Assembly: GCA_024280295.1 (NCBI GenBank)
Contig: JAJRQK010000039.1
Coordinates: 62,001-126,000, forward strand
From: Bacteroidota bacterium
GTDB taxonomy: Bacteria; Bacteroidota; Bacteroidia; Flavobacteriales_D; Crocinitomicaceae
Length of the DNA stretch: 64,000 nt
Reading direction: 5' to 3'
The notes below the pieces were generated by a model. It was not told where the DNA came from. It saw nothing but the letters and a program-made list of their open reading frames with translations, and made no database searches. Made by a program: the position numbers and the translations under genes. Shown here piece by piece: positions 1 to 64,000 of this stretch; positions within the stretch are counted from its first letter, which is position 1, and each line of letters begins with the position of its first letter.

Positions 1-2613
1 AACATCGAAGTTACAAACGGTGGAAATCAAACGGATGGTAAAAGCATTCGAAATGTTCTTCTTCAATTAACTGAGATCCCTGATTCTGGCAGCGTAAACA
101 TACTTGCTCGCGATATGCATATTTATTCTGTGCTGAAATTTCTGAATTCTAATTCAAATGCTTTGAAATATGGCTTCTCACAACATAACATATCTTTAGT
201 TGACGTTTTCGGACAAACTAACCTCAAAGTATTAGCTGCTAAAAAAATAATATTTGGAACAGATTTCATTCAATCTGACAAAGGAGAAGATTACATTATT
301 CCACAGGGGAAATCTATCGAATACGGTCCAGCAGTTTGGAATCCTGCACCATCGTGCAATTATAGTTCACGAAGCGGCACTGCCATTTCGGCAATCACAA
401 TCCATACAATTCAAGGTTCGTATTCAGGTGCAATCTCATGGTCGCAAAACTGTGCCTCTAACGTGTCGTTTCATTATGTAATTCGATCTTCGGATGGTCA
501 AGTTACTCAGATGGTGTTAGAAGCAAGTAAGGCATGGCATGTTGGTTCCGAAAACCCATATACAATTGGATATGAACATGAAGGATATGTGAATAATCCT
601 TCATGGTATACCGAACCGATGTACAACAGTTCTGCGGATTTAAGTCGTGATATCGTTGGAAGCGGTTATGGCATTCCTTCATTGAGAACTTATTATGGCC
701 CTGCAACTACAGGTATAAATTTACTTGGAGGTTGCACAAAAATCAAAGGGCATCAGCACTTTCCGAATCAATCACATACCGATCCAGGGATCTACTGGGA
801 CTGGGAGAAGTATTACAAATTGATCAATAATTTGCCGACCTACAATGTGATTTCAGCTGCTTCTGGATCACTTTACGACACAGGTGGAGCTGCGGGGAAC
901 TACCAAGATGATGAGCGCGAATTGTGGTTAGTTCAGCCAACGGCAGCACTAACTGTAACTATTAACTTCAGTGCGTTTGACCTTGAAAGCGGATACGATA
1001 ATATGTTCATTTACGATGGAGTTGATCCAGATGCCCCGTTAATTGGAATCTATACTGGATCAAGCTCACCTGGGACTATTACTTCAACAGGGCCGTCCTT
1101 ACTAATCGAGTTTCGAAGTGATTGCGGAACAGTAGCTTCAGGGTGGGCAGCAACCTATTCGTCAACAATTGGAACAGTTGCCGATGAAACAGCGCCTCTG
1201 ACGGCTATTCAAGCTGATACAACATGGCATACAAATGACTTCACAGTAAATTTCACAGATTCAGATTTAGAAAGTGGGTTGGCTACTCAATACTACCAAA
1301 TTGTTCACCAAGATGTAAATGATAATGGGTGGACTTCAAATGCATCCTATGGGTTTTTAAATGAGGATTTTGAAGACAATTCAAGTAACTGGACGAATCA
1401 AACGGGAGTTTATAGCATAACAACAGCATCCTACGATTTCACTGACGATCTCGAACAAAACTCAAACGCTTATACTCCGATCGTTCAAGATATAACAACG
1501 GACTATCTATTCGAATGGAATCAAAATATAACATCGGCAAGTGCAAGTCAACGCGCAGGATTACATTTTTTCTGTGATGATGCTACTTTGCCAAATCGTG
1601 GTAATTCATACTTTGTTTACCTGCGAGAATCAGATAATTTAGTGCAAATTTACCGTGTTACGAATGATGTATTTCAACTTTATGCGAACGATACGTTGAC
1701 AATTAACAACAATACATGGTATAATTGCAAAGTCAACTATAGTCCAGTATCTGGTATGATAAAACTATACGTCGATGGAAATTTAGTAACGCAGTGGCAA
1801 GATCCAACCCCATTGACATCAGGAAATTCAGTTTCATTCAGAACGGGAGGATGTACAGCAAGTTTTGATGATTTCCACGTCTATCGATCACGAGGAAGTC
1901 AAATTACAGTTCCAGCTGGGGTGACTGAAACGATGGCATTTGAAAGTGAAAATGCAATTGCAACTGGACGCGTGAATTCAATTGTGATTGACAGTGCCGA
2001 AAATTGGTCATTGATTGTCTCCGAAGATTATTTGTTAGACTTCACTGTTCCTACACTTTCCAATCTTAACGACGGTTCTAGTAGTGACATTGACACATTC
2101 TATACCGCAACCTTGGAGGCTAATTGGGATATCATTGATATTCATTCTGGAATTTCCGATTACGAATATGCCATTGGAACTTTACCCAATTTGGATGATG
2201 TATCGGCCTGGGCAAGTAGTGGCCTTTCTACGACATTGAATCATCTTTTAGCAAGCCCAGTGATTGATCAAGTTTACCATGTTTCTATTAGAACAACTAA
2301 TCAAGCTGGACTCGATACAACCTTCACGTCCGACGGTCAGCGTTATATAGAAATAGATTCAACTGCAACAATTTCTGAATTGTTCAATGAAATTTCAATT
2401 TTTCCAAATCCCGCAATAAACTCAGTGAATATAAATGGTCTTCCTGGCAAGACGAGCATCCTAATATATGATGTAATGGGAAGAGTCTGCCTCAAAAAAA
2501 AAGTAGTAAATCAGCTTGAATTGAATGTTTCGGAATTTAGTAGTGGAACATATCAAGTTCTAATTCAACAAGGTAGTGCTTTCGTTGTCAAACGATTGAT
2601 CATTCATCATTAG
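1..2613 (+). CDS. Secreted N-acetylmuramoyl-L-alanine amidase (Amidase_2) with CUB-like domain and T9SS type A tail; 5' partial
   Basis: The frame is open from base 1, so the gene starts left of the window; the ATG at 115 is only an internal Met, and residues here are counted from it. An Amidase_2 domain spans about 85-235, with putative zinc ligands H97 (TIHT), H213 (KGHQHF) and D223 (HTDPG). This family cleaves the lactyl-amide bond between MurNAc and the stem peptide of peptidoglycan. A CUB-like beta-sandwich follows at about 246-350. Next comes an Ig-like stretch and a laminin-G-like segment (about 415-600). The last 80 residues (IFPNPA, then ILIYDVMGR and LIIHH) form a T9SS type A sorting domain, so the protein should be exported and anchored or released by T9SS. 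Its role may be scavenging or attack on other cells' walls; that is inference. Confidence 0.88.
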   Translation, partial: NIEVTNGGNQTDGKSIRNVLLQLTEIPDSGSVNILARDMHIYSVLKFLNSNSNALKYGFSQHNISLVDVFGQTNLKVLAAKKIIFGTDFIQSDKGEDYIIPQGKSIEYGPAVWNPAPSCNYSSRSGTAISAITIHTIQGSYSGAISWSQNCASNVSFHYVIRSSDGQVTQMVLEASKAWHVGSENPYTIGYEHEGYVNNPSWYTEPMYNSSADLSRDIVGSGYGIPSLRTYYGPATTGINLLGGCTKIKGHQHFPNQSHTDPGIYWDWEKYYKLINNLPTYNVISAASGSLYDTGGAAGNYQDDERELWLVQPTAALTVTINFSAFDLESGYDNMFIYDGVDPDAPLIGIYTGSSSPGTITSTGPSLLIEFRSDCGTVASGWAATYSSTIGTVADETAPLTAIQADTTWHTNDFTVNFTDSDLESGLATQYYQIVHQDVNDNGWTSNASYGFLNEDFEDNSSNWTNQTGVYSITTASYDFTDDLEQNSNAYTPIVQDITTDYLFEWNQNITSASASQRAGLHFFCDDATLPNRGNSYFVYLRESDNLVQIYRVTNDVFQLYANDTLTINNNTWYNCKVNYSPVSGMIKLYVDGNLVTQWQDPTPLTSGNSVSFRTGGCTASFDDFHVYRSRGSQITVPAGVTETMAFESENAIATGRVNSIVIDSAENWSLIVSEDYLLDFTVPTLSNLNDGSSSDIDTFYTATLEANWDIIDIHSGISDYEYAIGTLPNLDDVSAWASSGLSTTLNHLLASPVIDQVYHVSIRTTNQAGLDTTFTSDGQRYIEIDSTATISELFNEISIFPNPAINSVNINGLPGKTSILIYDVMGRVCLKKKVVNQLELNVSEFSSGTYQVLIQQGSAFVVKRLIIHH

Positions 2614-2652
2614 TTGCGAACTATCAACAATAAATCAAACCTTTTCTCGTAC

Positions 2653-2664
2653 TAATACGTATTA
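2653..2664. promoter_or_regulatory. 12-bp perfect palindrome upstream of the S41 protease
   Basis: TAATACGTATTA is perfectly self-complementary and lies 32 bp before the ATG at 2696. Its position would suit an operator, but no TAnnTTTG element is visible next to it and a 12-bp AT-rich palindrome can arise by chance. Confidence 0.2.
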
Positions 2665-2695
2665 ATTACAACAAGTAAACTAACGAATCAGTTAA

Positions 2696-4093
2696 ATGAA
2701 GTACACTTTTCTCCATCTGTGTATCTTATTTACCACGCTTAATTGTCAATCAATTCAAGCGCAAGAACTCTTCACTGAACTAGAGATTAAGGAGGATATT
2801 GCCTACTTGGAAGAGCAACTTATTCGTTACCATCCCAATTTATTTTTGTATTCTAAACAAGATGAATTCGATTCCCTTACCGAAGATTTAAAATCGAAAG
2901 TTCAAGAGGAAACAACAGAATTGGAAGCATATAGATTACTAGCTTCTTATTCGGAAATCATTCGTGATGGTCATACATCAATCACTCCCTCAAATAAAAT
3001 ATTTTCCAGCTTTCAAGTAGATACCACATTGTTTCCCTTAAGGATTTATTGGGATGGGGACTCTATGCATACGATAATGGACTTCAGCAATGAGCAATTA
3101 ATTCCTAATGGGTCACGAATTTTATCTATAAATGAGTACAGCGTGGAGGAAATTGCGGGAAGCATTCTTACATCACTGCAACACGACGGAGACAATTTGA
3201 CTTATCCAACATGGATACTAAATAATTTCTTCTCAGCATACTTTTATTTCTATTATGGTGAATTTGATGAATTTAGAATTGGTTACAAAGATCCCGATGG
3301 AAGAAACAACTCAAGTAGGCTAAAAGCATTGTGCAAAAAGGATATCGCCAAAAATAGAAATTCCCGTTACCCTGATTATTCCAAACAGTATCGATTAGAA
3401 AAAAAATCAGGTATCACAATCGAACAAATCGATGACTTAAGTGCAGTACTCACGATTAAATCCTTCGACAATGGGATATTACTTAAAGAATATCACCAAC
3501 GGTTTCGTCCTTCAATTCGGAGGCAGATAAAAAAAGTGCGGAAAAATGGAACTGAGAACTTAATTGTTGATTTGCGTGGTAATCAAGGTGGACGTTTAAG
3601 TAACGGGCATTTCTTACTCAAACGACTTATGCCCCATCGCTATATTATGGTCGAGTGCTTTACGAAAGTGAAGAAAAAATGTTCACACATTGCGAATGCG
3701 CGAAACAAACCAACTTATGGACCAATTTTAGGAATAAAAAAACCGAATAAGAAACGATTCAATGGGAAGGTTTACTTTCTAGTGGATGGTGGGAGTTTCT
3801 CCTGCTCTGGAATTGTTACACACGTAATTAAATCATACAATAGAGGCATTATCGTTGGAGAAGAGACCGGAGGAAGTGCTTATTCATTAGTGGGCTCACC
3901 AAACAAAAAGATTACGCTTCCCAACACAGGAATAAACGTAAGCATACCGAGACTTCAATTCATCCTCCAAGACTTAAAAGAAACGGAGAAGTCTGGTACT
4001 CAGCCTGATGTGATGATCCCAGTTACTCCAAGTGATCTATTACAGAATCAAGATTCTGTAATAGAATACATTTTAGAAGAAATCGCAAATTAA
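2696..4093 (+). CDS. S41 family (tail-specific-protease-like) peptidase, secreted
   Basis: 465 residues with an N-terminal signal peptide ending near SIQAQ (about residue 23), so it is periplasmic or surface-exposed. The C-terminal half shows the TSPc fold: a VDLRGNQGG motif, then GGSFSCSG at 365-372, with S369 the likely nucleophile by alignment to CtpA-type NxGTASAS. Classical CtpA enzymes have a catalytic Lys about 25 residues later. Here that stretch reads GEETGG, as in the S41 subgroup that lacks the Ser-Lys dyad. No PDZ domain is obvious. It is the last gene before a convergent terminator. Substrate unknown. Confidence 0.8.
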   Translation: MKYTFLHLCILFTTLNCQSIQAQELFTELEIKEDIAYLEEQLIRYHPNLFLYSKQDEFDSLTEDLKSKVQEETTELEAYRLLASYSEIIRDGHTSITPSNKIFSSFQVDTTLFPLRIYWDGDSMHTIMDFSNEQLIPNGSRILSINEYSVEEIAGSILTSLQHDGDNLTYPTWILNNFFSAYFYFYYGEFDEFRIGYKDPDGRNNSSRLKALCKKDIAKNRNSRYPDYSKQYRLEKKSGITIEQIDDLSAVLTIKSFDNGILLKEYHQRFRPSIRRQIKKVRKNGTENLIVDLRGNQGGRLSNGHFLLKRLMPHRYIMVECFTKVKKKCSHIANARNKPTYGPILGIKKPNKKRFNGKVYFLVDGGSFSCSGIVTHVIKSYNRGIIVGEETGGSAYSLVGSPNKKITLPNTGINVSIPRLQFILQDLKETEKSGTQPDVMIPVTPSDLLQNQDSVIEYILEEIAN

Positions 4094-4106
4094 TTTAGGA
4101 AACAAA

Positions 4107-4136
4107 AAAGCCGTCTATCAAAAGATAAACGGCTTT
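4107..4136. terminator. Bidirectional intrinsic terminator between S41 gene and rplY
   Basis: AAAGCCGT and ACGGCTTT pair, with an inner TATC/GATA stem, one mismatch and a short A-rich loop. A-runs and T-runs flank both sides, and the hairpin lies between convergent genes. Confidence 0.75.
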
Positions 4137-4156
4137 CAATACGAATTAAAAAATTA

Positions 4157-4786
4157 CTAATTCTCAGATTTTTCTTCATCAGAAGATTCACCTTCAGCTC
4201 CTTCTTCACCTTCAGTTTCTTCTTCCTCTTCTTCATCAACAGCTCCACGTGCCATTTTAACACCTACAACTACTGCTTCAGATGGCTCAAGAATAGTAAC
4301 GCCTTCTAATTCCAATTCTGAGATTCGAATTGAGTCACCAATTTTTAAATCCGCGACTTGAATTGTTACTGCTTCTGGCAATACCTCAGGAAGACCAACT
4401 ACTTTAATATTACGGTAGTTCTGACGAAGTTTACCTCCATTCATCACTCCAATTGGAGAACCTTCCGTATAAATCGGAAGCTTCACTTTTACTGGTTTCT
4501 TCGCATCCAACTCAAGAAAATCAACATGAACTGGTTTATCTTTAACTGGGTGCATCTGCGTTGCTTGAATCACTGCCATTTTCTTTGCTCCATCAATATC
4601 GATTTCAATTTGAAATACATCAGGAGAGAAAATCAATTTCTCAACATCTGTTGATTTTACAGAAAAGTGTGTTTGCTCACCTCCACCATAAAGAACACAT
4701 GGTACTCGACCATCTACTCTAAGTGCTTTTGCGCCCTTTTTCCCTACGCTCGCTCTAGGCGAACCGCTCAATTGTGCTTTTTTCAT
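4157..4786 (-). CDS. rplY: 50S ribosomal protein L25/Ctc (two-domain form)
   Basis: 209 residues. The N-terminal half (about 1-90) is the L25 5S-rRNA-binding domain (start MKKAQLSG, then VLYGGGEQTHFSV and HPVKDKPVHVDFLEL). The second half (about 95-185) is the TL5/CTC beta domain. The last 25 residues are almost all Glu, Gly, Ser or Asp, an acidic tail common in Bacteroidota L25. It binds 5S rRNA in the large subunit. It starts 9 nt after the prs stop codon, so prs-rplY is one transcription unit, an arrangement common in bacteria. It ends at a convergent terminator. Confidence 0.95.
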   Translation of the reverse strand: MKKAQLSGSPRASVGKKGAKALRVDGRVPCVLYGGGEQTHFSVKSTDVEKLIFSPDVFQIEIDIDGAKKMAVIQATQMHPVKDKPVHVDFLELDAKKPVKVKLPIYTEGSPIGVMNGGKLRQNYRNIKVVGLPEVLPEAVTIQVADLKIGDSIRISELELEGVTILEPSEAVVVGVKMARGAVDEEEEEETEGEEGAEGESSDEEKSEN

Positions 4787-4795
4787 TTGTATATA

Positions 4796-5731
4796 TTATG
4801 AGATTATAAAATGCGAACTAATAGATTGATTGTTAATTGTTCTTCGGATAACATCTGCGAACAAGTCAGCAACGCTAACGACACGAATCTTATCATGCTG
4901 TTCTTTCAACGGTATTGTATCAGTAACAATCAACTCTGTGATTTTTGAATTTGTAAGACGTTCGAGTGCTGGTCCAGATAAAACTGCATGCGTACAAAAC
5001 GCTCTTACACTTAATGCCCCTTTTGCTATGAAGAGATCTGCTGCTTTGGTAAGTGTCCCGGCTGTGTCAATCATATCATCAACAAGAAGAACATCCTTCC
5101 CGCTGACATCTCCAATCACAGTCATTTCAGCGACTTCATTAGGTTTACTACGCTGTTTGTGACAGATAGCAAGACTCACGTTCAATCGTTTTGCATATGA
5201 GTTGGCACGTTTTGTTCCTCCAGCATCTGGAGCAGCCATTATCATATTTCCAGTATTAAACTTTGAGATTTCTGGGTAGAAGATCGTTGAGCCATATAAA
5301 TGATCAACTGGAACTTCGAAGAAACCTTGAATTTGATCGGCATGTAAGTCCATTGTCATAATGCGATCAATTCCTGCTGCCATCAGCATATTGGCAACTA
5401 GTCTCGCTCCAATCGCAACTCTTGGCTTATCTTTTCTGTCTTGTCGTGCAAATCCAAAGTACGGTACAACAACAATAATTTTATTTGCTGAAGCTCTTTT
5501 TGCTACATCAACCATTAAAAGAAGCTCCATCAAATTGTCAGTTGGAGGCATTGTTGATTGAACAATAAAAACATCTTGACCCCTTACCGTTTCTTCAAAT
5601 GAAGGCTGAAATTCACCATCACTGAAGTCTGTAACCTTTACATCACCGAGCTTTGCTCCATAGGCATACGCAATTTTCTCAGCCAATTCGACTGATGCTC
5701 TACCTGCAAATATTTTAACTCCCGCTGACAT
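4796..5731 (-). CDS. prs: Ribose-phosphate pyrophosphokinase (PRPP synthase)
   Basis: Makes PRPP from ribose 5-phosphate and ATP for nucleotide, His and Trp synthesis. Seen: KIFAGRAS at the N-terminus, FSDGEFQPSFEETVRG, the PYFGFARQDRKDKPR flexible-loop region, MTMDLHADQIQGFF, and the PRPP loop LLVDDMIDTAGT. At 311 residues it has the family's usual length. A longer frame opens with TTG at 5752, but that codon lies inside the likely -7 promoter element TAAATTTG (5750-5757), so the ATG at 5731 (MSAGVKIF) is the better start. First gene of prs-rplY; cytosolic. Confidence 0.95.
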   Translation of the reverse strand: MSAGVKIFAGRASVELAEKIAYAYGAKLGDVKVTDFSDGEFQPSFEETVRGQDVFIVQSTMPPTDNLMELLLMVDVAKRASANKIIVVVPYFGFARQDRKDKPRVAIGARLVANMLMAAGIDRIMTMDLHADQIQGFFEVPVDHLYGSTIFYPEISKFNTGNMIMAAPDAGGTKRANSYAKRLNVSLAICHKQRSKPNEVAEMTVIGDVSGKDVLLVDDMIDTAGTLTKAADLFIAKGALSVRAFCTHAVLSGPALERLTNSKITELIVTDTIPLKEQHDKIRVVSVADLFADVIRRTINNQSISSHFIIS

Positions 5732-5749
5732 ACTCTTTGTTTGAGGGTG

Positions 5750-5757
5750 CAAATTTA
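5750..5757 (-). promoter_or_regulatory. -7 promoter element of prs (TAAATTTG)
   Basis: Exact match to the Bacteroidota -7 consensus TAnnTTTG on the minus strand, followed by C, 18 nt before the ATG at 5731. No TTTG at the expected -33 position. It overlaps the in-frame TTG, which argues against that codon as the start. Confidence 0.55.
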
Positions 5758-5808
5758 GGCAAATCTCATGATATGTGCTGCTAAATCGAGGAAAAAGGTT
5801 GATTGATG

Positions 5809-6357
5809 CTAAAGAATTGTTTCTTTTTTCTTCTTTTTCCGCAGATTAAAGTCAACATCGCGATCATTTATGATCCCAATTCGAAGTGAGATAAAGAATT
5901 TATTTGTCTCGAAATTATCAGGTAATCGGGCCATTATATGATATCCTGTTTGGAGATGCAAAAGTGAAAACTTAAAACCTATTACTGGCGCTAATCCAAC
6001 ACGTGTGTCGTCGAAATTTGTGCGGAAAAAGATATTCCCTCCATACGTCAAGCCAATTCGATTAGGCTTATACCAATAACCCATATCATAGCCCAACATG
6101 TTGTATTTGAAATTATAATTGAACCCTGCATGTGCAGCATGAATGGTTGGCTTTCTTATTCGAACCTTTTTCCATTGCCGTTCCACGCCTATTTCTAAAA
6201 CGGTGTACTCTCCCCGTTGGATCCCAAAATATGGGCCCGTTTTAGTTATCTCAATGTTGAGTAAACGTCTCCTTAGCTGGGCATTTGAGCCATTCATTTG
6301 CGCAGAAACCTGCACAGCTAGTATGAATGATACAACAATTAATAACTTACTCAGCAT
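5809..6357 (-). CDS. Conserved exported protein, probable small outer-membrane beta-barrel
   Basis: 182 residues with a signal peptide (MLSKLLIVVSFILAVQVSAQ). The mature part has alternating polar and aromatic strands (for example FNYNFKYNMLGYDMGYW and LTYGGNIFFRTN) that suggest an outer-membrane barrel of the kind common in Bacteroidota. It ends in a very basic tail with six Lys in a row or nearly so. Its start overlaps the end of the cvpA-like gene by 11 nt, so the two are probably co-transcribed. I do not recognise the family and assign no function. Confidence 0.6.
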   Translation of the reverse strand: MLSKLLIVVSFILAVQVSAQMNGSNAQLRRRLLNIEITKTGPYFGIQRGEYTVLEIGVERQWKKVRIRKPTIHAAHAGFNYNFKYNMLGYDMGYWYKPNRIGLTYGGNIFFRTNFDDTRVGLAPVIGFKFSLLHLQTGYHIMARLPDNFETNKFFISLRIGIINDRDVDFNLRKKKKKETIL

Positions 6358-6898
6358 CTTGTTCTAGTTCAATTGGGATAAGTTCTTTATCATCTAACGC
6401 ATTTTTTAGAAAAATGGTGCTTTCCGTAAAAGCAGGTATCGCTCCCATTGTAACATCTCGTAAAGGCTTAAATAGTAAAGAGTTCTGTTTCGATTCTTCA
6501 GACAAGATATCCATTTTATCATCGTAAGATTCGCTAATAATAATTGCTGCTCCAGTAATGAACATCCATTTAGCAACTCCAAATACAGCTCCTCCAACTC
6601 TGTTGAATAGACTTAATCTTGCCACTTTAATTATTTTGTCAAATGCTTTTCCTGCAAAATAAACCATCGCTCCAATGGCCAGGAAAGTAAGTGTAAACGA
6701 TATTGCAGGCAAGTATTCAGAAGTGAAGCCCATAGAATTTTTCAGGAACGCAGCAACGGCATCAGAGAAGTGAATTCCCCCGTAGAGACCAAAAAAAAAT
6801 GCGAAAAACGAAAAAACTTCAAGCACAAGTCCTTTACTGAATCCTTTCCAAGTACCAAAACCAATAGCGCCAATAATAAAGATGTCGAGAAAATTCAT
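6347..6898 (-). CDS. CvpA family membrane protein
   Basis: 183 residues with about four transmembrane helices. The opening MNFLDIFIIGAIGFGTWKG followed by a KGLVLEVFSF segment is characteristic of CvpA/colicin V production proteins, as is the hydrophobic-glycine pattern of helices 2-4. The C-terminal third is charged and probably cytosolic. The molecular function of CvpA is poorly known; links to colicin V production and envelope stress come from enterobacteria. It overlaps the downstream exported-protein gene by 11 nt. Confidence 0.85.
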   Translation of the reverse strand: MNFLDIFIIGAIGFGTWKGFSKGLVLEVFSFFAFFFGLYGGIHFSDAVAAFLKNSMGFTSEYLPAISFTLTFLAIGAMVYFAGKAFDKIIKVARLSLFNRVGGAVFGVAKWMFITGAAIIISESYDDKMDILSEESKQNSLLFKPLRDVTMGAIPAFTESTIFLKNALDDKELIPIELEQDAE

Positions 6899-6917
6899 TT
6901 AAATATCGATACTAAAT

Positions 6918-6959
6918 AAAAAACCGCAACAATAGCTGAAACATCAGTACTGCTGCGGT
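6918..6959 (-). terminator. Intrinsic terminator after the YceI-like gene
   Basis: On the minus strand ACCGCA pairs with TGCGGT around an inner CTGA/TCAG stem and is followed by a T-run. It lies 17 nt after the stop of the 6976-7611 gene. Confidence 0.7.
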
Positions 6960-6975
6960 AAGTAATTTGTAGTTA

Positions 6976-7611
6976 TTAATCGCAATCAGATTTCAACTGA
7001 GTAGTAAACGAAAGTCCAACTTCCGACCATGTTTTTGTTTCACCATCGTCGCCTGTATGTTTCTCTGAGCAGACAACATTTAACGCTTCTAATGCGCTCA
7101 CAGCACTCCACATACTTACATCAACAGACGAAGTAAATTCAAACTTGCCATCTTCCAAAGTATAATCACCTTCAATATCTGCTGAAACACCATTCATAGT
7201 AATTGAGATAGTTGCTTTACCATTATCAGATAACTTTTTAACCTTTCCCGTGATCATTTCAGTGTCAGTCATCGTTCCAAAGAATGTTTCCGCAATTTTC
7301 TTGTTGCGTGCTTCGTCACTTGTTTCAACTGAAGATGTTGTCATTGAAAAAGTTAAGGATTCAAGTAAAGCAATTGGATCATCCGAAGATTCATCACCCG
7401 TGATAGTCATTTCGTTAAATGAACCTTTCACACCCACTTTTGAGCTCGTCTTATATCCAGTCCACTCGAAAATTGTCGATTGGTCATCATAGTGATAAAA
7501 ACAAATTTCTTCTTCCACTTTTTCTTCCTCCTCTATTGTTGGATCGCCACCACAAGATGAAATTGTTAGTGTTGTAGTAATTGCCGCAAGTATAAATAGT
7601 CCCTGTTTCAT
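6976..7611 (-). CDS. YceI-like domain lipoprotein
   Basis: 211 residues. A lipoprotein signal ends at SSCGG, with the lipobox Cys at about residue 20. A Glu-rich linker follows (TIEEEEKVEEE). The body matches the YceI pattern: DQSTIFEWTGYKTSSKVGVKG, then GSFNEMTI, then a segment where species with altered threshold (FFGTM, MTGKV-like) are described, and a final beta strand LSFTTQL. YceI domains are lipocalin-like barrels that bind polyisoprenoids or similar lipids. Likely membrane-anchored in the periplasm. It sits alone between its own terminator and a divergent gene. Confidence 0.75.
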   Translation of the reverse strand: MKQGLFILAAITTTLTISSCGGDPTIEEEEKVEEEICFYHYDDQSTIFEWTGYKTSSKVGVKGSFNEMTITGDESSDDPIALLESLTFSMTTSSVETSDEARNKKIAETFFGTMTDTEMITGKVKKLSDNGKATISITMNGVSADIEGDYTLEDGKFEFTSSVDVSMWSAVSALEALNVVCSEKHTGDDGETKTWSEVGLSFTTQLKSDCD

Positions 7612-7697
7612 AATTTCATTTTGTCCTGAAGATAATCATCTTTATTAAAATCATCAGATCAGAGAAGACAAAATATCACAGTGACTCAAGTATTCAC

Positions 7698-7705
7698 TAC
7701 TTTTG
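7698..7705 (+). promoter_or_regulatory. -7 promoter element (TACTTTTG) at a start codon
   Basis: Exact TAnnTTTG match ending 4 nt before the ATG at 7710. The expected transcription start would fall on or beside the ATG, implying a leaderless or nearly leaderless mRNA. No -33 TTTG is seen. Confidence 0.45.
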
Positions 7706-7709
7706 CACA

Positions 7710-8072
7710 ATGGACTATGATCTAGAATTAAAATTTCAAAAAGTTAAAGATTCATTAGAGGAAAGCTTCGGTGGTGGACTAGATGTACAGTCAATTCTGT
7801 TTCTGATAGGAGTGAATGAACTTGGAATTGGGCATAGAGACTTCAATAAAAATGAGAAAACAGAACTTCTTCACGTTGCTGTTTGTACCTTGCTTGAACC
7901 CTACGGATATTATGAATTCGAAGGGAGGGATGATGATAATTGGCCACACTTCAAAATGATTAAAAAATTACCTCCATTGGATAGCCGAGAACAACAACAT
8001 TTGATGAAAGAAGCAATGATTGCCTACTTCAGTCAAAACGATTATGTCGATCTTCAAGACACAACAGCTTAA
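7710..8072 (+). CDS. Conserved hypothetical cytosolic protein
   Basis: 120 residues, no signal peptide or membrane segment, acidic overall. Seen: DVQSILFLIGVNELGIG near the N-terminus, then a charged helix and ELLHVAVCTLLEPYGYYEFEGRD. It looks like a small alpha/beta Bacteroidota protein that often lies near rseP, but I cannot name a family. It is followed by rseP 36 nt downstream, which has its own -7 element, so co-transcription is possible but not required. Confidence 0.65.
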   Translation: MDYDLELKFQKVKDSLEESFGGGLDVQSILFLIGVNELGIGHRDFNKNEKTELLHVAVCTLLEPYGYYEFEGRDDDNWPHFKMIKKLPPLDSREQQHLMKEAMIAYFSQNDYVDLQDTTA

Positions 8073-8076
8073 ATCG

Positions 8077-8084
8077 TATATTTG
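8077..8084 (+). promoter_or_regulatory. -7 promoter element of rseP (TATATTTG)
   Basis: Exact TAnnTTTG followed by C, 24 nt upstream of the rseP ATG at 8109. No clear -33 TTTG. Confidence 0.5.
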
Positions 8085-8108
8085 CATTCTTTTTAATTTA
8101 CAGAACCT

Positions 8109-9653
8109 ATGGAATTTTGGATCAAAGCTGCACAATTATTACTAGCACTTTCCATTCTTGTTTTTTTACATGAGCTAGGACACTTTATCCCAGCACGTAT
8201 CTTTAAGACACGTGTTGAGAAATTCTACCTGTTCTTCAATCCATGGTTTTCAGTTGTAAAGAAAAAGATTGGTGATACTGAGTGGGGAATCGGCTGGGTT
8301 CCACTTGGTGGATATGTCAAGATTTCAGGGATGGTTGATGAGTCGATGGACAAAGAGCAATTAGCGAAACCTCCCCAACCTTGGGAATTCAGATCTAAAC
8401 CTGCTTGGCAGCGACTAATCATAATGCTTGGTGGAGTCACTGTAAATATAATAGTGGGTATTGTGATTTACATTTTTGTGGTTTTCGCTTGGGGTGAAAC
8501 AGAAATACATGCTACGGACATCGAAAATGGATTAGCAGTTCATCCATACATGCAGAAATACGGCTTTGAATCAGGAGATAATGTTCTGGAAATAAACGGT
8601 GAGTCAATTATCAATCAAAGTGATATCAATGCAGGAATTTTAATTCGTAATCAATACGATTTAAAAGTTCAACATGCGGACGGAACTACCGAGATAATGA
8701 AATTAAAAGATGGCGTTGAATACGACATTTTCACAAATGGTGCAATGAGTGCCTTTACATTGCGACATAAGTCAACTGAAATAAACTATTTAACACTTGC
8801 ATCTGATTTTCATTTTAAAATGGATGGAAGTGACATGGAAATTAAAGGCAAGAGTGAAATACTAGAAATTGACGGAATTGCGGTTAGCGAGATTAAGGAT
8901 TTAAGATCTGCGAACTATAAAGGTCAGAAAACTGTTAAAATCACCTATCGACAAGCTAAAGATACATTAACAGTAAAAGTGCTGTCAAATAAAATGAATT
9001 CTTTCTTCTCTAAAAGTCCTGGGCTAAAAGCTGGAATTCGAAAAGGTGATATAGTCCACTCTATTGATGGAACCCCAATTACCTATTTCGACGAAATTGT
9101 GACAACTTGCTACAATAACAAAGGGAAGACAGTTGAGATGACAGTTATGCGAGATACTTCCATCATTGATTTAATAGTCAGCGTTAATAACTCTGGTACG
9201 ATTGGGTTTGGAGTAGTGACTAAAAAACCTGAAGATTTTAAGCATATACGTGAAATCACTTATGGCTTCGGTGAAAGTATCAGTCGAGGATTTTCGATGG
9301 GCATGACCACTCTAGGTGATTACGTAGGACAATTAAAGTTCTTATTTACTAAGAAAGGTGCAAGCTCAATAGGTGGCTTTGGTGCAATTGGTAACTTATT
9401 CCCTGGAACATGGAATTGGCAAGTATTTTGGTTGAATACCGCATTGATTTCAATCATTCTCGCCTTTATGAACATCCTACCTATCCCTGCATTGGATGGA
9501 GGTCATGTTGTATTCTTGCTTTACGAAATGATTACTGGCAAGGAAGCACCACAAAAAGTATTGGAAGTTGCTCAAATGATCGGGTTCTTTATCTTAATTG
9601 CACTCTTACTTTATGCAAATGGCAATGATATCTACCGAGCGATAACAGGGTAA
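8109..9653 (+). CDS. rseP: RIP metalloprotease RseP (site-2 protease, M50B)
   Basis: 514 residues. Intramembrane zinc protease that cleaves membrane-anchored anti-sigma factors or signal-peptide remnants. The HExxH motif is HELGH (H21, E22, H25) in the first transmembrane helix, and the third ligand is D463 in PALDGGH in a late helix. Between them lie two PDZ-like segments (about 150-215 and 275-350), longer than the single-PDZ forms and like E. coli RseP. Four membrane helices are predicted by eye. The anti-sigma target is not in the window. Confidence 0.95.
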   Translation: MEFWIKAAQLLLALSILVFLHELGHFIPARIFKTRVEKFYLFFNPWFSVVKKKIGDTEWGIGWVPLGGYVKISGMVDESMDKEQLAKPPQPWEFRSKPAWQRLIIMLGGVTVNIIVGIVIYIFVVFAWGETEIHATDIENGLAVHPYMQKYGFESGDNVLEINGESIINQSDINAGILIRNQYDLKVQHADGTTEIMKLKDGVEYDIFTNGAMSAFTLRHKSTEINYLTLASDFHFKMDGSDMEIKGKSEILEIDGIAVSEIKDLRSANYKGQKTVKITYRQAKDTLTVKVLSNKMNSFFSKSPGLKAGIRKGDIVHSIDGTPITYFDEIVTTCYNNKGKTVEMTVMRDTSIIDLIVSVNNSGTIGFGVVTKKPEDFKHIREITYGFGESISRGFSMGMTTLGDYVGQLKFLFTKKGASSIGGFGAIGNLFPGTWNWQVFWLNTALISIILAFMNILPIPALDGGHVVFLLYEMITGKEAPQKVLEVAQMIGFFILIALLLYANGNDIYRAITG

Positions 9654-9770
9654 ATTTAAACCATTAATCAGTCAACCTACCCGATTGATGCGTGCGAAAA
9701 CCGAATAAAACTAACATGAACAAAGTTTGGTGTGAATTTTGTAATTTGCATAAGAACTAAAAATAAACAA

Positions 9771-10457
9771 ATGAAAAAATTAATTCTATCCGCTTTATTA
9801 ACAATATTAACAGTAGGGTTTACAAATGCTCAACTAACTGAAGGTGAAGTTAAATATACAATTGAAGCTAGCGCAGATGACCCATCAGCAGATGACCCAT
9901 CAATGGACATGGCTGTTGCTTTGATGCAAGGATCTAAAATGGCTATTTACTTCTCAGGGGAGAAGGCAAGAACTGAATTAGACATGGGATCAATGATGTC
10001 TATGAAAATAATAGTAGATGGTGATTCAGAAAAAATTCTTATGTTGATGGGAGGAATGATGGGCGAAATTGCAATCCCTAGTACAACAAAAGAATTAGAA
10101 GAATTGGAAGAAAATGACGATGAGCCAGAGGTAGATTTAGAACTTATTGATGAATCGAAAAAAATTCTCGGCTATACCTGTAAAAAAGCCATATTAACAA
10201 ATGAGGATGGAAGTGAAATTATTTACTGGTACACAACTGAGATCGAGTTTAATCGCATAGGGCAAACTAGTATGAGTTCTGAAGTTCCAGGGTTTCCATT
10301 AGAATTTGAAGTCAACCAAGGTGGATTAATTATGAGTTTTACAGCTACAGAATTTAATGAAACATTGTCGGATGATGAGGAGACCCTTTTCAGTACTGAA
10401 GTTCCAGAAGGCTACACAGTAATGACAATGGAAGACATGAAGGGTATGGGAATGTAA
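9771..10457 (+). CDS. DUF4412-like exported protein
   Basis: 228 residues from the ATG at 9771, which gives a clean signal peptide (MKKLILSALLTILTVGFTNAQ). The frame can be extended to a GTG at 9732, but that would place the signal peptide internally. The mature protein begins LTEGEVKYTIE and has methionine-rich strands (MGSMMSMKI, LMLMGGMMGE) and a GYTCKKAIL motif, as in Bacteroidota DUF4412 proteins of unknown function. Two exact 15-bp copies at 9873-9887 and 9888-9902 encode ADDPS twice. Probably periplasmic. Confidence 0.75.
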   Translation: MKKLILSALLTILTVGFTNAQLTEGEVKYTIEASADDPSADDPSMDMAVALMQGSKMAIYFSGEKARTELDMGSMMSMKIIVDGDSEKILMLMGGMMGEIAIPSTTKELEELEENDDEPEVDLELIDESKKILGYTCKKAILTNEDGSEIIYWYTTEIEFNRIGQTSMSSEVPGFPLEFEVNQGGLIMSFTATEFNETLSDDEETLFSTEVPEGYTVMTMEDMKGMGM

Positions 10458-10485
10458 TTCTTCAATTAGGAAGGAATACTCTAGC

Positions 10486-10670
10486 AGAAAACTACTATCA
10501 CTTTTCATGTTCCTAACATCACTTTCCTACGGTCAAGAACACAATTTTGTGCTAGGGCTGAAAGAAGCTATGATTTTCATGCCCTAAATGAACATGGTTG
10601 GAACATTGGAATCTATTCTAAATATAAATTTGCTAACGATTCTAAATATAACAACAGATTGACGTGGTGA
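10486..10670 (+). pseudogene. 5' remnant of an outer-membrane beta-barrel gene, frameshifted and truncated
   Basis: From 10486 the frame encodes a typical signal peptide (RKLLSLFMFLTSLSYGQ) and then EHNFVLGLKEA, reaching a stop at about 10588. A second frame picks up at about 10569 with YDFHALNEHGWNIGIYSKY, a barrel-like strand pair, and stops at 10670. No good start codon is visible at the 5' end (ATT where ATG might be expected). The rest of the gene is missing and the sequence abuts another truncated gene at 10671. Read as a dead fragment. Confidence 0.55.
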
Positions 10671-10862
10671 CTATCTAGAAATTAAAACAGAGTCTTTGAC
10701 AACAAGGCAGCTATCAATAATCACGTTTCCATTGACATCTAGTTTGGCAGATGGAGTTGTAGTCCCAATCCCTATCTTTCCAACTGTAGGAAGTGAGTTC
10801 GTCGTTTGACAAAACGCAAAAGATGAGGTCGAGATAAAAAATAATAATACAATTTTTTTCAT
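10671..10862 (-). pseudogene. 5' fragment of a tail-fibre/adhesin-like exported protein
   Basis: 63 codons: a signal peptide (MKKIVLLFFISTSSFAFCQ) followed by GKIGIGTTTPSAKLDVNGN, the N-terminal signature of long Bacteroidota proteins with tail-fibre-like repeats that usually run for hundreds of residues. Here the frame meets a TAG exactly where the convergent truncated barrel gene ends (10670/10671). The N-terminal part is intact, so it might still be expressed as a short peptide, but I read it as a truncated gene. Confidence 0.6.
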
Positions 10863-11205
10863 AATGGTTAAGTTTTAGCGTTTCAATTCTGAGAATCTGT
10901 TATTGAGTTCTTGCTTGAATCTTGGGCAGAAAGAGATGGGAAAATAATGGTCAAAAAAATCAACTTTTCTCCATTCTTGGTGAAAATGCGGAAATTATCC
11001 CCCCCCTTAATTTTGAAACAACCAACTGCATGTCAGTGGTGTATAATTGTTAATGGTTGAATTCCTAAATAGGACAGGAATAGGTTGAAGAAAAAGACAC
11101 GAAGGATAATGACATGATAAAATGATTTCCAATTATTGAAAATAAACGTGCTACAACTAATGATGCATAAAGAATACAACCCTTTCGGGAACGTAAGACA
11201 AGATT
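10863..11205. other. 343-bp non-coding stretch with an 8-C tract
   Basis: No open frame with a plausible start on either strand, no RNA gene and no clear terminator. A run of eight C at 10999-11006 stands out in AT-rich DNA. The left end must hold the promoter of the 10671-10862 fragment, but no TAnnTTTG was found there. Confidence 0.5.
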
Positions 11206-11655
11206 TTACATGAAAGACCTCGCGTTCATTGTCCGCGTCTCATCAAAATCCAACTTTTTAGAGAAAATGAAAACACCCCCTTTAATTTTTCCTTTTAAGC
11301 GAACCTTTACATCTCCCTTTCCAGCAAGATTAAGTGCCGTTCTGAGTGCATTATTTTCCAGTTCTGCAGTAAACGGCGCAACGAGGAAAGTCTCGCGTTT
11401 CGATTTCATTTTGACTTTTTTCTCCAGATGAACCTTTCCCATATAATCTCCATCAATGTATAAATCCAACTTTGAAGGCTTCACTTTTATCGCAAACCAA
11501 TTTCCATTGTAAACAGAAGCTTCCGCAGTAAATTTAACAGTGTTTCCATCGAGTTTCTCAAGGTTGAAATTTTCTCCACCTCGCATTTCTGGCTCATAAA
11601 AAGTACATGACGTTACGATGAAAGCAAGAACAATGATTGATATTAACTTCTTCAT
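11206..11655 (-). CDS. LEA type 2 family lipoprotein
   Basis: 149 residues with a lipoprotein signal ending VTSCT (Cys at about residue 17). The mature part carries an LEA14/WHy-like beta sandwich: VKFTAEASVYNGNWFAIKVKPSKLDLYIDG, then a charged strand and ETFLVAPFTAEL. These domains occur in desiccation-related and membrane-associated proteins; the bacterial role is unclear. It starts 2 nt after the stop of the upstream M20 dipeptidase gene on the same strand, so the two form an operon. Likely anchored in the inner or outer membrane. Confidence 0.7.
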   Translation of the reverse strand: MKKLISIIVLAFIVTSCTFYEPEMRGGENFNLEKLDGNTVKFTAEASVYNGNWFAIKVKPSKLDLYIDGDYMGKVHLEKKVKMKSKRETFLVAPFTAELENNALRTALNLAGKGDVKVRLKGKIKGGVFIFSKKLDFDETRTMNARSFM

Positions 11656-11657
11656 AA

Positions 11658-13052
11658 TTAGTTTTTATTAAAACGCTTATTAAATGCAACGAAAAAATGT
11701 GGAATAGTTTCAATTCCTCGGTAGAAATTAAATAATCCATAGTGTTCGTTTGGTGAGTGAATTGCATCACTATCTAATCCGAATCCCATTAAGATTGTTT
11801 TTAATCCAAGTTCTTTTTCAAACATTGCAACGATTGGGATTGAACCTCCACTTCTCACTGGAATTGGTTTCATTCCAAATGTTGCTTCATAAGCATCACT
11901 TGCAGCTTCATAGCCAATAGAATCAATAGGTGTTACCGCAGGTTCTCCTCCGTGATGTGGTGTCACTTTTATTGTTGTTCCAGCCGGTGCAATTGCAGTG
12001 AAATGATCCATGAATAATTTTGTGATTTCTCCAGGATCTTGATCTGGCACCAAACGCATTGAAATTTTCGCATACGCTTTTGAGGCAATAACCGTTTTTG
12101 CACCATCTCCTTGATACCCTCCCCAAATTCCATTGACATCTAGGGTAGGTCGTATTGATCCTCGCTCCATTGTAGAGTATCCGTCTTCACCATAGACATC
12201 TGCAATATCAATCGATTTACAATAATCAGACTTACTAAATGGTGCTTTTGCCATTTCTGCTCTCTCGACATCAGATAACTCAACGACCTTATCATAAAAT
12301 CCAGGAATAGTAATATGATTGTTCTCATCATGCAATGAAGCAATCATTTTCGCTAAAATATTAATTGGGTTGGCCACACATCCTCCATATAGTCCAGAAT
12401 GTAAATCTCGATTAGGGCCCGTAACTTCAACCTCGACATAACTCAAGCCTCTCAAGCCAGTTGTAATTGATGGCACATCATTCGCAAGCATCCCAGTATC
12501 AGATACCAATATAATGTCTGCGGATAATTTTCCTTTATTGTTCTGAACAAATATGCCTAAATTCTCACTCCCAACTTCTTCTTCACCTTCAATCATGAAT
12601 TTAATATTACAGGCCAATTCATCCGATTTTATCATCGCTTCAAAAGCTTTTACATGCATAAACATCTGCCCTTTATCATCACAAGAACCGCGTGCAAATA
12701 TTGCTCCTTCAGGATGAATTTCTGTTTTTTTAATTACAGGCTCAAATGGTGGATTCGTCCATAAATCAATCGGGTCTGCTGGTTGAACATCGTAATGTCC
12801 ATAAACCAAAACAGTTGGCAAGGATGCATCAAAAATCTTATCAGCATAGACAATCGGATGTCCAGCTGTTTCACAAATTTCCACGTTATCAGCACCTGCA
12901 TTTCTCAAATTTTCAGCAACATTTTCAGCTGTTCTAGCTACATCTTCCTTGAAGGAAGGATCAGCAGAAACTGAAGGTATTTTGAGTAATTCAATCAACT
13001 CATCTAAGAATCGTTGCTTATTGGCTTGAATATATGACTGTGTTTTTTCCAT
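11658..13052 (-). CDS. M20 family dipeptidase
   Basis: 464 residues, cytosolic, no signal peptide. Zinc-dependent exopeptidase of the M20 dipeptidase group. Seen: VYGHYDVQP (metal ligand H86, D88 behind it), GSCDDKGQ (bridging Asp at about 125), EGEEEVGS (general base and ligand at 157-158), VSDTG (D185) and a C-terminal HSPNEH (H432). The lid domain spans about 200-360. Length and motif order fit complete members, such as those that split dipeptides with broad specificity. It leads a two-gene operon with the LEA-type lipoprotein. Confidence 0.9.
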   Translation of the reverse strand: MEKTQSYIQANKQRFLDELIELLKIPSVSADPSFKEDVARTAENVAENLRNAGADNVEICETAGHPIVYADKIFDASLPTVLVYGHYDVQPADPIDLWTNPPFEPVIKKTEIHPEGAIFARGSCDDKGQMFMHVKAFEAMIKSDELACNIKFMIEGEEEVGSENLGIFVQNNKGKLSADIILVSDTGMLANDVPSITTGLRGLSYVEVEVTGPNRDLHSGLYGGCVANPINILAKMIASLHDENNHITIPGFYDKVVELSDVERAEMAKAPFSKSDYCKSIDIADVYGEDGYSTMERGSIRPTLDVNGIWGGYQGDGAKTVIASKAYAKISMRLVPDQDPGEITKLFMDHFTAIAPAGTTIKVTPHHGGEPAVTPIDSIGYEAASDAYEATFGMKPIPVRSGGSIPIVAMFEKELGLKTILMGFGLDSDAIHSPNEHYGLFNFYRGIETIPHFFVAFNKRFNKN

Positions 13053-13187
13053 GTTGGGCTTTCAATTTATGAGGGATAAAAGTCGGTAATTTTATTCACT
13101 AATATTAGGGATTCTCTTTCTATTATTCGATTTTCGTGCAACCTTTGACGAATAGTCGGGGTCTTACTATAAATTCAAACAACTTCT

Positions 13188-15461
13188 ATGCAGTTAAGAA
13201 CGTTTCTCACATCCGCAATTTTAGTCTTTTTAGGCACAACGATACACGCTCAAATTTCAGTGGATAATACATTAACTCCTGCTGACATGGTCAATACATT
13301 AATTGGCCCTGGTGTAACTGTTAGTAACATAAGCTTTACAGGTCAATCAGTGCAGGCAGGATCATTTGATGGATCAATGTCTAACATCGGGTTACAGTCT
13401 GGAATAATTCTATCTAGTGGAATAATCAATAATATTATTCCACCAAATCAACCTACAGGAGTAGGGTTAGGAGGAGCAGGCGACCCAGATTTACTAACAA
13501 TTGCTCAATCAGTAACATCAAACCCTGCAGCTGGTTCAATTACATCAACTTCTGATGCAGCTATCTTAGAGTTCGATTTTGTTCCTGTCGGAGATTCTGT
13601 TCGATTTAACTTTGTATTTGCATCAGAGGAATATCAAGCTTGGATTAATTCAGTTTACAACGATGCCTTCGGATTCTTCATTAGTGGTCCTGGGTTTGCT
13701 GGTCCGTATGCATCACCCATAGCATTTCCACTTGGGGCTGAAAATCTTGCATTTGTACCCGGTACAACAGACCCAATTACCATATCAACTATTTACCCTG
13801 GTTTAAACCCTGCATATTACATCGATGATCCTGCTGGTACAACACAATCTTTTAATGGTTTTACAATTCCAATGACAATTGAATTTCAGGTTATATGTGG
13901 TGAGACCTATCATTTTAAATTTGCAGTCGCAGATTGTCAGGATGGAACGTTAGACACAGGAGTGTTTTTAGAAGGCGGAAGTTTCTCATCAGAAGCGGTT
14001 ACAATTAGCTTTGATGGAGTTGATAACGTTACAGGTGACACTGCACTCTATGAAGGCTGTTCAATAGCTGATCTTATTTTTACTCGACCGATAACAGATA
14101 CATTAGACACTTTAATAATTACCTATACAATAACAGGAACCGCGATTGAAGGTATTGACTTCAATTTTCTCACAAATCCTATAATATTCTTGCCTGGCGA
14201 AGATTCAATAGTCTTAACTCTAACCCCAACGGTTGATGGAATAGCTGAATCAGGCGAATATATTACTATTACTGCTATAACAATAAGCCCCTGTGGCGAT
14301 ACAATTGTATCAATTGGTACGATTTGGATTTTTGACGAACCTGGAACATTAGTTCAAGAATTCGACACTACTATTTATTGCATTCAGGATTCTTTGCAGG
14401 TTTTTGCTCAGGCCTCAAACGGTGTAGGAACTTACCTTTATACCTGGAGCACCTCTCTTGATACAACCATAAATAATTTCACTACAGTTCCAACTGGTAT
14501 AAATGGTAGCATTGATTATTATGTCTCGGTAATTGATGCATGCGGCTATACATCAACTGATACACTTACTGTTACGGTTGATCAAACACTTGCAGTTGAT
14601 TCATTATCAAGCTTCTGGTCAGGACAATGTGCTCCTACTGGAATTGTTGGCGCATTTCCCTCAGGAGTAACCTCGGTATTAAATCCTACTAATTTTTATT
14701 GGGAAGATTATGATAATCATCTAAACCCAGGATCAGGTAACTTCTGGAATGATACAGTTTGGTCAGGAATTCCTTCGGGCTGGTACTATGCAACAATTAC
14801 TGATGACGTTTGCTCTGTAACCGACAGTATTTGGGTTGAATCTGTTGATTTACCAGTTGCACAATTTACCGTTGCTGTTGACGGAAGTTGTTCACCGGTG
14901 ACTGCAACCTTCTCCAACACAAGTCCAAGTCCCTATAATTACCATAGCTACGAATGGAATTTTAATGGGACAACTATAAGCGCAACTAACCAAGATCCTA
15001 TTGTTCAAAGTTTTAGTTCAACCTCTACAGTTGAATTAATTACATTCGATCCTGCCGGATGTCCAGATACCATATCAACTACAATTAATGTAATTTTATG
15101 TGGGTGCACAGATCCTACAGCCACCAATTACAATTCTTTAGCCGTTGAGGATGATGGAAGTTGTTTCTTTCCAAATCCAACAGTTGTTTGTCCAAATATA
15201 TTTACTCCTAATGGCGACAATAACAATGATTTATTCTTCTTGGAAGTGACTAACGCAATTAATGTAGAAATGATAATTATTAACCGATGGGGTGTTCAAA
15301 TGTTTAATCAATCTGGTCTCAATATTTCTTGGGATGGTACAATTGGAGGTGAATTAGCAGAGGATGGAACTTATTTTGTTCGATACAAAGTCTCAGGAAT
15401 TCTAGGTTCAGAGCCTGTAGAAGGACAAGGGTTTGTTCAGCTTGTTTCTAACAAAAATTAA
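13188..15461 (+). CDS. Choice-of-anchor L domain surface protein with T9SS type B tail
   Basis: 757 residues with a signal peptide ending IHAQ. The first 240 residues show the choice-of-anchor L domain: LTPADMVNTLIGPGV, FDGSMSNIGLQSGIILSSG, FVFASEEYQAW and FGFFISGPG. Next are Calx-beta-like and Ig/PKD-like segments (about 270-640), and a TSP3-like motif CTDPTATNYN near 650. The end (CPNIFTPNGDNNNDLF, INRWGVQMF, WDGTIGGE) is the gliding-motility-associated CHU_C domain that serves as T9SS type B signal. Probably a large surface adhesin or matrix protein. It ends at a convergent terminator. Confidence 0.9.
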   Translation: MQLRTFLTSAILVFLGTTIHAQISVDNTLTPADMVNTLIGPGVTVSNISFTGQSVQAGSFDGSMSNIGLQSGIILSSGIINNIIPPNQPTGVGLGGAGDPDLLTIAQSVTSNPAAGSITSTSDAAILEFDFVPVGDSVRFNFVFASEEYQAWINSVYNDAFGFFISGPGFAGPYASPIAFPLGAENLAFVPGTTDPITISTIYPGLNPAYYIDDPAGTTQSFNGFTIPMTIEFQVICGETYHFKFAVADCQDGTLDTGVFLEGGSFSSEAVTISFDGVDNVTGDTALYEGCSIADLIFTRPITDTLDTLIITYTITGTAIEGIDFNFLTNPIIFLPGEDSIVLTLTPTVDGIAESGEYITITAITISPCGDTIVSIGTIWIFDEPGTLVQEFDTTIYCIQDSLQVFAQASNGVGTYLYTWSTSLDTTINNFTTVPTGINGSIDYYVSVIDACGYTSTDTLTVTVDQTLAVDSLSSFWSGQCAPTGIVGAFPSGVTSVLNPTNFYWEDYDNHLNPGSGNFWNDTVWSGIPSGWYYATITDDVCSVTDSIWVESVDLPVAQFTVAVDGSCSPVTATFSNTSPSPYNYHSYEWNFNGTTISATNQDPIVQSFSSTSTVELITFDPAGCPDTISTTINVILCGCTDPTATNYNSLAVEDDGSCFFPNPTVVCPNIFTPNGDNNNDLFFLEVTNAINVEMIIINRWGVQMFNQSGLNISWDGTIGGELAEDGTYFVRYKVSGILGSEPVEGQGFVQLVSNKN

Positions 15462-15475
15462 GCATTATCAAAAGG

Positions 15476-15515
15476 ATAAAAAAACCGTCTATCTTCATCG
15501 GTGGACGTTTTTTTT
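15476..15515. terminator. Bidirectional terminator between T9SS type B gene and hflX
   Basis: AAAAC(C)GTC pairs with GACGTTTT with a one-base bulge, with A-run and T-run on either side. It sits between convergent stops at 15461 and 15541. Confidence 0.65.
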
Positions 15516-15540
15516 GTGATGTTCAAATCCCTCGGGTTTT

Positions 15541-16737
15541 CTAGTACAAGAAGTTGTGGTAAGGGTAGCGAATCTGGAAAATCGACTTAACCTCATCATA
15601 GACTAAGCTTTTGAATTCATCAACGTTTTCTTTTGTATGCGCCGAGATAAACACGCACTTAGTTTCGTTGAGTTTACTCATCCATGATTTTTTCAACTCA
15701 TCAAGCGTAAGATTTTCACCTTCTAAAAGAATTTGATCTTCTTCGCGATCCTCGAATTCATACGAATCAATCTTATTAAAGACAACGATTGTTGGTTTAT
15801 CTCTCCGATCAATTTCAGCGAGTGTATCACAGACAACTTCATATTGATCTTCAAAGTTTGGGTGTGCAATATCCAAAACATGAATTAATAGATCAGACTC
15901 ACGAACCTCATCCAAAGTAGATTTGAATGAATCCACGAGTTGATGCGGTAATTTCCGGATGAACCCAACTGTGTCAGCCATTAAAAATGGAAGGTTTCCG
16001 ATTACTACTTTACGTACAGTTGTGTCAAGTGTAGCAAACAATTTATTTTCAGCAAAGACATCCGACTTACTGATCATATTCATAATTGTGCTCTTACCCA
16101 CATTTGTATATCCAACCAACGCGACACGTACCAATTGCCCGCGATTTCCTCGTTGAACAGATTTTTGCTTGTCAATTTTCTTTAACTTCTCTTTTAATAG
16201 AGCAATCTTGGCTTGAATAATTCTACGATCCGTTTCAATCTCGGTCTCCCCCGGTCCTCTCATTCCAATTCCCCCTTTCTGACGGTCGAGGTGTGTCCAT
16301 AAATTCGTTAATCGTGGAAGTAAATATTGCAATTGAGCCAATTCAACCTGTGTCTTTGCATTTGCTGTTCTTGCGCGACTTGCAAAGATATCAAGAATTA
16401 AGTTATTTCGGTCGAGAATTTTAATCTCCAGTACACGTTCAATATTTCTCATTTGAGACGGACTTAGTTCGTCATCAAAAATTACTACATCGACATTATT
16501 GGCATTGATATAATCTCTAATCTCAGTTAATTTACCTGATCCAACAAAGGTCTTTGAATTTGGCATTGTTACCTTCTGTAGAAATCTTTTCACAGTTGTT
16601 GCCCCAGCTGTTAACGCCAAAAATTCCAATTCGTCAATATATTCTTCTGCTGTACGTTCAGAGAGCCCTTGGGTGATCACACCAACAAGTACACATTTTT
16701 CTTCTACTGCATCAACAAGTACGTGTCCCTCTCCCAT
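15541..16737 (-). CDS. hflX: GTPase HflX
   Basis: 398 residues. Ribosome-associated GTPase that splits stalled or stress-inactivated 70S ribosomes. The N-terminal HflX domain (about 15-200) includes FVGSGKLTEI, VIFDDELSPSQ and the conserved RGPGETEIETDRR at 160-172. The G domain follows with G1 at 209-217 (GYTNVGKST), DTVGFIRKLPHQL and NKID. The start MGEGHVL is the only ATG giving the full domain. It lies 1 nt downstream of the cytochrome c gene stop, so it may be the last gene of a three-gene operon. Confidence 0.95.
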   Translation of the reverse strand: MGEGHVLVDAVEEKCVLVGVITQGLSERTAEEYIDELEFLALTAGATTVKRFLQKVTMPNSKTFVGSGKLTEIRDYINANNVDVVIFDDELSPSQMRNIERVLEIKILDRNNLILDIFASRARTANAKTQVELAQLQYLLPRLTNLWTHLDRQKGGIGMRGPGETEIETDRRIIQAKIALLKEKLKKIDKQKSVQRGNRGQLVRVALVGYTNVGKSTIMNMISKSDVFAENKLFATLDTTVRKVVIGNLPFLMADTVGFIRKLPHQLVDSFKSTLDEVRESDLLIHVLDIAHPNFEDQYEVVCDTLAEIDRRDKPTIVVFNKIDSYEFEDREEDQILLEGENLTLDELKKSWMSKLNETKCVFISAHTKENVDEFKSLVYDEVKSIFQIRYPYHNFLY

Positions 16738-16738
16738 A

Positions 16739-17056
16739 TTATTCTTTCAATGAAATTACGTGATCAACCACTGCATTTCTTTCCTCTTCGGAAGTAATAA
16801 TGTATTCAAACGGTGGCATAACCCCTTGTCCATCTACTAACACTCTATAAACATTGGATGAATCAAGTTTCGTTGCCGCTAAGTCCTTAGCTCCTGTAAC
16901 CCCAGCCTTTCCATCCAGGCCATGGCAAGAAGCACAATTGTTTTCATAGAGTGATTCTCCATCAATTTCTTGAGCGGTAGAATCACTACCTACATCTTCT
17001 GAACATGCAGAAAAAAGGATGACTACTCCAACAAATAAAACTGATTTTACATCCAT
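16739..17056 (-). CDS. Small c-type cytochrome lipoprotein
   Basis: 105 residues with a lipoprotein signal (LFSAC, Cys18) and a short linker. One haem-binding motif CASCH (C41, C44, H45) and a likely axial Met80 in GVMPPF. Size and motif order fit class I cytochrome c (cytochrome C6/553-like). Expected to be membrane-anchored on the periplasmic side and to carry electrons to or from the membrane protein encoded just upstream, whose gene it overlaps by 10 nt. Confidence 0.9.
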   Translation of the reverse strand: MDVKSVLFVGVVILFSACSEDVGSDSTAQEIDGESLYENNCASCHGLDGKAGVTGAKDLAATKLDSSNVYRVLVDGQGVMPPFEYIITSEEERNAVVDHVISLKE

Positions 17057-17502
17057 GAACCTCCTAATGCTTCTCTAAATGGCCATGGAATTGATATCAA
17101 AATCAAGATAAGTCCAATAATATAGCTTACTATAATCTTATGGTGTTTATCTCGCGATCCCTTCAACTTTTTTTCAGCTTTATTGCGCCCCATGGTAATT
17201 ACTGCAATTGCAATAATCATCAAGAGTATGTGCTCTAAGCCATAGAACCGAAACATTCCACCTGCAACATCACTTGACATCCACCCATCGACATAGGCCA
17301 CTTTTGGAGAAATAAACATTAGTCCAATCCCAATAAGAAATTGAATGTGTAGTGTTATCATGGCAAATAAATTGACCATTTTATCTTTCTTCAAGTAATT
17401 CCCTGATGATTTAGATCGTATTGCGTTAACAATTGCAAACAACAATAGTAGAAGTGCTATCCATCGCATTCCTGAATGAGCTCCATGTAGGATATTGTAC
17501 AT
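17047..17502 (-). CDS. Four-helix membrane protein, probable cytochrome b-like partner of the cytochrome c
   Basis: 151 residues, four predicted helices. Histidines lie at helix ends in positions suited to haem b: HGAHSGMRW near the N-terminus, TLHIQFLIG in helix 2, GLEHILLM in helix 3 and KHHK before helix 4. Its 10-nt overlap with a c-type cytochrome gene supports a small membrane electron-transfer unit. The haem ligation is inferred; it could also be a haem-free membrane protein. A -7 element lies upstream at 17518-17525. Confidence 0.65.
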   Translation of the reverse strand: MYNILHGAHSGMRWIALLLLLFAIVNAIRSKSSGNYLKKDKMVNLFAMITLHIQFLIGIGLMFISPKVAYVDGWMSSDVAGGMFRFYGLEHILLMIIAIAVITMGRNKAEKKLKGSRDKHHKIIVSYIIGLILILISIPWPFREALGGSWM

Positions 17503-17517
17503 AATTAATTTTTACTG

Positions 17518-17525
17518 CAAAAATA
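17518..17525 (-). promoter_or_regulatory. -7 promoter element for the cytochrome b/c genes (TATTTTTG)
   Basis: Exact TAnnTTTG on the minus strand, followed by C, 15 nt before the ATG at 17502. No -33 match. Confidence 0.45.
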
Positions 17526-17590
17526 CGAAAATGGTCGAGCTCTATTGTAATTCACTAAGGCATATCGCGTCAAATGCGTAAATTCACGGC

Positions 17591-20500
17591 ATGATAAAAT
17601 TTATACTTTGTAAATCTATTCTATTATCATCCATTTTTTGTGTTTTACTATCAGTCGCTTATGGGCAAGAACCAACGAATGGAATGATACGGTCGAATGC
17701 TTCCTATTACGCTTTCACACATGCAACGATTATGGTTTCTCCGGGTGAAGTTATTACAAATGCAACCTTGCTGATCAAAGGCAATGAGATAATAAAAATC
17801 GGAAAACGAGTGTTGATTCCTAATGATGCGGTGGAATTAGATTGCGAAGGACGAACCATAATCCCATCATTTATTGAGCTATCTACAAGTATCGGGGTTC
17901 AAAAAGCGAAAAGTCTAAAAACAGGCCAGTCACCTCAGCTGGAATCTATGAAGCAAGGTCCTTACTACTGGAACGAGGCAATTCATCCTGAAATTGATGC
18001 AGCAGAACTATATCAACCAAACGACAAAGTAAATGAAGCACTTATTAAAAGTGGATTTGGATTTGCCTTAACGCATCAACAAGATGGAATTGTGAGAGGA
18101 AAAGGAACATTTGTTTCACTTGGGAAATCTTCTACGCATGAGGTGATGACGAATTGGGCAAATGCTAGTTATTACTCCTTCGAAAAGGGTGTCTCTAGGC
18201 AATCTTATCCGTCTTCACAAATGGGGGCTATTGCACTTTTACGTCAGACTATGTATGATGCAATTTGGTATAAAGATGACTCTAAAAAAGAACTTAACCT
18301 CTCTTTGGAGGCGATGAATAATCAATGGAATGACGTTAGTTTTTTCAGTACACGCTCAAAGTGGGAGATTCTTCGAGCGCAAAAAATTGCAAATGAGTTC
18401 GACCGCACATTCCACTATATAGGATCTGGTGATGAGTACATGATTATAAACGAATTAACTGAAATAAACAGCACCATTGTCCTTCCTATTAATTTTCCAA
18501 AAGCATACGATGTAACAAATCCTTATGTTGCACGACAAATTCCACTTAGTGATATGAAACATTGGGAGATGGCGCCTTACAATCCATCCATTATTGCTGA
18601 GAACAATATTCCCTTTTGTATTACATACAACGGACATAAAACAGCGAAAGAGTTTTGGTCACACCTTAGAAAAGCGATTAATCACGGACTTTCGGTTAAT
18701 GATGCTCTGAACGCATTGACAATGCAGCCAGCAAAAACTTTAGGAATATCTGCTATAACTGGTTCAATTGAGGTTGGCAAAATTGCCAGTTTTAATCTTT
18801 ATGATGGGAATCCTTTTGAAAAAGATTGTAAACTTCTCCAATCATGGGCTTTAGGCGAACAAACTGTACACGCTCAACATTTGAAAGAAGACATCGCTGG
18901 AAAATACAACATTACTATTGAGAATAGAAAATTTCCACTTGCCATTAAATCGACTGGAAAAGGAAAATGGAATGGCACGATTGAAACTTATGCAACTTCT
19001 TCCTCAACATTAAAAACTGATACAACAAAGCATAAAGCAGTTGTTATCTTAGATCAAGAAGACATTACACTTCAATTTACTATAAATGACTCAATATGGT
19101 CTGGTAGCGTTAATCTTCAAGGGAAAATAAACACCAAATTGGGGATTTTTGAAGGAAATGGTATGATCCCAACAGGTAAATGGGTAAAATGGTATGCCGT
19201 GAAAAGTGGAAAAGTTACTTCGTTAGAGAAAAAAATCAAGGATGATTTCGTAAAAGATACACTGGCAGTTTCCTGGTTTCCAAACATGGCGTATGGATTT
19301 GACTCCCTTCCTGAGCAACTTCCGTATGTAATTGTTCATGCAACAGCGTGGACAAATGAGGAAGACGGAATTATAGAAGATGCAACGGTAATCATTGAAC
19401 ACGGAAAAATAACTTATTGCGGGATTGATCCTCCTACTTACCCAAAAGATGCAGAAGTTTTCAATGCGAAAGGAATGCACGTAACATCAGGTATTATTGA
19501 TGAGCACTCACACATTGCTATTTCACGAGGTGTAAATGAAAGCGGTCAAGCTATTTCTGCAGAAGTTTCCATTGGAGATGTCGTACATCCTGACGACATC
19601 AATATTTACCGTCAGCTCTCTGGAGGAGTTACCGCTTCACAATTATTGCACGGATCCGCAAATCCTGTTGGAGGACAATCAGCCTTGATAAAATTAAAGT
19701 GGGGTTCTACTCCCGAAGAAATGCTCATCGATGACGCACCGAAGTTTATCAAATTTGCACTGGGTGAAAATGTGAAACAATCTAACTGGGGAAGTTACAA
19801 TACTGCTCGGTTTCCTCAAACAAGAATGGGTGTTGAGCAAGTTTATTATGACGGTTTTGAACGCGCACACAACTATCAAGATGCTCTAGCAAAATACAAC
19901 CGAGGTGAACTTAAAACAAAGCCGCGCGTAGATCTTGAGCTTGAAGTATTAAGTGAAATTTTGAACAGTGAGCGGTTTATCTCTTGCCATTCTTACATCC
20001 AATCTGAGATTAACATGCTGATGCATGTGGCAGATTCAATGGGCTTCAGAATTAACACATTTACACACATTCTTGAAGGTTACAAAGTGGCAGATAAAAT
20101 GAAGGCACATGGAGCAGGTGGCTCGACATTTGCTGATTGGTGGGCTTACAAATTTGAGGTTAATGATGCTATACCTTACAACGCAAAAATGATGCACGAT
20201 CAAGGAATCATCGTTGCAATTAATTCTGACGATGCTGAAATGGGGAGACGGTTAAACCAAGAAGCTGCAAAAACGGTGAAGTATGGTGGAATGACTGAAG
20301 AAGATGCATGGAAAACAGTAACGCTAAATCCTGCGAAGCTACTTCACCTCGATGACCGAATGGGTTCATTAAAGAAAGGAAAAGATGCGGATGTCGTGAT
20401 TTGGTCAGCGAATCCACTGTCCGTTCAAGCCCAAGTGGTTTCAACCTTTGTAGATGGAGTTATTTTGTATGATGCCAAGCGCGATGCATTACTTTACAAT

Positions 20501-20650
20501 CGAAATCAACAAGAGAAAGCGCGACTGATTTCAAAAATGTTGGATGCAAATCAACAAGGGAACAAACAAGATTTCGTTAAGAAAACGAAAGGACATTATC
20601 ACTGTGATACAATAGGAGAAGAAGCATCACTTGAAGAAAACACACATTAA
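17591..20650 (+). CDS. Large secreted amidohydrolase with two amidohydrolase-like halves
   Basis: 1019 residues with a signal peptide ending VAYGQ. The N-terminal half (about 30-430) has the fold's start (ATIMVSPGEVI, NATLLIKGNEI) and end (NALTMQPAKTLGI, GSIEVGKIASFNLYDG), but its first metal motif is replaced by PSFIELSTSIG, so it is probably inactive. The C-terminal half (about 610-990) is an intact imidazolonepropionase/prolidase-like amidohydrolase: IIDEHSHIA (HxH), CHSYI, TFTHILEG, and NSDDAE for the final Asp. It is followed 1 nt later by another amidohydrolase-like gene. Export suggests a role in periplasmic peptide or amide breakdown; substrate unknown. Confidence 0.82.
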   Translation: MIKFILCKSILLSSIFCVLLSVAYGQEPTNGMIRSNASYYAFTHATIMVSPGEVITNATLLIKGNEIIKIGKRVLIPNDAVELDCEGRTIIPSFIELSTSIGVQKAKSLKTGQSPQLESMKQGPYYWNEAIHPEIDAAELYQPNDKVNEALIKSGFGFALTHQQDGIVRGKGTFVSLGKSSTHEVMTNWANASYYSFEKGVSRQSYPSSQMGAIALLRQTMYDAIWYKDDSKKELNLSLEAMNNQWNDVSFFSTRSKWEILRAQKIANEFDRTFHYIGSGDEYMIINELTEINSTIVLPINFPKAYDVTNPYVARQIPLSDMKHWEMAPYNPSIIAENNIPFCITYNGHKTAKEFWSHLRKAINHGLSVNDALNALTMQPAKTLGISAITGSIEVGKIASFNLYDGNPFEKDCKLLQSWALGEQTVHAQHLKEDIAGKYNITIENRKFPLAIKSTGKGKWNGTIETYATSSSTLKTDTTKHKAVVILDQEDITLQFTINDSIWSGSVNLQGKINTKLGIFEGNGMIPTGKWVKWYAVKSGKVTSLEKKIKDDFVKDTLAVSWFPNMAYGFDSLPEQLPYVIVHATAWTNEEDGIIEDATVIIEHGKITYCGIDPPTYPKDAEVFNAKGMHVTSGIIDEHSHIAISRGVNESGQAISAEVSIGDVVHPDDINIYRQLSGGVTASQLLHGSANPVGGQSALIKLKWGSTPEEMLIDDAPKFIKFALGENVKQSNWGSYNTARFPQTRMGVEQVYYDGFERAHNYQDALAKYNRGELKTKPRVDLELEVLSEILNSERFISCHSYIQSEINMLMHVADSMGFRINTFTHILEGYKVADKMKAHGAGGSTFADWWAYKFEVNDAIPYNAKMMHDQGIIVAINSDDAEMGRRLNQEAAKTVKYGGMTEEDAWKTVTLNPAKLLHLDDRMGSLKKGKDADVVIWSANPLSVQAQVVSTFVDGVILYDAKRDALLYNRNQQEKARLISKMLDANQQGNKQDFVKKTKGHYHCDTIGEEASLEENTH

Positions 20651-20651
20651 T

Positions 20652-21932
20652 ATGAAGATAATACTCACACTTATCGCCATCAGCATTCTTGGAGTTTCGT
20701 TTGCTCAAGAACCAACGTCAGTTCTTATTACTGGCGGCTATTTACACATCGGTAACGGAGAAAGTATTGTTACAGGTGCTGTTGGAGTTCGCGATGGGAA
20801 GATCGTTTTTGCTAAAAATGCGTTAACTTTTACCGTAGATGAAGGTAAATGGGACACCATAATAGATGTTTCAGGAAAACACATCTATCCTGGGTTTATC
20901 GCGCCAAATTCAACCTTAGGATTAACTGAAATTGATGCCGTTCGCGCCACAAAGGATTTTGATGAAGTGGGAATTTATAATCCACATGTCCGATCACAAA
21001 TCGCTTTTAATGTAGAATCAAAAGTGATGAGTACAGTTCGAACAAATGGTGTATTATTGAGTCAAGCTACACCTCGTGGCGGAGTTATCTCAGGCACTTC
21101 ATCCATTATGGCATTGGATGGTTGGAACTGGGAGGATGCCACAATTTCTATGGATGACGGAATCCATCTCAACTGGCCCTCTAGCATGCAAGGTGGTGGA
21201 TGGTGGGCAGAACCAGCTCCGAAAAAGAGAAACGAGCATTATAATAATCGCAAACAAGAGATTTATGATTTTTTCGAGATGGCAAAAGCCTATTCGAATA
21301 TCCGAGACCATGAGGAGAAAGATTTTCGCCTAGAAGCAATGCGAGAATGTTTCAAAGGAGATAAACGGGTGTACATTCATGCAAATGAACTTCAAGAATT
21401 GGTGGATGTTATTGCATTTGCTAGAGAGCTAAAATTGAAATTCCCTGTCATTGTTGGAGGATATGATTCACACTTGATTACACGCCAATTGGTAGATGCT
21501 GAAATTCCAGTTATGGTTGTTCGTCCACACAGTTTACCTGAAAATGAAGAGGATGACATTAACCACCCATACAGATTGGCTAATCTACTCCATGAAGGGG
21601 GTGTTGCGTTTTGCATTCAAAATTCAGGAGGAATGGAAGCGATGAATACGCGAAACCTTCCTTTTTTAGCAGGTACAACAATGTCGTTTGGGCTGTCAAC
21701 AGAAGAAGCAATTCAATCCATTACTTTATCACCCGCTGAAATAATGGGTATTGATGACAATTATGGAAGTCTCGAAAAAGGGAAATCAGCCACTTTATTT
21801 GTTTCAGATGGGGATGCACTCGATATGCGGACCAACAATATGTTCCTTGGGATGATCAACGGGAAATTCATTTCAACGCGTAATTTTCAGCAGGAATTAT
21901 ACGAGAAGTATTCAAAGAAGTATGAAAAATGA
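20652..21932 (+). CDS. Secreted amidohydrolase-like protein lacking the HxH metal motif
   Basis: 426 residues from the ATG at 20652, which opens a proper signal peptide (MKIILTLIAISILGVSFAQ); an in-frame ATG at 20631 overlaps the previous gene. The fold ends match amidohydrolases (VLITGGYLHIGNGE; SITLSPAEIMGI, GSLEKGKSATLFV), but where HxH is expected the sequence reads YPGFIAPNSTLG, and the final Asp region reads QNSGGMEAMN. So it probably does not bind the usual zinc. It resembles the N-terminal half of the upstream protein. The pair is tightly linked (1-nt gap), and the two may act as a complex. Confidence 0.78.
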   Translation: MKIILTLIAISILGVSFAQEPTSVLITGGYLHIGNGESIVTGAVGVRDGKIVFAKNALTFTVDEGKWDTIIDVSGKHIYPGFIAPNSTLGLTEIDAVRATKDFDEVGIYNPHVRSQIAFNVESKVMSTVRTNGVLLSQATPRGGVISGTSSIMALDGWNWEDATISMDDGIHLNWPSSMQGGGWWAEPAPKKRNEHYNNRKQEIYDFFEMAKAYSNIRDHEEKDFRLEAMRECFKGDKRVYIHANELQELVDVIAFARELKLKFPVIVGGYDSHLITRQLVDAEIPVMVVRPHSLPENEEDDINHPYRLANLLHEGGVAFCIQNSGGMEAMNTRNLPFLAGTTMSFGLSTEEAIQSITLSPAEIMGIDDNYGSLEKGKSATLFVSDGDALDMRTNNMFLGMINGKFISTRNFQQELYEKYSKKYEK

Positions 21933-22005
21933 GATTTTGAGACAAGCAGACATTAAGACTTTGAGGTTCGAAAATGCTAAAACTGAGTGAGTACGTCTGT
22001 TTTTT

Positions 22006-22096
22006 GCGTGAGTGATTGAATGCGGCATCCTTTTGAAAAAAGATAGAGCGGAAAGCACGGTTAATTGACTTTTGCAAAAAGGGAATTAACACGCCC
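22006..22096 (+). repeat. Structured intergenic element, copy A
   Basis: GCGTG at 22006-22010 can pair with CACGC at 22090-22094. Inside are an ATCCTTTT/AAAAGAT hairpin and a GTTAATT/AATTAAC stem (22060-22066 with 22084-22090), plus the sequence AGAGCGGAAAGCACGG. A related copy B lies at 26253-26391. The look is that of a widespread flavobacterial intergenic RNA or repeat family (possibly Rfam Flavo-1; not verified). Strand assumed. Confidence 0.5.
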
Positions 22097-22132
22097 AAAT
22101 CAATAATTCACATTTGACCAATAATTGAGAAT

Positions 22133-22163
22133 AAAAAAAGCGCTACAACATTGTTATAGCGCC
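22133..22163 (-). terminator. Intrinsic terminator of the acidic lipoprotein gene
   Basis: On the minus strand GCGCTA and TAGCGC pair, followed by a run of seven T, 20 nt past the stop at 22183. Confidence 0.75.
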
Positions 22164-22182
22164 TATTATTTTTATGTGAAAA

Positions 22183-22503
22183 CTACATTGCGTCTTTCAC
22201 TGTTTTTTCTACTTTAATTTTCGCGTCATCGACTATTTCTTCGCTCATTTTTTTGGCTCCCTCGATTCCGTCTTCAACGACATTTGTCATTTCGTCCTTC
22301 GCACCTTCCATCATCTGGTCCATTTTCCCTTTCATGTCGTCCATCAGTCCATCAGGTTTCTCTTCAACCTTTTCCTCTTCCTCTTGCATTTCATTTTCCA
22401 CCTGGTCTTCTACATCATCAATACTATTTTCTGCGTCTGATGAGCATGCTGTCATTGCCAATCCTGAAACAATTGCTGCAACTAGTATAAAAGTTCTTTT
22501 CAT
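22183..22503 (-). CDS. Small acidic helical lipoprotein
   Basis: 106 residues with a lipoprotein signal ending MTACSS (Cys20). The mature part is almost entirely charged and helical, with Glu/Asp-rich (DDVEDQVENEMQEEEEKVEE) and Lys-rich faces, including repeats like MKGKMDQMMEGAKDEM. It resembles small envelope coiled-coil or LEA-like proteins. Its own terminator follows, so it is monocistronic. No specific function can be given. Confidence 0.65.
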   Translation of the reverse strand: MKRTFILVAAIVSGLAMTACSSDAENSIDDVEDQVENEMQEEEEKVEEKPDGLMDDMKGKMDQMMEGAKDEMTNVVEDGIEGAKKMSEEIVDDAKIKVEKTVKDAM

Positions 22504-22566
22504 ATCGTTCTAATTTATGGTTTCTCTAAACTAGTAATTCTCATTAACATACGTCAAAATTTAACG

Positions 22567-24285
22567 CTATTTGTGAACGATTAATTTCTTTTTGAAGCTA
22601 TTAATTTCCGTATTTACTCTCACGATATAAGCACCATTACTAATTCTTGAAAGATCAATTGTTGTAATTCCCGATTCGATTAATTTTTGAGTCATTAAGA
22701 GTCTTCCTGAGACATCAAGTATCTCAATAGATCTTATTTCATCCGACTTGATCGCTATAATCAGTTCGTTTTTCGCAGGATTTGGGTAGATTCTCCAATC
22801 TAAATTAGATCGTTCTTTAAGTCCAACTGTGACTGTTTGATCTGCTGATGAATAGACACACCCAAAATCATCCGTTATTTCAACATGGTAAATTCCTGCC
22901 AAGTTCGGAACACTTATCTGAAGAGTATCATTTGGTATTGCAACCCCATCCATAAACCATTGAATATCTCCAATAGGATCTGTTACAATTAAGTTACTAT
23001 CAACGTTAACCTGCACGTTTGGAATGTAAGCTGGATCACAAAAAATTGCTAGGACGGTATCAGAAAACGCAACACATCCACTTGAATTAATTGCAACAAC
23101 ATAATAGTCACCGGAATTCTGTACGATATGTGATGTGCCCGTTGCCCCAGCAATTGGACTTCCGTTAAAATACCACTGATAAGAATACCCCATATTGTTT
23201 ACCCAAACAGTGTGAGGAATAGAATCCCATGTAACACTAGGATTAATTGGATAACCGTTAACATGAACTGTATCCACTGAAATAACAGAAGGCGAAGGAT
23301 AAATAATTACATGATCGATTACATAATCAATTGCAGCTGTGCCAGCAGCGCACCCAAGACAACCATTAATGTTCATAATCGCTGATCCCATAAAATCATC
23401 TGCCCCAAAAAGTGGTTCAGTCGCATCAGATTCCCATATCTCGATGGTATATGTATTTGCTGGATCTAAGATTAAACTTGTCGTCCAGCTTACCGGAGGA
23501 TCTGTGTCTGCGATGATACTTGATGAACTAAAAACAGCTCCATTTTCCAAGATGATATAATAGGCATCAGCGTTATCAAAAGAAGGAAATCCTTCACCGT
23601 ATCCACTCATAGATTGTATTGCGACATCTGTTAGCGTATAGACATGTACTGTATCTAAATTATCCCAAGCTTGATAATTCACAACATAGTTACCTGGTAC
23701 AGAATAAATTTGCGGCGATGGATTTTCAACCGTAGATTGATTCCCATTTCCAAAATCCCAAGAATAGGCGAGCAATCCTGGATTGTTATTCGCGAAATCG
23801 ACCGTTTGAGGAAAACATCCAGTCGCACCAATCATACTAAATCCAGTATTTGAGACGGGGACATTGTTTGGCAGGATTTCTAAATAAACCGAGAACGTTG
23901 TCGGTATTCCCGATGCAATAGACAAATCAGCAATGACTGTAACGTCCACTTGATATTGCCCAGCTAACAAAGGAGTTCCTTGAACGTTTACACAACCGTA
24001 CTGACTAAAAGCAGGATCATAATCACAATTTGTGGCAAAATTACTGCATTGCCAAGACAATCCAACAGGTAACGCAATCGATAAAATGTGAAAATTCAAG
24101 AACGGGAATCCCATTGTATCAAGCGGAAGGACAAACGTAATGTCTTCGTTGTAGGGCGTCCCAACATAACCTATTGGCATCGTGTCAGGATAAATTCCAG
24201 GAACAGTTTGAGAAAAGTCGATGGTACACACTTGCGTCATTCCAAGCATAGGAATCATGCACATTATAAGTAGTAATTGTTTCAT
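22567..24285 (-). CDS. PKD-domain T9SS type A cargo protein
   Basis: 572 residues with a signal peptide ending GMTQ. A PKD domain (about 160-225) shows YSWDFGNGNQSTVENPSPQ. A possible jelly-roll or pre-peptidase-like segment follows (FPSFDNADAYYIILENGAVF), then two Ig-like segments with YQWYFNGSPIAGAT. The C-terminus (WRIYPNPAKNELII, ILDVSGRLL, KLIVHK) is a T9SS type A signal. It is a surface or secreted protein with no catalytic motif that I see, and stands alone, divergent from the superoxide dismutase gene. Confidence 0.85.
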   Translation of the reverse strand: MKQLLLIMCMIPMLGMTQVCTIDFSQTVPGIYPDTMPIGYVGTPYNEDITFVLPLDTMGFPFLNFHILSIALPVGLSWQCSNFATNCDYDPAFSQYGCVNVQGTPLLAGQYQVDVTVIADLSIASGIPTTFSVYLEILPNNVPVSNTGFSMIGATGCFPQTVDFANNNPGLLAYSWDFGNGNQSTVENPSPQIYSVPGNYVVNYQAWDNLDTVHVYTLTDVAIQSMSGYGEGFPSFDNADAYYIILENGAVFSSSSIIADTDPPVSWTTSLILDPANTYTIEIWESDATEPLFGADDFMGSAIMNINGCLGCAAGTAAIDYVIDHVIIYPSPSVISVDTVHVNGYPINPSVTWDSIPHTVWVNNMGYSYQWYFNGSPIAGATGTSHIVQNSGDYYVVAINSSGCVAFSDTVLAIFCDPAYIPNVQVNVDSNLIVTDPIGDIQWFMDGVAIPNDTLQISVPNLAGIYHVEITDDFGCVYSSADQTVTVGLKERSNLDWRIYPNPAKNELIIAIKSDEIRSIEILDVSGRLLMTQKLIESGITTIDLSRISNGAYIVRVNTEINSFKKKLIVHK

Positions 24286-24378
24286 AGTATTTCAGGTTAA
24301 TTAGACCGAAGATACAGAATTTAGAACGATTATACTTTAAAACCTCAAGTACTGTTTAAAATAACCAAGTCGATTTAG

Positions 24379-24386
24379 TACATTTG
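24379..24386 (+). promoter_or_regulatory. -7 promoter element of sod (TACATTTG)
   Basis: Exact TAnnTTTG, 25 nt before the ATG at 24412. A TTTA at 24355-24358, exactly 20 nt upstream, is a near match to the -33 TTTG. Confidence 0.6.
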
Positions 24387-24411
24387 AGAATAATCATTAA
24401 ATAAATAAATT

Positions 24412-25011
24412 ATGGCTTTCGAGTTACCACAACTGGATTATGCGTACGACGCATTAGAACCACATATTGATGCACGCACGATGGAAATCCATCACTCAAA
24501 ACACCACGCGGGATATACTAGCAAACTAAATGCTGCAATTGAAGGAACTGATTTTGCAGGAAAAAGTATTGAAGAAATATTAGGATCATGCAAAGATTCG
24601 CCTGCTGTTCGCAACAACGGTGGTGGGTTTTGGAATCACAGTCTTTTCTGGTCTGTAATGAGTCCGAATGGAGGAGGTCAACCTTCTGGTGATTTAGCTT
24701 CAGCTATTAACACTTCATTTGGATCATTTGATGCATTTAAAGATGCCTTTTCTGCCGCTGCTGCAACGCAATTTGGTTCTGGATGGGCATGGCTTTGCGT
24801 TACAAACGGAAAATTAGAAGTTTGCTCAACACCAAATCAAGATAATCCATTGATGGGTGAAGGATGTGGAGGTTCTCCAATTCTTGGATTAGATGTTTGG
24901 GAGCATGCTTACTATTTGAACTATCAAAACCGACGTCCTGATTACATTAGTGCATTTTTCAGTGTAATTAATTGGGATAAAGTATCGGCGAATTACGCTG
25001 CTGCAATGTAA
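24412..25011 (+). CDS. sodA: Superoxide dismutase, Mn-type by key residues
   Basis: 199 residues, cytosolic, full length. Converts superoxide to H2O2 and O2. Metal ligands are H27 (MEIHHSKHH), H76 (WNHSLFW), D161 and H165 ([11 protein letters not shown]). The outer-sphere residues point to manganese: Gly at 70-72 before FWNH rather than Gln, and Q143 in TPNQDNPLM rather than the Fe-type Ala. A cambialistic enzyme remains possible. Promoter at 24379-24386 and a terminator at 25091-25118 make it monocistronic. Confidence 0.95.
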
Positions 25012-25090
25012 ACCATTGAAACTTTTTCGAATGACTTTTCAATAATGAAAGTTTACGGAGGTTAGCTAGTTGCATACACTTATTATTTTG

Positions 25091-25118
25091 AAAGCATGTT
25101 CGTTTGGACGTGCTTTTT
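25091..25118 (+). terminator. Intrinsic terminator downstream of sod
   Basis: AAAGCA(T)GT pairs with AC(G)TGCTTT around a short loop, followed by a T-run; 80 nt past the sod stop. Confidence 0.6.
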
Positions 25119-25330
25119 GTTTAAATGAAAATGTAAAATACAACGGCACTAAGACACAAGGAATTGTATGTGTGATGAAAGCAAGAAAGCCTAAGGTCTT
25201 TATAAATGTGATTTCTACGAAGTTAAGGACTGTGGCTATCTTGATTTAGTCAATTCCAAAAATAGTGGATCAATTCTTGTAGCAATGTAACCAAACAACC
25301 TAGCGAACATTATACTAAAAACTCTCCTGT
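25119..25330 (+). other. Non-coding stretch with a possible decayed frame
   Basis: The gap from sod to the next gene is 319 bp; past the terminator nothing clear is seen. One short frame (about 25202-25290) reads YKCDFYEVKDCGYLDLV before a stop, which looks faintly protein-like, but it has stops upstream and no start. I see no RNA gene. Confidence 0.3.
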
Positions 25331-26206
25331 ATGAAAAAGAAAATCACTCTCGCAAAAGCATTTTTCTTATTACCTATTTTCTTTGTAGTATTCTCCTTTG
25401 TTGAGCAACTCGAAGTAACAACCATAGACCTTAAGCAGGCATTAAATTCAAAGCAAATTGAAGCTGACATCGTTTCCAACGGGAAATACAGCGGGAAGTC
25501 GGTTATGCTTAAAATTACGAACAAGACAAACAAGGAAATCAAGATTAACATTCCAGCAGGCAGTGCCTATATGCCTGCTGATGATGGTGAGCAAACACTC
25601 GTACAATTAGAAGAAGATTTCATTGTTTTAGTACCTCATGCAACTGGAAAAGTTACAATTGCTGCATTTTGTTCTGAATCTTCTGATAGTTGTCCAAGTT
25701 CGGATGGAAATTTTGCACTTTCAAAGACGGCTGATAAGAAACTAAATCAGATGATTGCTTATATGAAAGGCAAGAAAATCAGTAAACGATCTTATCAGGA
25801 TGCCGTATGGGCAATTACAGATGGAAAGCCAATTTCACACATTCAAGCAGGAGATAAAGTCACAAAAGAGTTTCGCCATTACATTGCAAAATTGATGGGT
25901 AAAGAAGATACCTGGTACACCTCTCCTCAGCAATATCAAGTTGATGAGCGCGGAAACATCAATTCAGAAACTGTTGTAATTCGTGGTGAGTTATCCTTTC
26001 CATCTAATGGAACAATTCCAATTCATCAAGAGATTTGTGACGCAGATGGTAGCTTATTGTTCAAAAGTAATTCATCGCAACCTAGAAAATCTACTAATGT
26101 TATGATGGAATTTAGTGTTCGGGTAAAAGGTTGGGAAATCGGAGATTATATGGTGAAAGTAATGGAAGGTGAGAAAGAATTGAAGCGATTTTTGTTTAAA
26201 GTTTGA
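25331..26206 (+). CDS. Exported protein of unknown function
   Basis: 291 residues. The N-terminus has a basic start and one hydrophobic stretch (KAFFLLPIFFVVFSF), a signal peptide or anchor. The next 100 residues form a beta-rich domain with NKTNKEIKINIPAGSAYMPADDGEQTLVQ. A helical segment with DAVWAITDGKPISHI follows, and then an Ig-like C-terminal domain (EICDADGSLLFKSN; FSVRVKGWEIGDYMVKV). The first part recalls thioester-type or DUF domains found in surface proteins, but I cannot name it. It is followed by structured element copy B. Confidence 0.6.
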   Translation: MKKKITLAKAFFLLPIFFVVFSFVEQLEVTTIDLKQALNSKQIEADIVSNGKYSGKSVMLKITNKTNKEIKINIPAGSAYMPADDGEQTLVQLEEDFIVLVPHATGKVTIAAFCSESSDSCPSSDGNFALSKTADKKLNQMIAYMKGKKISKRSYQDAVWAITDGKPISHIQAGDKVTKEFRHYIAKLMGKEDTWYTSPQQYQVDERGNINSETVVIRGELSFPSNGTIPIHQEICDADGSLLFKSNSSQPRKSTNVMMEFSVRVKGWEIGDYMVKVMEGEKELKRFLFKV

Positions 26207-26252
26207 TTCGATTTTAAGACAGCCTTGAAATCGCTTTAAGAAAAACGTATTT

Positions 26253-26391
26253 GCGTTAGGGATAGCAATGAAAATCCTTTATCGATTGGAGTGATAGTTG
26301 AGTTCTAAAGGAAAAAACGATAGCTCTTTGACTTGGATTACGAAACTCACTGAAAACGGTAAAGATTGAAATGTAAAGCCCGAAAAACGCC
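26253..26391 (+). repeat. Structured intergenic element, copy B
   Basis: GCGTT (26253-26257) can pair with AACGC (26386-26390), and TCCTTT with AAAGGA inside. Shared with copy A: the closing stem, a start like GCGTnAGnGAT, the ATCCTTT hairpin, and AAAGCnCG near the 3' end. The closing pair changes from G-C in copy A to T-A here, which keeps the pairing. It lies in a convergent intergenic gap, like copy A. Confidence 0.5.
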
Positions 26392-26403
26392 TTAATAAAT
26401 AGA

Positions 26404-26658
26404 CTAGACCATTTCATGTTGATCAATAGCCACGACAGAAGTAACTTCGGGAGCAACTTTCATTACTGCTTCTTCGAGTCCTGCTTTGAGGGTCATCAGC
26501 GACATAGAGCAGTCACTACAAGCACCTAGCATACGAACGATAACTGTTCCATCGTCTTTGATTTTGACAAGTTCCATATCACCACCATCTGCATGTAAGA
26601 ATGGTCGTAATTGATCCATTGCGGCTAATACTTTGACTTTGACACTCTGTTTGTCCAT
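26404..26658 (-). CDS. NifU C-terminal-domain iron-sulfur scaffold protein
   Basis: 84 residues, a stand-alone Nfu domain. The CxxC that binds a bridging Fe-S cluster is at C47-C50 (GACSDCSMS); the fold's FLHADGGDMELVKI start and a GLEEAVMKVAPEV helix are present. Transfers Fe-S clusters to target proteins in the cytosol. It starts 4 nt after the mrp stop on the same strand, so Mrp (cluster carrier ATPase) and Nfu are made together. Confidence 0.92.
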   Translation of the reverse strand: MDKQSVKVKVLAAMDQLRPFLHADGGDMELVKIKDDGTVIVRMLGACSDCSMSLMTLKAGLEEAVMKVAPEVTSVVAIDQHEMV

Positions 26659-26662
26659 AAGA

Positions 26663-27739
26663 TCAGCTTTTCTTTTTGTCTTTGACAGACTTTACTTCCT
26701 CCACAAAAATACGAACTAATTCCTCAAATGCCTTTGAAGTTGGCGTATTTTCCTGAAAGACAGCTGGCCGACCAATATCTCCAGCTTCTCTTACACTCTG
26801 CACGAGCGGAATATGTCCAAGAAATGGAATATTCATTCCATTTGCAAGGTTCTTTGCTCCATCGCGTCCAAAAATGTAATATTTGTTCTCTGGCAATTCT
26901 TCGGGAGTAAACCAAGACATATTTTCTACAATTCCGACAACGGGAACATTGATTGTGTCGAGTTGGAACATATTCACCCCTCGGCGTGCATCTGCCAAAG
27001 CAACTTCTTGTGGAGTACTTACAATCACAACACCATCCAAAGGAACTGTTTGTACAAGTGATAGGTGAATGTCGCCCGTTCCTGGAGGAAGATCGATCAA
27101 TAAGTAATCCAATTCACCCCAATAAGCATCCGTGAACATTTGCGTCATGGCTTTAGAGGCCATCGGTCCACGCCAAACAACTGCGTTATCCTGTTCAGTG
27201 AAGAATCCAATGGATAGGATTTTAATTCCGTAGCTCAATACAGGATTTATCTTTGGAGTTCCGTCGATATCAAGCATTGTAGGACGGTCATTGACCACAT
27301 CAAACATAGTCGGCATAGAAGGCCCGTAAATATCAGCATCTACAATTCCAACTTTGTATCCTGCTTTTGCCAGTCCACCTGCGAGGTTTGCCGTCACCGT
27401 TGATTTCCCAACACCTCCTTTCCCAGATGCAATTGCAACAATATTTTTAACCTCAGGGAGTATCTTCCGTTGTGACTTCTTTGCATCAGCAGGTAAACCT
27501 TGAATTAAAGCTTCAATCTCAATCTCTTTCCCAAATTTGTTCTTTAGGTTGAAATCCAATGCTTCTTGCATCCGTTTTTTCGCATGCATCGCAGGGTTTG
27601 AAACAAATACTTTGAGTGAAATTTTATTTCCTTCTATGTTAAGATCTTCCACCAAGTTTGCGGATACCAAATCCTTTTTAAGATCCGGTTCCAAGATTGC
27701 CCCCAATACTTCGAGGACATTTTCACGAGTGATTTCCAT
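26663..27739 (-). CDS. apbC: Mrp/NBP35-type iron-sulfur carrier ATPase
   Basis: 358 residues from the ATG at 27739 (MEITRENVLEVL); a further in-frame ATG at 27766 only adds SIRSNYLY. An N-terminal FeS_assembly_P (DUF59/MIP18) domain covers 1-80. The P-loop ATPase follows: deviant Walker A SGKGGVGKST at 105-114, DADIYGPSMPTMF, and LLIDLPPGTGDIHLS. The usual CxxC of some Mrp proteins is not obvious. It carries and transfers Fe-S clusters. Operon with the Nfu-type protein. Confidence 0.9.
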   Translation of the reverse strand: MEITRENVLEVLGAILEPDLKKDLVSANLVEDLNIEGNKISLKVFVSNPAMHAKKRMQEALDFNLKNKFGKEIEIEALIQGLPADAKKSQRKILPEVKNIVAIASGKGGVGKSTVTANLAGGLAKAGYKVGIVDADIYGPSMPTMFDVVNDRPTMLDIDGTPKINPVLSYGIKILSIGFFTEQDNAVVWRGPMASKAMTQMFTDAYWGELDYLLIDLPPGTGDIHLSLVQTVPLDGVVIVSTPQEVALADARRGVNMFQLDTINVPVVGIVENMSWFTPEELPENKYYIFGRDGAKNLANGMNIPFLGHIPLVQSVREAGDIGRPAVFQENTPTSKAFEELVRIFVEEVKSVKDKKKS

Positions 27740-27780
27740 GTATAAATAGTTCGAGCGAATGCTCATGGCAAGAAAAGAGA

Positions 27781-28395
27781 CTAGCTTATCTCTCGCGCTT
27801 TAAATGACTTAATTGATTTCGCCATGAATTCAATGATAATTTTTTCGCATCCATCTTGCGGCGATTGCAAACCGTAAATTACCTTACCAATCTTCTTTTG
27901 ACCATAAACATGATACGTTTTATGTTCCACTCCAACTGAAGATGAAGCATTTTCGGTTCCAGAAACGATCAATGTACGCTCGTACAAGATCATATCTTCC
28001 TCGTCCATTAAATAACGGACTTTAAAAAATTTCTTTTGGTCTGCTAATCGTGCTTTTTCTTCTTTTACAAGTCCCTCAATACTTCCAAAATCTTCGAGAA
28101 GTAATTTGAATTTCGTTCCTACGTTAATCTCCCATTTGAATGATTCTGAGTGGATCACTTCCGGTCTAGTAGATGCTCCAATATTTGCCGTCTCATCTGG
28201 TAATGAGATTACTGCGGGCATATCAAAATCACTTAAAATAAAATCTTGAAATTCATAATAATCATCATCCACAACAATTCCACTTGGATCTTCTGTAACA
28301 GGATCTTCTTCGCATCCTGCCATCCAAAACATGCATCCTATGAGGGATAGCGCAAGAATACTTTTAACTAGCAATGGTTTCAATAGTTGCATCAA
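27781..28395 (-). CDS. Lipoprotein of unknown function
   Basis: 204 residues with a lipoprotein signal ending WMAGCEED (Cys at about 28). An Asp/Glu-rich linker follows. The body (FKWEINVGTKFKLLLEDFGSIEGLVKEEKARL; FFKVRYLMDEEDMILYERTLIV; HKTYHVYGQKKI) is mixed alpha/beta without a family I recognise. It follows the mrp start on the same strand after a gap; its own -7 element lies at 28422-28429. Confidence 0.6.
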   Translation of the reverse strand: MMQLLKPLLVKSILALSLIGCMFWMAGCEEDPVTEDPSGIVVDDDYYEFQDFILSDFDMPAVISLPDETANIGASTRPEVIHSESFKWEINVGTKFKLLLEDFGSIEGLVKEEKARLADQKKFFKVRYLMDEEDMILYERTLIVSGTENASSSVGVEHKTYHVYGQKKIGKVIYGLQSPQDGCEKIIIEFMAKSIKSFKAREIS

Positions 28396-28421
28396 TTTTC
28401 GATTGCGTTTGAATACTAATG

Positions 28422-28429
28422 CAAATATA
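28422..28429 (-). promoter_or_regulatory. -7 promoter element (TATATTTG) upstream of the lipoprotein gene
   Basis: Exact TAnnTTTG on the minus strand followed by C, 26 nt before the ATG at 28395. No -33 match. Confidence 0.5.
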
Positions 28430-28618
28430 CAAAAGTCGTGGAAATGGAGTAATGAAATAAGTGCCGATATTTAGTTCGTAGATTCAACTAACTAAACGTG
28501 AGATCTCACTTATTGGTTAGATAAGTTTGAAACTCCCACCGCTCTCTTTTCGGCTGACTCAATAAAACTTTACAGCTCTACAACTCCTATAGTTGTAACC
28601 GAATTGATTTGAAATGAA

Positions 28619-29029
28619 TCACTTTATCATCACCCCAATTTCACCCAAAATAGGAATTGTCTTCATGTTCTTTTCAGAAATTGACTCTGCTAGAAAGACA
28701 AACTTCTTATCGAACAGTTTATCATTGACCCAAAAACTCACCCAATATTCATTCGAAAGCGCAAAAACTTCCTCCATCAATGGTTCAATTTTGGCCGCTT
28801 CATTCGGAAGTAAGATTTCTAAACTGTGTCGGAGCGTAGATGTTTTTACTTTCTCTCCCGGCTTAACATTCTGACCGTATCCCTTACTTGTCACAATGAT
28901 CCCTTCCATAATATCCTCACGAAGATTGAGCAAATAAGCGTAATAAATCTTTTCGTTTTCTTCGTTGAGTTGCTGTACAACGGCCATGGCAACATCTTCT
29001 ACCTTTGGCCCAAGAAGTTCTTCTCGCAT
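28619..29029 (-). CDS. Conserved hypothetical cytosolic protein
   Basis: 136 residues, no signal or membrane segment. The sequence has EKIYYAYLLNLREDIMEGIIVTSKGYG and ends FVFLAESISEKNMKTIPILGEIGVMIK. Similar Bacteroidota proteins are often mislabelled as phenylalanyl-tRNA synthetase fragments; no synthetase motif is present. It is the last gene of the four-gene operon with the sugar isomerase, lipB and the serine hydrolase; the gap to the serine hydrolase is 1 nt. Confidence 0.65.
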   Translation of the reverse strand: MREELLGPKVEDVAMAVVQQLNEENEKIYYAYLLNLREDIMEGIIVTSKGYGQNVKPGEKVKTSTLRHSLEILLPNEAAKIEPLMEEVFALSNEYWVSFWVNDKLFDKKFVFLAESISEKNMKTIPILGEIGVMIK

Positions 29030-29030
29030 T

Positions 29031-30272
29031 CTATAACTCCGTTTGAGATTTTAATAATTTGCCGAGCTTGATGTACTGGAAGAGTCCTAAGTTATGTCCC
29101 ACTTCGTGCTTATTTTGTTCAACGTATTTTTTATCATCCTTTAAATGACCTGGAATCACAAATTTAGCCATTCGGCGGGAACCAAGACGCACGATCATTA
29201 AATCTTCTTCTGGAATCGTGATAATATACTGTCCATTCACTCCTCGGCAGTAGTAAACAGGATTTGCATTTCCGAAATATGTCCAGATGTGCAACCCATA
29301 TTGATAATTTGGAATACTGTACTCTGTTGCGACGTTCGCTGGTTTGATCATTTCGTCGTAAAACCATTTCGGAACGACTTGCTCTTCTCCCACACGACCT
29401 TCATGTAATAACAATGAACCAATTCGAGCATAATCTCTCGCGGTAGCATAAATACAGCAGAATGCCTTTTCATCGCCATCCTCATCGTCTAAACTCCAAT
29501 AAATTTTGTGTGTTGCTCCGACTTTATCCCAAATTTTTTCTTTCGCGTACTTTGTCAAATCGATTCCTGTTGCTTCTTCAACGATATAGGCTAATAACTG
29601 AGTGTTTCCACTTTGATACTTAAAAATTTTGCCTGGTTCGGTGATCAATTCTTGACTAGTAACTAATTCTCGTAGGTTCCATCCATAATAGGATTCGGCA
29701 TTATCGGATAAAGGATTTTTGCCACTTTCTGTCCAGTCCAATCCAGAAGACATGGTCAATAAATGACGAATTGTGACTTTTTCGAGATCACCCCCTTTAA
29801 ATTCTGGTAAGTATTCAGATGCACTTTCGTCCAAGCTTCCTATTTTCCCTTCTTCCACGGCAATTCCAACGAGTAACGCGACAACAGTTTTAGCAACAGA
29901 AAATGAATTACTCACCGATTCATCAGTGTGATCATCCCAATATTCTTCATAAATCAGTGTGTCACCTTTGAAAACTAAGTAAGCTTTCGTTCCAAGGTCT
30001 TCAATATACGTCCGCAATTTTGGCGAAATAACTGACTTGTTGTACTTCTCGTGCTTCTTCCATTTTTCTTTGCCTGTTGGCTTGATGGTTGAATAGGCAA
30101 AAACGTCTAAATCATAGATACTCGGCCCCATTCTTCCTGCGAAATAAGTATTTGCGATTCCCTTATAGATATAGAAACGACCAGAAAGCAAAATAAATAA
30201 GTTGATAGTAATAAACAATCCGATAAATGTGTACAGCAGATATTTTCCAACTTTCTTTATGATTCGCTTCAT
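29031..30272 (-). CDS. Beta-lactamase-fold serine hydrolase, membrane-anchored
   Basis: 413 residues with one N-terminal transmembrane helix (about 10-30). The SxxK motif is SVAK (S125, K128) and the Tyr is Y219 in KYQSGN, as in class C beta-lactamases, esterases and 6-aminohexanoate-dimer hydrolases (NylB-like). HLLTMSSGLDW and RIGSLLLHEGR are typical of the family. Substrate unknown. It overlaps lipB by 4 nt (ATGA) and sits within the isomerase-lipB operon. Confidence 0.85.
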   Translation of the reverse strand: MKRIIKKVGKYLLYTFIGLFITINLFILLSGRFYIYKGIANTYFAGRMGPSIYDLDVFAYSTIKPTGKEKWKKHEKYNKSVISPKLRTYIEDLGTKAYLVFKGDTLIYEEYWDDHTDESVSNSFSVAKTVVALLVGIAVEEGKIGSLDESASEYLPEFKGGDLEKVTIRHLLTMSSGLDWTESGKNPLSDNAESYYGWNLRELVTSQELITEPGKIFKYQSGNTQLLAYIVEEATGIDLTKYAKEKIWDKVGATHKIYWSLDDEDGDEKAFCCIYATARDYARIGSLLLHEGRVGEEQVVPKWFYDEMIKPANVATEYSIPNYQYGLHIWTYFGNANPVYYCRGVNGQYIITIPEEDLMIVRLGSRRMAKFVIPGHLKDDKKYVEQNKHEVGHNLGLFQYIKLGKLLKSQTEL

Positions 30273-30967
30273 ACTTCTGAATAATCAAATCCGAACTGAA
30301 TTGCCAGTTTTTGCTTCAGATTGGATGCGACTTCATTCATGTCTAGTTCGCGCCCCAATTCCTGTTCCATTGAAGTTACAGCTTTATCTTGAATCCCGCA
30401 AGGAATGATGTGCGAAAAATAAGTAAGGTCTGAATTGACATTGAAGCCGATTCCATGCATGGTTACCCAACGAGAACTTTTAACTCCGAGGGCACAGATC
30501 TTTCTAGGGTTTGATCCATCACAATCCAACCAAACACCAGTTAAACCTTCTACGCGACCACCACCAATGCCATAATCCTTTAGGGTGAGAATAACTGCTT
30601 CCTCCAGAAAACGCATGTATTTATGGATGTCCGTGAAGAAATATTCCAGATCGAAGATGGGATAACCGACCAATTGCCCAGGTCCGTGATAGGTGATATC
30701 ACCGCCACGATTGATTTCATAAAAGGATGCATCATTTTTCGCTAAACCTTCTGAATTAAGAAGTAAATTTTCTTTAGACCCACTCTTTCCGAGTGTATAA
30801 ACATGGGGATGCTGGCAAAACAACAGATAGTTCTTCGTCTCTTCAGTTGATTCTTCCTTTCGGATTTTAATTTTTAAATCAACCGTATTTCGAAATAGTT
30901 TTTCCTGATAATCCCAAGCTTCCTTGTAATCAATGATGCCGAGATCTTCAAAAATCACTTTAGTCAT
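30269..30967 (-). CDS. lipB: Octanoyltransferase LipB
   Basis: 232 residues. Transfers octanoyl from ACP to lipoyl domains, the first step of lipoate synthesis. Seen: RGGDITYHGPGQLVGYP (87-103), GVK with K163, HGIGFNVNSD and FSHIIPCGI with the acyl-accepting Cys190. It overlaps the serine hydrolase start by 4 nt and follows the sugar isomerase by 8 nt. Confidence 0.95.
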   Translation of the reverse strand: MTKVIFEDLGIIDYKEAWDYQEKLFRNTVDLKIKIRKEESTEETKNYLLFCQHPHVYTLGKSGSKENLLLNSEGLAKNDASFYEINRGGDITYHGPGQLVGYPIFDLEYFFTDIHKYMRFLEEAVILTLKDYGIGGGRVEGLTGVWLDCDGSNPRKICALGVKSSRWVTMHGIGFNVNSDLTYFSHIIPCGIQDKAVTSMEQELGRELDMNEVASNLKQKLAIQFGFDYSEV

Positions 30968-30975
30968 AACGGAAA

Positions 30976-31968
30976 TTATTCAAATTTTGAGAGCGTGTCT
31001 TTGAGGTAATCAATCACTTCAATATCGATTGGATCAACTTCTTTCATCTCAGAGAGATACAAGGATGCCCAATCAACTATATTGATCAAATATAAAGAAC
31101 GCTCAATTTGAGAATCACCTTTTGCCATCACCGTAAACACCTTTCCAGATTTCTTTGAGATAATTTCACGGGAGATATCCAATCGTTTTTTATTTCGTCG
31201 ATGTATGTCTTCTGTCTCCAAAAATACCGTTGCAAAACGATCATCGCCGCCACCCCAACCAACGAGTTCGTTGTGATTCATTTCAGGCAATGAGTGATGC
31301 CAACACAACATCTTACTGTTTTCATTAAACTGTTGACGCGCTCGAACAAGAACTGGCTCGTAAGCAGTTGTCCCGTATATGATGCCAACGTTTCCTTTCA
31401 AGAATGCAGCCAATGAAGTTGCAACATCCTTAATTTCTTTTTCATCAGAAACGATCAATTGACGTCCTTTTTCCACCTCATCCAATCGATTCGAGGAAGA
31501 TAGTCCAAGTTGACTGAATACATTTAGTAGTTGCACAATCGAATAAGCCAAAGCCGTTCTTGGAGGATTTCCACCTGGTACAATTACGACATCAAAGTTG
31601 CCTTCTTCGCATATTTCTTGCATTCTACCACCAGAACAAATTCCGATTAATCGTGCACCTTTCGCGATAGCTGCATTAACACTGCTCAAAGTTTCCTCTG
31701 TATTTCCCGAATAGGAAGATCCAATGACGAGTGTATTTTTTGAAACAAATCCAGGGATTCCGTAATCTGTTGTGAAAGAAACAGGAACGAGAAGTTCATC
31801 CTCTACCCACTTTGCAACTAGCTTTCCCCCGATTCCAGAACCGCCCATTCCACAAACTAGAATGTTCTTTATTTCCGTATCAGATTGAGTAATTGTAACC
31901 TTAGATGCTATCTCCAATGCTTCAGTTATGTTACTTGGAAATGCCTTTATTAAATTAATCATGCTCAT
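30976..31968 (-). CDS. Bifunctional phosphoglucose/phosphomannose isomerase (SIS domain)
   Basis: 330 residues with two SIS domains. The first has ILVCGMGGSGIGG (about 36-48) and SSYSGNTEETLS; the second ends the protein around the LCWHHSLPEMNHNELVGWG motif typical of the archaeal-type PGI/PMI. Likely isomerises glucose-6-P, mannose-6-P and fructose-6-P. Length fits the family. A second ATG at 31962 is also possible. First gene of a four-gene operon. Confidence 0.85.
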   Translation of the reverse strand: MSMINLIKAFPSNITEALEIASKVTITQSDTEIKNILVCGMGGSGIGGKLVAKWVEDELLVPVSFTTDYGIPGFVSKNTLVIGSSYSGNTEETLSSVNAAIAKGARLIGICSGGRMQEICEEGNFDVVIVPGGNPPRTALAYSIVQLLNVFSQLGLSSSNRLDEVEKGRQLIVSDEKEIKDVATSLAAFLKGNVGIIYGTTAYEPVLVRARQQFNENSKMLCWHHSLPEMNHNELVGWGGGDDRFATVFLETEDIHRRNKKRLDISREIISKKSGKVFTVMAKGDSQIERSLYLINIVDWASLYLSEMKEVDPIDIEVIDYLKDTLSKFE

Positions 31969-32094
31969 AAGTATCGTAAAAATAAGGAATTCGTTTCAAT
32001 TTGAATCGCTTCTTATTGTTCGAATTAATCTCGAAAAGGTTTCGTGATTCCCTAAAAAAACGCAAGAGATGAAAGAGAGGTTGAAAGGAAATCG

Positions 32095-32102
32095 TAATTT
32101 TG
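32095..32102 (+). promoter_or_regulatory. -7 promoter element (TAATTTTG) of the thioesterase gene
   Basis: Exact TAnnTTTG ending 15 nt before the ATG at 32118. The alternative TTG start (32100) lies inside it, which favours the ATG, preceded by AAGGAG. Confidence 0.5.
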
Positions 32103-32117
32103 TGGAAAATCAAGGAG

Positions 32118-32633
32118 ATGAAAGCAAAGAAAGCCATTGAAACACTATCAATTACCACAAAATTAGTGCTTCCAAATGATACGAATACGCTCGGAAATCT
32201 TTTTGGGGGTGAGTTACTTGCATGGATGGATGTGATTTCTAGTGTTGCTGCACACCGTCATTGTAAACGGGTTGTTGTAACAGCCGCTGTGAATAATGTC
32301 TCGTTTAGAAAAGCAATCAGTCAAGCGTCTATTGTTACACTTGAAGCCAAAGTAACTCGTGCTTTTAACTCGTCCATGGAAATAATTGTCGATGTTTACG
32401 ATGAAGATCCAGTTACAGGGGAACGCATAAAGGCTAATGAAGGAATTTACACATTTGTGGCAGTTGATCAAAATGGCGGCCCAATTGAAGTTCCTGAGTT
32501 AATTCCCGAATCAGAAGAAGAAAAAATACGCTTTGAAGGCGCCCTAAGAAGAAAACAATTAAGCTTGATTTTAGCAGGGAAAATGAAACCTGAGGATGCA
32601 ACTGAATTGAAGAAATTATTCTTCACGGAATAA
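32118..32633 (+). CDS. Hotdog-fold acyl-CoA thioesterase (YciA/BACH-like)
   Basis: 171 residues. The segment LPNDTNTLGNLFGGELLAWMDVISSVAAHRH is the hallmark of YciA/ACOT hotdog thioesterases (catalytic Asn in the first strand, Asp in the hotdog helix), followed by VVVTAAVNNVSFRKAI. Hydrolyses acyl-CoA, likely broad chain length, in the cytosol. Start chosen at 32118 because the longer TTG start falls within the promoter element. It is divergent from the isomerase operon and convergent with the next gene. Confidence 0.9.
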   Translation: MKAKKAIETLSITTKLVLPNDTNTLGNLFGGELLAWMDVISSVAAHRHCKRVVVTAAVNNVSFRKAISQASIVTLEAKVTRAFNSSMEIIVDVYDEDPVTGERIKANEGIYTFVAVDQNGGPIEVPELIPESEEEKIRFEGALRRKQLSLILAGKMKPEDATELKKLFFTE

Positions 32634-32814
32634 GATGGAATTGTTGGGTAAGAAGACCATCAGATAGTAAGAACTGAGACTGACAGACTGTGTTTGGTTG
32701 AATTATTCGATTGTTTTTAAGAAAAAAGGAATTGTCCCATCGAGTGATTTTGACATGAAGAATGAATGTCAGAATTGTATCGAGATGCACAATTTGCAAA
32801 CACCGATTCCAAGT

Positions 32815-33789
32815 TTAATTAACTTGATCTAGTATCTCCCGCGTATTTTGTTTCAACATACAATCGAAATGACCTTTTGGGCAAGAAGCAAATCCGATTT
32901 TTGAGCAAGGGCGACAACTAAGCCCTTCAACTTGATGAATTGAATAGCTTGATTTATTTTCTGGTCGGTATGGGTGCATGCCTAGAGATGGAACTGTATT
33001 TCCCCACACTGAAATTATTGGAACATCATAACAACTGGCGATGTGCATCATTCCGGTATCATTGGTTAACACTTTTGCACTTTGTTTAATCAAGCTTGCT
33101 GAACCTAGAACAGAATGCTTCCCACATGAGTTGAAAACATCCGTTCTTTTTACGACTTTAATAAGTTCCTCTCCCAAGTCACGATCTTCAGGGCCACCAA
33201 TTAAGAGTACGGGTAAATTTATTTCCGCTACTATCTCGGTCAATTTTTCGACAGGTAACTGTTTAGTTTTAAATTTAGCACCAATCACAACAGCACAAAA
33301 TTGCTTTTCCTTCAGTCCGTATAAAGCCAATTCAACCTCATCACTGGTTAGAATTGGAAAATCACATGGTTTTTGATCCGCTTTCACTCCAAGATGCGAA
33401 ACGGCTTCAAAATAGCGATCCACGACATGTAAATTAGGCATTGCATCATTCTTAAACTTGACCAGTTTCCATTTTTTCCAATGAAGTTTAGGAAACTTTT
33501 TTGAAGGTCGTCTAAGTTTAAATTTAAGCGATTTGGTCCTAATGTTGTTATGTAGGTCAATCACCCAATCGTACTTTTCATTTTTCAATGATGAGGTTAC
33601 CTCATTAATGGAAACATCGATCGTTATCACCTTATCAACATTTGGATTATTCTCAATAACCGATTGAAATGATTTTTTTGTCAAGAAATGAATTTCAACA
33701 TCATCCAGCTGATTTTTCATTGCACGTAATACTGGTGTCGTTAAAACGATATCACCAATAGAACTGAAGCGAACAACAAGGATTTTCAC
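32815..33789 (-). CDS. Glycosyltransferase family 9 (heptosyltransferase-like)
   Basis: 324 residues, GTG start (KILVVRFSSIGDIVLTTP). ADP-heptose:LPS heptosyltransferase fold: an N-terminal Rossmann domain, and a second with NDTGMMHIASCYDVPIISVWGNT, the donor-binding motif. Likely adds a heptose or similar sugar to the LPS core at the cytosolic side. Its -7 element sits 4 nt before the GTG. The LTA-synthase-like gene ends 30 nt away, so both may be co-transcribed for envelope synthesis. Confidence 0.88.
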   Translation of the reverse strand: MKILVVRFSSIGDIVLTTPVLRAMKNQLDDVEIHFLTKKSFQSVIENNPNVDKVITIDVSINEVTSSLKNEKYDWVIDLHNNIRTKSLKFKLRRPSKKFPKLHWKKWKLVKFKNDAMPNLHVVDRYFEAVSHLGVKADQKPCDFPILTSDEVELALYGLKEKQFCAVVIGAKFKTKQLPVEKLTEIVAEINLPVLLIGGPEDRDLGEELIKVVKRTDVFNSCGKHSVLGSASLIKQSAKVLTNDTGMMHIASCYDVPIISVWGNTVPSLGMHPYRPENKSSYSIHQVEGLSCRPCSKIGFASCPKGHFDCMLKQNTREILDQVN

Positions 33790-33793
33790 GTGT

Positions 33794-33801
33794 CAAATAT
33801 A
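33794..33801 (-). promoter_or_regulatory. -7 promoter element (TATATTTG) just before a GTG start
   Basis: Exact TAnnTTTG on the minus strand, with only ACAC before the GTG at 33789. This would make a leaderless message, unless the gene is read from the upstream sulfatase transcript. Confidence 0.4.
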
Positions 33802-33819
33802 AGGCTAAGAAATGAATGA

Positions 33820-35694
33820 CTATAACTCTTTGTAATCCTCGTATATAGCGCGGAGGTACATGTGGCAATTCTCGACTTCTGTATCGAAATCTTCATCACT
33901 GTATGAATTATGAACAAATTGTTTGTTCATCATCTTATATGTCATTGCACCTTTTGGTGAAACCCATCCGTAACCCTCAATGATTGTATGAAGAGCAAAT
34001 TCTGGGCTTTCAGGGTTTAGAAGATCCTTGCTCCATGGATAATGACTTAGATTTCCACCAAATTGAAACATAAGTGTTGCCGCGACATCCGTTTGTGATC
34101 CTAGTTTGTCAATTCGGACACCTTTGTATTCATCTTTGAGGGGTTCTCCCCAAATCAAGAATGGGATTCGATAGAACTCGTTGCTATAAGGAACTGGTGC
34201 AGATGGTGTGGAATGTCCGTGATCCGCAATAAAAACAAAGATCGTATTGTCAAACCATTTCTGTTTCTTTGACTTTTTGATAAAATCAGAAAGGCAATCA
34301 TCGGCATAGATCACCGAATTCATAAACTGAGCTTCGTTTCCTTTCCAAGTTTGGTTCTTTCGCTTTGGATGATCATAAGGAGAATGTGTACTTCCTGTAA
34401 AAGCACAATGCATAAACTTACCTTTTGTTTTATTGATCCGCTGGATTAACAACTTGTACAAATCCGCATCGTAATAATTCAACTTCCCGCGGTTCATCCC
34501 ACTCGGGAAATCATTTTCATCGATGACATCTTGGAAACCATGATCCATGAAGTAGCCGCCAATATTACCATACTTCAAGTCTCCGCTAAACATGTAATGT
34601 GACGAGTACCCCCAATCTTCAAAATCCTGATTGAGCGAACGCAATTTCCTGTGTTTTTCAGGCTGTAATGAAATTGATATGCCAGGGATTCCAGGATTAC
34701 CGCTAAAAATACTTGAATTTCCAATCTCAGAAGTACTGCTTGTCGAATAAATGTTTGTGAAAAGTAATCCTTCAGAGGCCAGCTTATCAAAGCCTGGTGT
34801 TGCACCTTTTGTTTCACTTAAACAGCCAATTGCCTCAGCTGACCAGCTCTCCATTATAATGAACACAACGTTAGGCCGATTGTTCTTCAAGATTTTCGTG
34901 TCGTGCTCCTTAGTGTAGTTGAACCAACTTTCTACGGTGCTTTTTGCTCTAGCAATATTAACTTTTGGCATGTACTTCTCAATGTCGCTATCATTGTATA
35001 GTATGAAACTATGGCCGAAATAATAGATTGAATTAACCGAAAGATCATTTAAAACATGATTATTCGAAAAGTAGGCTGAAGAAATCGTAAGCGGAATTTG
35101 TTGAACTCCTCCACGCATCATTACAAAAAAAGATCCTATAAATATCGCAAGTGCCCCCAATGTCAATGGTAATCTTGTCCAAACATTCAACGATTGGCGA
35201 ATGTCTTTCTTTTTCAAAAGCCATTTAAACATCCTCCAAGCAAACAAAGCTTCAAATATCACGTAAGTAAAATACCAGATTGTCATGCTATAATCCGCAG
35301 TTCTAAAAACTTCATCTGGATTTGACAAATGCATAAACACACGAGAGGTTAGCTTATGATTCCATTCCGCATACGCGTTAATTTCACCAGGGTGAACAAG
35401 CGCAAGGAAAAATGCTTCAGCTAGTACAATTCCAACAAATAATTTTCGAAGCCACTTTGCATTAGAAATTAGTTGGATACACAAAATGAGTATCGGTAAA
35501 ATCGATAAATAAGCTGCGGTTGACAAATCCAATCGAATGGAATAAACAAACGTAAGTAGCCAATCTACCATCGAAACTTCAGCTAACTTCTCCCAATGAT
35601 GGATCGAGAATAAAACTCGTTGAAAATCAAATAGTAAGACCCAAAACAAGATCATTTTCAATACTACTAATGATGTATATTTCAGTCTTTTCAC
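33820..35694 (-). CDS. LTA-synthase-family membrane sulfatase-like phosphotransferase
   Basis: 624 residues. Five N-terminal helices (about 10-215), then an extracytoplasmic alkaline-phosphatase-fold domain (about 270-570). Metal or catalytic sites: E282 (IIMESWSAE), the nucleophile T321 in SSTSEI (matching the TSDSE of LtaS), and FIADHGHST. Such proteins transfer phosphoglycerol or phosphoethanolamine groups, or relate to them, in Gram-negatives; the substrate here is unknown. Next to a family 9 glycosyltransferase. Confidence 0.85.
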   Translation of the reverse strand: MKRLKYTSLVVLKMILFWVLLFDFQRVLFSIHHWEKLAEVSMVDWLLTFVYSIRLDLSTAAYLSILPILILCIQLISNAKWLRKLFVGIVLAEAFFLALVHPGEINAYAEWNHKLTSRVFMHLSNPDEVFRTADYSMTIWYFTYVIFEALFAWRMFKWLLKKKDIRQSLNVWTRLPLTLGALAIFIGSFFVMMRGGVQQIPLTISSAYFSNNHVLNDLSVNSIYYFGHSFILYNDSDIEKYMPKVNIARAKSTVESWFNYTKEHDTKILKNNRPNVVFIIMESWSAEAIGCLSETKGATPGFDKLASEGLLFTNIYSTSSTSEIGNSSIFSGNPGIPGISISLQPEKHRKLRSLNQDFEDWGYSSHYMFSGDLKYGNIGGYFMDHGFQDVIDENDFPSGMNRGKLNYYDADLYKLLIQRINKTKGKFMHCAFTGSTHSPYDHPKRKNQTWKGNEAQFMNSVIYADDCLSDFIKKSKKQKWFDNTIFVFIADHGHSTPSAPVPYSNEFYRIPFLIWGEPLKDEYKGVRIDKLGSQTDVAATLMFQFGGNLSHYPWSKDLLNPESPEFALHTIIEGYGWVSPKGAMTYKMMNKQFVHNSYSDEDFDTEVENCHMYLRAIYEDYKEL

Positions 35695-35750
35695 AGGTCA
35701 AAGTTATGCATTATGTAACTAATATTACATCCCATTTGTTGATTGTGTTG

Positions 35751-35758
35751 TATCTTTG
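35751..35758 (+). promoter_or_regulatory. -7 promoter element (TATCTTTG) of the thioredoxin gene
   Basis: Exact TAnnTTTG ending 7 nt before the ATG at 35766, implying a very short leader. Confidence 0.45.
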
Positions 35759-35765
35759 TATTACG

Positions 35766-36068
35766 ATGGCATCATTTCAAGAAATAATTAATTCAGATAT
35801 TCCAACACTTGTTGATTTTCATGCTACATGGTGTGGACCTTGTAAAGTCATGTCTCCAGTAGTTGATAACGTAAAATCAGAATTGGGTAGCAATGTTCGA
35901 ATATTAAAAATAGATGTCGACAAAAACCCAGCTTCTTCAAATCGCTTTAAAGTAAGAGGTGTCCCAACCTTTATTTTATTTAAAAACGGAGAAGTAAAAT
36001 GGAGAGAAAGCGGAGTAATTGATAAATCTACTCTACTTTCTCAAGTGCAAAACCATATTACCAAATAA
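35766..36068 (+). CDS. Thioredoxin family protein
   Basis: 100 residues from the ATG at 35766. The frame runs further upstream, but only through non-conserved sequence, and the -7 element lies at 35751. The active site WCGPCK has Cys at 23 and 26, with the cis-Pro in RGVPTFILF. Reduces protein disulfides in the cytosol. The next gene, a di-haem cytochrome lipoprotein, follows after 40 nt. Confidence 0.93.
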   Translation: MASFQEIINSDIPTLVDFHATWCGPCKVMSPVVDNVKSELGSNVRILKIDVDKNPASSNRFKVRGVPTFILFKNGEVKWRESGVIDKSTLLSQVQNHITK

Positions 36069-36108
36069 CTATAGCCAATTTGTAATCAAATTATTATCCT
36101 ACATAACT

Positions 36109-36573
36109 ATGAAGTCATTTAACAAAAAATCATCAACCCTAAGTATCTTAATAATTCTATTAATTGGAATTATATCATGTAAGAAGGAAGGAGACGAATT
36201 TAAAGTAAGTACCTATAATGATACAGAGAGTCACAATGCTGGTCAAGATTGTATGAGTTGTCATAAGCAAGACGGATCTGGTGAAGGCTGGTTCAATATT
36301 GCTTCAACAGTATATGATAGCTTACAGTTAAACACCTATCCGAATAATACAATAAGACTATATACCCATGCTAATGGTACTGGAACATTAAAATATACAA
36401 TTCAAGTAGATGGAAAAGGGAACTTCTATTCTACAGAAGATATAGATTTTGGAACAGGATTATACCCCTCTGTTGAAAGTGTGAACGGCACAAAATATAT
36501 GTCATCTTCCATTAATTCTGGAAATTGCACAAGTTGTCATGGAACAACCACAGGCAAAATATGGGCGAAATAG
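36109..36573 (+). CDS. Di-haem cytochrome c-like lipoprotein
   Basis: 154 residues from the ATG at 36109; the upstream extension of the frame overlaps the thioredoxin gene and lacks a good signal. The signal ends GIISCKK (Cys24, lipobox). Two haem-attachment motifs, CMSCH (48-52) and CTSCH (140-144), lie at the two ends of a beta-rich middle part. It looks like a small multihaem domain with no Met or His partner that I can assign. Electron carrier in the periplasm is the likely role; what it serves is unknown. Confidence 0.75.
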   Translation: MKSFNKKSSTLSILIILLIGIISCKKEGDEFKVSTYNDTESHNAGQDCMSCHKQDGSGEGWFNIASTVYDSLQLNTYPNNTIRLYTHANGTGTLKYTIQVDGKGNFYSTEDIDFGTGLYPSVESVNGTKYMSSSINSGNCTSCHGTTTGKIWAK

Positions 36574-36656
36574 CAACTATTCACATAGTTTCTTGAGTGA
36601 TAAAAAGTAACGTATCGCTTGCAATTACTGTATTTACTAAATTATTTTCAGATCAA

Positions 36657-36688
36657 TTTGTTTTAGTAGGTAGAAAAATCTACTTTTG
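36657..36688 (+). promoter_or_regulatory. Canonical Bacteroidota promoter of hppA (TTTG-N20-TACTTTTG)
   Basis: TTTG at 36657-36660, exactly 20 nt, then TACTTTTG at 36681-36688 followed by C. This matches both the -33 and -7 elements of the Bacteroidota primary sigma factor, the best promoter in the window. The ATG is at 36718, leaving a leader of about 25 nt. Confidence 0.7.
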
Positions 36689-36717
36689 CCCCCTCAAAAT
36701 ACTATAACGATACTATT

Positions 36718-39225
36718 ATGGCAGAAAATTTAATTTATATCATTCCAGCGTTCGGAATCCTTGGACTGATATACATGCTATTTCTCTCTTCATGGGTTAA
36801 GAAACAACCCGCAGGAAGTGATAAAATGACAAAATTGTCCGGTTACATTGCTGATGGGGCATTAGCTTTTTTGAAAGCAGAGTACAGAATGCTTGCAATA
36901 TTTGTAGTAATCGCAGGATCAATACTGGGTATACTTTCAGCGACCGAACTTATTCCAGCAGGAATGTTTATTGTAGTTGCTTTCGTAATTGGCGCAGTGT
37001 TCTCCGCAGTAGCAGGGAACATCGGAATGCGAATTGCAACAAAAGCAAATGTTAGAACAGCAGAAGCTGCCAAGACAAGTTTACCACAAGCAATGAAAGT
37101 TGCCTTTAGAGGTGGAACAGTTATGGGGCTTGGAGTTGCTGGTTTAGCAGTATTCGGACTTTCATCAATCTTCATCTTCCTTATATCATCAGGAGGTGAA
37201 TCACTTAACATGGAGGTTGCATTGGAAACATTAGCAGGATTTTCATTAGGAGCTGAGTGTATCGCACTATTCGCAAGAGTTGGTGGGGGTATCTACACAA
37301 AAGCTGCAGATGTTGGAGCTGATTTAGTTGGGAAAGTTGAAGCTGGAATTCCAGAAGATGACGTTCGTAACCCAGCAACAATTGCAGATAACGTAGGCGA
37401 TAATGTTGGAGATGTTGCAGGAATGGGAGCTGATTTATTCGGTTCGTATGTTGCAACTATGCTTGCTGCCATGGTACTTGGTAATTACATGATTAAAGAT
37501 ATTACAGATGCAACAGGAGGTTTTGTTGATGCGTTTAATAATATGGGGCCAATCATCTTACCAGTATTTATTACAGGTGTAGGAATCATCTTCTCAATCT
37601 TAGGATCATGGGTAATTCGTATCAAAAACAATGATGCAAAAGAGAAACAAGTACAAAGGGCATTTAATATAGGTAACTGGGGATCGCTTGCACTGACTGC
37701 TGTTGCATGTTTCTTTATTATTCAATGGATGCTTCCAGCTAAAATGGAGATGAAATTCTTTGGTGAAGAGGAAATGCAAGTTATTGGTTACAACCGAGTA
37801 TTCTATGCGGTATTGATCGGATTAGCAGTGGGTGGATTGATCTCAATGTTAACAGAGTATTATACAGCAATGGGTAAGAAACCAGTTATGGGAATTATTC
37901 AAAACTCATCTACTGGAGCAGCCACAAATATTATATCTGGACTTTCTCTTGGAATGATGTCAACTGCAGCACCCATCTTATTATTTGCTGGAGCGATCTG
38001 GGGAGCTTATGCTTGTGCAGGTTTCTACGGAGTAGCAATTGGAGCATCAGCAATGATGGCAACAACGGCTCTTCAATTGGCAATTGATGCTTTTGGACCG
38101 ATTGCAGATAATGCAGGAGGTATTGCTGAGATGTCAGAGTTGGAACCACATGTTCGTGAGCGTACAGATATTCTTGATGCTGTTGGTAACACAACTGCGG
38201 CAGTAGGGAAAGGATTCGCAATTGCATCAGCAGCGTTAACAGCATTGGCATTATTTGCAGCCTATGTGACATTTACCGGAATTGATGGGATTAACATCTT
38301 TAAAGCGAAGGTATTGGCAGCATTGTTCATTGGAGCAATGATTCCAGTTGTTTTCTCTGCATTGGCAATGAGTGCTGTTGGTAAAGCAGCAATGGCGATG
38401 GTGAAAGAAGTTCGACGTCAGTTTAAAGAAATTCCTGGAATTATGGAATATAAAGCTGAACCAGAATATGACAAATGTGTTGATATCTCTACAAAAGCAG
38501 CTTTGAAACAAATGATGCTTCCTGGGCTTATTACAATTATTTCTCCAATTATTATTGGTTTCACTATGGGAGCTGAGGCACTTGGAGCTTATATGGCTGG
38601 TGTAACAGTGTCTGGTGTTCTTTGGGCAATCTTCCAAAACAATGCTGGTGGTGCTTGGGATAATGCTAAGAAATCTTTCGAAGCAGGAGTTATGATTGAT
38701 GGTGAAATGAGTTACAAAGGTTCTGAGGCTCACAAAGCAGCAGTAACTGGAGATACCGTTGGAGATCCATTCAAAGATACTTCTGGACCATCAATGAACA
38801 TCCTGATCAAATTAACTTGTCTTATTGGATTAGTAATTGCACCAATTCTTGCAAATGGAGGAGCACATGGTGAAGATTCTCATGGATCAAAACATCACAC
38901 TGAATGTTCAGCATTCAAGAAGTGTCATGGTGCTGGAAATGGTCATGGTTACCATCACAAATCATGCGAAGGGAAAGCTTCATGTGCAAAGTCTAATTCA
39001 TGTGAGGGGAAATCATCGTGTGGAAAGAAAAGTTCTTGCGAGGAAAAGTCTTCTTGCACTAAAGGAGCATGTGATATGTCAGAATGTTCTTCAATGACTA
39101 AAGAAGAGTGTGCAGCAATGTGTACTGAAGTTGGTTGTTCTAAAGAAGATATGGAAGCATGCCTATCTCACTACAATGAGGCAGGTGAATTCGTTAAATG
39201 CGAAAAAGAATGCTGTAAGAAATAA
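36718..39225 (+). CDS. hppA: K+-dependent membrane-bound pyrophosphatase with a C-terminal Cys/His-rich extension
   Basis: 835 residues. The first 718 are an integral-membrane PPase of about 16 helices, which couples pyrophosphate hydrolysis to Na+ or H+ pumping. Seen: [47 protein letters not shown] and [29 protein letters not shown] carries Ala (not Lys) after GNTT, the mark of the K+-dependent class. Residues 719-835 are odd: 117 residues with 17 Cys and several His, including six SCxxKx-like hexapeptides (749-785) and a CEKECC end. Such tails could bind metal. A strong promoter and terminator flank the gene. Confidence 0.92.
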
Positions 39226-39248
39226 CAGAATACTTTTCTAAAAGATCT

Positions 39249-39280
39249 AAAGGCTTTCTCAATTTGAGGAAGCCTTTTTT
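39249..39280 (+). terminator. Intrinsic terminator after hppA
   Basis: AAAGGCTT-CTCAA pairs with TTGAG-AAGCCTTT, followed by a T-run; 23 nt past the stop at 39225. Confidence 0.8.
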
Positions 39281-39365
39281 GTTTTACCTACCTCACTTGC
39301 TTATTAACCATCAAAGCGTTAAATCATTCCCACCCGATATATTTCTTATATTGTCTAAGCACTCT

Positions 39366-40292
39366 ATGAAAACTAACAACATTATTCGCTCTTATGTCAT
39401 CAGAGGGTTCTTGATCGGGCTATTCTTCCCTATATTAGGAATTCTAATGAGTTGCTGTGCGTTCTCGCCCTCTGGAAATGAAGTTTCATTGATAGTACTT
39501 CATAAGTCTTTCCCCTTACTCTGGGTAATTGATAGTGCTCCAATAGTACTCGGATTAATATCATTTATAGTAGGCTCACAAGTGCAGAAAGGAAACTTAA
39601 AACTTAATTCACAAGTCAAAAGTACAAATGAAGTACTTCTCTTAAAAAATGAGGAGTTAGAGAAATTTTTATTAGAAAAGGAAGTTTTGCTTAAGGAGGT
39701 GCATCACCGTGTAAAAAACAACCTTCAAGTAGTAAATGGCCTCCTAAGTCTCCAGGCGAGTTTTCTAGATGACAAAAAACTTCAAGCTATTTTCCAATAC
39801 AGTCAACAGCGTATTACATCAATGGCGATGATCCATGAAATGCTTTATCACAGTGATGATTTATCAAAAATTGACATCAATGAATACATCACAAAATTAA
39901 TAGATGAGCTTATCAGTGCATTCAAACTCCCAACAAAAATTATTAAACTGGAATTAGATGCTTCATGCTGGTTTAGTATTGACACTGCTATTCCTCTTGG
40001 GATTCTTATAAATGAGATTGTGACTAATTCATTGAAGCATGGATTTGAGAAAAAAGAAGAAGGGAAAATTAAAATTCAAATTCAGAAGTTGGAAGCACCC
40101 AATTACACCATGACCATCAGTGATAATGGTGTAGGATTTAATGGAGGACTCGACGGAGAGCAATCAAAAACCTTAGGGTTATTATTGATAAGTCAGTTGG
40201 CGATTCAGGTAAATGGAACAATAACAAAAGACAAAACAGAAACTGGAACTCAGTACTCGTTGAATTTCCAGGAAATAGCTAACAAAAGATGA
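39366..40292 (+). CDS. Membrane-bound sensor histidine kinase (HisKA_2 type)
   Basis: 308 residues from the ATG at 39366; the open frame extends back through the hppA terminator, so the nearer start is better. Two N-terminal helices (about 10-33 and 50-70), a short coiled coil, and HisKA_2 with the phospho-His in EVHHRVKNNLQVV. The HATPase domain has NEIVTNSLKHGF (N box) and ISDNGVGFNGG (G1). No other input domain is present, so the signal is probably sensed through the membrane. It overlaps the response regulator gene by 4 nt. Confidence 0.88.
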   Translation: MKTNNIIRSYVIRGFLIGLFFPILGILMSCCAFSPSGNEVSLIVLHKSFPLLWVIDSAPIVLGLISFIVGSQVQKGNLKLNSQVKSTNEVLLLKNEELEKFLLEKEVLLKEVHHRVKNNLQVVNGLLSLQASFLDDKKLQAIFQYSQQRITSMAMIHEMLYHSDDLSKIDINEYITKLIDELISAFKLPTKIIKLELDASCWFSIDTAIPLGILINEIVTNSLKHGFEKKEEGKIKIQIQKLEAPNYTMTISDNGVGFNGGLDGEQSKTLGLLLISQLAIQVNGTITKDKTETGTQYSLNFQEIANKR

Positions 40293-40681
40293 CAAGCGAA
40301 GCGCCATTAAAAATATTAATTGCTGAAGATGATATGATCATCCAACTTTTCATTGCTCGAATTATTAAATCAGCTGGATTTGAAATTATTGGCAAAGCCC
40401 GCACAGGAAAAGATGCAATCTCCATCACTCAAAATTTCATGCCTGATATAATACTTATGGATATTGGTCTAACAGGTGAAAAGGATGGTATAGAAACTGC
40501 TAAAACACTAAAGGATCAGCATGGGGTGTCTGTAATCTTTATTACAGGAAACTCTGATGAAACTACATTAAAACGCGCCAAAAAAGTAAATCCTGTCGCG
40601 ATAATGACTAAACCAATTAATGAGCAGCTATTAGTTCAAGAAATAAAAAAATATAAGACTACTCTGTACGCAAAACTATAG
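40289..40681 (+). CDS. Stand-alone response regulator receiver
   Basis: 130 residues, one receiver domain and no output domain. Acidic pocket D14-D15, phospho-acceptor D58 (LMDIGL), T86 and K108 (TKP). The kinase overlaps it by ATGA, so they form a translationally coupled pair. The output probably passes to another protein by protein contact. Confidence 0.9.
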   Translation: MTSEAPLKILIAEDDMIIQLFIARIIKSAGFEIIGKARTGKDAISITQNFMPDIILMDIGLTGEKDGIETAKTLKDQHGVSVIFITGNSDETTLKRAKKVNPVAIMTKPINEQLLVQEIKKYKTTLYAKL

Positions 40682-40697
40682 GTGCGAATATTGTTGT

Positions 40698-41101
40698 CTA
40701 ATCACAAGGAAGCATGATCCATCGATTTCTTAGCCCCAAGCACTGGCATTTGTTTATGCTGATATAGTACTTCCGCTTCTCACTCAAATAATTACCCTGT
40801 TCTTGTTTATCGATGATGACATCGTTGAGATATCCATTCAAAGGCCCCCCAGTTTTATTACAGTATTTCCCAGTTTCATATTTATAATGTTTGGCCTTTT
40901 TAGGTGGATGTGGTCTGTTTCCGTTGGCCTACATTCGAAATTGCGCTCCTGATTGCAGTAAAAATCATTGCGCACTAACAGATTAGCAATTCTTAGCTTT
41001 TTGGAGCGGCAGTTGGAGCTACCATAAAGGTTAGCATTGATTTCTGGTAGGAGGAATAGCGCAACGAAAAGCAGGAAATAGCACCCAAATAAAAAGTTCA
41101 T
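40698..41101 (-). pseudogene. Frameshifted gene for a small exported Cys-rich protein
   Basis: Starts MNFLFGCYFLLFVALFLLPEINA (signal peptide), continues YGSSNCRSKKLRIANLL and FYCNQERNFECRPTE, then stops early at 40838. The sequence with coding character resumes one frame away (about 40910 onward): HYKYETGKYCNKTGGPLNGYL, then KYYISINKCQCLGLRNRW, and a stop at 40698. The two halves join into one Cys-rich exported protein of about 130 residues. So either a real frameshift mutation or a sequencing error near 40905-40925. Family not recognised. Confidence 0.55.
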
Positions 41102-41148
41102 AATGAACCCGATTGATGGTTGGATGTACTAACTCCCAAATTGATCCT

Positions 41149-42843
41149 ATGAAAACAATAATCATCCTCATTACTGCGCTTTTAATGCACACATCTGTAT
41201 TTTCTGCGGACAGTCTCAACACAAACATTACCAAGGCCACTGTCTTTTTAAGTGGTGCTTAAGTATTTCGACAATCTAAAACCGTGACTGTGAAAAAAGG
41301 AGTTAACGAGTTCATCATTAAAGATGTTTCGCCGTACTTAACTCAAGGACAAATTCAAGCTACTTCGAAAGGTTCTTTTCTGATTCTTGATGTGCAGTAT
41401 CAGACTGAATATGTTGCTCCACCAGCGATTCAGCCTACCATCATTCCTGAAAAAATTCAAAAGGAAATCAATATTCTTAACGATTCATTGCTCTTTATTT
41501 CATTTGAAGTGGAAAGAATTACCGCCAAACTTGCAAACTTGAACGATGAAAAACGAATGGTAAAACAGAATCAACTTATTAAAGCAGGAGGAATTAGTGA
41601 CACTTTACCCGAATTAAAAAGTGTTGTAGAATATTATCGTGTTAAACTGGATGACATCAACGAACTCATTCACAAGTGGAAGAAAAGACAGTACATTGTG
41701 AGTCTGCGTGAAAAAAAACACCGCACACGACTATCAGAATTAAACAATTACGCTTCAAACATCAAACAGCCCGTTCAACCTGCTCAAACGCGACACCACA
41801 TTTTAGTTACGACCTACTCGGATTACACAACTACTGGTAAAGTTGAAGTGAATTATTTTGTTAATAATGCAGGCTGGGTTCCGGCCTATGATTTACGCGC
41901 AAGCAACACAAACAGTCCAATGATGATCACCTACAAAGCACATGTCTACCAAAACACAGGAGAAGATTGGAAAAACGTAAATCTTATTCTCTCAACCTAC
42001 GACAGAACTTTTTCGGTTACGAAACCAACTGCAGGAACGTGGCGTTTGGATTATACAATTAACAAACCTGTGATGACCCAGCAAGGGCTGATTCAAAATG
42101 AAGTTTATTATTCTCAAAATTCACTTTCATCTGTTGAACTTCAGGCGACTCGAGATGATTTAAAAGCGAAAAACCCGAGTTACAAAGAAATTGATGCGCA
42201 ATTCCAATCAATGCAGACGATGGCTGCAATCAATCAAAACTTCTCCAATGTTGAATTTGATGTTAAGCTCCCTTACTCGATAAAGGCTGATGGGAGTCAA
42301 AAACTAATGGTGGTTATGAATGAAAAGGTGGATGCGGAATTCTACCACTTTATGCTGCCTCGAATGAATAAGTATGGATTCTTGCAAGCAAAGATTGGAG
42401 ATTGGGAAAACTTAAGCTTGCTACCAGGTAAGGCAAACATTTATTTTAATCAAACGTTTGTTGGAAGCACAACTATCGATCCAGCTGCGATGTCTGATAC
42501 GATGGAATTGACAATGGGAAGAGATCAAGCAATTGTTTCAAAACGTAAAAAGGTAAGTGAAGAAGAGAAGAAGGTTAAACTCGGAAAGCGATTATTAGTC
42601 ACTCGAACATTCGAGATTGAGATCAGAAATAATTCACGAGCGGATATTGATTTAACACTTGAGGACCTTATCCCAGTAACAGCAAACGAAGATATTGAAA
42701 TCAAAATTATTAAAGGTGACGGTGCCGAATTTGACGAAGTGACAGGAAAACTTATCTGGAAATTGAACATGAAAGCTGGACAAAAGAGAGTGCTGGAGTT
42801 CACTTATTCCATCGAGCATGAACGCGGAAAACCCGTTTCATAA
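41149..42843 (+). pseudogene. DUF4139 (MuiA-like) exported protein interrupted by an in-frame TAA
   Basis: From the ATG at 41149 a signal peptide is encoded (MKTIIILITALLMHTSVFS), then TKATVFLSGA, TAA (41260-41262), and VFRQSKTVTV in the same frame to 42843, 564 codons in all. Family members read SGAQVFRQ at this spot, so CAA (Gln) has probably become TAA. The rest is complete: coiled coil (about 100-200), and the DUF4139 domain (VNYFVNNAGWVPAYDLRA). Starting at the GTG at 41284 gives 519 residues without signal peptide, which would not be exported. One C-to-T change; sequencing error or recent inactivation. Confidence 0.75.
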
Positions 42844-42910
42844 AACCTAATTTATCGTTGGTCCAAATGACTGTAGTCTCTTTAATCGATTCTGCAGTCA
42901 TTTTCAACTT

Positions 42911-45070
42911 TCACTCAATTGTTGATCGCGCTATCCTAATGTCATCAAAATATGCCACTCTTGTCGAAGTATTCGACAAATAAATAGCTACCTGTTTACC
43001 CGAAAGTTCTTTACTCACTCTGAATGAAGTTTTTAATAGACTCCAACAATCATTATTCTTCGATTTCACTTCGATGTTTCTAAACGAATCATTTCCATAG
43101 CCATCAACCATCAATCTACCGGTCCTTCCATTGCACCAAACAGATACTTCAATAACCTCTCGCTCAACAAGGCTTCCGAGAAGATAATAGTAAGCATCTT
43201 CCTTTACCAATTTGACGGAATATTCACCTGATTTAGCTAGTTCATTTGTGTGCCTCCCATCCAACTCCCAAAACGCATCATTGTTTGAGTCTAAAATCGT
43301 TTTTGATGCTTGAGAATATGTCTCAAAATCTGTTAAAAGGGGAAATTTAATCGGAATCATCCCACGTTTCTCAAGAATGTAGACAGAGTCAGCATTACTA
43401 CTTATCCAAGGATCACATCCAAATGCCTTGAATTTATGATACCCAAAGAAATCCCCAGACGCAATCAAGTAATTGTCCTGATCTACCCACCACCAGCTAG
43501 GATCACTCTTATTTTTTGATGGTGGAGCCATATTTGCGACTTGAAACCATGCATTGAATTCAAATCCTCCATCAATTTGTGTTTTTGCAATCTGTAAATC
43601 TTCCGTCAAGTAAGTCAAAGCCGTCCATCGAGCTCTTTGCCAAGACATAAAATCCTTGACCAATAGAGCAGAAGTAACCAAGAAGATACTCGCAATTGAC
43701 AATCCGAAAATTATTTTCCGATTAGAGAGGTTTCCGATTAGAATTCCTGTAATCATCAAGAATGAAAACGCCATTGGGATTACATATCTATCAAAGAATA
43801 TTGGATTGATGACCAAATAAATAAACTGCCCAGCTACGATGAAAAACATCATGAACAAGAACGGTTGCTTTTTCACTGCATCAATTAATCCAAGTAATTG
43901 CCTTCCACTTTTTGAATGAACTATTTTGACACTAAAAATCCCACGGAAGAATATGACCACCGACAGCATGTTTAGAACCTTGAAAACGTTCCAAAAGAGG
44001 ACAGGAAGACCTAGGGCAATATTCTCTCCAATGACTTGATCCTTCAACAACTTTGGACCAATTTCAAAATTATTCAACACATTACCATGAGGGAATATGC
44101 CCCAACACATATACATTGTATAGAGTAACGGTACAATTACCAATAGGCAGGTAAACCAGCTAAGGAGCCTTATTTTTGATCGGAATCTCGTTATTAATAA
44201 CACAGAAATTGGGATTAATGCGAATCCAGCATAGTGCATTAGGACACCTATTCGTTGAATAAAGTAGTCTAAATTGACATTTTTCAACCCATCAATGAGT
44301 GCTCCAAACTCACTAAAACTCCCCATCAAAGTACCAGTTGAAAGACGCCACTCTTTGTAGATAAATAGACTTAAAATACCGATTAAAGGCGGAAGCACTA
44401 CCACTATTAAGGATCGCCAATTTAGTTTCTTTTTCAATAGATAGGCGATCGCAAATCCAAGCGGAATGATCAAGCCTGTTTGACGAACCCAAATGGTAAT
44501 AATACTGAACAGTAACGCTATTATTAGATGGAACAACTTTTCGTTTTTGAAATAATTACTGTAGAATAACAGTGCCATACATCCAAAGAAAAGATAGTAA
44601 ATCTCAGTCATAAAAGTAAACGACTGTGTTACAAATAACGGGTTGCACATTAAGATCAATGTCATCATAAAAGCAATTGAATGCTTTTTAACATGTCGTT
44701 TTAGCAATGCGAAAAATGCCAATGAAGTTCCAAAAGCAAGAATTAAAGTTGCAAACCTCAGTACGGTAAACGAAAAACCGAATATCTTGCAAAATAGGGT
44801 TGCCCATAATGTTTGAGCAAAAAGTGTCATTGCAGGCCAGAATGAGAAATAAACCTTGCCGTCAATCGTCAATACTTTCGCATTGTGTCCATAAGCCCAA
44901 TCGTCATTGATCGGAAAATCTCCCATCGGATTAACAATCGAAATCAGAAGAATCCAGATTCCGAACAATACCAGTTGAAATTTATATTTAACGAAAGTCG
45001 ATTTCACTAATGAATATTTCACGAAACTAAAAGTAGTAGAAAGGAATAAACTAGGATGCGCTTCGAACAA
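42911..45070 (-). CDS. GT39-like membrane glycosyltransferase
   Basis: 719 residues. About 11-12 transmembrane helices in the first 480, then an extracytoplasmic C-terminal domain. The NDDWAYG in the first loop after helix 1 is the acidic motif of GT39/PMT-type and ArnT-type enzymes that use lipid-linked sugars. The C-terminal part has beta strands (AISGEYSVKLVKEDAY-like). Probably a sugar transferase acting on a lipid or protein on the outer face of the inner membrane. Its start is not well fixed; a short stretch of repeats like VKYSLVKST precedes helix 1. Confidence 0.75.
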   Translation of the reverse strand: MFEAHPSLFLSTTFSFVKYSLVKSTFVKYKFQLVLFGIWILLISIVNPMGDFPINDDWAYGHNAKVLTIDGKVYFSFWPAMTLFAQTLWATLFCKIFGFSFTVLRFATLILAFGTSLAFFALLKRHVKKHSIAFMMTLILMCNPLFVTQSFTFMTEIYYLFFGCMALLFYSNYFKNEKLFHLIIALLFSIITIWVRQTGLIIPLGFAIAYLLKKKLNWRSLIVVVLPPLIGILSLFIYKEWRLSTGTLMGSFSEFGALIDGLKNVNLDYFIQRIGVLMHYAGFALIPISVLLITRFRSKIRLLSWFTCLLVIVPLLYTMYMCWGIFPHGNVLNNFEIGPKLLKDQVIGENIALGLPVLFWNVFKVLNMLSVVIFFRGIFSVKIVHSKSGRQLLGLIDAVKKQPFLFMMFFIVAGQFIYLVINPIFFDRYVIPMAFSFLMITGILIGNLSNRKIIFGLSIASIFLVTSALLVKDFMSWQRARWTALTYLTEDLQIAKTQIDGGFEFNAWFQVANMAPPSKNKSDPSWWWVDQDNYLIASGDFFGYHKFKAFGCDPWISSNADSVYILEKRGMIPIKFPLLTDFETYSQASKTILDSNNDAFWELDGRHTNELAKSGEYSVKLVKEDAYYYLLGSLVEREVIEVSVWCNGRTGRLMVDGYGNDSFRNIEVKSKNNDCWSLLKTSFRVSKELSGKQVAIYLSNTSTRVAYFDDIRIARSTIE

Positions 45071-45177
45071 AATATTATTGATCGAAAGTTAAAAGGATAA
45101 AAACGATGTGGATCATCTACTATCCGAATTGAAATCAATGATTATCTTTAACCCGAAATATTCTAAACGAATTTGCA

Positions 45178-47100
45178 ATGATAAAAAAGATAGTTTCCAT
45201 TACTCTGTTTATGACTCTAACTCTCGTTAGTATTAGTCAACAAGGAATCACACCCACCCAATTGATCGAATTAAGTCGTGTTTCGGCGATGGGAATGACA
45301 GAAGATAATAGTCAAGTTGTTTACAGAGTTTCTAAAGTTGATGTGGCGAGTAACTCACGATCCAGTAAAATGTTTATCGTTGATGTTGATGGAGGAAGAC
45401 CTATGGAGATTAAAGATGCTGAAAATTACCTCATTGATGATTTAATTTCACCCGATGGATCAAAACGACTTTATCATACTGACGTGAAACTGACAAAAAT
45501 AAGCGGTTCAGATCACTATCCAGAGTTAAAAGAATCCAACATGATGATTTATGATCAACTAAATTACCGCCACTGGGATTCTTGGGAAGATGGAACATAC
45601 AGTCATGTTTTGATGGTCCCAACGAAAACAAGAGAAAAAACCATAGACATTATGGAAGGTGAATTGTACGAATGTCCACAAGCACCTTTTGGCGGGACGG
45701 AAGATTATCTATGGTGTCCTGATGGGAAGAAAATTCTCTATGTTTCAAAAAAGAAGTTTGGAACAGAATACGCGACAAGCACAAACACAGACATCTACGA
45801 GTTTAATATAGAGACGTCAGTAACAAGAAACATCACAGAATACAATTTAGGATATGACACTCAGCCTGCATTTTCTTCAAAAGGAAGATTAGCATGGTTG
45901 CAAATGAAACGGGATGGATACGAGTCAGATAAAAACGATATTATCATCTTCATTGATGAGAAGCCTGTAAATTTAACCGCTTTATGGGATGGGACAGTAA
46001 ATGGATTCAAATGGAGCAATGGTGGGAAAAGTATTTATTTCAATGCTCCAGTGAATGGCACAGCTCACTTATTTGTTGTTGATCTTCCAAAATCTGCGGA
46101 TAAAGTAACATTACCGCGACAAATAACAGACGGTCAGTTTGACGTTCGAGGAATTGTTGGACAATCTAAAAACACAATGGTGGTTGCTCGTGGAGATATG
46201 AATCATGCAACAGAATTGTACACCGTAGATTTGAAATCTGGAGAAATGAAGCAACTCACGTTTGCAAACACTGATTTCTATAATTCTATTACCTTGAGTA
46301 AGATCGAACGGCGAATGGTAAAAACAACGGATGGCAAAGACATGCTTTCTTGGGTCATTTATCCTCCAGATTTTGATTCAACAAAAAAATACCCAACATT
46401 GCTTTACTGTCAAGGTGGGCCCCAAGGAGCATTAAGCCAGTTTTACTCTTATCGATGGAACTTCCAATTAATCGCTGCTAACGGCTATATAGTTATTGCT
46501 CCAAACCGACGAGGGATGCCTGGACATGGAGTTGAATGGAATGAACAAATTAGTAAAGATTATGGCGGTCAAAACATGGAGGATTATCTTTCAGCAATTG
46601 ACGATATTTCCAAAGAATCGTATGTAGATAGAGATCGACTAGGATGCATCGGAGCAAGTTACGGTGGTTATTCTGCATTTTACTTGGCTGGAATTCACAA
46701 TAAACGTTTCAAAACATTTGTCTCCCACGATGGTATTTTCAATTGGAGGAGTATGTATGGAACAACCGAAGAAATGTTCTTTGTGAACTGGGATTTAGGT
46801 GGAGCATATTGGGATGAAGATAATGCGGCCGCACAGAAATCTCATACTATTTTCAATCCTATTGAGCATGTTGGAAAATGGGATACACCAATGTTGATCA
46901 TTCAAGGTGGTAAAGATTATCGCGTTCCAATTGGACAAGGACTGGAAGCATTTCAAGCAGCACAGTTACAAGGGATTCGTAGTAAATTACTGTACTTTCC
47001 AGAGGAAAATCATTGGGTTCTTGGGAATCAAAACAGCTTGATTTGGCATACTGAATTCTATAAATGGTTGGGGGAAACGCTTGCACCTATTGATCGTTAA
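45178..47100 (+). CDS. S9 family prolyl-oligopeptidase-like peptidase, secreted
   Basis: 640 residues with a signal peptide ending VSISQ. The N-terminal part (about 30-370) is a WD40-like beta-propeller (PDFD, SPDGSKRLY). The alpha/beta hydrolase domain has GASYGGYS (S494), GGKDYRVP (D580) and ENHWVL (H612). Cuts peptides, probably with preference near Pro or Ala, in the periplasm or outside. A pentapeptide-repeat gene follows after 2 nt in the same operon. Confidence 0.88.
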   Translation: MIKKIVSITLFMTLTLVSISQQGITPTQLIELSRVSAMGMTEDNSQVVYRVSKVDVASNSRSSKMFIVDVDGGRPMEIKDAENYLIDDLISPDGSKRLYHTDVKLTKISGSDHYPELKESNMMIYDQLNYRHWDSWEDGTYSHVLMVPTKTREKTIDIMEGELYECPQAPFGGTEDYLWCPDGKKILYVSKKKFGTEYATSTNTDIYEFNIETSVTRNITEYNLGYDTQPAFSSKGRLAWLQMKRDGYESDKNDIIIFIDEKPVNLTALWDGTVNGFKWSNGGKSIYFNAPVNGTAHLFVVDLPKSADKVTLPRQITDGQFDVRGIVGQSKNTMVVARGDMNHATELYTVDLKSGEMKQLTFANTDFYNSITLSKIERRMVKTTDGKDMLSWVIYPPDFDSTKKYPTLLYCQGGPQGALSQFYSYRWNFQLIAANGYIVIAPNRRGMPGHGVEWNEQISKDYGGQNMEDYLSAIDDISKESYVDRDRLGCIGASYGGYSAFYLAGIHNKRFKTFVSHDGIFNWRSMYGTTEEMFFVNWDLGGAYWDEDNAAAQKSHTIFNPIEHVGKWDTPMLIIQGGKDYRVPIGQGLEAFQAAQLQGIRSKLLYFPEENHWVLGNQNSLIWHTEFYKWLGETLAPIDR

Positions 47101-47102
47101 AT

Positions 47103-47675
47103 ATGATCAAAAAATTATATGAAGATCAAGAATTTGAAAACAGAGATTTCGCAAAAGAGAAGTTTATAACAGCTGATTACGAATACTGCACTTTTACAAA
47201 TTGTATTTTTTCCAATCTTCAGTTATTAGAAGTCCACTTTATGGAATGCCTCTTCAATGATTGTGATCTTAGTTCAGTAAAATTGATAAGCACAGCACTT
47301 AAAACAGTTGAGTTTAATCAATGCAAAATGCTCGGTGTTTCATTCGGTTATTGCAATCCATTCTTGCTCTCGGCACGATTTAATGAGTGTCAATTGGGTT
47401 TATCAAGTTTTGTCTCCATGAATGGAAATGCCTTTTCATTCTCTCATTGTAGATTGAACGAAGTTGATTTTTCAAGTGCAAATTTCTCACATGTAAACTT
47501 TGATAATTGTGACCTCAGCGGAGCGATTTTTGATCAAACTAAGTTGCAAGGAGCAAACTTCACAACAGCAAAAAATTACATAGTTGACCCAGAAAAAAAC
47601 CAGTTAAAAGGAGCTAAGTTTTCTCAAGATGGACTTTCTGGATTACTGAAGAAATATCAAATTTCGATTTCTTGA
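47103..47675 (+). CDS. Pentapeptide-repeat protein (Qnr/McbG-like)
   Basis: 190 residues with many A(D/N)LXX-type pentapeptides: CDLSSVKLIS, FSSANFSHVNF and CDLSGAIFDQTKLQGANF. The arrangement, including CNPFLLSARF and the end GLSGLLKKYQISIS, is that of Qnr/McbG-like proteins that can shield DNA gyrase, but the resistance role is not established for chromosomal forms. Slightly shorter than Qnr (about 218). Coupled to the S9 gene (2-nt gap). Confidence 0.82.
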   Translation: MIKKLYEDQEFENRDFAKEKFITADYEYCTFTNCIFSNLQLLEVHFMECLFNDCDLSSVKLISTALKTVEFNQCKMLGVSFGYCNPFLLSARFNECQLGLSSFVSMNGNAFSFSHCRLNEVDFSSANFSHVNFDNCDLSGAIFDQTKLQGANFTTAKNYIVDPEKNQLKGAKFSQDGLSGLLKKYQISIS

Positions 47676-47719
47676 TAATCAGTAATAACGCCAGCAAGTG
47701 CCCCACACTTTCGAGGTGT

Positions 47720-48133
47720 TTATTTCCTGAAAATGAAGTAAGCCGCAGCAACAAGGCACATAACTGCCCATATATAGTCGATCTTGATTGGCTTATTCAT
47801 CGCGATAATCGAAAATGGAATGAACATCAACAATGATATTCCGATTTGAATCACTTGAAGTTGCATTAGAGATAATTCTTGACTCCCAATTCGGTTAGCA
47901 GGAATGTGAAAATTATACTCGAAAAAAGCGATTCCCCAACTAACCATCGCGGCAATAAACCAATGCTTCTGATCAAGCCATCTTAAATGAAGATACCATG
48001 CGCACAACATAAAAATGTTGGATGCGCTAAGTAATAAGATTGTTTTTACAAGTACTGACAAAGTAATTCTTAGGTTAATTTTCTCGACAAAATTAGGAAA
48101 AGATTCCTTTATCACGCATTTGCAAAGATTCAC
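47720..48133 (-). CDS. DMT family (DUF486) membrane protein
   Basis: 137 residues, four helices. ASNIFMLCAWYLHLRW, WFIAAMVSWGIAFFEYNFHIPANRIG and LQVIQIGISLLMFIPFSI are the DUF486 signature. The family usually begins close to KTILLLSASN, so the true start may be downstream, for example at a TTG near 48065, making about 115 residues. Function unknown; related to the drug/metabolite transporter superfamily. Confidence 0.8.
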   Translation of the reverse strand: MNLCKCVIKESFPNFVEKINLRITLSVLVKTILLLSASNIFMLCAWYLHLRWLDQKHWFIAAMVSWGIAFFEYNFHIPANRIGSQELSLMQLQVIQIGISLLMFIPFSIIAMNKPIKIDYIWAVMCLVAAAYFIFRK

Positions 48134-48194
48134 GTTGCTAATTTAATTGGCTTTGGAATCATATTTGTACTACTTTTATCAAAAAAAGCACACT

Positions 48195-48743
48195 ATGAAA
48201 TCAATACTTGTACTCTTTTTATTTGTCGGGACGTTTTCATTTGGTCAAGATGAAGTTGTCTATGAATTCGGTAGTGTCCAATTTATGGAGCGTGTCCCAA
48301 ATGTTGGAACCAATAGAGTAAAGAGAATGGCCACAACCATTAATACATATATTTCTTCTATCGTAAATAAGGGATATGACGATTGGTATGCATCATTTTC
48401 TGACAGTACAATTCAACGCGTAGCACCTCACAAATTCAAGAATAAATTTAAGCGATTACAAGAGTACGGCTTTCATTCTGACTCAATAAGGGTGATCTCT
48501 ATTACTCAACTTCGCAAACCGTATGCGAATGAAATTGGAAACGAATATGTAGTGGTTTTGGATTTCGGACACGATTTAAATGTTGCAAATCGCGTAAGTT
48601 TTGATCATTTAAAAAGAACTGACGACAACACAAATGTGCGTTATTTTTCACTGAACGTAATTACGATTGATAAAGATTTTGAAATTTGCATTCATAAGTA
48701 TGGAAGTGATAAACAAAATGCGAATCAACAAGAGCAATGGTAA
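48195..48743 (+). CDS. Exported protein of unknown function
   Basis: 182 residues from the ATG at 48195, which gives a clean signal peptide (MKSILVLFLFVGTFSFGQ). The mature part has IVNKGYDDWYASFSD, a segment of alternating residues, and ends with many Gln and Asn. I do not recognise it. A near-match -7 element (CATATTTG) lies upstream. It precedes the molybdenum-linked operon by 45 nt, but is not obviously part of it. Confidence 0.6.
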   Translation: MKSILVLFLFVGTFSFGQDEVVYEFGSVQFMERVPNVGTNRVKRMATTINTYISSIVNKGYDDWYASFSDSTIQRVAPHKFKNKFKRLQEYGFHSDSIRVISITQLRKPYANEIGNEYVVVLDFGHDLNVANRVSFDHLKRTDDNTNVRYFSLNVITIDKDFEICIHKYGSDKQNANQQEQW

Positions 48744-48761
48744 TTGATTGTTAGTAATCAA
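48744..48761. promoter_or_regulatory. Inverted repeat TTGATT-N6-AATCAA upstream of the molybdenum-linked operon
   Basis: The two 6-bp arms pair perfectly around 6 nt. It lies right after the stop of the previous gene and 27 nt before the operon start at 48789. It could be a regulator site or a weak terminator; it does not match the ModE consensus. Confidence 0.25.
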
Positions 48762-48788
48762 CATTGCACCTATTTCTAGTCTGAACCG

Positions 48789-49859
48789 ATGAAAAATGCA
48801 TTAAAAATCCTCTACATCCTCATTGCAGGAGTTGGTGTATTTTTCATAAATAACATCTATTTTCTTCTCGGCGTAATTGGATTCCATTTACTCCTATTCT
48901 TAGTTGTGAAAAATCCTCAAAAAAGCCTTAAATTTATTTGGAAGGTAAAGTGGTTCATCTTGATCATTTTCCTTTTTCATGCTCTTTCATTCAGTGGAGA
49001 AATTCAACTTTTAAAACTAAAAAATTGGGTGCTTACACTCAGTTATGATGGATTGCTAGCAGGGTCAATTATGGCGTGTAAGCTGATTTCCATGCTCTTT
49101 ATTACCCAAGTTGTACGTTTATCAATGGCAAGTGGAGAATTTGTGCAAGGGATGACTAAACTAGGGCTTTCCAAAAACAATTCGGATATAATCGATCAAA
49201 TAATGACGATCGTTACTGAAGAAAAGGGTAAGAAGGGAAAGGGAAAGGGCAAAGGCAAGAATAAACAAGAATCTGATATACAATCAAAGGATGTCCTATT
49301 GAAAGGTAAAATAGGCAATATTCCAAACAGAATATTTGAGAAAATCACTTTTGCTAAAGGGAAATTTACTGATAATCCTAATGCAATTGTTGCTGCGTCA
49401 TCGCTTTCGGTAACACTTATTCGCCTTGTGAAAATAGCACCAGGTCTGCCATTAGCACCAGGACACAAAAACATACTTCTCATGCCTGTGATGATCCATG
49501 GTATTGTGAAATCTAAAAATCGCTTTGCAGGATCTCAAATTGGCTTTATTTCTGGAATATTGCACTTCAGTATGGGGTTTGGGAAATATGGCCCTCTCGG
49601 CATTGTACAATTCGCTCTACTCGGATTTATTCTTGACCTCCTTTTTAAAATTCCAGTAAATAAATCCCGGTTATGGTTCTTAATGCTTGCAGGGGGAATC
49701 GGCGGACTAGTTCGAATTTCAAGCGAAGTGTTATTGGCTGTTATTTTAGGAATGCCAAACACTTTTTTTCTTGTACTTTTGCCCTACATAATTTCTCAAG
49801 TTGCTTTCGGAGCCGCGTCGGGATTTATTACGAAACCTTTAATCAAACAGAAATCATGA
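48789..49859 (+). CDS. Membrane protein resembling a fused ECF-transporter T and S component
   Basis: 356 residues. N-terminal part (1-145) has about five helices and resembles the EcfT/CbiQ pattern (SYDGLLAGSIMACKLISMLF, then a helix ending MASGEFVQGMTKLGLSKN). A basic linker (146-159, KGK repeats encoded by GGNAAR hexamers) follows. The C-terminal part (200-350) has about five helices with LAPGHKNILLMPVMIHGIV and GFISGILHFSMGFGKYGPLG, which recall ECF substrate-binding S proteins. No ATPase gene is next to it. Its stop overlaps the next start (ATGA), so it is co-translated with MoSto-like subunits. The T-S fusion and any molybdate link are inference. Confidence 0.55.
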   Translation: MKNALKILYILIAGVGVFFINNIYFLLGVIGFHLLLFLVVKNPQKSLKFIWKVKWFILIIFLFHALSFSGEIQLLKLKNWVLTLSYDGLLAGSIMACKLISMLFITQVVRLSMASGEFVQGMTKLGLSKNNSDIIDQIMTIVTEEKGKKGKGKGKGKNKQESDIQSKDVLLKGKIGNIPNRIFEKITFAKGKFTDNPNAIVAASSLSVTLIRLVKIAPGLPLAPGHKNILLMPVMIHGIVKSKNRFAGSQIGFISGILHFSMGFGKYGPLGIVQFALLGFILDLLFKIPVNKSRLWFLMLAGGIGGLVRISSEVLLAVILGMPNTFFLVLLPYIISQVAFGAASGFITKPLIKQKS

Positions 49860-50701
49860 GTCAATTCGTCAAAGAAAACGAAGACCGTGGAAGAACACAT
49901 TTGGATTCACGTTTCATGCGAGAATCTCTTGTTGATAAGCAAGTTCTCAAAGATGCAGTTGTAGACAATGAGATTGCCATTCTTCCCTATTTAAATATAA
50001 TCAACCTTGGTGGTAAGAGTATTATCGATCGAGGGCGAGAAGGAGTGATTGGTGTATTAGAAGAACTCAAAGAGCTAAAAGGAAAACATAAATTTGTCGT
50101 TGGAGTTACTGGAGGAATCCGTGTTCAACATACAATGGCTATTGGGCTGGATTTCGGACTTCCAACTGGTGGTTTAGCCATGTTAGTAGGTGCAATTGAA
50201 GAGCAAAATGCAACGATGATTTATTCGCTAATGGCCAAAGAAGGAGCTGTTCGCGTACCGAAAGATCACTACACTGATCTTCCTCATTACTTAGATAATG
50301 GAATGATTCCGATTTTAACATCAAATCCACCTCATCACTATTGGGAAAAACCGCCAAAAAATGGAGTGTTACCAGAAAGTGGAGCAGATTTCGGAGCATA
50401 TATGACCGCAGAAGGATTAGGAGGCCGATCCATGATTTTTGTAAAAGATCAAGATGGATTATATGATAAAGATCCTGCTATTCACAGTGACGCAAAATTA
50501 ATTGAGAGGATCTCAGCACAAGAAATATTAGCGGGTGATTTTCCCGAATTAATCATTGATCGCTTAGTGATTGAAATGTTAGCAAAAGCTCGACACGTTA
50601 AAGAAATTCATATTGTGAATGGCTTGAAACGAGGAAATATTACCAAGGCAATCAATGGTGAAAATGCAGGAACAATCATCTATAAAGACGAATCGAAATG
50701 A
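49856..50701 (+). CDS. Molybdenum storage protein (MoSto)-like subunit, first of two
   Basis: 281 residues from the ATG at 49856, which overlaps the previous stop (ATGA). Amino-acid-kinase fold: INLGGKSIIDRGREGV, VGVTGGIRVQHTMAIGLDFGLPTGGLAMLVG and GLYDKDPAI. The pattern GGxSxxDRG with a RxxH motif after it, and the ARHVKEIHIVNGLKRG end, fit the MosA/MosB (molybdenum storage) subgroup rather than UMP kinase or aspartokinase. In Azotobacter, MoSto stores polyoxomolybdate in a cage driven by ATP. Which subunit (alpha or beta) it is I cannot tell. It overlaps the next gene by 4 nt. Confidence 0.72.
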   Translation: MSQFVKENEDRGRTHLDSRFMRESLVDKQVLKDAVVDNEIAILPYLNIINLGGKSIIDRGREGVIGVLEELKELKGKHKFVVGVTGGIRVQHTMAIGLDFGLPTGGLAMLVGAIEEQNATMIYSLMAKEGAVRVPKDHYTDLPHYLDNGMIPILTSNPPHHYWEKPPKNGVLPESGADFGAYMTAEGLGGRSMIFVKDQDGLYDKDPAIHSDAKLIERISAQEILAGDFPELIIDRLVIEMLAKARHVKEIHIVNGLKRGNITKAINGENAGTIIYKDESK

Positions 50702-51489
50702 GTAAAATGAACGAACTAGCGGACTTCATGCAAGATTCGCTTATAGAAGCTTCGGCGAACTACAAAAATGATCTGCGAATACTTCCCGATGCAAAGGTGA
50801 TGAAAATGGGAGGTCAAAGTATCAACGATCGAGGACGATCTGTAGTTTTTCCAATAATTGATGAAATCGTTGAGAATGCTAAAAAGCACGACATCATCAT
50901 CACAACAGGAGGTGGAACGAGAGCACGTCACACCTATCAAGTAGGAATCGATCTTGGAATGCCTGTTGGAGTACTTTCCGAAATGGGAGGTGCAATCACT
51001 GTTCAAAACGCACGAATGTTGCAGATGGTCATGGCAAAGCACGGTGGGATTTTTCTTGATCATCTCGAATTTGAAAAAATTCCGTTGTTTTTAAAGTTGG
51101 GATGTATCCCAATTATGCCTGGAATGCCACCTTATAGTTTCTGGGAAGACATTCCTGATCAAGGACAAATACCGATTCATCGAACTGATTGTGGCGCGTT
51201 TTTCACTGCTGAGGCGCTAGGCGCCGAATCAGTCTATTTCATTAAAGATGAAAGAGGACTCTATACTGAAGATCCAAAGAAAAATCCGAATGCTGAATTC
51301 ATCCAAAGAATTCATGTTGACGACCTGATTAAGGAGGATCTTGGAGATTTAATTGTTGAGCGCGTTATTTTAGAATATTTAAAGCGATCAAAATTCGTTA
51401 ACCAACTCGTAATGGTAAATGGAATGGAAAAGGGCGCTTTAACTGAATCTTTGGCTGAAAACCCAACGGGGACGGTAATTTACAAGTAA
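50698..51489 (+). CDS. Molybdenum storage protein (MoSto)-like subunit, second of two
   Basis: 263 residues, overlapping the previous gene by ATGA. MKMGGQSINDRGRSVVFP, ITTGGGTRARHTYQVGIDLGM, MAKHGGIFLD and NGMEKGALTES follow the MosA/MosB pattern. In Azotobacter MoSto the cluster is bound by Glu and His residues of both subunits; the His in AKHGG is a candidate. The pair with the previous gene, of different sequence, fits the alpha/beta hexamer of MoSto. The nearby modABC supports a role in molybdenum handling. Alternative: paralogous amino-acid kinases of unknown use. Confidence 0.72.
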   Translation: MSKMNELADFMQDSLIEASANYKNDLRILPDAKVMKMGGQSINDRGRSVVFPIIDEIVENAKKHDIIITTGGGTRARHTYQVGIDLGMPVGVLSEMGGAITVQNARMLQMVMAKHGGIFLDHLEFEKIPLFLKLGCIPIMPGMPPYSFWEDIPDQGQIPIHRTDCGAFFTAEALGAESVYFIKDERGLYTEDPKKNPNAEFIQRIHVDDLIKEDLGDLIVERVILEYLKRSKFVNQLVMVNGMEKGALTESLAENPTGTVIYK

Positions 51490-51616
51490 CAAAAAATCTA
51501 GCGCCTCTCCTCATTGAGCTGGCAGGTCTAGACTAAAATCTAGTTAATCAGTCTAACATATCATTAGATAATCAATCATGTCCCTGTGATCTCTGGGTAG
51601 TTACGATCTTTTGTCC

Positions 51617-51624
51617 TATCTTTG
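51617..51624 (+). promoter_or_regulatory. -7 promoter element (TATCTTTG) of the T9SS gene
   Basis: Exact TAnnTTTG, 22 nt before the ATG at 51647. No TTTG at -33. Confidence 0.5.
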
Positions 51625-51646
51625 ATAGACTTAAACTCTATTTTTT

Positions 51647-53572
51647 ATGAAAAGAATCTTACTATTACTTGTCGTATTAGCGACAACATCCAATGCGTTT
51701 TCGCAATCTGCACCCCTCTATGCTACGTCTCCGTATACGGATACATTGTGGATGATTGTAGATACCACTACAATGGCAGTAAACGTTCCAGGGACAGCGA
51801 TTACGTCAATTTTAGGGACGGTAACTGGTTCAAATGGCTTAACAATTGATCCATGTTCTGGGGCAGCGTATGTTTCTTTGAAATTTAGCGGCGTTATAGG
51901 TCGTGTGATTTGTTCATTAAACTTAACAACAGGAGTAGCTGATACTATTGTAAATGTTGGAGACAATGTTGCGAATATTGACTTAATTAATGATTCTATT
52001 ATTGCTATCATTTTTGGTGATGGAGCTACGGCAAGTGAGTCTTTAGGACTTGTTAATATTAATGATTCTACATACACTGCCGTTGGACCAACAACTACAG
52101 CAGGATCGGATGGTGAAAGTCTTGCTTATTGTCCTGATAATGACAGACTATATCGTTTCTCAGGAAGGAATACAGCGAATGTATTTGAGTATTATGATGT
52201 TGCTTTGCCAATCGGTGTAGATGTTCCAATTACAGGATGGGATTGGGATGAAACTTTCAGTTCGACATATATTGGTGGTGGTCAATTTTTAACCGCTAAC
52301 CTAGATCAAGAGTTTGTTCTTGTAGATACTAATGGATATTCTATTCTTCTTCCACAAACAACTGGTGCTAACTATTTCAAAGGATTAGCATTTGGTGGGC
52401 CGTCTATTTCTTTTGTTGCCGCAGGTACGGATTCAATCTGTCCTTTTGGGGACACCACGGTATTAGGAGCATCTAGTTCAGTTGGATATCAGTGGTACAT
52501 GGATGGCACTTTAATTGCTGGTGCAACGAATCAAACATATTCGGCTACGGCTGCAGGAACTTATACATGTGAACTTGTAAACGGAACTTGTACTGGGTTT
52601 GCATCTGAATCATTGGTTGTATCAACTTTCGCAGTTGATACTGCTATAGTGACACCAGTTAACCCTGCATTTTGTGCTGGAGACAGTGTTTTAATAACAG
52701 GAAACACCGGTACTGGATTGAATGGGTGGTGGTTCGCTGGCCTTAACGTTAACACAACGACAACAATTAATGCCGCTGTAGCTGGTGGTTATTCATACCG
52801 TCTTCAAACTGGAGCTTGTTATGATGAAGTAACGGTAACAGTTATTGAAAATGTACTTCCTACAGTTGTAGCTAATGCTGATCAAGCATCTTATTGTGAT
52901 GGTGACATGGTTACTTTAACAGGAAGTGGTGCTGATTCGTACACATGGGATAACAGTGTTATAGATGGATCTCCATTTACTCAAGCCGTTGGAGCTCCAG
53001 TAATGTATCATTTAACTGGTACTGATACTATAACTGGATGTGTGAACATTGATTCTATCGCTGTTAATGTATTCCCTAATCCTACTGCCTCAGGAACATC
53101 AACTGATGAGATTTTCGGAAATGACGGTGCTATTGATGGAACCTTCACAGGAGCTCCAATTTTAACGTTTGACTGGGATAATGATGGAACAGGTGATTTT
53201 GATGATCCTGAAGATTTAACTGGATTGACAGCTGGAACTTATACAGTAGTAGTTATGGACGGAAACGGATGTACTTCAACAACGCAAGTTATTGTAGGGT
53301 CACAAGTTGGATTGAATGAGTTCGGATTGAATGCTGAAATGTCAATCTATCCTAATCCAAATGACGGAATCTTTACTGTTGACTTCGCGAACATGGCAAC
53401 TGAGAACTTGATGGTTCAAATTGTTGATGCTTCAGGAAAAATAGTATTTAATACAGATGTCACTGGTAATTCTGTTGATGTTAACATTGTTGAATTTGGA
53501 GCAGGAACTTATACACTTCGAATTACGGATGGCACGCATAATGCAACAAAACAAATTATTGTAGGTAAGTAA
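51647..53572 (+). CDS. T9SS type A cargo protein with beta-propeller-like and Ig-like domains
   Basis: 641 residues with a signal peptide ending AFSQ. Residues 25-260 have repeats with GLTIDPCSGAAYVSLKF and SLAYCPDNDRLYRFSG, the look of a beta-propeller. Then Ig-like domains with YQWYMDGTLIAGATNQTY and SYTWDN. The C-terminus (MSIYPNPNDGIFTV, IVDASGKIVF, TKQIIVGK) is a T9SS type A signal. The next T9SS gene starts 1 nt later, and the terminator of this gene lies inside it. Confidence 0.85.
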   Translation: MKRILLLLVVLATTSNAFSQSAPLYATSPYTDTLWMIVDTTTMAVNVPGTAITSILGTVTGSNGLTIDPCSGAAYVSLKFSGVIGRVICSLNLTTGVADTIVNVGDNVANIDLINDSIIAIIFGDGATASESLGLVNINDSTYTAVGPTTTAGSDGESLAYCPDNDRLYRFSGRNTANVFEYYDVALPIGVDVPITGWDWDETFSSTYIGGGQFLTANLDQEFVLVDTNGYSILLPQTTGANYFKGLAFGGPSISFVAAGTDSICPFGDTTVLGASSSVGYQWYMDGTLIAGATNQTYSATAAGTYTCELVNGTCTGFASESLVVSTFAVDTAIVTPVNPAFCAGDSVLITGNTGTGLNGWWFAGLNVNTTTTINAAVAGGYSYRLQTGACYDEVTVTVIENVLPTVVANADQASYCDGDMVTLTGSGADSYTWDNSVIDGSPFTQAVGAPVMYHLTGTDTITGCVNIDSIAVNVFPNPTASGTSTDEIFGNDGAIDGTFTGAPILTFDWDNDGTGDFDDPEDLTGLTAGTYTVVVMDGNGCTSTTQVIVGSQVGLNEFGLNAEMSIYPNPNDGIFTVDFANMATENLMVQIVDASGKIVFNTDVTGNSVDVNIVEFGAGTYTLRITDGTHNATKQIIVGK

Positions 53573-53573
53573 A

Positions 53574-54431
53574 ATGCCAACGACTAAAAATATAACGAAA
53601 CAAAAAAAGGTGGCATTGCGCTACCTTTTTTTGTTTGTTGCTTTGTTTATCTCCAATACGAGTAACGCTCAGAGCAACTGTGAAGCCGGATTCGTTTATG
53701 GGATGGATCACTGTCCAAACATTTATTTCTATGATAATTCGACCGCAGATAGTACGATCGTTTGTTGGATGTTTGACTACAATGGAGAAGGAAATATAGA
53801 CTGGTGTGAAAATGCCCACAACAAATTCGACTCTAATGGAGTTTTCCTAGTCTGTATCTCAATAATGACCATTGACGGATGTATGGATTCTTTCTGTGAT
53901 TCGATAGAGATTACTTGCGTTTGTGATAAACCTGAAGCTGGTTTTACATATTCTCAAACAGGAAATGCCTGTAACTTTACCGATACTAGTCTGGTGTATG
54001 ATATACCAAATACAACTTGGTTTTGGGATTTTGGTGATGGAATTACGAGTACTTCAGAAGACCCATCCCACACCTACACTTCTAATGGAACATTTATGGC
54101 ATGTTTGACTGTCACAGACACATGTAAAGTATCTACTATATGTCAACAGATCGTTGTAAACACAGCCGGCCTTACCGAGTTTGAAAACACCAATGTAAAT
54201 GTCTACCCAATACCTGCAACTGACTGGATCAAGGTGGCAACAGAACAATCAAATGCGGCCTTAGTTGAAGTCTATACTCTGAGTGGAAAAATATTGATTA
54301 GAGAACGCGTATTGCATGCTGAAAAACCTCACTACCTAGGTGTTAGCGGACTAAAAAACGGTCAATACTATTTACGCGTAACGGATGACGAAAACAATAT
54401 TAGCCATCATCCAATCATTGTCAGGCATTAG
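53574..54431 (+). CDS. PKD-domain T9SS type A cargo protein
   Basis: 285 residues. The start codon ATG at 53574 gives 12 extra residues before the signal-peptide core; a GTG at 53611 (VALRYLFLFVALFIS) would fit a usual signal peptide. A Cys-rich first domain (NCEAGFVYGMDHCPN, CWMFDYNGEG) precedes a PKD domain (TTWFWDFGDGITSTSEDPSHTY). The end (VNVYPIPATDWIKV, VYTLSGKIL, HPIIVRH) is T9SS type A. Its stop codon overlaps the stop of convergent modC. A terminator hairpin lies in its 5' end. Confidence 0.8.
   Translation: MPTTKNITKQKKVALRYLFLFVALFISNTSNAQSNCEAGFVYGMDHCPNIYFYDNSTADSTIVCWMFDYNGEGNIDWCENAHNKFDSNGVFLVCISIMTIDGCMDSFCDSIEITCVCDKPEAGFTYSQTGNACNFTDTSLVYDIPNTTWFWDFGDGITSTSEDPSHTYTSNGTFMACLTVTDTCKVSTICQQIVVNTAGLTEFENTNVNVYPIPATDWIKVATEQSNAALVEVYTLSGKILIRERVLHAEKPHYLGVSGLKNGQYYLRVTDDENNISHHPIIVRH
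53602..53632 (+). terminator. Intrinsic terminator inside the 5' end of the downstream gene
   Basis: AAAAAAAGGT (53602-53611) pairs perfectly with ACCTTTTTTT (53623-53632) around an inner GGC/GCT stem, with the T-run as part of the arm. It is 30 nt past the stop at 53572, the right place to end the 51647 transcript, yet it lies in codons of the next gene. Confidence 0.7.
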
Positions 54432-55108
54432 AGACTTCTCGCTAGTACGTCTTGGGGTAATCCCTGTTCGAACGTACCATTTTCCTTAAGGTGGATAACT
54501 TCCTCTGCCAATTTGAAAATAATATCCTTTCGATGGCTTACAACCAAGATCATAATTGGATTCAGTTTACGAATCGTCTGAATTACTTTAATCAGTTCTG
54601 CTATAGTGTCATCATCCAACGCAGAAAATGGCTCATCTAAAAGCAGCGCCTCTGGTTGTTGACAAAGTGCACGTAAAATCGCCACGCGTTGTTTTTGTCC
54701 GCCGGATAACTCGTGTGGATAGGAAGACATCAAACTCTCCACTTCGAGTGTTTGTATCATCTCATGAACTACGTTAGGAATCTCATTGTTCTTGCTCGCG
54801 TACAGCATGTTCTTCTCCACCGTCATTGTTGGAAAGAGGTTGTACTCCTGAAACACAAAGCCTATATTTCTACGAGCCACATCCAGATTGACCTTCTTTG
54901 AACTTGCAAACCATGTTTGATCTTTGAATACAACTTCGCCCGAGTCCGGAGTTTCAAGCCCCGCAATCATCCTCAGAACAGAAGACTTGCCTACCCCAGA
55001 TTTCCCATAAAAAGCCGTAATTTTCTCAGTATCAATAGAAGTCTTCAATTGAATAGTCACGGATCTCCTTCGCGATTTAAATTTCTTATGGAGGTTGACT
55101 CTAAGCAA
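54428..55108 (-). CDS. modC: Molybdate ABC transporter ATP-binding protein
   Basis: 226 residues. Walker A GKSGVGKSS, signature LSGGQKQR, Walker B ALLLDEPFSALD, H-loop VVSHRKD. Powers import through ModB. It lacks the C-terminal TOBE/Mop domain of full-length ModC (about 350 residues in E. coli), so it cannot sense molybdate that way. Overlaps modB by 8 nt. Its stop overlaps that of the convergent T9SS gene. Confidence 0.85.
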   Translation of the reverse strand: MLRVNLHKKFKSRRRSVTIQLKTSIDTEKITAFYGKSGVGKSSVLRMIAGLETPDSGEVVFKDQTWFASSKKVNLDVARRNIGFVFQEYNLFPTMTVEKNMLYASKNNEIPNVVHEMIQTLEVESLMSSYPHELSGGQKQRVAILRALCQQPEALLLDEPFSALDDDTIAELIKVIQTIRKLNPIMILVVSHRKDIIFKLAEEVIHLKENGTFEQGLPQDVLARSL

Positions 55109-55766
55109 CGTGAAATCGTTTTTTTCGAATGATCAGATTCAGAGTGACTATCAGAATAAAACTAACAATCAATAAAATCATCGCGTAATTATTTGCAACA
55201 TCATAGTTCAAAGCATTCATCTCGTCATAAATCGCAACAGATGCAACATTCGTTTCCGCCATTTTTCCTCCTATCATAAGAACTAACCCAAATTCGCCAA
55301 TGGTATGCGCGAAAGTTAATACGATTCCACTCCAAATCGAGGTCTTGATCGTTGGGAGATATACTTTCCAGAGGGCGTTTATCTTCTTCTTCCCTAACAA
55401 TTGAACGGACTCCTTCATGTTTCGCGGAATTTCTCGCAAGCCACTCGTTATAGGACTAATCATAAAAGGGAGGCAATAAATGACCGACCCTAGTAATATT
55501 CCTTCAAAGGAAAACGCAAATGCAAGATCAAAATGCTCTTCAAAAAATGCACCAATACTTGATTCGGGTCCTAAATAAGACAAGAAGTAAAAGCCCAAAA
55601 CTGTGGGAGGTAAAATAATTGGGAGCATTAATAGACTCTCTAAAATGATTTTTCCTCTCCATCTCGAAAAGGCCAAGAAATGACTAATCGGAATTGCGAC
55701 AAAAAAAAGGATTACTGTTGTTAGCAGTGCTAATTTAGCAGTTACAAGAAACGGTGTGTAATCCAT
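55101..55766 (-). CDS. modB: Molybdate ABC transporter permease
   Basis: 221 residues, five helices. The EAA-type cytosolic loop is present around LREIPRNMKESVQLLGKKKINALWKVYLP, where ModC docks, and TFAHTIGEFGLVLMIGG is a ModB hallmark. Forms the pore. Overlaps modC by 8 nt and follows modA by 3 nt. Confidence 0.92.
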   Translation of the reverse strand: MDYTPFLVTAKLALLTTVILFFVAIPISHFLAFSRWRGKIILESLLMLPIILPPTVLGFYFLSYLGPESSIGAFFEEHFDLAFAFSFEGILLGSVIYCLPFMISPITSGLREIPRNMKESVQLLGKKKINALWKVYLPTIKTSIWSGIVLTFAHTIGEFGLVLMIGGKMAETNVASVAIYDEMNALNYDVANNYAMILLIVSFILIVTLNLIIRKKRFHVA

Positions 55767-55769
55767 TCT

Positions 55770-56531
55770 TTACTTAATTGTGTAGCCAAAATGAACGAGA
55801 ATTTCCCGACATTCATCCGAAGATAAGAAATCAAGGAATGTTTTTGATTCCTCTGGATGATTTTTCTTTCCAGATTTCAAAATTAATGCGCCTTGTTTTA
55901 TTTCTGGGTAGAACTTGGAATCAATTTCCATCACTTGATGACCCTTCTGAAATTTATTAACGAATGAATAACTCGTAAAGGCAGCATCAACAGCATTAGT
56001 TTTAATGTACTGATTCACTTGCCCTACACTCTCTCCAATAATAATTTTCTCCTCAATCTTTGACCGAATGCCACTCTTTTTCAAGAACGACTCTGCCGCA
56101 ATTCCATAAGGTGCGGTTTTACTATCGGGAACTCCAATTCGTTTAATTTTAGAATCAATCAACAGTTCATTGGGCGAATTATACTTCTTCCCTTTTGAAT
56201 ATATTAGCGCCAATCTTCCATAAGCATAAACAGAAACGCTATCTCCAAACCCTGATTTTATCAACTCATTTGGGTAACGCATATTCGCTGAAACGAACAA
56301 ATCAAAAGGAGCACCATTTTGGATTTGAGCAGTAAGCATTCCTGATGAATTAGAAGTTACATCGCATTTAATTTCATGGATCTCCGTAAAGACTGAAGTT
56401 ATAGAATCCATTGCGAGTTGCATATTGGCAGCTGTCGCTATTTTCAGAATAACAACATCTTTTCGTTCAGAATCAGGATTTCCGCAACTGAAAAGTACGG
56501 TGAATAAAATGAAAATTATGATTCTATTCAT
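55770..56531 (-). CDS. modA: Molybdate-binding lipoprotein
   Basis: 253 residues from the ATG at 56531; the frame extends further but only into the ompA-like gene. Lipoprotein signal ending LFSCG (Cys at about 14). ModA features: LKIATAANMQLAMDSITSVF, SSGMLTAQIQNGAPFDLFVSAN and ALIYSKGKKY. Binds molybdate, or tungstate, in the periplasm and delivers it to ModB. Overlaps the upstream ompA-like gene by 8 nt. Confidence 0.9.
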   Translation of the reverse strand: MNRIIIFILFTVLFSCGNPDSERKDVVILKIATAANMQLAMDSITSVFTEIHEIKCDVTSNSSGMLTAQIQNGAPFDLFVSANMRYPNELIKSGFGDSVSVYAYGRLALIYSKGKKYNSPNELLIDSKIKRIGVPDSKTAPYGIAAESFLKKSGIRSKIEEKIIIGESVGQVNQYIKTNAVDAAFTSYSFVNKFQKGHQVMEIDSKFYPEIKQGALILKSGKKNHPEESKTFLDFLSSDECREILVHFGYTIK

Positions 56532-58155
56532 GTCCTTCCTGAAATAAAACGTTTTTTTTAGTCTTCGTCTTCTTGATATATTCCAAGTGAAATTCATGCA
56601 TGTCTTCCTGTTGATCTTCATTAACCTCCATGTGCTCAAATTGTATTTTCGTCCCAGGTTTTGCCTTTCGAATTGCACGCATCAAATCTGCGGAGAATCG
56701 ACCTCCTTGTTCATTGAATTTTTTCTTACCAACTTTGATTTCAAACGAGATAACTGGATAAGATTTTAATAGAGCGTACTTGGCTGTATCATATCGGGCA
56801 ACTAGATGATTTGAAGCAAATAATTCTTGATCTGTATAGATAAATATGTCAAGAAACTCGATATTGATATCCCCCAAGTATATTTCAGGCTCATCAATAG
56901 GTACAATTTCAAATGATCTTGAAGTTAAAAATTGATTCATCCCTTTCTTCCAACCTAAAAAAGAAATACTTGAATATCCCTCAATAGAATTATTCGTAGC
57001 TAATGAAATATTCCATCGATGACTGTTCACCTTTGATTGAGAGACATGCAATTCATTATGATTATACAGTATTTGAATTGAATCGTATGCCGACTTCGTT
57101 TCTAATTTGAGGTCATGTTCGTAACCAACGTAGATGATTCCTGCCTCAGCCATTTCCAGATCAGTTAACTGCACTCTTCGATTGAAAGCGATATCATTAA
57201 AGGCTCCGAAGCTAATAATTTCCAGTTCTGTCCGACGATTAATTGCATGCAGTTCATTTTGCTTTTCAGCTTCCTCAGCAAGTTCATTAATTATAATGTC
57301 TGGAATTATTGGGCGAGATGTATGATAGCCGATCGCACTAAATCGAGAAGGAGAAATTGTGAATTTCTCCACCAACATTGATCTTAATTTCTCTGCTCTG
57401 AGTTGAGTGAGTTCATTTGAAGTTTGAGAGTTAAAACGGCTATTTTGATGTACAGAAATTTGAAAATTCACGCCAGGGTGACATAGAATAAACGCTGCAA
57501 GTTCTTCATAGTTTGCTTTTGTATCTTCAAATCCTATAATGGAGTCACTATTTTCTGCGTAACGTACAAAATCGAGGCGAAAACGGTTCCCAATTTTCAT
57601 CACCTCTGGGTCATTCACATAATACCGCCTCAATCCAATTTCATCCGCTGATCGATATGCACAATTAATTTTCTGCTCAATGTCATCAATAACAAGGATA
57701 ATTCTCTGGTTTATCCGTTGGAGAGAATCCCATTTATACCGTTCGGAACCACGATGAGCATAAATCGCTTCATCACTGATTAACGGCTTTTGTTCACCCC
57801 ATCCTTTGTGTCTAAAACGATTCTTCTCAAACCCCTCACCATCAATTAACCATTCTACAAGTGATGCAGCTCGTAATTTCGAACGCTCTAAGTTTGCTTC
57901 TGGTGTTCCTTTGGTATCAGAAAAAGCATTTACTTGAATTTTTAGTCGAGGATTTCGTTTCAGAAAATTAATGAGTGTTTCTTTATCTTTTCCTCTAACA
58001 TTCCAGCCACGAAAGTATGGGTCGCCGATTAAAGATACATCTACACGAATTGAATCGCCAACCTTAAAATAGATACTTTCGAAGGTTTTATAGCCTTGCG
58101 AATAACTACTAGACGCTATAAATAGGATAATACAAAACGAAACAAAACTCTTCAT
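56524..58155 (-). CDS. OmpA-family protein with two OmpA-like domains, first gene of the mod operon
   Basis: 543 residues with a signal peptide ending SSYSQ. Two peptidoglycan-binding OmpA-like domains: LKIQVNAFSDTKGTPEANLERSKLRAASL (about 70-100) and VNFQISVHQNSRFNSQTSNELTQLRAEKL (about 210-275), each ending in an NRR or NQR motif. The remaining 200 residues are beta-rich. It sits upstream of modA with an 8-nt overlap; the four genes form one transcript. What an OmpA-like protein does in a molybdate operon is not known. Confidence 0.75.
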   Translation of the reverse strand: MKSFVSFCIILFIASSSYSQGYKTFESIYFKVGDSIRVDVSLIGDPYFRGWNVRGKDKETLINFLKRNPRLKIQVNAFSDTKGTPEANLERSKLRAASLVEWLIDGEGFEKNRFRHKGWGEQKPLISDEAIYAHRGSERYKWDSLQRINQRIILVIDDIEQKINCAYRSADEIGLRRYYVNDPEVMKIGNRFRLDFVRYAENSDSIIGFEDTKANYEELAAFILCHPGVNFQISVHQNSRFNSQTSNELTQLRAEKLRSMLVEKFTISPSRFSAIGYHTSRPIIPDIIINELAEEAEKQNELHAINRRTELEIISFGAFNDIAFNRRVQLTDLEMAEAGIIYVGYEHDLKLETKSAYDSIQILYNHNELHVSQSKVNSHRWNISLATNNSIEGYSSISFLGWKKGMNQFLTSRSFEIVPIDEPEIYLGDINIEFLDIFIYTDQELFASNHLVARYDTAKYALLKSYPVISFEIKVGKKKFNEQGGRFSADLMRAIRKAKPGTKIQFEHMEVNEDQQEDMHEFHLEYIKKTKTKKNVLFQEGHE

Positions 58156-58179
58156 TTACTTGTTGATAATTCGGTAGTT

Positions 58180-58187
58180 CAAATATA
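58180..58187 (-). promoter_or_regulatory. -7 promoter element (TATATTTG) of the ompA-like/modABC operon
   Basis: Exact TAnnTTTG on the minus strand, 24 nt before the ATG at 58155. No -33 match. No ModE-like palindrome seen around it. Confidence 0.5.
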
Positions 58188-58268
58188 CAAACTTTGCATT
58201 GGTGAGCGAGTAGATGAGGGGTAGATCATGCAGTTTTAGTGATTGAATAGGATTTGAATTGTCAGTTG

Positions 58269-58306
58269 TAATTTTAATCGGTGCTTTATTCAGGTGAGGC
58301 TTGCTT
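58269..58306 (+). repeat. 38-bp direct repeat, copy 1
   Basis: Identical over 38 bases to 59900-59937, starting TAATTTTAATCGG and ending GAGGCTTGCTT. The flanks on both sides differ. Lies in the divergent gap before the T9SS gene at 58405. Confidence 0.9.
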
Positions 58307-58404
58307 TTTGACATTGTAGCCTAGATTAAATGAGTGGTAAATGCAGTCAATACAAATTAGAGTATCTTACGTCAGATTAGATACAAAATCCTAAATTAAG
58401 TCAA

Positions 58405-59781
58405 ATGAAATCAATTTTACTATTACTTCTTTTCTTTACGTTTAACTCTATTCAAAGCAAGGCACAAATTTACATCGAACCTACAATTTACCCTCCTACA
58501 TTTGGGCTCTCTGATGGTGCTATTAAAGTTGATATCGTTGGATATTCAGGGGTTTGGGGTGTATTTATCTATGACCTTACTCCTGGAGCTCCTATTCCTG
58601 TAGTGAGCGTAGACTCACTTGGTGGTCTACCGTATGGCGCAGAACTGTTTGTGGCTTTCTCTGATAGTACAGGAACTTCATTAGCAAACTTAATTCTTAC
58701 ACTTGATGATAGATTGACTGAAATCGATATGATCACTATCATTAATTCTACAACAGATATAAGTTGTGATGCCAGTATTTCTGTAACTCACACTTTTACT
58801 ACGGGAGTTGCATCAGACTATGAATACACTTTGACCTCGAACCTTCCATTAATGACCTCAGGAACACCAGCATGGGATAGTTTATGCCCAGAAATATATA
58901 TTTTGCGAGCAAAAGAAATTTCGACTGGTGACACTCTTTTTACAAATAGGGTTTGGATTAAAGCACTTTCAAGTTCAATCAACAATCCAACGTATACGGC
59001 ATTTGCATTCGCAAGTGTTTCTAATGATACAGCCTGTACAGCTACTGCATCAGCAATTGTCATCGGCTCCACTGCGCCGTATGAATTCTCTTGGGATGGA
59101 ACACCATATACATTCGTTGATTCTACTACTACATTCTTGTGTCCAGGGATGCACACACTACAAATTGTTGACAATCTTGGAGACACCCTAGGCTTGAGTT
59201 TTGGAGTTGTTGATTCTTCAAGTTTTTATATGACACCATATCCATCACCAACTATAGCTGTGGATACTATTTCATTCAATACAATTAACTGTTCATTCGA
59301 CTATACCACGCCGGTTGACTCTGTGTTTACAACACTTTTTGTCGTTATTGATACAAATACAATTTACTACGAACTTGATATTTGGCAATCTGGAGTTCTT
59401 ACCCAAGTTAGCGACACTGTAAGTTATATATATGCTCCAATACCAGGAACAACTGCTTTCTCACTAACTTTCTATTGTGGAGTAAAGGCATCAGGAAGTA
59501 AAATCTATCAAATGATTGACTTTATTACCCTTGATTTATCAGAAGTTTCGGAAGAAGAGGAAGAACTTTTCATCAAAATTTCTCCAAATCCAACTTTGGG
59601 TATCGTTAAAATTGAAGTCGAGGAATTGTCATCAATTACTATTTTTGATCCAACTGGTAAGAAAATAGTAACTAGCACCGAAACTGAATTAGATTTGAAC
59701 TACCTTAAGGCTGGCTCATATTATCTACAAATTGAAACCTTGAGTGGCAAAATCGCTTACCGTAAGTTAATACTGCTTTAG
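58405..59781 (+). CDS. T9SS type A cargo protein
   Basis: 458 residues with a signal peptide ending SKAQ. Residues 25-370 are beta-rich with many Thr, Ser and Asp (IYIEPTIYPPTFGLSDGAI; TASAIVIGSTAPYEFSWDG), like SprB-repeat or other Bacteroidota surface repeats. The end (FIKISPNPTLGIVKIEVEE, IFDPTGKKIV, YRKLILL) is T9SS type A. Flanked by the 38-bp direct repeats. No catalytic motif seen. Confidence 0.8.
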   Translation: MKSILLLLLFFTFNSIQSKAQIYIEPTIYPPTFGLSDGAIKVDIVGYSGVWGVFIYDLTPGAPIPVVSVDSLGGLPYGAELFVAFSDSTGTSLANLILTLDDRLTEIDMITIINSTTDISCDASISVTHTFTTGVASDYEYTLTSNLPLMTSGTPAWDSLCPEIYILRAKEISTGDTLFTNRVWIKALSSSINNPTYTAFAFASVSNDTACTATASAIVIGSTAPYEFSWDGTPYTFVDSTTTFLCPGMHTLQIVDNLGDTLGLSFGVVDSSSFYMTPYPSPTIAVDTISFNTINCSFDYTTPVDSVFTTLFVVIDTNTIYYELDIWQSGVLTQVSDTVSYIYAPIPGTTAFSLTFYCGVKASGSKIYQMIDFITLDLSEVSEEEEELFIKISPNPTLGIVKIEVEELSSITIFDPTGKKIVTSTETELDLNYLKAGSYYLQIETLSGKIAYRKLILL

Positions 59782-59826
59782 ACACTATAAGTGCCAAACT
59801 TATCTGAAACCTGACAAATTTGACTC

Positions 59827-59851
59827 GAAATCAGGTTAATAACCTGATTTC
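59827..59851. repeat. 25-bp inverted repeat
   Basis: GAAATCAGGTT and AACCTGATTTC pair perfectly over 11 bp around AAT. No long T-run follows on either strand, so it is a weak terminator at best; lies 46 nt past the T9SS stop, 49 nt before repeat copy 2. Confidence 0.6.
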
Positions 59852-59899
59852 AATTATTTAAAAAAGTCAGACTGTATAAAAGTATTTGGGTGCAAGGCT

Positions 59900-59937
59900 T
59901 AATTTTAATCGGTGCTTTATTCAGGTGAGGCTTGCTT
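59900..59937 (+). repeat. 38-bp direct repeat, copy 2
   Basis: Same 38 bases in the same direction as 58269-58306, 1.6 kb away. The two copies bracket one T9SS gene. Confidence 0.9.
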
Positions 59938-60063
59938 GTTATTAGAGTAGATTCAATTCGCAGCCAACTACAAGCCAATAAGTTCAAATTTCAATAAAAT
60001 TGATGACATAAGAATGATTATTCCAATCTAGATTTGCTGTACTAATAATTTAAATCAACTATA

Positions 60064-60309
60064 ATGAAACGAATTAATCAATTTTTAATGATTGTGGCGG
60101 TATGCCTAATCTCATTTGGCTCGCAATCTCAAACAAAACCAACCCACACACCGACAGGAGAGAAAATTCATATTAATACTAAAAAGATAGTAATAACTGA
60201 ATCAAGTACTGGAACATATCATTGGGAAACCAACAATAATAGATCTGGAACAACTAAGGACTTAAAATCGGCTAAAAAGGCAGCTAGAAAAGCTTTACAA
60301 GAAGATTAA
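60064..60309 (+). CDS. Small exported protein
   Basis: 81 residues with a signal peptide ending GSQSQ. The mature 57 residues are basic and polar, with THTPTGEKIHINTKK and a Lys/Ala-rich C-terminal helix (KSAKKAARKALQED). Not recognised. Strong terminator downstream. Confidence 0.55.
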   Translation: MKRINQFLMIVAVCLISFGSQSQTKPTHTPTGEKIHINTKKIVITESSTGTYHWETNNNRSGTTKDLKSAKKAARKALQED

Positions 60310-60326
60310 TGAAGCACGATTAAATT

Positions 60327-60359
60327 AAAAAGCCTCACTTCTTGTTAGAAGTGAGGCTT
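60327..60359. terminator. Terminator of the atp operon (also faces the small exported gene)
   Basis: AAGCCTCACTTC and GAAGTGAGGCTT pair perfectly over 12 bp around a 6-nt loop. On the minus strand a T-run follows; 18 nt past the atpG stop. The plus strand lacks a T-run. Confidence 0.85.
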
Positions 60360-60376
60360 CAATATATTTCTATTCG

Positions 60377-61255
60377 TTACTTACCTTTCAACGCTTCCGC
60401 ACCACCAACGATCTCAAGGATTTCATTCGTAATTGCAGCTTGACGTGCTTTGTTGTAAGCTAATGTTAATGTTTTTTTCAAGTCACCAGCATTATCAGTT
60501 GCTTTGTGCATGGCTGTCATTCTTGCACCATGTTCAGATGCACTAGAATCTAGAAGTGCCTTGTATAATTGCGTTTTCAATGATTTTGGGATTAACTCCT
60601 CAACGATTTCAGATTTTGAAGGCTCAAATAAGTAATCTCCTGTAGAAGTTTGATCCTCTTGTTCGTTTACTTCAATAGGCAAAAACTGTTCGTCCATTAC
60701 AATTTGAACTGCCGCGTTTTTAAACTTATTGTAAACAACAATTACTTTATCAATGTTACCTGCTGCAAATTCAGCCATTAGGTAATTGGCAAGTTCAGTT
60801 GAACGCTCAAAAGTAAGATCATTGAACATATCAGTCGCTTCACCAATTCCATCAGGGCGGAAGTTCATATCACTTCTTCTGAAAGAATCATTGACCTTTT
60901 TACCAACTGCGATCATCTTCACCTTAGTTCCTGCATAATCAGTAGCAACAAGTGCATTGATCTTCTTAACGATATTGTTATTAAAACCACCACAAAGACC
61001 TCTATTTGAAGTTACTCCGACAATGATTACATTTTTAACTTCTCGTTGATGAGAAAATGCATTCTCTGAAAGATCAAGAGTAGCACTAAGGTTACCCAAA
61101 ATCTCTTGAAGCTTCTCAGAATATGGACGCATTTGCGTAATTGCATCTTGCGCACGTTTCAATTTAGCAGCAGAAACCATTTTCATTGCCGACGTAATTT
61201 GCATTGTCGACGAAATCGATGTGATTCTGTTTTTTATCTCCTTAAGATTTGCCAT
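60377..61255 (-). CDS. atpG: F1Fo ATP synthase gamma subunit
   Basis: 292 residues, the rotor shaft of F1. MANLKEIKNRI and ITSAMKMVSAAKLKRAQ at the N-terminus, VTSNRGLCGGFN in the middle and the C-terminal helix (TDNAGDLKKTLTLAYNKARQAAITNEI) are all present. Last gene of atpF-H-A-G here; a terminator follows. Confidence 0.97.
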   Translation of the reverse strand: MANLKEIKNRITSISSTMQITSAMKMVSAAKLKRAQDAITQMRPYSEKLQEILGNLSATLDLSENAFSHQREVKNVIIVGVTSNRGLCGGFNNNIVKKINALVATDYAGTKVKMIAVGKKVNDSFRRSDMNFRPDGIGEATDMFNDLTFERSTELANYLMAEFAAGNIDKVIVVYNKFKNAAVQIVMDEQFLPIEVNEQEDQTSTGDYLFEPSKSEIVEELIPKSLKTQLYKALLDSSASEHGARMTAMHKATDNAGDLKKTLTLAYNKARQAAITNEILEIVGGAEALKGK

Positions 61256-61281
61256 TTTTCTTTCTAATTATGAATTAGATC

Positions 61282-62856
61282 TTAATACTTAGAAGCGATT
61301 TCTTTTGCTACCGTTGCTAAAACATCCGTTAATTCATCTGAATACTTTCCAGCTTTCAATAAATCCAGCGTATCTCTGTGCTTTGCATCTAAGAAATCAA
61401 GGTATTCGTTTTCAAATTCTTTCACTTTCTTCACTGGAACATTTTGAATCAATCCTTTCGTGCCAACATAGATGATTGCAATTTGTTTTTCAACTGGGTA
61501 AGGATCTCCTTCTTTTTGCTTCAGAATTTCCACGTTACGAGCACCTTTATCAAGTACAGATTTCGTTGCAGCATCTAAATCAGACCCGAACTTAGCAAAT
61601 GCTTCTAGTTCACGATACTGCGCTTGATCCAACTTTAATGTCCCTGCTACTTTCTTCATTGATTTAATCTGAGCAGATCCACCAACACGAGATACCGAGA
61701 TACCAACGTTAATCGCTGGACGGATACCTGCGTTAAACAAGTCACCTTCTAAGAAGATTTGACCATCAGTAATCGAAATTACGTTTGTTGGAATATAAGC
61801 AGATACATCACCCGCTTGCGTTTCAATAATTGGCAATGCTGTCAATGATCCGCCACCTTTAACTTTCCCTTTCAAAGAATCAGGAAGATCGTTCATTTGA
61901 GAAGCAATCTTGTCATCATTAATTATTTTTGCTGCACGTTCCAACAATCTTGAGTGAAGATAGAATACATCTCCTGGGTAGGCCTCACGACCTGGAGGAC
62001 GGCGAAGAAGAAGCGATACTTCACGGTAGGCAACGGCTTGTTTTGACAAATCATCAAATACAATAAGTGCTGGTCTACCTGTATCACGGAAATACTCACC
62101 TACAGCAGCTCCTGTCATTGGAGAGTAAAATTGCATTGGTGCTGGATCAGATGCATTTGACGCAACAACGACTGTATAAGCCATTGCTCCTGCATTTTCC
62201 AATTTCTGAACGATCCCTGCAACCGTTGAACCTTTTTGTCCAATTGCGACATAGATACAAAATACAGGTTCTCCTGCATCGTAAAATTCTTTCTGGTTGA
62301 TGATTGTATCGATACAAACAGTAGTCTTACCTGTCTGACGGTCACCAATAACTAACTCACGTTGTCCACGACCTACTGGAATCATTGCATCCACTGCTTT
62401 GATTCCTGTTTGTAACGGCTCACTTACCGGTTGACGGTAAATAACTCCTGGTGCTTTACGCTCAATTGGCATTTCGAATAATTCTCCTTCGATAGGTCCT
62501 TTCCCATCAATTGGATTGCCCAAAGTGTCAATAACACGTCCAACGAGTCCTTCACCAACCTGAACAGAAGCAATTCTTCCGAGACGTTTTACCGTATCGC
62601 CCTCTTTTACTTTATCAGATCGACCTAGAAGTACTGCTCCTACGTTATCTTCTTCGAGGTTCAAAGCAATCCCTTGCAGTCCACCATCAAATTCAATTAA
62701 TTCACCGTATTGAACTCCTTGCAATCCATATACTCGGCAAATACCATCTCCAATTTGGAGTACTGTACCGATTTCTTGCAACTCAGCTTCCGAACGGAAT
62801 CCTGAAAGTTGTTCTCTTAATATTGCAGAAACTTCTGCTGGTTTTACATCTGCCAT
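61282..62856 (-). CDS. atpA: F1Fo ATP synthase alpha subunit
   Basis: 524 residues. P-loop GDRQTGKT at 171-178, [48 protein letters not shown], and [28 protein letters not shown]. Non-catalytic nucleotide-binding subunit of F1. It lies 26 nt before atpG and 32 nt after atpH. Confidence 0.97.
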
Positions 62857-62888
62857 CTTGTGTAGATTTTACCTTGGCTACGCCAAAA

Positions 62889-63422
62889 TTATCGTGTTAA
62901 ACGTTGTTTTAAATTATTCAATTGACTCGAAACAGAAGCGTCCATTCTCATGTCGCCCATTTGAACCATAAAACCACCAATAAGTGATTCATCTATTTGC
63001 TCTGTAACTTCTAATTGACCATCGATGCCCTTTTGGACTTTAGCGATAATCGAATCTTTTGTTGCGTCATCCAATTTTGTAGCTGACGTAATTGTAATTG
63101 GAACGATGCCTCTTTCCTCTTTCACTTGTACTTGAAATGCTTCTGCAATTCCAGGAAGGTCAGATTCACGTCCATTTTTAATGATTAAGGTCACAAAGGA
63201 CATTGTCAACTTTTCAAATTGTTCGAATACTTGCTCGAAAATTACAATTTTCTTATCTGCCTTCACGATTGGACTATCCAATAGTAGTCGGAAATCGTGA
63301 GAATCATCACAGGTTGCAGCTAACATATTCATATCTCCCAAAACAGAATCAATATTCTTCTGCTCCATTGAAAGATCTAAAAGTGCTCTAGCGTATCGTT
63401 TTGCTACTTTAGAATTCTTCAT
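62889..63422 (-). CDS. atpH: F1Fo ATP synthase delta subunit
   Basis: 177 residues, the stator protein that joins F1 to the b-subunits. N-terminal KNSKVAKRYARALLDLS and C-terminal IDESLIGGFMVQMGDMRMDASVSSQLNNLKQRL are typical. 7 nt after atpF. Confidence 0.95.
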   Translation of the reverse strand: MKNSKVAKRYARALLDLSMEQKNIDSVLGDMNMLAATCDDSHDFRLLLDSPIVKADKKIVIFEQVFEQFEKLTMSFVTLIIKNGRESDLPGIAEAFQVQVKEERGIVPITITSATKLDDATKDSIIAKVQKGIDGQLEVTEQIDESLIGGFMVQMGDMRMDASVSSQLNNLKQRLTR

Positions 63423-63429
63423 TTCTGAA

Positions 63430-63930
63430 TTAATTCATGTTAATATCTTCAACCAACTTATTAGCAAGTGTGGTTTGCTTATCCTGTGATGCTAATTCAC
63501 CACGAAGAACTTTCTCTGCAATTTCAATTGAGATTGAAGCAACTTGCGTTTTTAATTCAGCAATTGCCGCAACTTTCTCAGCAGTAAATGCATCACGTGC
63601 CAACGACTGAACTTTATCTGCTTCCACACGTGCTTTCCCTTTTGCATCTTCGATCATTGTGTTCACCGTTTCTTTGGTATCCTTGATCATTGCATCACGT
63701 TCAGCTCTTGCTTCTTTTAGCAAGTTCTCGTTTTGCGCCTTCATTGTTTCCATTTCAGCGCGTGTCTTTTCTGCTAATTCTAGTGACTCAGAGATTTTTG
63801 CTTCTCTTTCATTCACTGAATTCAAAATCGGCTTCCAAGCAAATTTTCTAAGCAATAGCAATAACCCTAAAAAGAGCATTGCTTGCCAAAACGCTAATCC
63901 TACCGAAAACTCTCCTAATAAACTTTCCAT
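63430..63930 (-). CDS. atpF: F1Fo ATP synthase b subunit
   Basis: 166 residues. One membrane helix near the N-terminus (VGLAFWQAMLFLGLLLLLRKF), then a long charged coiled coil that forms the peripheral stalk. Preceded by a strong hairpin (63964-63996). The genes for subunits a and c are presumably to the right, outside the window. Confidence 0.95.
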   Translation of the reverse strand: MESLLGEFSVGLAFWQAMLFLGLLLLLRKFAWKPILNSVNEREAKISESLELAEKTRAEMETMKAQNENLLKEARAERDAMIKDTKETVNTMIEDAKGKARVEADKVQSLARDAFTAEKVAAIAELKTQVASISIEIAEKVLRGELASQDKQTTLANKLVEDINMN

Positions 63931-63956
63931 CTTCTAATTCTATTTTGTTCCCTTCT

Positions 63957-63996
63957 AAAAAATCTCATGGCTGCAACCAACCGTTGCAGCCATGAG
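63957..63996 (-). terminator. Terminator-like hairpin upstream of atpF, inside the atp operon
   Basis: CTCATGGCTGCAAC and GTTGCAGCCATGAG pair perfectly over 14 bp around a 5-nt loop; on the minus strand six T follow (63957-63962). This is a full intrinsic terminator in the 5' leader of atpF. Confidence 0.75.
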
Positions 63997-64000
63997 AAAA

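Follow-up and report, generated by a model that had tools for sequence, protein, structure and literature searches.

Most work on the molybdenum storage protein MoSto comes from a single nitrogen fixer, and the usual explanation is that it supplies nitrogenase from a reserve. In A. vinelandii, it is composed of two homologous subunits of the amino-acid-kinase fold, MosA and MosB, which form a hexameric cage that stores polyoxomolybdate in an ATP-dependent manner; we take His140 of MosA to be a covalent Mo8 ligand, and Met149 of MosB to be the gate residue of the pumping subunit. Among transporters, the S-component fold of ECF systems is known for vitamins, nickel and cobalt, and we found no example of this fold for an oxyanion. 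MosA Glu129 and His156 are named as covalent Mo8 ligands in the excerpted text of PMC4504029. Among the literature matches listed, as represented by titles and the beginnings of abstracts, none described a link between an ECF component and the storage of molybdenum.

Here, we describe a locus in which genes of the MoSto type are joined to the gene of a membrane protein, within a window of 64 kb (the whole stretch of Bacteroidota DNA that was analyzed). On the forward strand, a 356-aa membrane protein (48789..49859) is followed by the MoSto-like subunits A (49856..50701, 281 aa) and B (50698..51489, 263 aa), and the original prediction was correct that the three genes are linked by two ATGA stop/start overlaps (49856..49859 and 50698..50701). 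A complete modA-modB-modC set had also been predicted, and all three genes are indeed present together on the reverse strand: ModA (55770..56531; TIGR01256, 161.4 bits, scored on a longer frame reaching 56678) and the molybdate ABC permease ModB (55101..55766; TIGR02141, 198.4 bits) score above their NCBIfam cut-offs, and ModC (54428..55108, 226 aa) reaches 192 of the 285 bits required by the TIGR02142 cut-off, because it ends early. Only positions 4-222 of the 353 in that model are matched, so that ModC is shortened, as had been noted. The distance of 5 kb given for the mod genes holds for the start of modA; the gap between the subunit B gene and modC is 2.9 kb. Judged from its N-terminus, ModA reads as a probable lipoprotein. 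Compared with ModABC importers, the set is thus normal except that ModC lacks the C-terminal domain, as it does in the Bacteroidota relatives (225-242 aa); the ModC frames in loci L017, L077 and L078 are 377-400 aa long.

Several other genes recur in this neighborhood. Upstream lie a small DMT_6 (DUF486) membrane protein (47720..48133, reverse strand; PF04342, E=1.6e-37), with close relatives in L013, L016 and L061 and weak matches in L014 and L120, and a putative exported protein of ~190 aa (48147..48743, forward strand; the start is likely downstream of the listed TTG), which had no Pfam match at E<=0.01, tblastn matches in L013, L014 and L016, and a weak one in L015. Between the storage genes and modC, 2 proteins that are predicted to be exported and carry type IX sorting tails (51647..54431, forward strand; PF18962) have relatives in several loci; they are neighborhood, outside the machine proposed below. 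A search with Rfam gave no match to the molybdenum-cofactor riboswitch above the gathering score, and listed only a Flavo-1 RNA far from the cluster.

The membrane protein had been called ECF-like, and profile searches and structure models bear this out. TIGR02454 was matched by all 11 members of its family at E<=0.1, with the window member scoring 27.8 bits where the equivalog cut-off is 111.8, and the member from L017 passes the Pfam CbiQ cut-off (30.5 versus 25). When AF2 models of the family (mean pLDDT 77 and 82) were compared to known structures with VIA-align, residues 1–198 fitted EcfT (Z 7.3-10.9) and residues 191–356 fitted ECF S components (ThiT, 5edl, which we take to be YkoE, PanT, FolT, HmpT and RibU; Z 9.6-13.3), and the top 11 rows of one list and the top 14 of the other were all ECF subunits. 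The Z values on which this assignment rests are of a size at which helical bundles can be misleading: over the S half, subunits of the methane-monooxygenase type also score up to 9.6, equal to RibU. Foldseek returned nothing for the fusion at E<=0.001, with a GPCR complex as top match, and a Pfam search with the S half of 4 members matched no Pfam S family (best E 0.088). By hhalign, the S half matches a free S-like protein encoded beside an EcfA-EcfA-EcfT fusion in Desulfocicer (probability 89, E 2.5e-6), and the fusion family gave nothing against that A-A-T fusion itself (E 0.1). Based on the models, the protein looks like an EcfT domain (approximately residues 1-192, with a Lys/Gly-rich loop of variable length at residues 149-165) fused to an S-component domain (193-356). 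Its two halves are thus modeled like parts of ECF transporters such as CbiQ, YkoE and ThiT; in contrast to these, T and S share one chain, the model covers EcfT residues 19-222 of ~260 before passing into the S domain, and the gene adjoins that of a metal-oxyanion storage protein, with no EcfA-type gene seen beside it. This apparent joining of T and S, with no EcfA gene at its side, had escaped the original prediction.

The fusion gene is closely tied to the storage genes. In the order to which the window belongs, it was found in 8 of 399 sampled genomes (E<=1e-6) and the MoSto pair in 11 (E<=1e-40), with all 8 among the 11 (Fisher p = 1.1e-14, relatedness ignored); in a second phylum, it was found in 3 of 249 genomes, all among the 5 with a MoSto pair. 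This co-occurrence in both phyla rules out a chance neighborhood. In all 12 loci examined from the two phyla, the fusion gene adjoins the MoSto genes, and in 11 of them mod genes lie at most 9 kb away, in line with the neighborhood that had been predicted. For this count, genomes G900 and G1001 are, judging from their contig numbers and coordinates, those of L016 (G454) and L015 (G453), respectively, and each was counted once; contigs end within the fusion gene in L015, within modB in L014 and within modA in L121. Coding overlaps were present in the 8 Bacteroidota loci examined (the window and 7 relatives, where the membrane and A genes overlap by 4, 4, 4, 8, 8, 8 and 32 bases, and the A and B genes by 1 or 4). 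The 3 loci of the Glassbacteria phylum have consecutive genes separated by short gaps (47 bases in L017, for example) and no overlaps. In L077 and L078, a gene for MoaA (PF06463) lies one or two genes past modC, adjoined in L078 by a gene with a MOSC domain. The fusion was also searched for in G456-G463, whose MoSto-like proteins are encoded by single genes, and in Methanocella (G464): 7 of 9 had no match at E<=0.01; G456 has a weak EcfT-like match (0.0016), and in G463 both an EcfT and the free S-like protein (7e-8) were matched.

A different membrane arrangement beside MoSto, likewise absent from the original prediction, exists in other genomes. In 6 of the 8 fusion-less MoSto-pair loci examined (G022, G032, G973, G732, G643 and G687), an ABC-2 transporter takes the place of the fusion. 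All 18 MoSto-pair loci examined in Bacteroidota and the Glassbacteria phylum have a membrane module. These clusters share with the window a MoSto pair, at least 1 mod gene and a membrane module, but the module is an ABC-2 ATPase with a permease, and the MoSto subunits (of the 4 of 6 genomes included in our tree) group with A. vinelandii MosA/MosB. The idea that the two modules strictly exclude each other is weakened by the fusion locus L078: upstream of its cluster lie an ABC-2 ATPase and a frame with an ABC2_membrane match (PF01061); with a permease of the ABC-2-type clusters as query, that frame was not matched. For two plasmid-borne mosAB loci of Azospirillum, neither module was annotated in the 8-kb flanks, in a gene table that is incomplete.

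Taken together, these data lead us to a tentative proposal, which we consider plausible: the locus would be a horizontally moving molybdenum-handling cassette, in which an ECF-derived oxyanion carrier feeds molybdate or tungstate to a cage that acts as an ATP-driven sink. Two other accounts of the membrane protein have to be weighed against it. In the first, which we regard as somewhat unlikely, the protein is half of an ordinary molybdate/tungstate ECF transporter that borrows an ABC ATPase, possibly ModC, and MoSto merely stores. Consistent with such borrowing, ModC is encoded close by, the models contain both coupling helices, and Lys or Arg often occurs at similar places near their ends, partly kept in what is a rough alignment of the T part; Group II ECF modules, moreover, are common to several S components, according to the excerpted text of PMC4820897. 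On the other hand, no Arg is invariant within residues 111-211 among the 11 fusion members, and a short ModC is also found in ABC-2-type clusters that have no fusion (L058, 232 aa; L122, 242 aa). In the 11 relative loci, the ABC ATPases seen were ModC and, in L017 and L078, one of PstB-like and one of ABC-2 type, respectively. Genome-wide, G000 had no match at the Pfam EcfT cut-off, where a divergent EcfT could be missed since even the fusion reaches just 18.4 bits. The best EcfA-like matches in G000 scored ~150 bits where the cut-off is 315, and the two highest of them lie in frames of >600 aa. With TIGR04520, 0 of 11 genomes had an ECF ATPase above cut-off, which makes for a weak test, considering that even Desulfocicer, with evident ECF loci, stayed below it.

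In the second account, which we judge unlikely, the membrane protein carries a cargo other than molybdenum or tungsten in or out (e.g., an organic cofactor precursor), or exports or senses molybdate, and its link to MoSto is one of regulation or detoxification. ABC-2 transporters more often export, and it is an ABC-2 ATPase and permease that replace the fusion in the sister clusters; in addition, the top-scoring folds were thiamine S components (5edl and ThiT), with those for other vitamins within 2 Z units; the residues with which YkoE binds thiamine are described in PMC5037267. Against this, the 4 basic residues that are invariant in the S half of the 11 members (Arg212, Lys215, Lys227 and Arg309) would fit an anion, although Asp283 and Gln337 are equally invariant, and the neighbors are mod genes, with moaA in two loci.

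The proposed cassette further depends on the identity of the two kinase-fold proteins, which the original prediction had tied to MoSto. For both, the best PDB match is A. vinelandii MoSto (3.5e-54 for A, 1.9e-64 for B), with homology over nearly the whole length and E values over 40 orders of magnitude better than those of any kinase; a subunit A from the Glassbacteria phylum is likewise nearer to MoSto than to any kinase. In a tree of 59 rows, the MoSto family is split with support of 99/98 from an outgroup of 11 UMP kinases and 1 isopentenyl phosphate kinase that scored above their model cut-off; the outgroup was drawn from 12 of the 31 loci L027-L057 and includes no aspartate kinase, L023, L024 and L026 were left out, and L135 and L136 are absent from both the tree and the residue table. 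That A and B are instead ordinary UMP, aspartate or isopentenyl-phosphate kinases in a coincidental neighborhood is highly improbable and can be dismissed, since, even though Pfam and NCBIfam name just the broad amino-acid-kinase fold, every NCBIfam kinase model (a comparison the original prediction had suggested) scores far below its cut-off, and the PDB matches, the tree (as regards UMP and isopentenyl phosphate kinases) and the conserved mod neighborhood speak against it. Sequence comparison and phylogeny together identify A and B as a MoSto-type pair of two different, adjacently encoded homologous subunits which, with their Glassbacteria-phylum relatives, form their own branches of the family. 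The deep order within the family is weak, and the program flagged long outgroup branches. Forcing the A subunits of both clades into one lowered the likelihood by 19.9 (p-AU 0.043); the A/B split of this clade is possibly separate from the MosA/MosB split, but because this value is borderline, we do not claim an independent duplication.

The two subunits differ in their active-site residues, a feature that had been overlooked: judging from the alignment, one of them has no catalytic lysine. As in A. vinelandii, B keeps the catalytic lysine (Lys36) and a methionine aligned with MosB Met149, both retained in 12/12 B subunits of this clade, and A has the longer N-terminal arm. Unlike in A. vinelandii, A has lost the lysine (Asn50 in the window; lost in 15/15 A-type subunits and 0/12 B subunits), the pair sits on its own branches, its genes overlap with that of a membrane protein, and the genome has no nifD match. 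The cluster-binding residues, by which the original prediction proposed to check the assignment, are partly present. A histidine in a PPHHYW motif of subunit A aligns to MosA His156 and is kept in 9/9 Bacteroidota A subunits, whereas MosA Glu129 and His140 are absent at the aligned positions in 27/27 subunits of this clade, the His140 column being uncertain in a gapped region. Glu129 and His140 are never both present in the 8 aligned ABC-2-linked MoSto subunits either, so these residues need not define the family. We infer that B would be the ATP-driven, molybdate-pumping subunit, and that A may be a structural partner that covers the ATP site of B and lines the cage.

Within the proposed cassette, ModABC would provide ordinary high-affinity uptake, and the S domain of the fusion would bind molybdate or tungstate through Arg212, Lys215, Lys227 and Arg309 and move it inward. 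Since no EcfA gene was seen beside the fusion, import would be driven by the cage, which consumes ATP as it withdraws molybdate from the cell interior and which the EcfT part may tether to the membrane. A precedent for ATPase-free S components is indicated by the titles of works cited in PMC4820897. The store would serve molybdopterin-type enzymes rather than nitrogenase: nifD was matched in 0 of 15 MoSto-pair genomes, and G000 has strong matches to two molybdenum-enzyme families, PF00384 (919-aa frame) and PF20256 (782-aa frame). In favor of the cassette, we also count the mod genes near 11 of 12 loci, the adjacency to MoSto genes in all 12, the gene overlaps in the 8 Bacteroidota loci, the co-occurrence with MoSto (8/8 and 3/3), the MoSto homology with its asymmetric subunits, the T–S fusion, the Desulfocicer match of the S half, the ABC-2 module that occupies the position of the fusion in 6 clusters lacking it, and the MoaA and MOSC-domain genes in L077 and L078. 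Counting against it are the fusion-bearing genomes G453 and G454, which match neither PF00384 nor PF20256, and G004 and G013, which do not match PF20256, as well as the Foldseek result, the unrelated rows at Z 9.6, the lack of an oxyanion-binding S component among those found, the partly kept basic residues of the coupling helices, the non-conserved Glu129/His140 and the two Azospirillum loci. A more far-reaching version, in which a single-chain EcfT–S molybdate/tungstate carrier has swapped its ABC motor for a membrane-held MoSto cage, so that uptake and storage are one machine, seems improbable to us; here, ATP hydrolysis by MoSto, with one live and one dead subunit, would both pull the metal in and lock it away.

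The MoSto pairs described here occur in genomes without a nifD match, as opposed to the usual explanation of MoSto as a nitrogenase reserve. The finding raises the question of how molybdate reaches the MoSto cage, and whether a trap that uses up ATP could power an ECF carrier in place of its ABC motor. As the trio of fusion and MoSto genes recurs in other bacteria, it may show a new route for the uptake and storage of a trace metal.

The molybdenum cassette in the window opens with three forward-strand genes, located as originally predicted: a 356-residue membrane protein (48789-49859) and two kinase-fold subunits resembling the molybdenum storage protein (MoSto), A (49856-50701) and B (50698-51489), which overlap by ATGA at 49856 and again at 50698. 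Downstream, on the opposite strand, lie modC (54428-55108), modB (55101-55766) and modA (55770-56531); ModA and ModB score above their NCBIfam cut-offs, and comparison with NCBIfam bore out that ModC is shortened, its C-terminal part being missing. The window is part of a contig of 259 kb; the genome measures 3.46 Mb and is 98.8% complete. Loci with the membrane gene were read at 12 places in 11 genomes, namely the window, L013 and L061 (both in genome G013), L014, L015, L016, L118, L119, L120, and three loci of the Glassbacteria phylum, L017, L077 and L078. The membrane gene directly adjoins MoSto genes in all 12, L015 holding a contig-cut end of it, and mod genes lie within 9 kb in 11, so that the predicted mod neighbourhood is conserved among relatives. 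The full set of modA, modB and modC is present in 10 of the 12; at L014, modC and part of modB are followed by the contig end, and at L119, where 16 kb of a 21.5-kb contig was read, no mod genes were seen. Overlaps recur in seven Bacteroidota relatives, of 4 to 32 bases between the membrane gene and A and of 1 or 4 bases between A and B. The three Glassbacteria-phylum loci show short gaps without overlap and a single-strand order of A0 (an extra A-type subunit), membrane gene, A, B, modA, modB and modC; L017 has a second ModA-like gene, L077 and L078 carry moaA (PF06463) one or two genes beyond, and at L078 a MOSC-domain gene follows moaA. Among 399 genomes of the order, the membrane gene occurs in 8 and the MoSto pair in 11, all 8 falling within the 11 (Fisher p 1.1e-14, relatedness ignored), and among 249 genomes of a second phylum all 3 with the membrane gene fall within the 5 with MoSto. 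Across 395 genomes of the window's phylum, the membrane gene was found only in the window's own genome. For the two different cassettes of G013 (L013 and L061), the options are that the genome has two copies or that the bin is contaminated (4%). The cassette is real, conserved and unusual, and its homology, predicted fold, gene coupling, co-occurrence and residue pattern are shown by the data.

The two kinase-fold proteins were expected to belong with MoSto rather than with ordinary kinases of that fold, and this held. In phmmer searches of the PDB, the Azotobacter vinelandii MoSto beta subunit came first and alpha second for both A (3.5e-54 and 1.5e-42) and B (1.9e-64 and 1e-39), ordinary kinases matching only at 2e-7 or weaker, and every NCBIfam kinase model fell far under its cut-off. 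In a maximum-likelihood tree of 59 proteins, a 99/98 branch separates 47 MoSto-like proteins from 12 outgroup proteins (11 UMP kinases plus an isopentenyl phosphate kinase, all scoring above their NCBIfam cut-offs, without aspartate kinase), in a tree whose long outgroup branches were flagged by the program and whose deep branches are weak. The window's A groups with Bacteroidota A and Glassbacteria-phylum A and A0 (100/99), and its B with the B subunits of both (100/99), whereas MosA and MosB of A. vinelandii and Azospirillum cluster with subunits from clusters carrying an ABC-2 module (99/96 and 95/89); a constraint joining all A subunits was only borderline rejected (p-AU 0.043). Within this known family, the MoSto part of the cassette forms a new branch. 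For residues, we compared 47 aligned rows, 27 subunits of the window's clade and 20 others. The kinase-fold catalytic lysine (MosA Lys45, MosB Lys42 in our numbering) is replaced by Asn, Ser, Ala, Met or Phe in all 15 A-type subunits of the clade and kept in all 12 B subunits and the other 20 rows; the methionine aligned with MosB Met149, which is described as a molybdate gate, is retained by all 12 B subunits. Because of this pattern, we infer that B would be an ATP-driven pump and A its non-catalytic partner. Of the cluster-binding residues originally singled out for checking, only some are kept: besides His156 and Glu129, His140 of MosA is a Mo8 ligand, and His156 is kept in nine of nine Bacteroidota A subunits (and in two of six Glassbacteria-phylum A or A0), but Glu129 and His140 are absent from all 27 clade subunits. 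His156 and Glu129 are named as Mo8 ligands in PMC4504029.

The membrane protein had been called ECF-like, and VIA-align of predicted models agreed, S components and EcfT matching its two halves. Residues 5-133 gave a weak CbiQ/EcfT match (TIGR02454, 1.9e-6); all 11 family members match this model at E<=0.1, and the L017 member exceeds the Pfam CbiQ cut-off. AlphaFold2 models had mean pLDDT 77 (8 sequences) and 82 (11 sequences). Residues 191-356 fitted 5edl, which we take to be YkoE (Z 13.1 and 13.3), ThiT (11.3-12.7), PanT (11.2-11.8), FolT (11.6), HmpT (11.4-11.7) and RibU (9.6-9.9), although methane- and ammonia-monooxygenase-type subunits also reach Z 8.9-9.6 over this half. Residues 1-198 fitted EcfT 7nnu_D (Z 10.9, rmsd 3.3, 152 aligned, model residues 1-156), with a second fit at Z 9.9 (rmsd 3.5, 182 aligned, EcfT residues 19-222) and other EcfT chains at Z 7.3-10.3. 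Foldseek with these models returned nothing at E<=0.001, the top match being a GPCR complex; a second search gave three EcfT chains at probability 0.96-0.98. From the models, we conclude that the chain is probably EcfT up to and including the coupling helices, which are separated by a variable Lys/Gly-rich loop, followed by an S component; the membrane partner of MoSto is built of ECF parts in a new variant. In the S half, Arg212, Lys215, Lys227, Arg309, Asp283 and Gln337 are among the residues invariant in 11 members and His226 is present in 10 of them; the basic residues, around the motif RxxKxxxGxPxAPGxK, would suit an anion ligand. For YkoE, PMC5037267 describes thiamine ligands. A free 202-residue protein matches this half by profile (E 2.5e-6, 120 columns) and in Desulfocicer (G463) adjoins a protein (L075:4992-7648) that combines two ABC ATPase domains (PF00005) with an EcfT-like end, which we read as an EcfA-EcfA-EcfT fusion; the PF09819 score of the free protein, 21.5 bits, is below the cut-off of 25.2. 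A convergent gene that follows, assigned to no family, begins MKILVCIDDTDNLES.

In all six surveyed genomes with a MoSto pair and no EcfT-S fusion (G022, G032, G973, G732, G643 and G687), an ABC-2 ATPase and permease come after the pair and mod genes flank them, the L121 contig carrying modA only. At two Azospirillum plasmid loci, the 8-kb flanks carry no annotation of either module; at one, mosB (L123:7974-8786) is annotated as uridine kinase, its neighbour as MoSto alpha. Both arrangements occur within one genus and the two MoSto types lie on separate tree branches, which probably reflects exchange of entire cassettes. The arrangements do not strictly exclude each other: upstream at L078, one of the fusion loci, there is an ABC-2 ATPase together with a permease frame as well. 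By eye, a small protein of about 75-90 residues (FYRER or FFRER, then PR(Y/F)R) lies just upstream of single-gene MoSto-like proteins (L019:8533-8778, L020:9633-9863, L021:9694-9933, L022:9528-9806), and a 'DDTDNL' family (L021:8703-9455, L022:8436-9185, L075:7665-8417; no Pfam match at E<=1 for the one member scanned) lies next to such proteins in two Desulfobacterota, a third having it beside ECF genes. Small DMT_6 (DUF486) membrane proteins recur near MoSto clusters (window 47720-48133, L058:14432-15141, L120:13443-14161), in L058 and L120 seemingly as two genes in tandem (by Pfam for the window and one L120 gene, otherwise by eye). Alginate_exp (L014:6502-7818, L118:14347-15627, L119:6297-7577, L122:11760-13091) and DUF2490 (L059:1810-2523, L077:4690-5352) recur beside both arrangements and, if outer-membrane barrels, could offer the oxyanion an outer-membrane path. 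Elsewhere, the window holds a Flavo-1 RNA (26248-26389, forward strand; 43.8 against a gathering score of 42).

Most likely, the fusion would be an inward carrier of molybdate or tungstate without an ABC motor of its own, and MoSto would keep the cell interior empty of oxyanion, hydrolysing ATP via B; we infer the substrate, direction, motor absence and contact with MoSto, and hypothesize that the two function jointly. Precedent for ATPase-free transport by S components comes from paper titles cited in PMC4820897, on solitary BioY and on S components for Ni/Co. A serious rival has the fusion powered by an ATPase borrowed from elsewhere, since basic residues persist near the coupling positions in most members, but the coupling arginines, which bind EcfA in ECF transporters (PMC4820897), are not invariant in the family. 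Among the literature matches listed, as titles and abstract openings with most subscription journals outside coverage, none described an ECF protein tied to MoSto; ECF passages in PMC13119186 concern cobalt.

Regarding what the store serves, nifD had no match at E<=1e-10 in any of 15 MoSto-pair genomes, three of them known to be less than 90% complete, a count that leaves out G643 and G687; of three genomes whose MoSto-like protein is encoded by a single gene, two scored above the nifD cut-off. The window's genome has strong matches to PF00384 (E 1.6e-78, 919-residue frame; similar in G004 and G013) and PF20256 (E 4.7e-87, 782-residue frame), taken for putative formate-dehydrogenase-like and xanthine-dehydrogenase-like enzymes, respectively; neither family was matched in genomes G453 and G454. 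Given the molybdenum-enzyme matches and the lack of nifD matches, a link of the store in these bacteria to molybdopterin or tungsten enzymes is more likely than one to nitrogenase.
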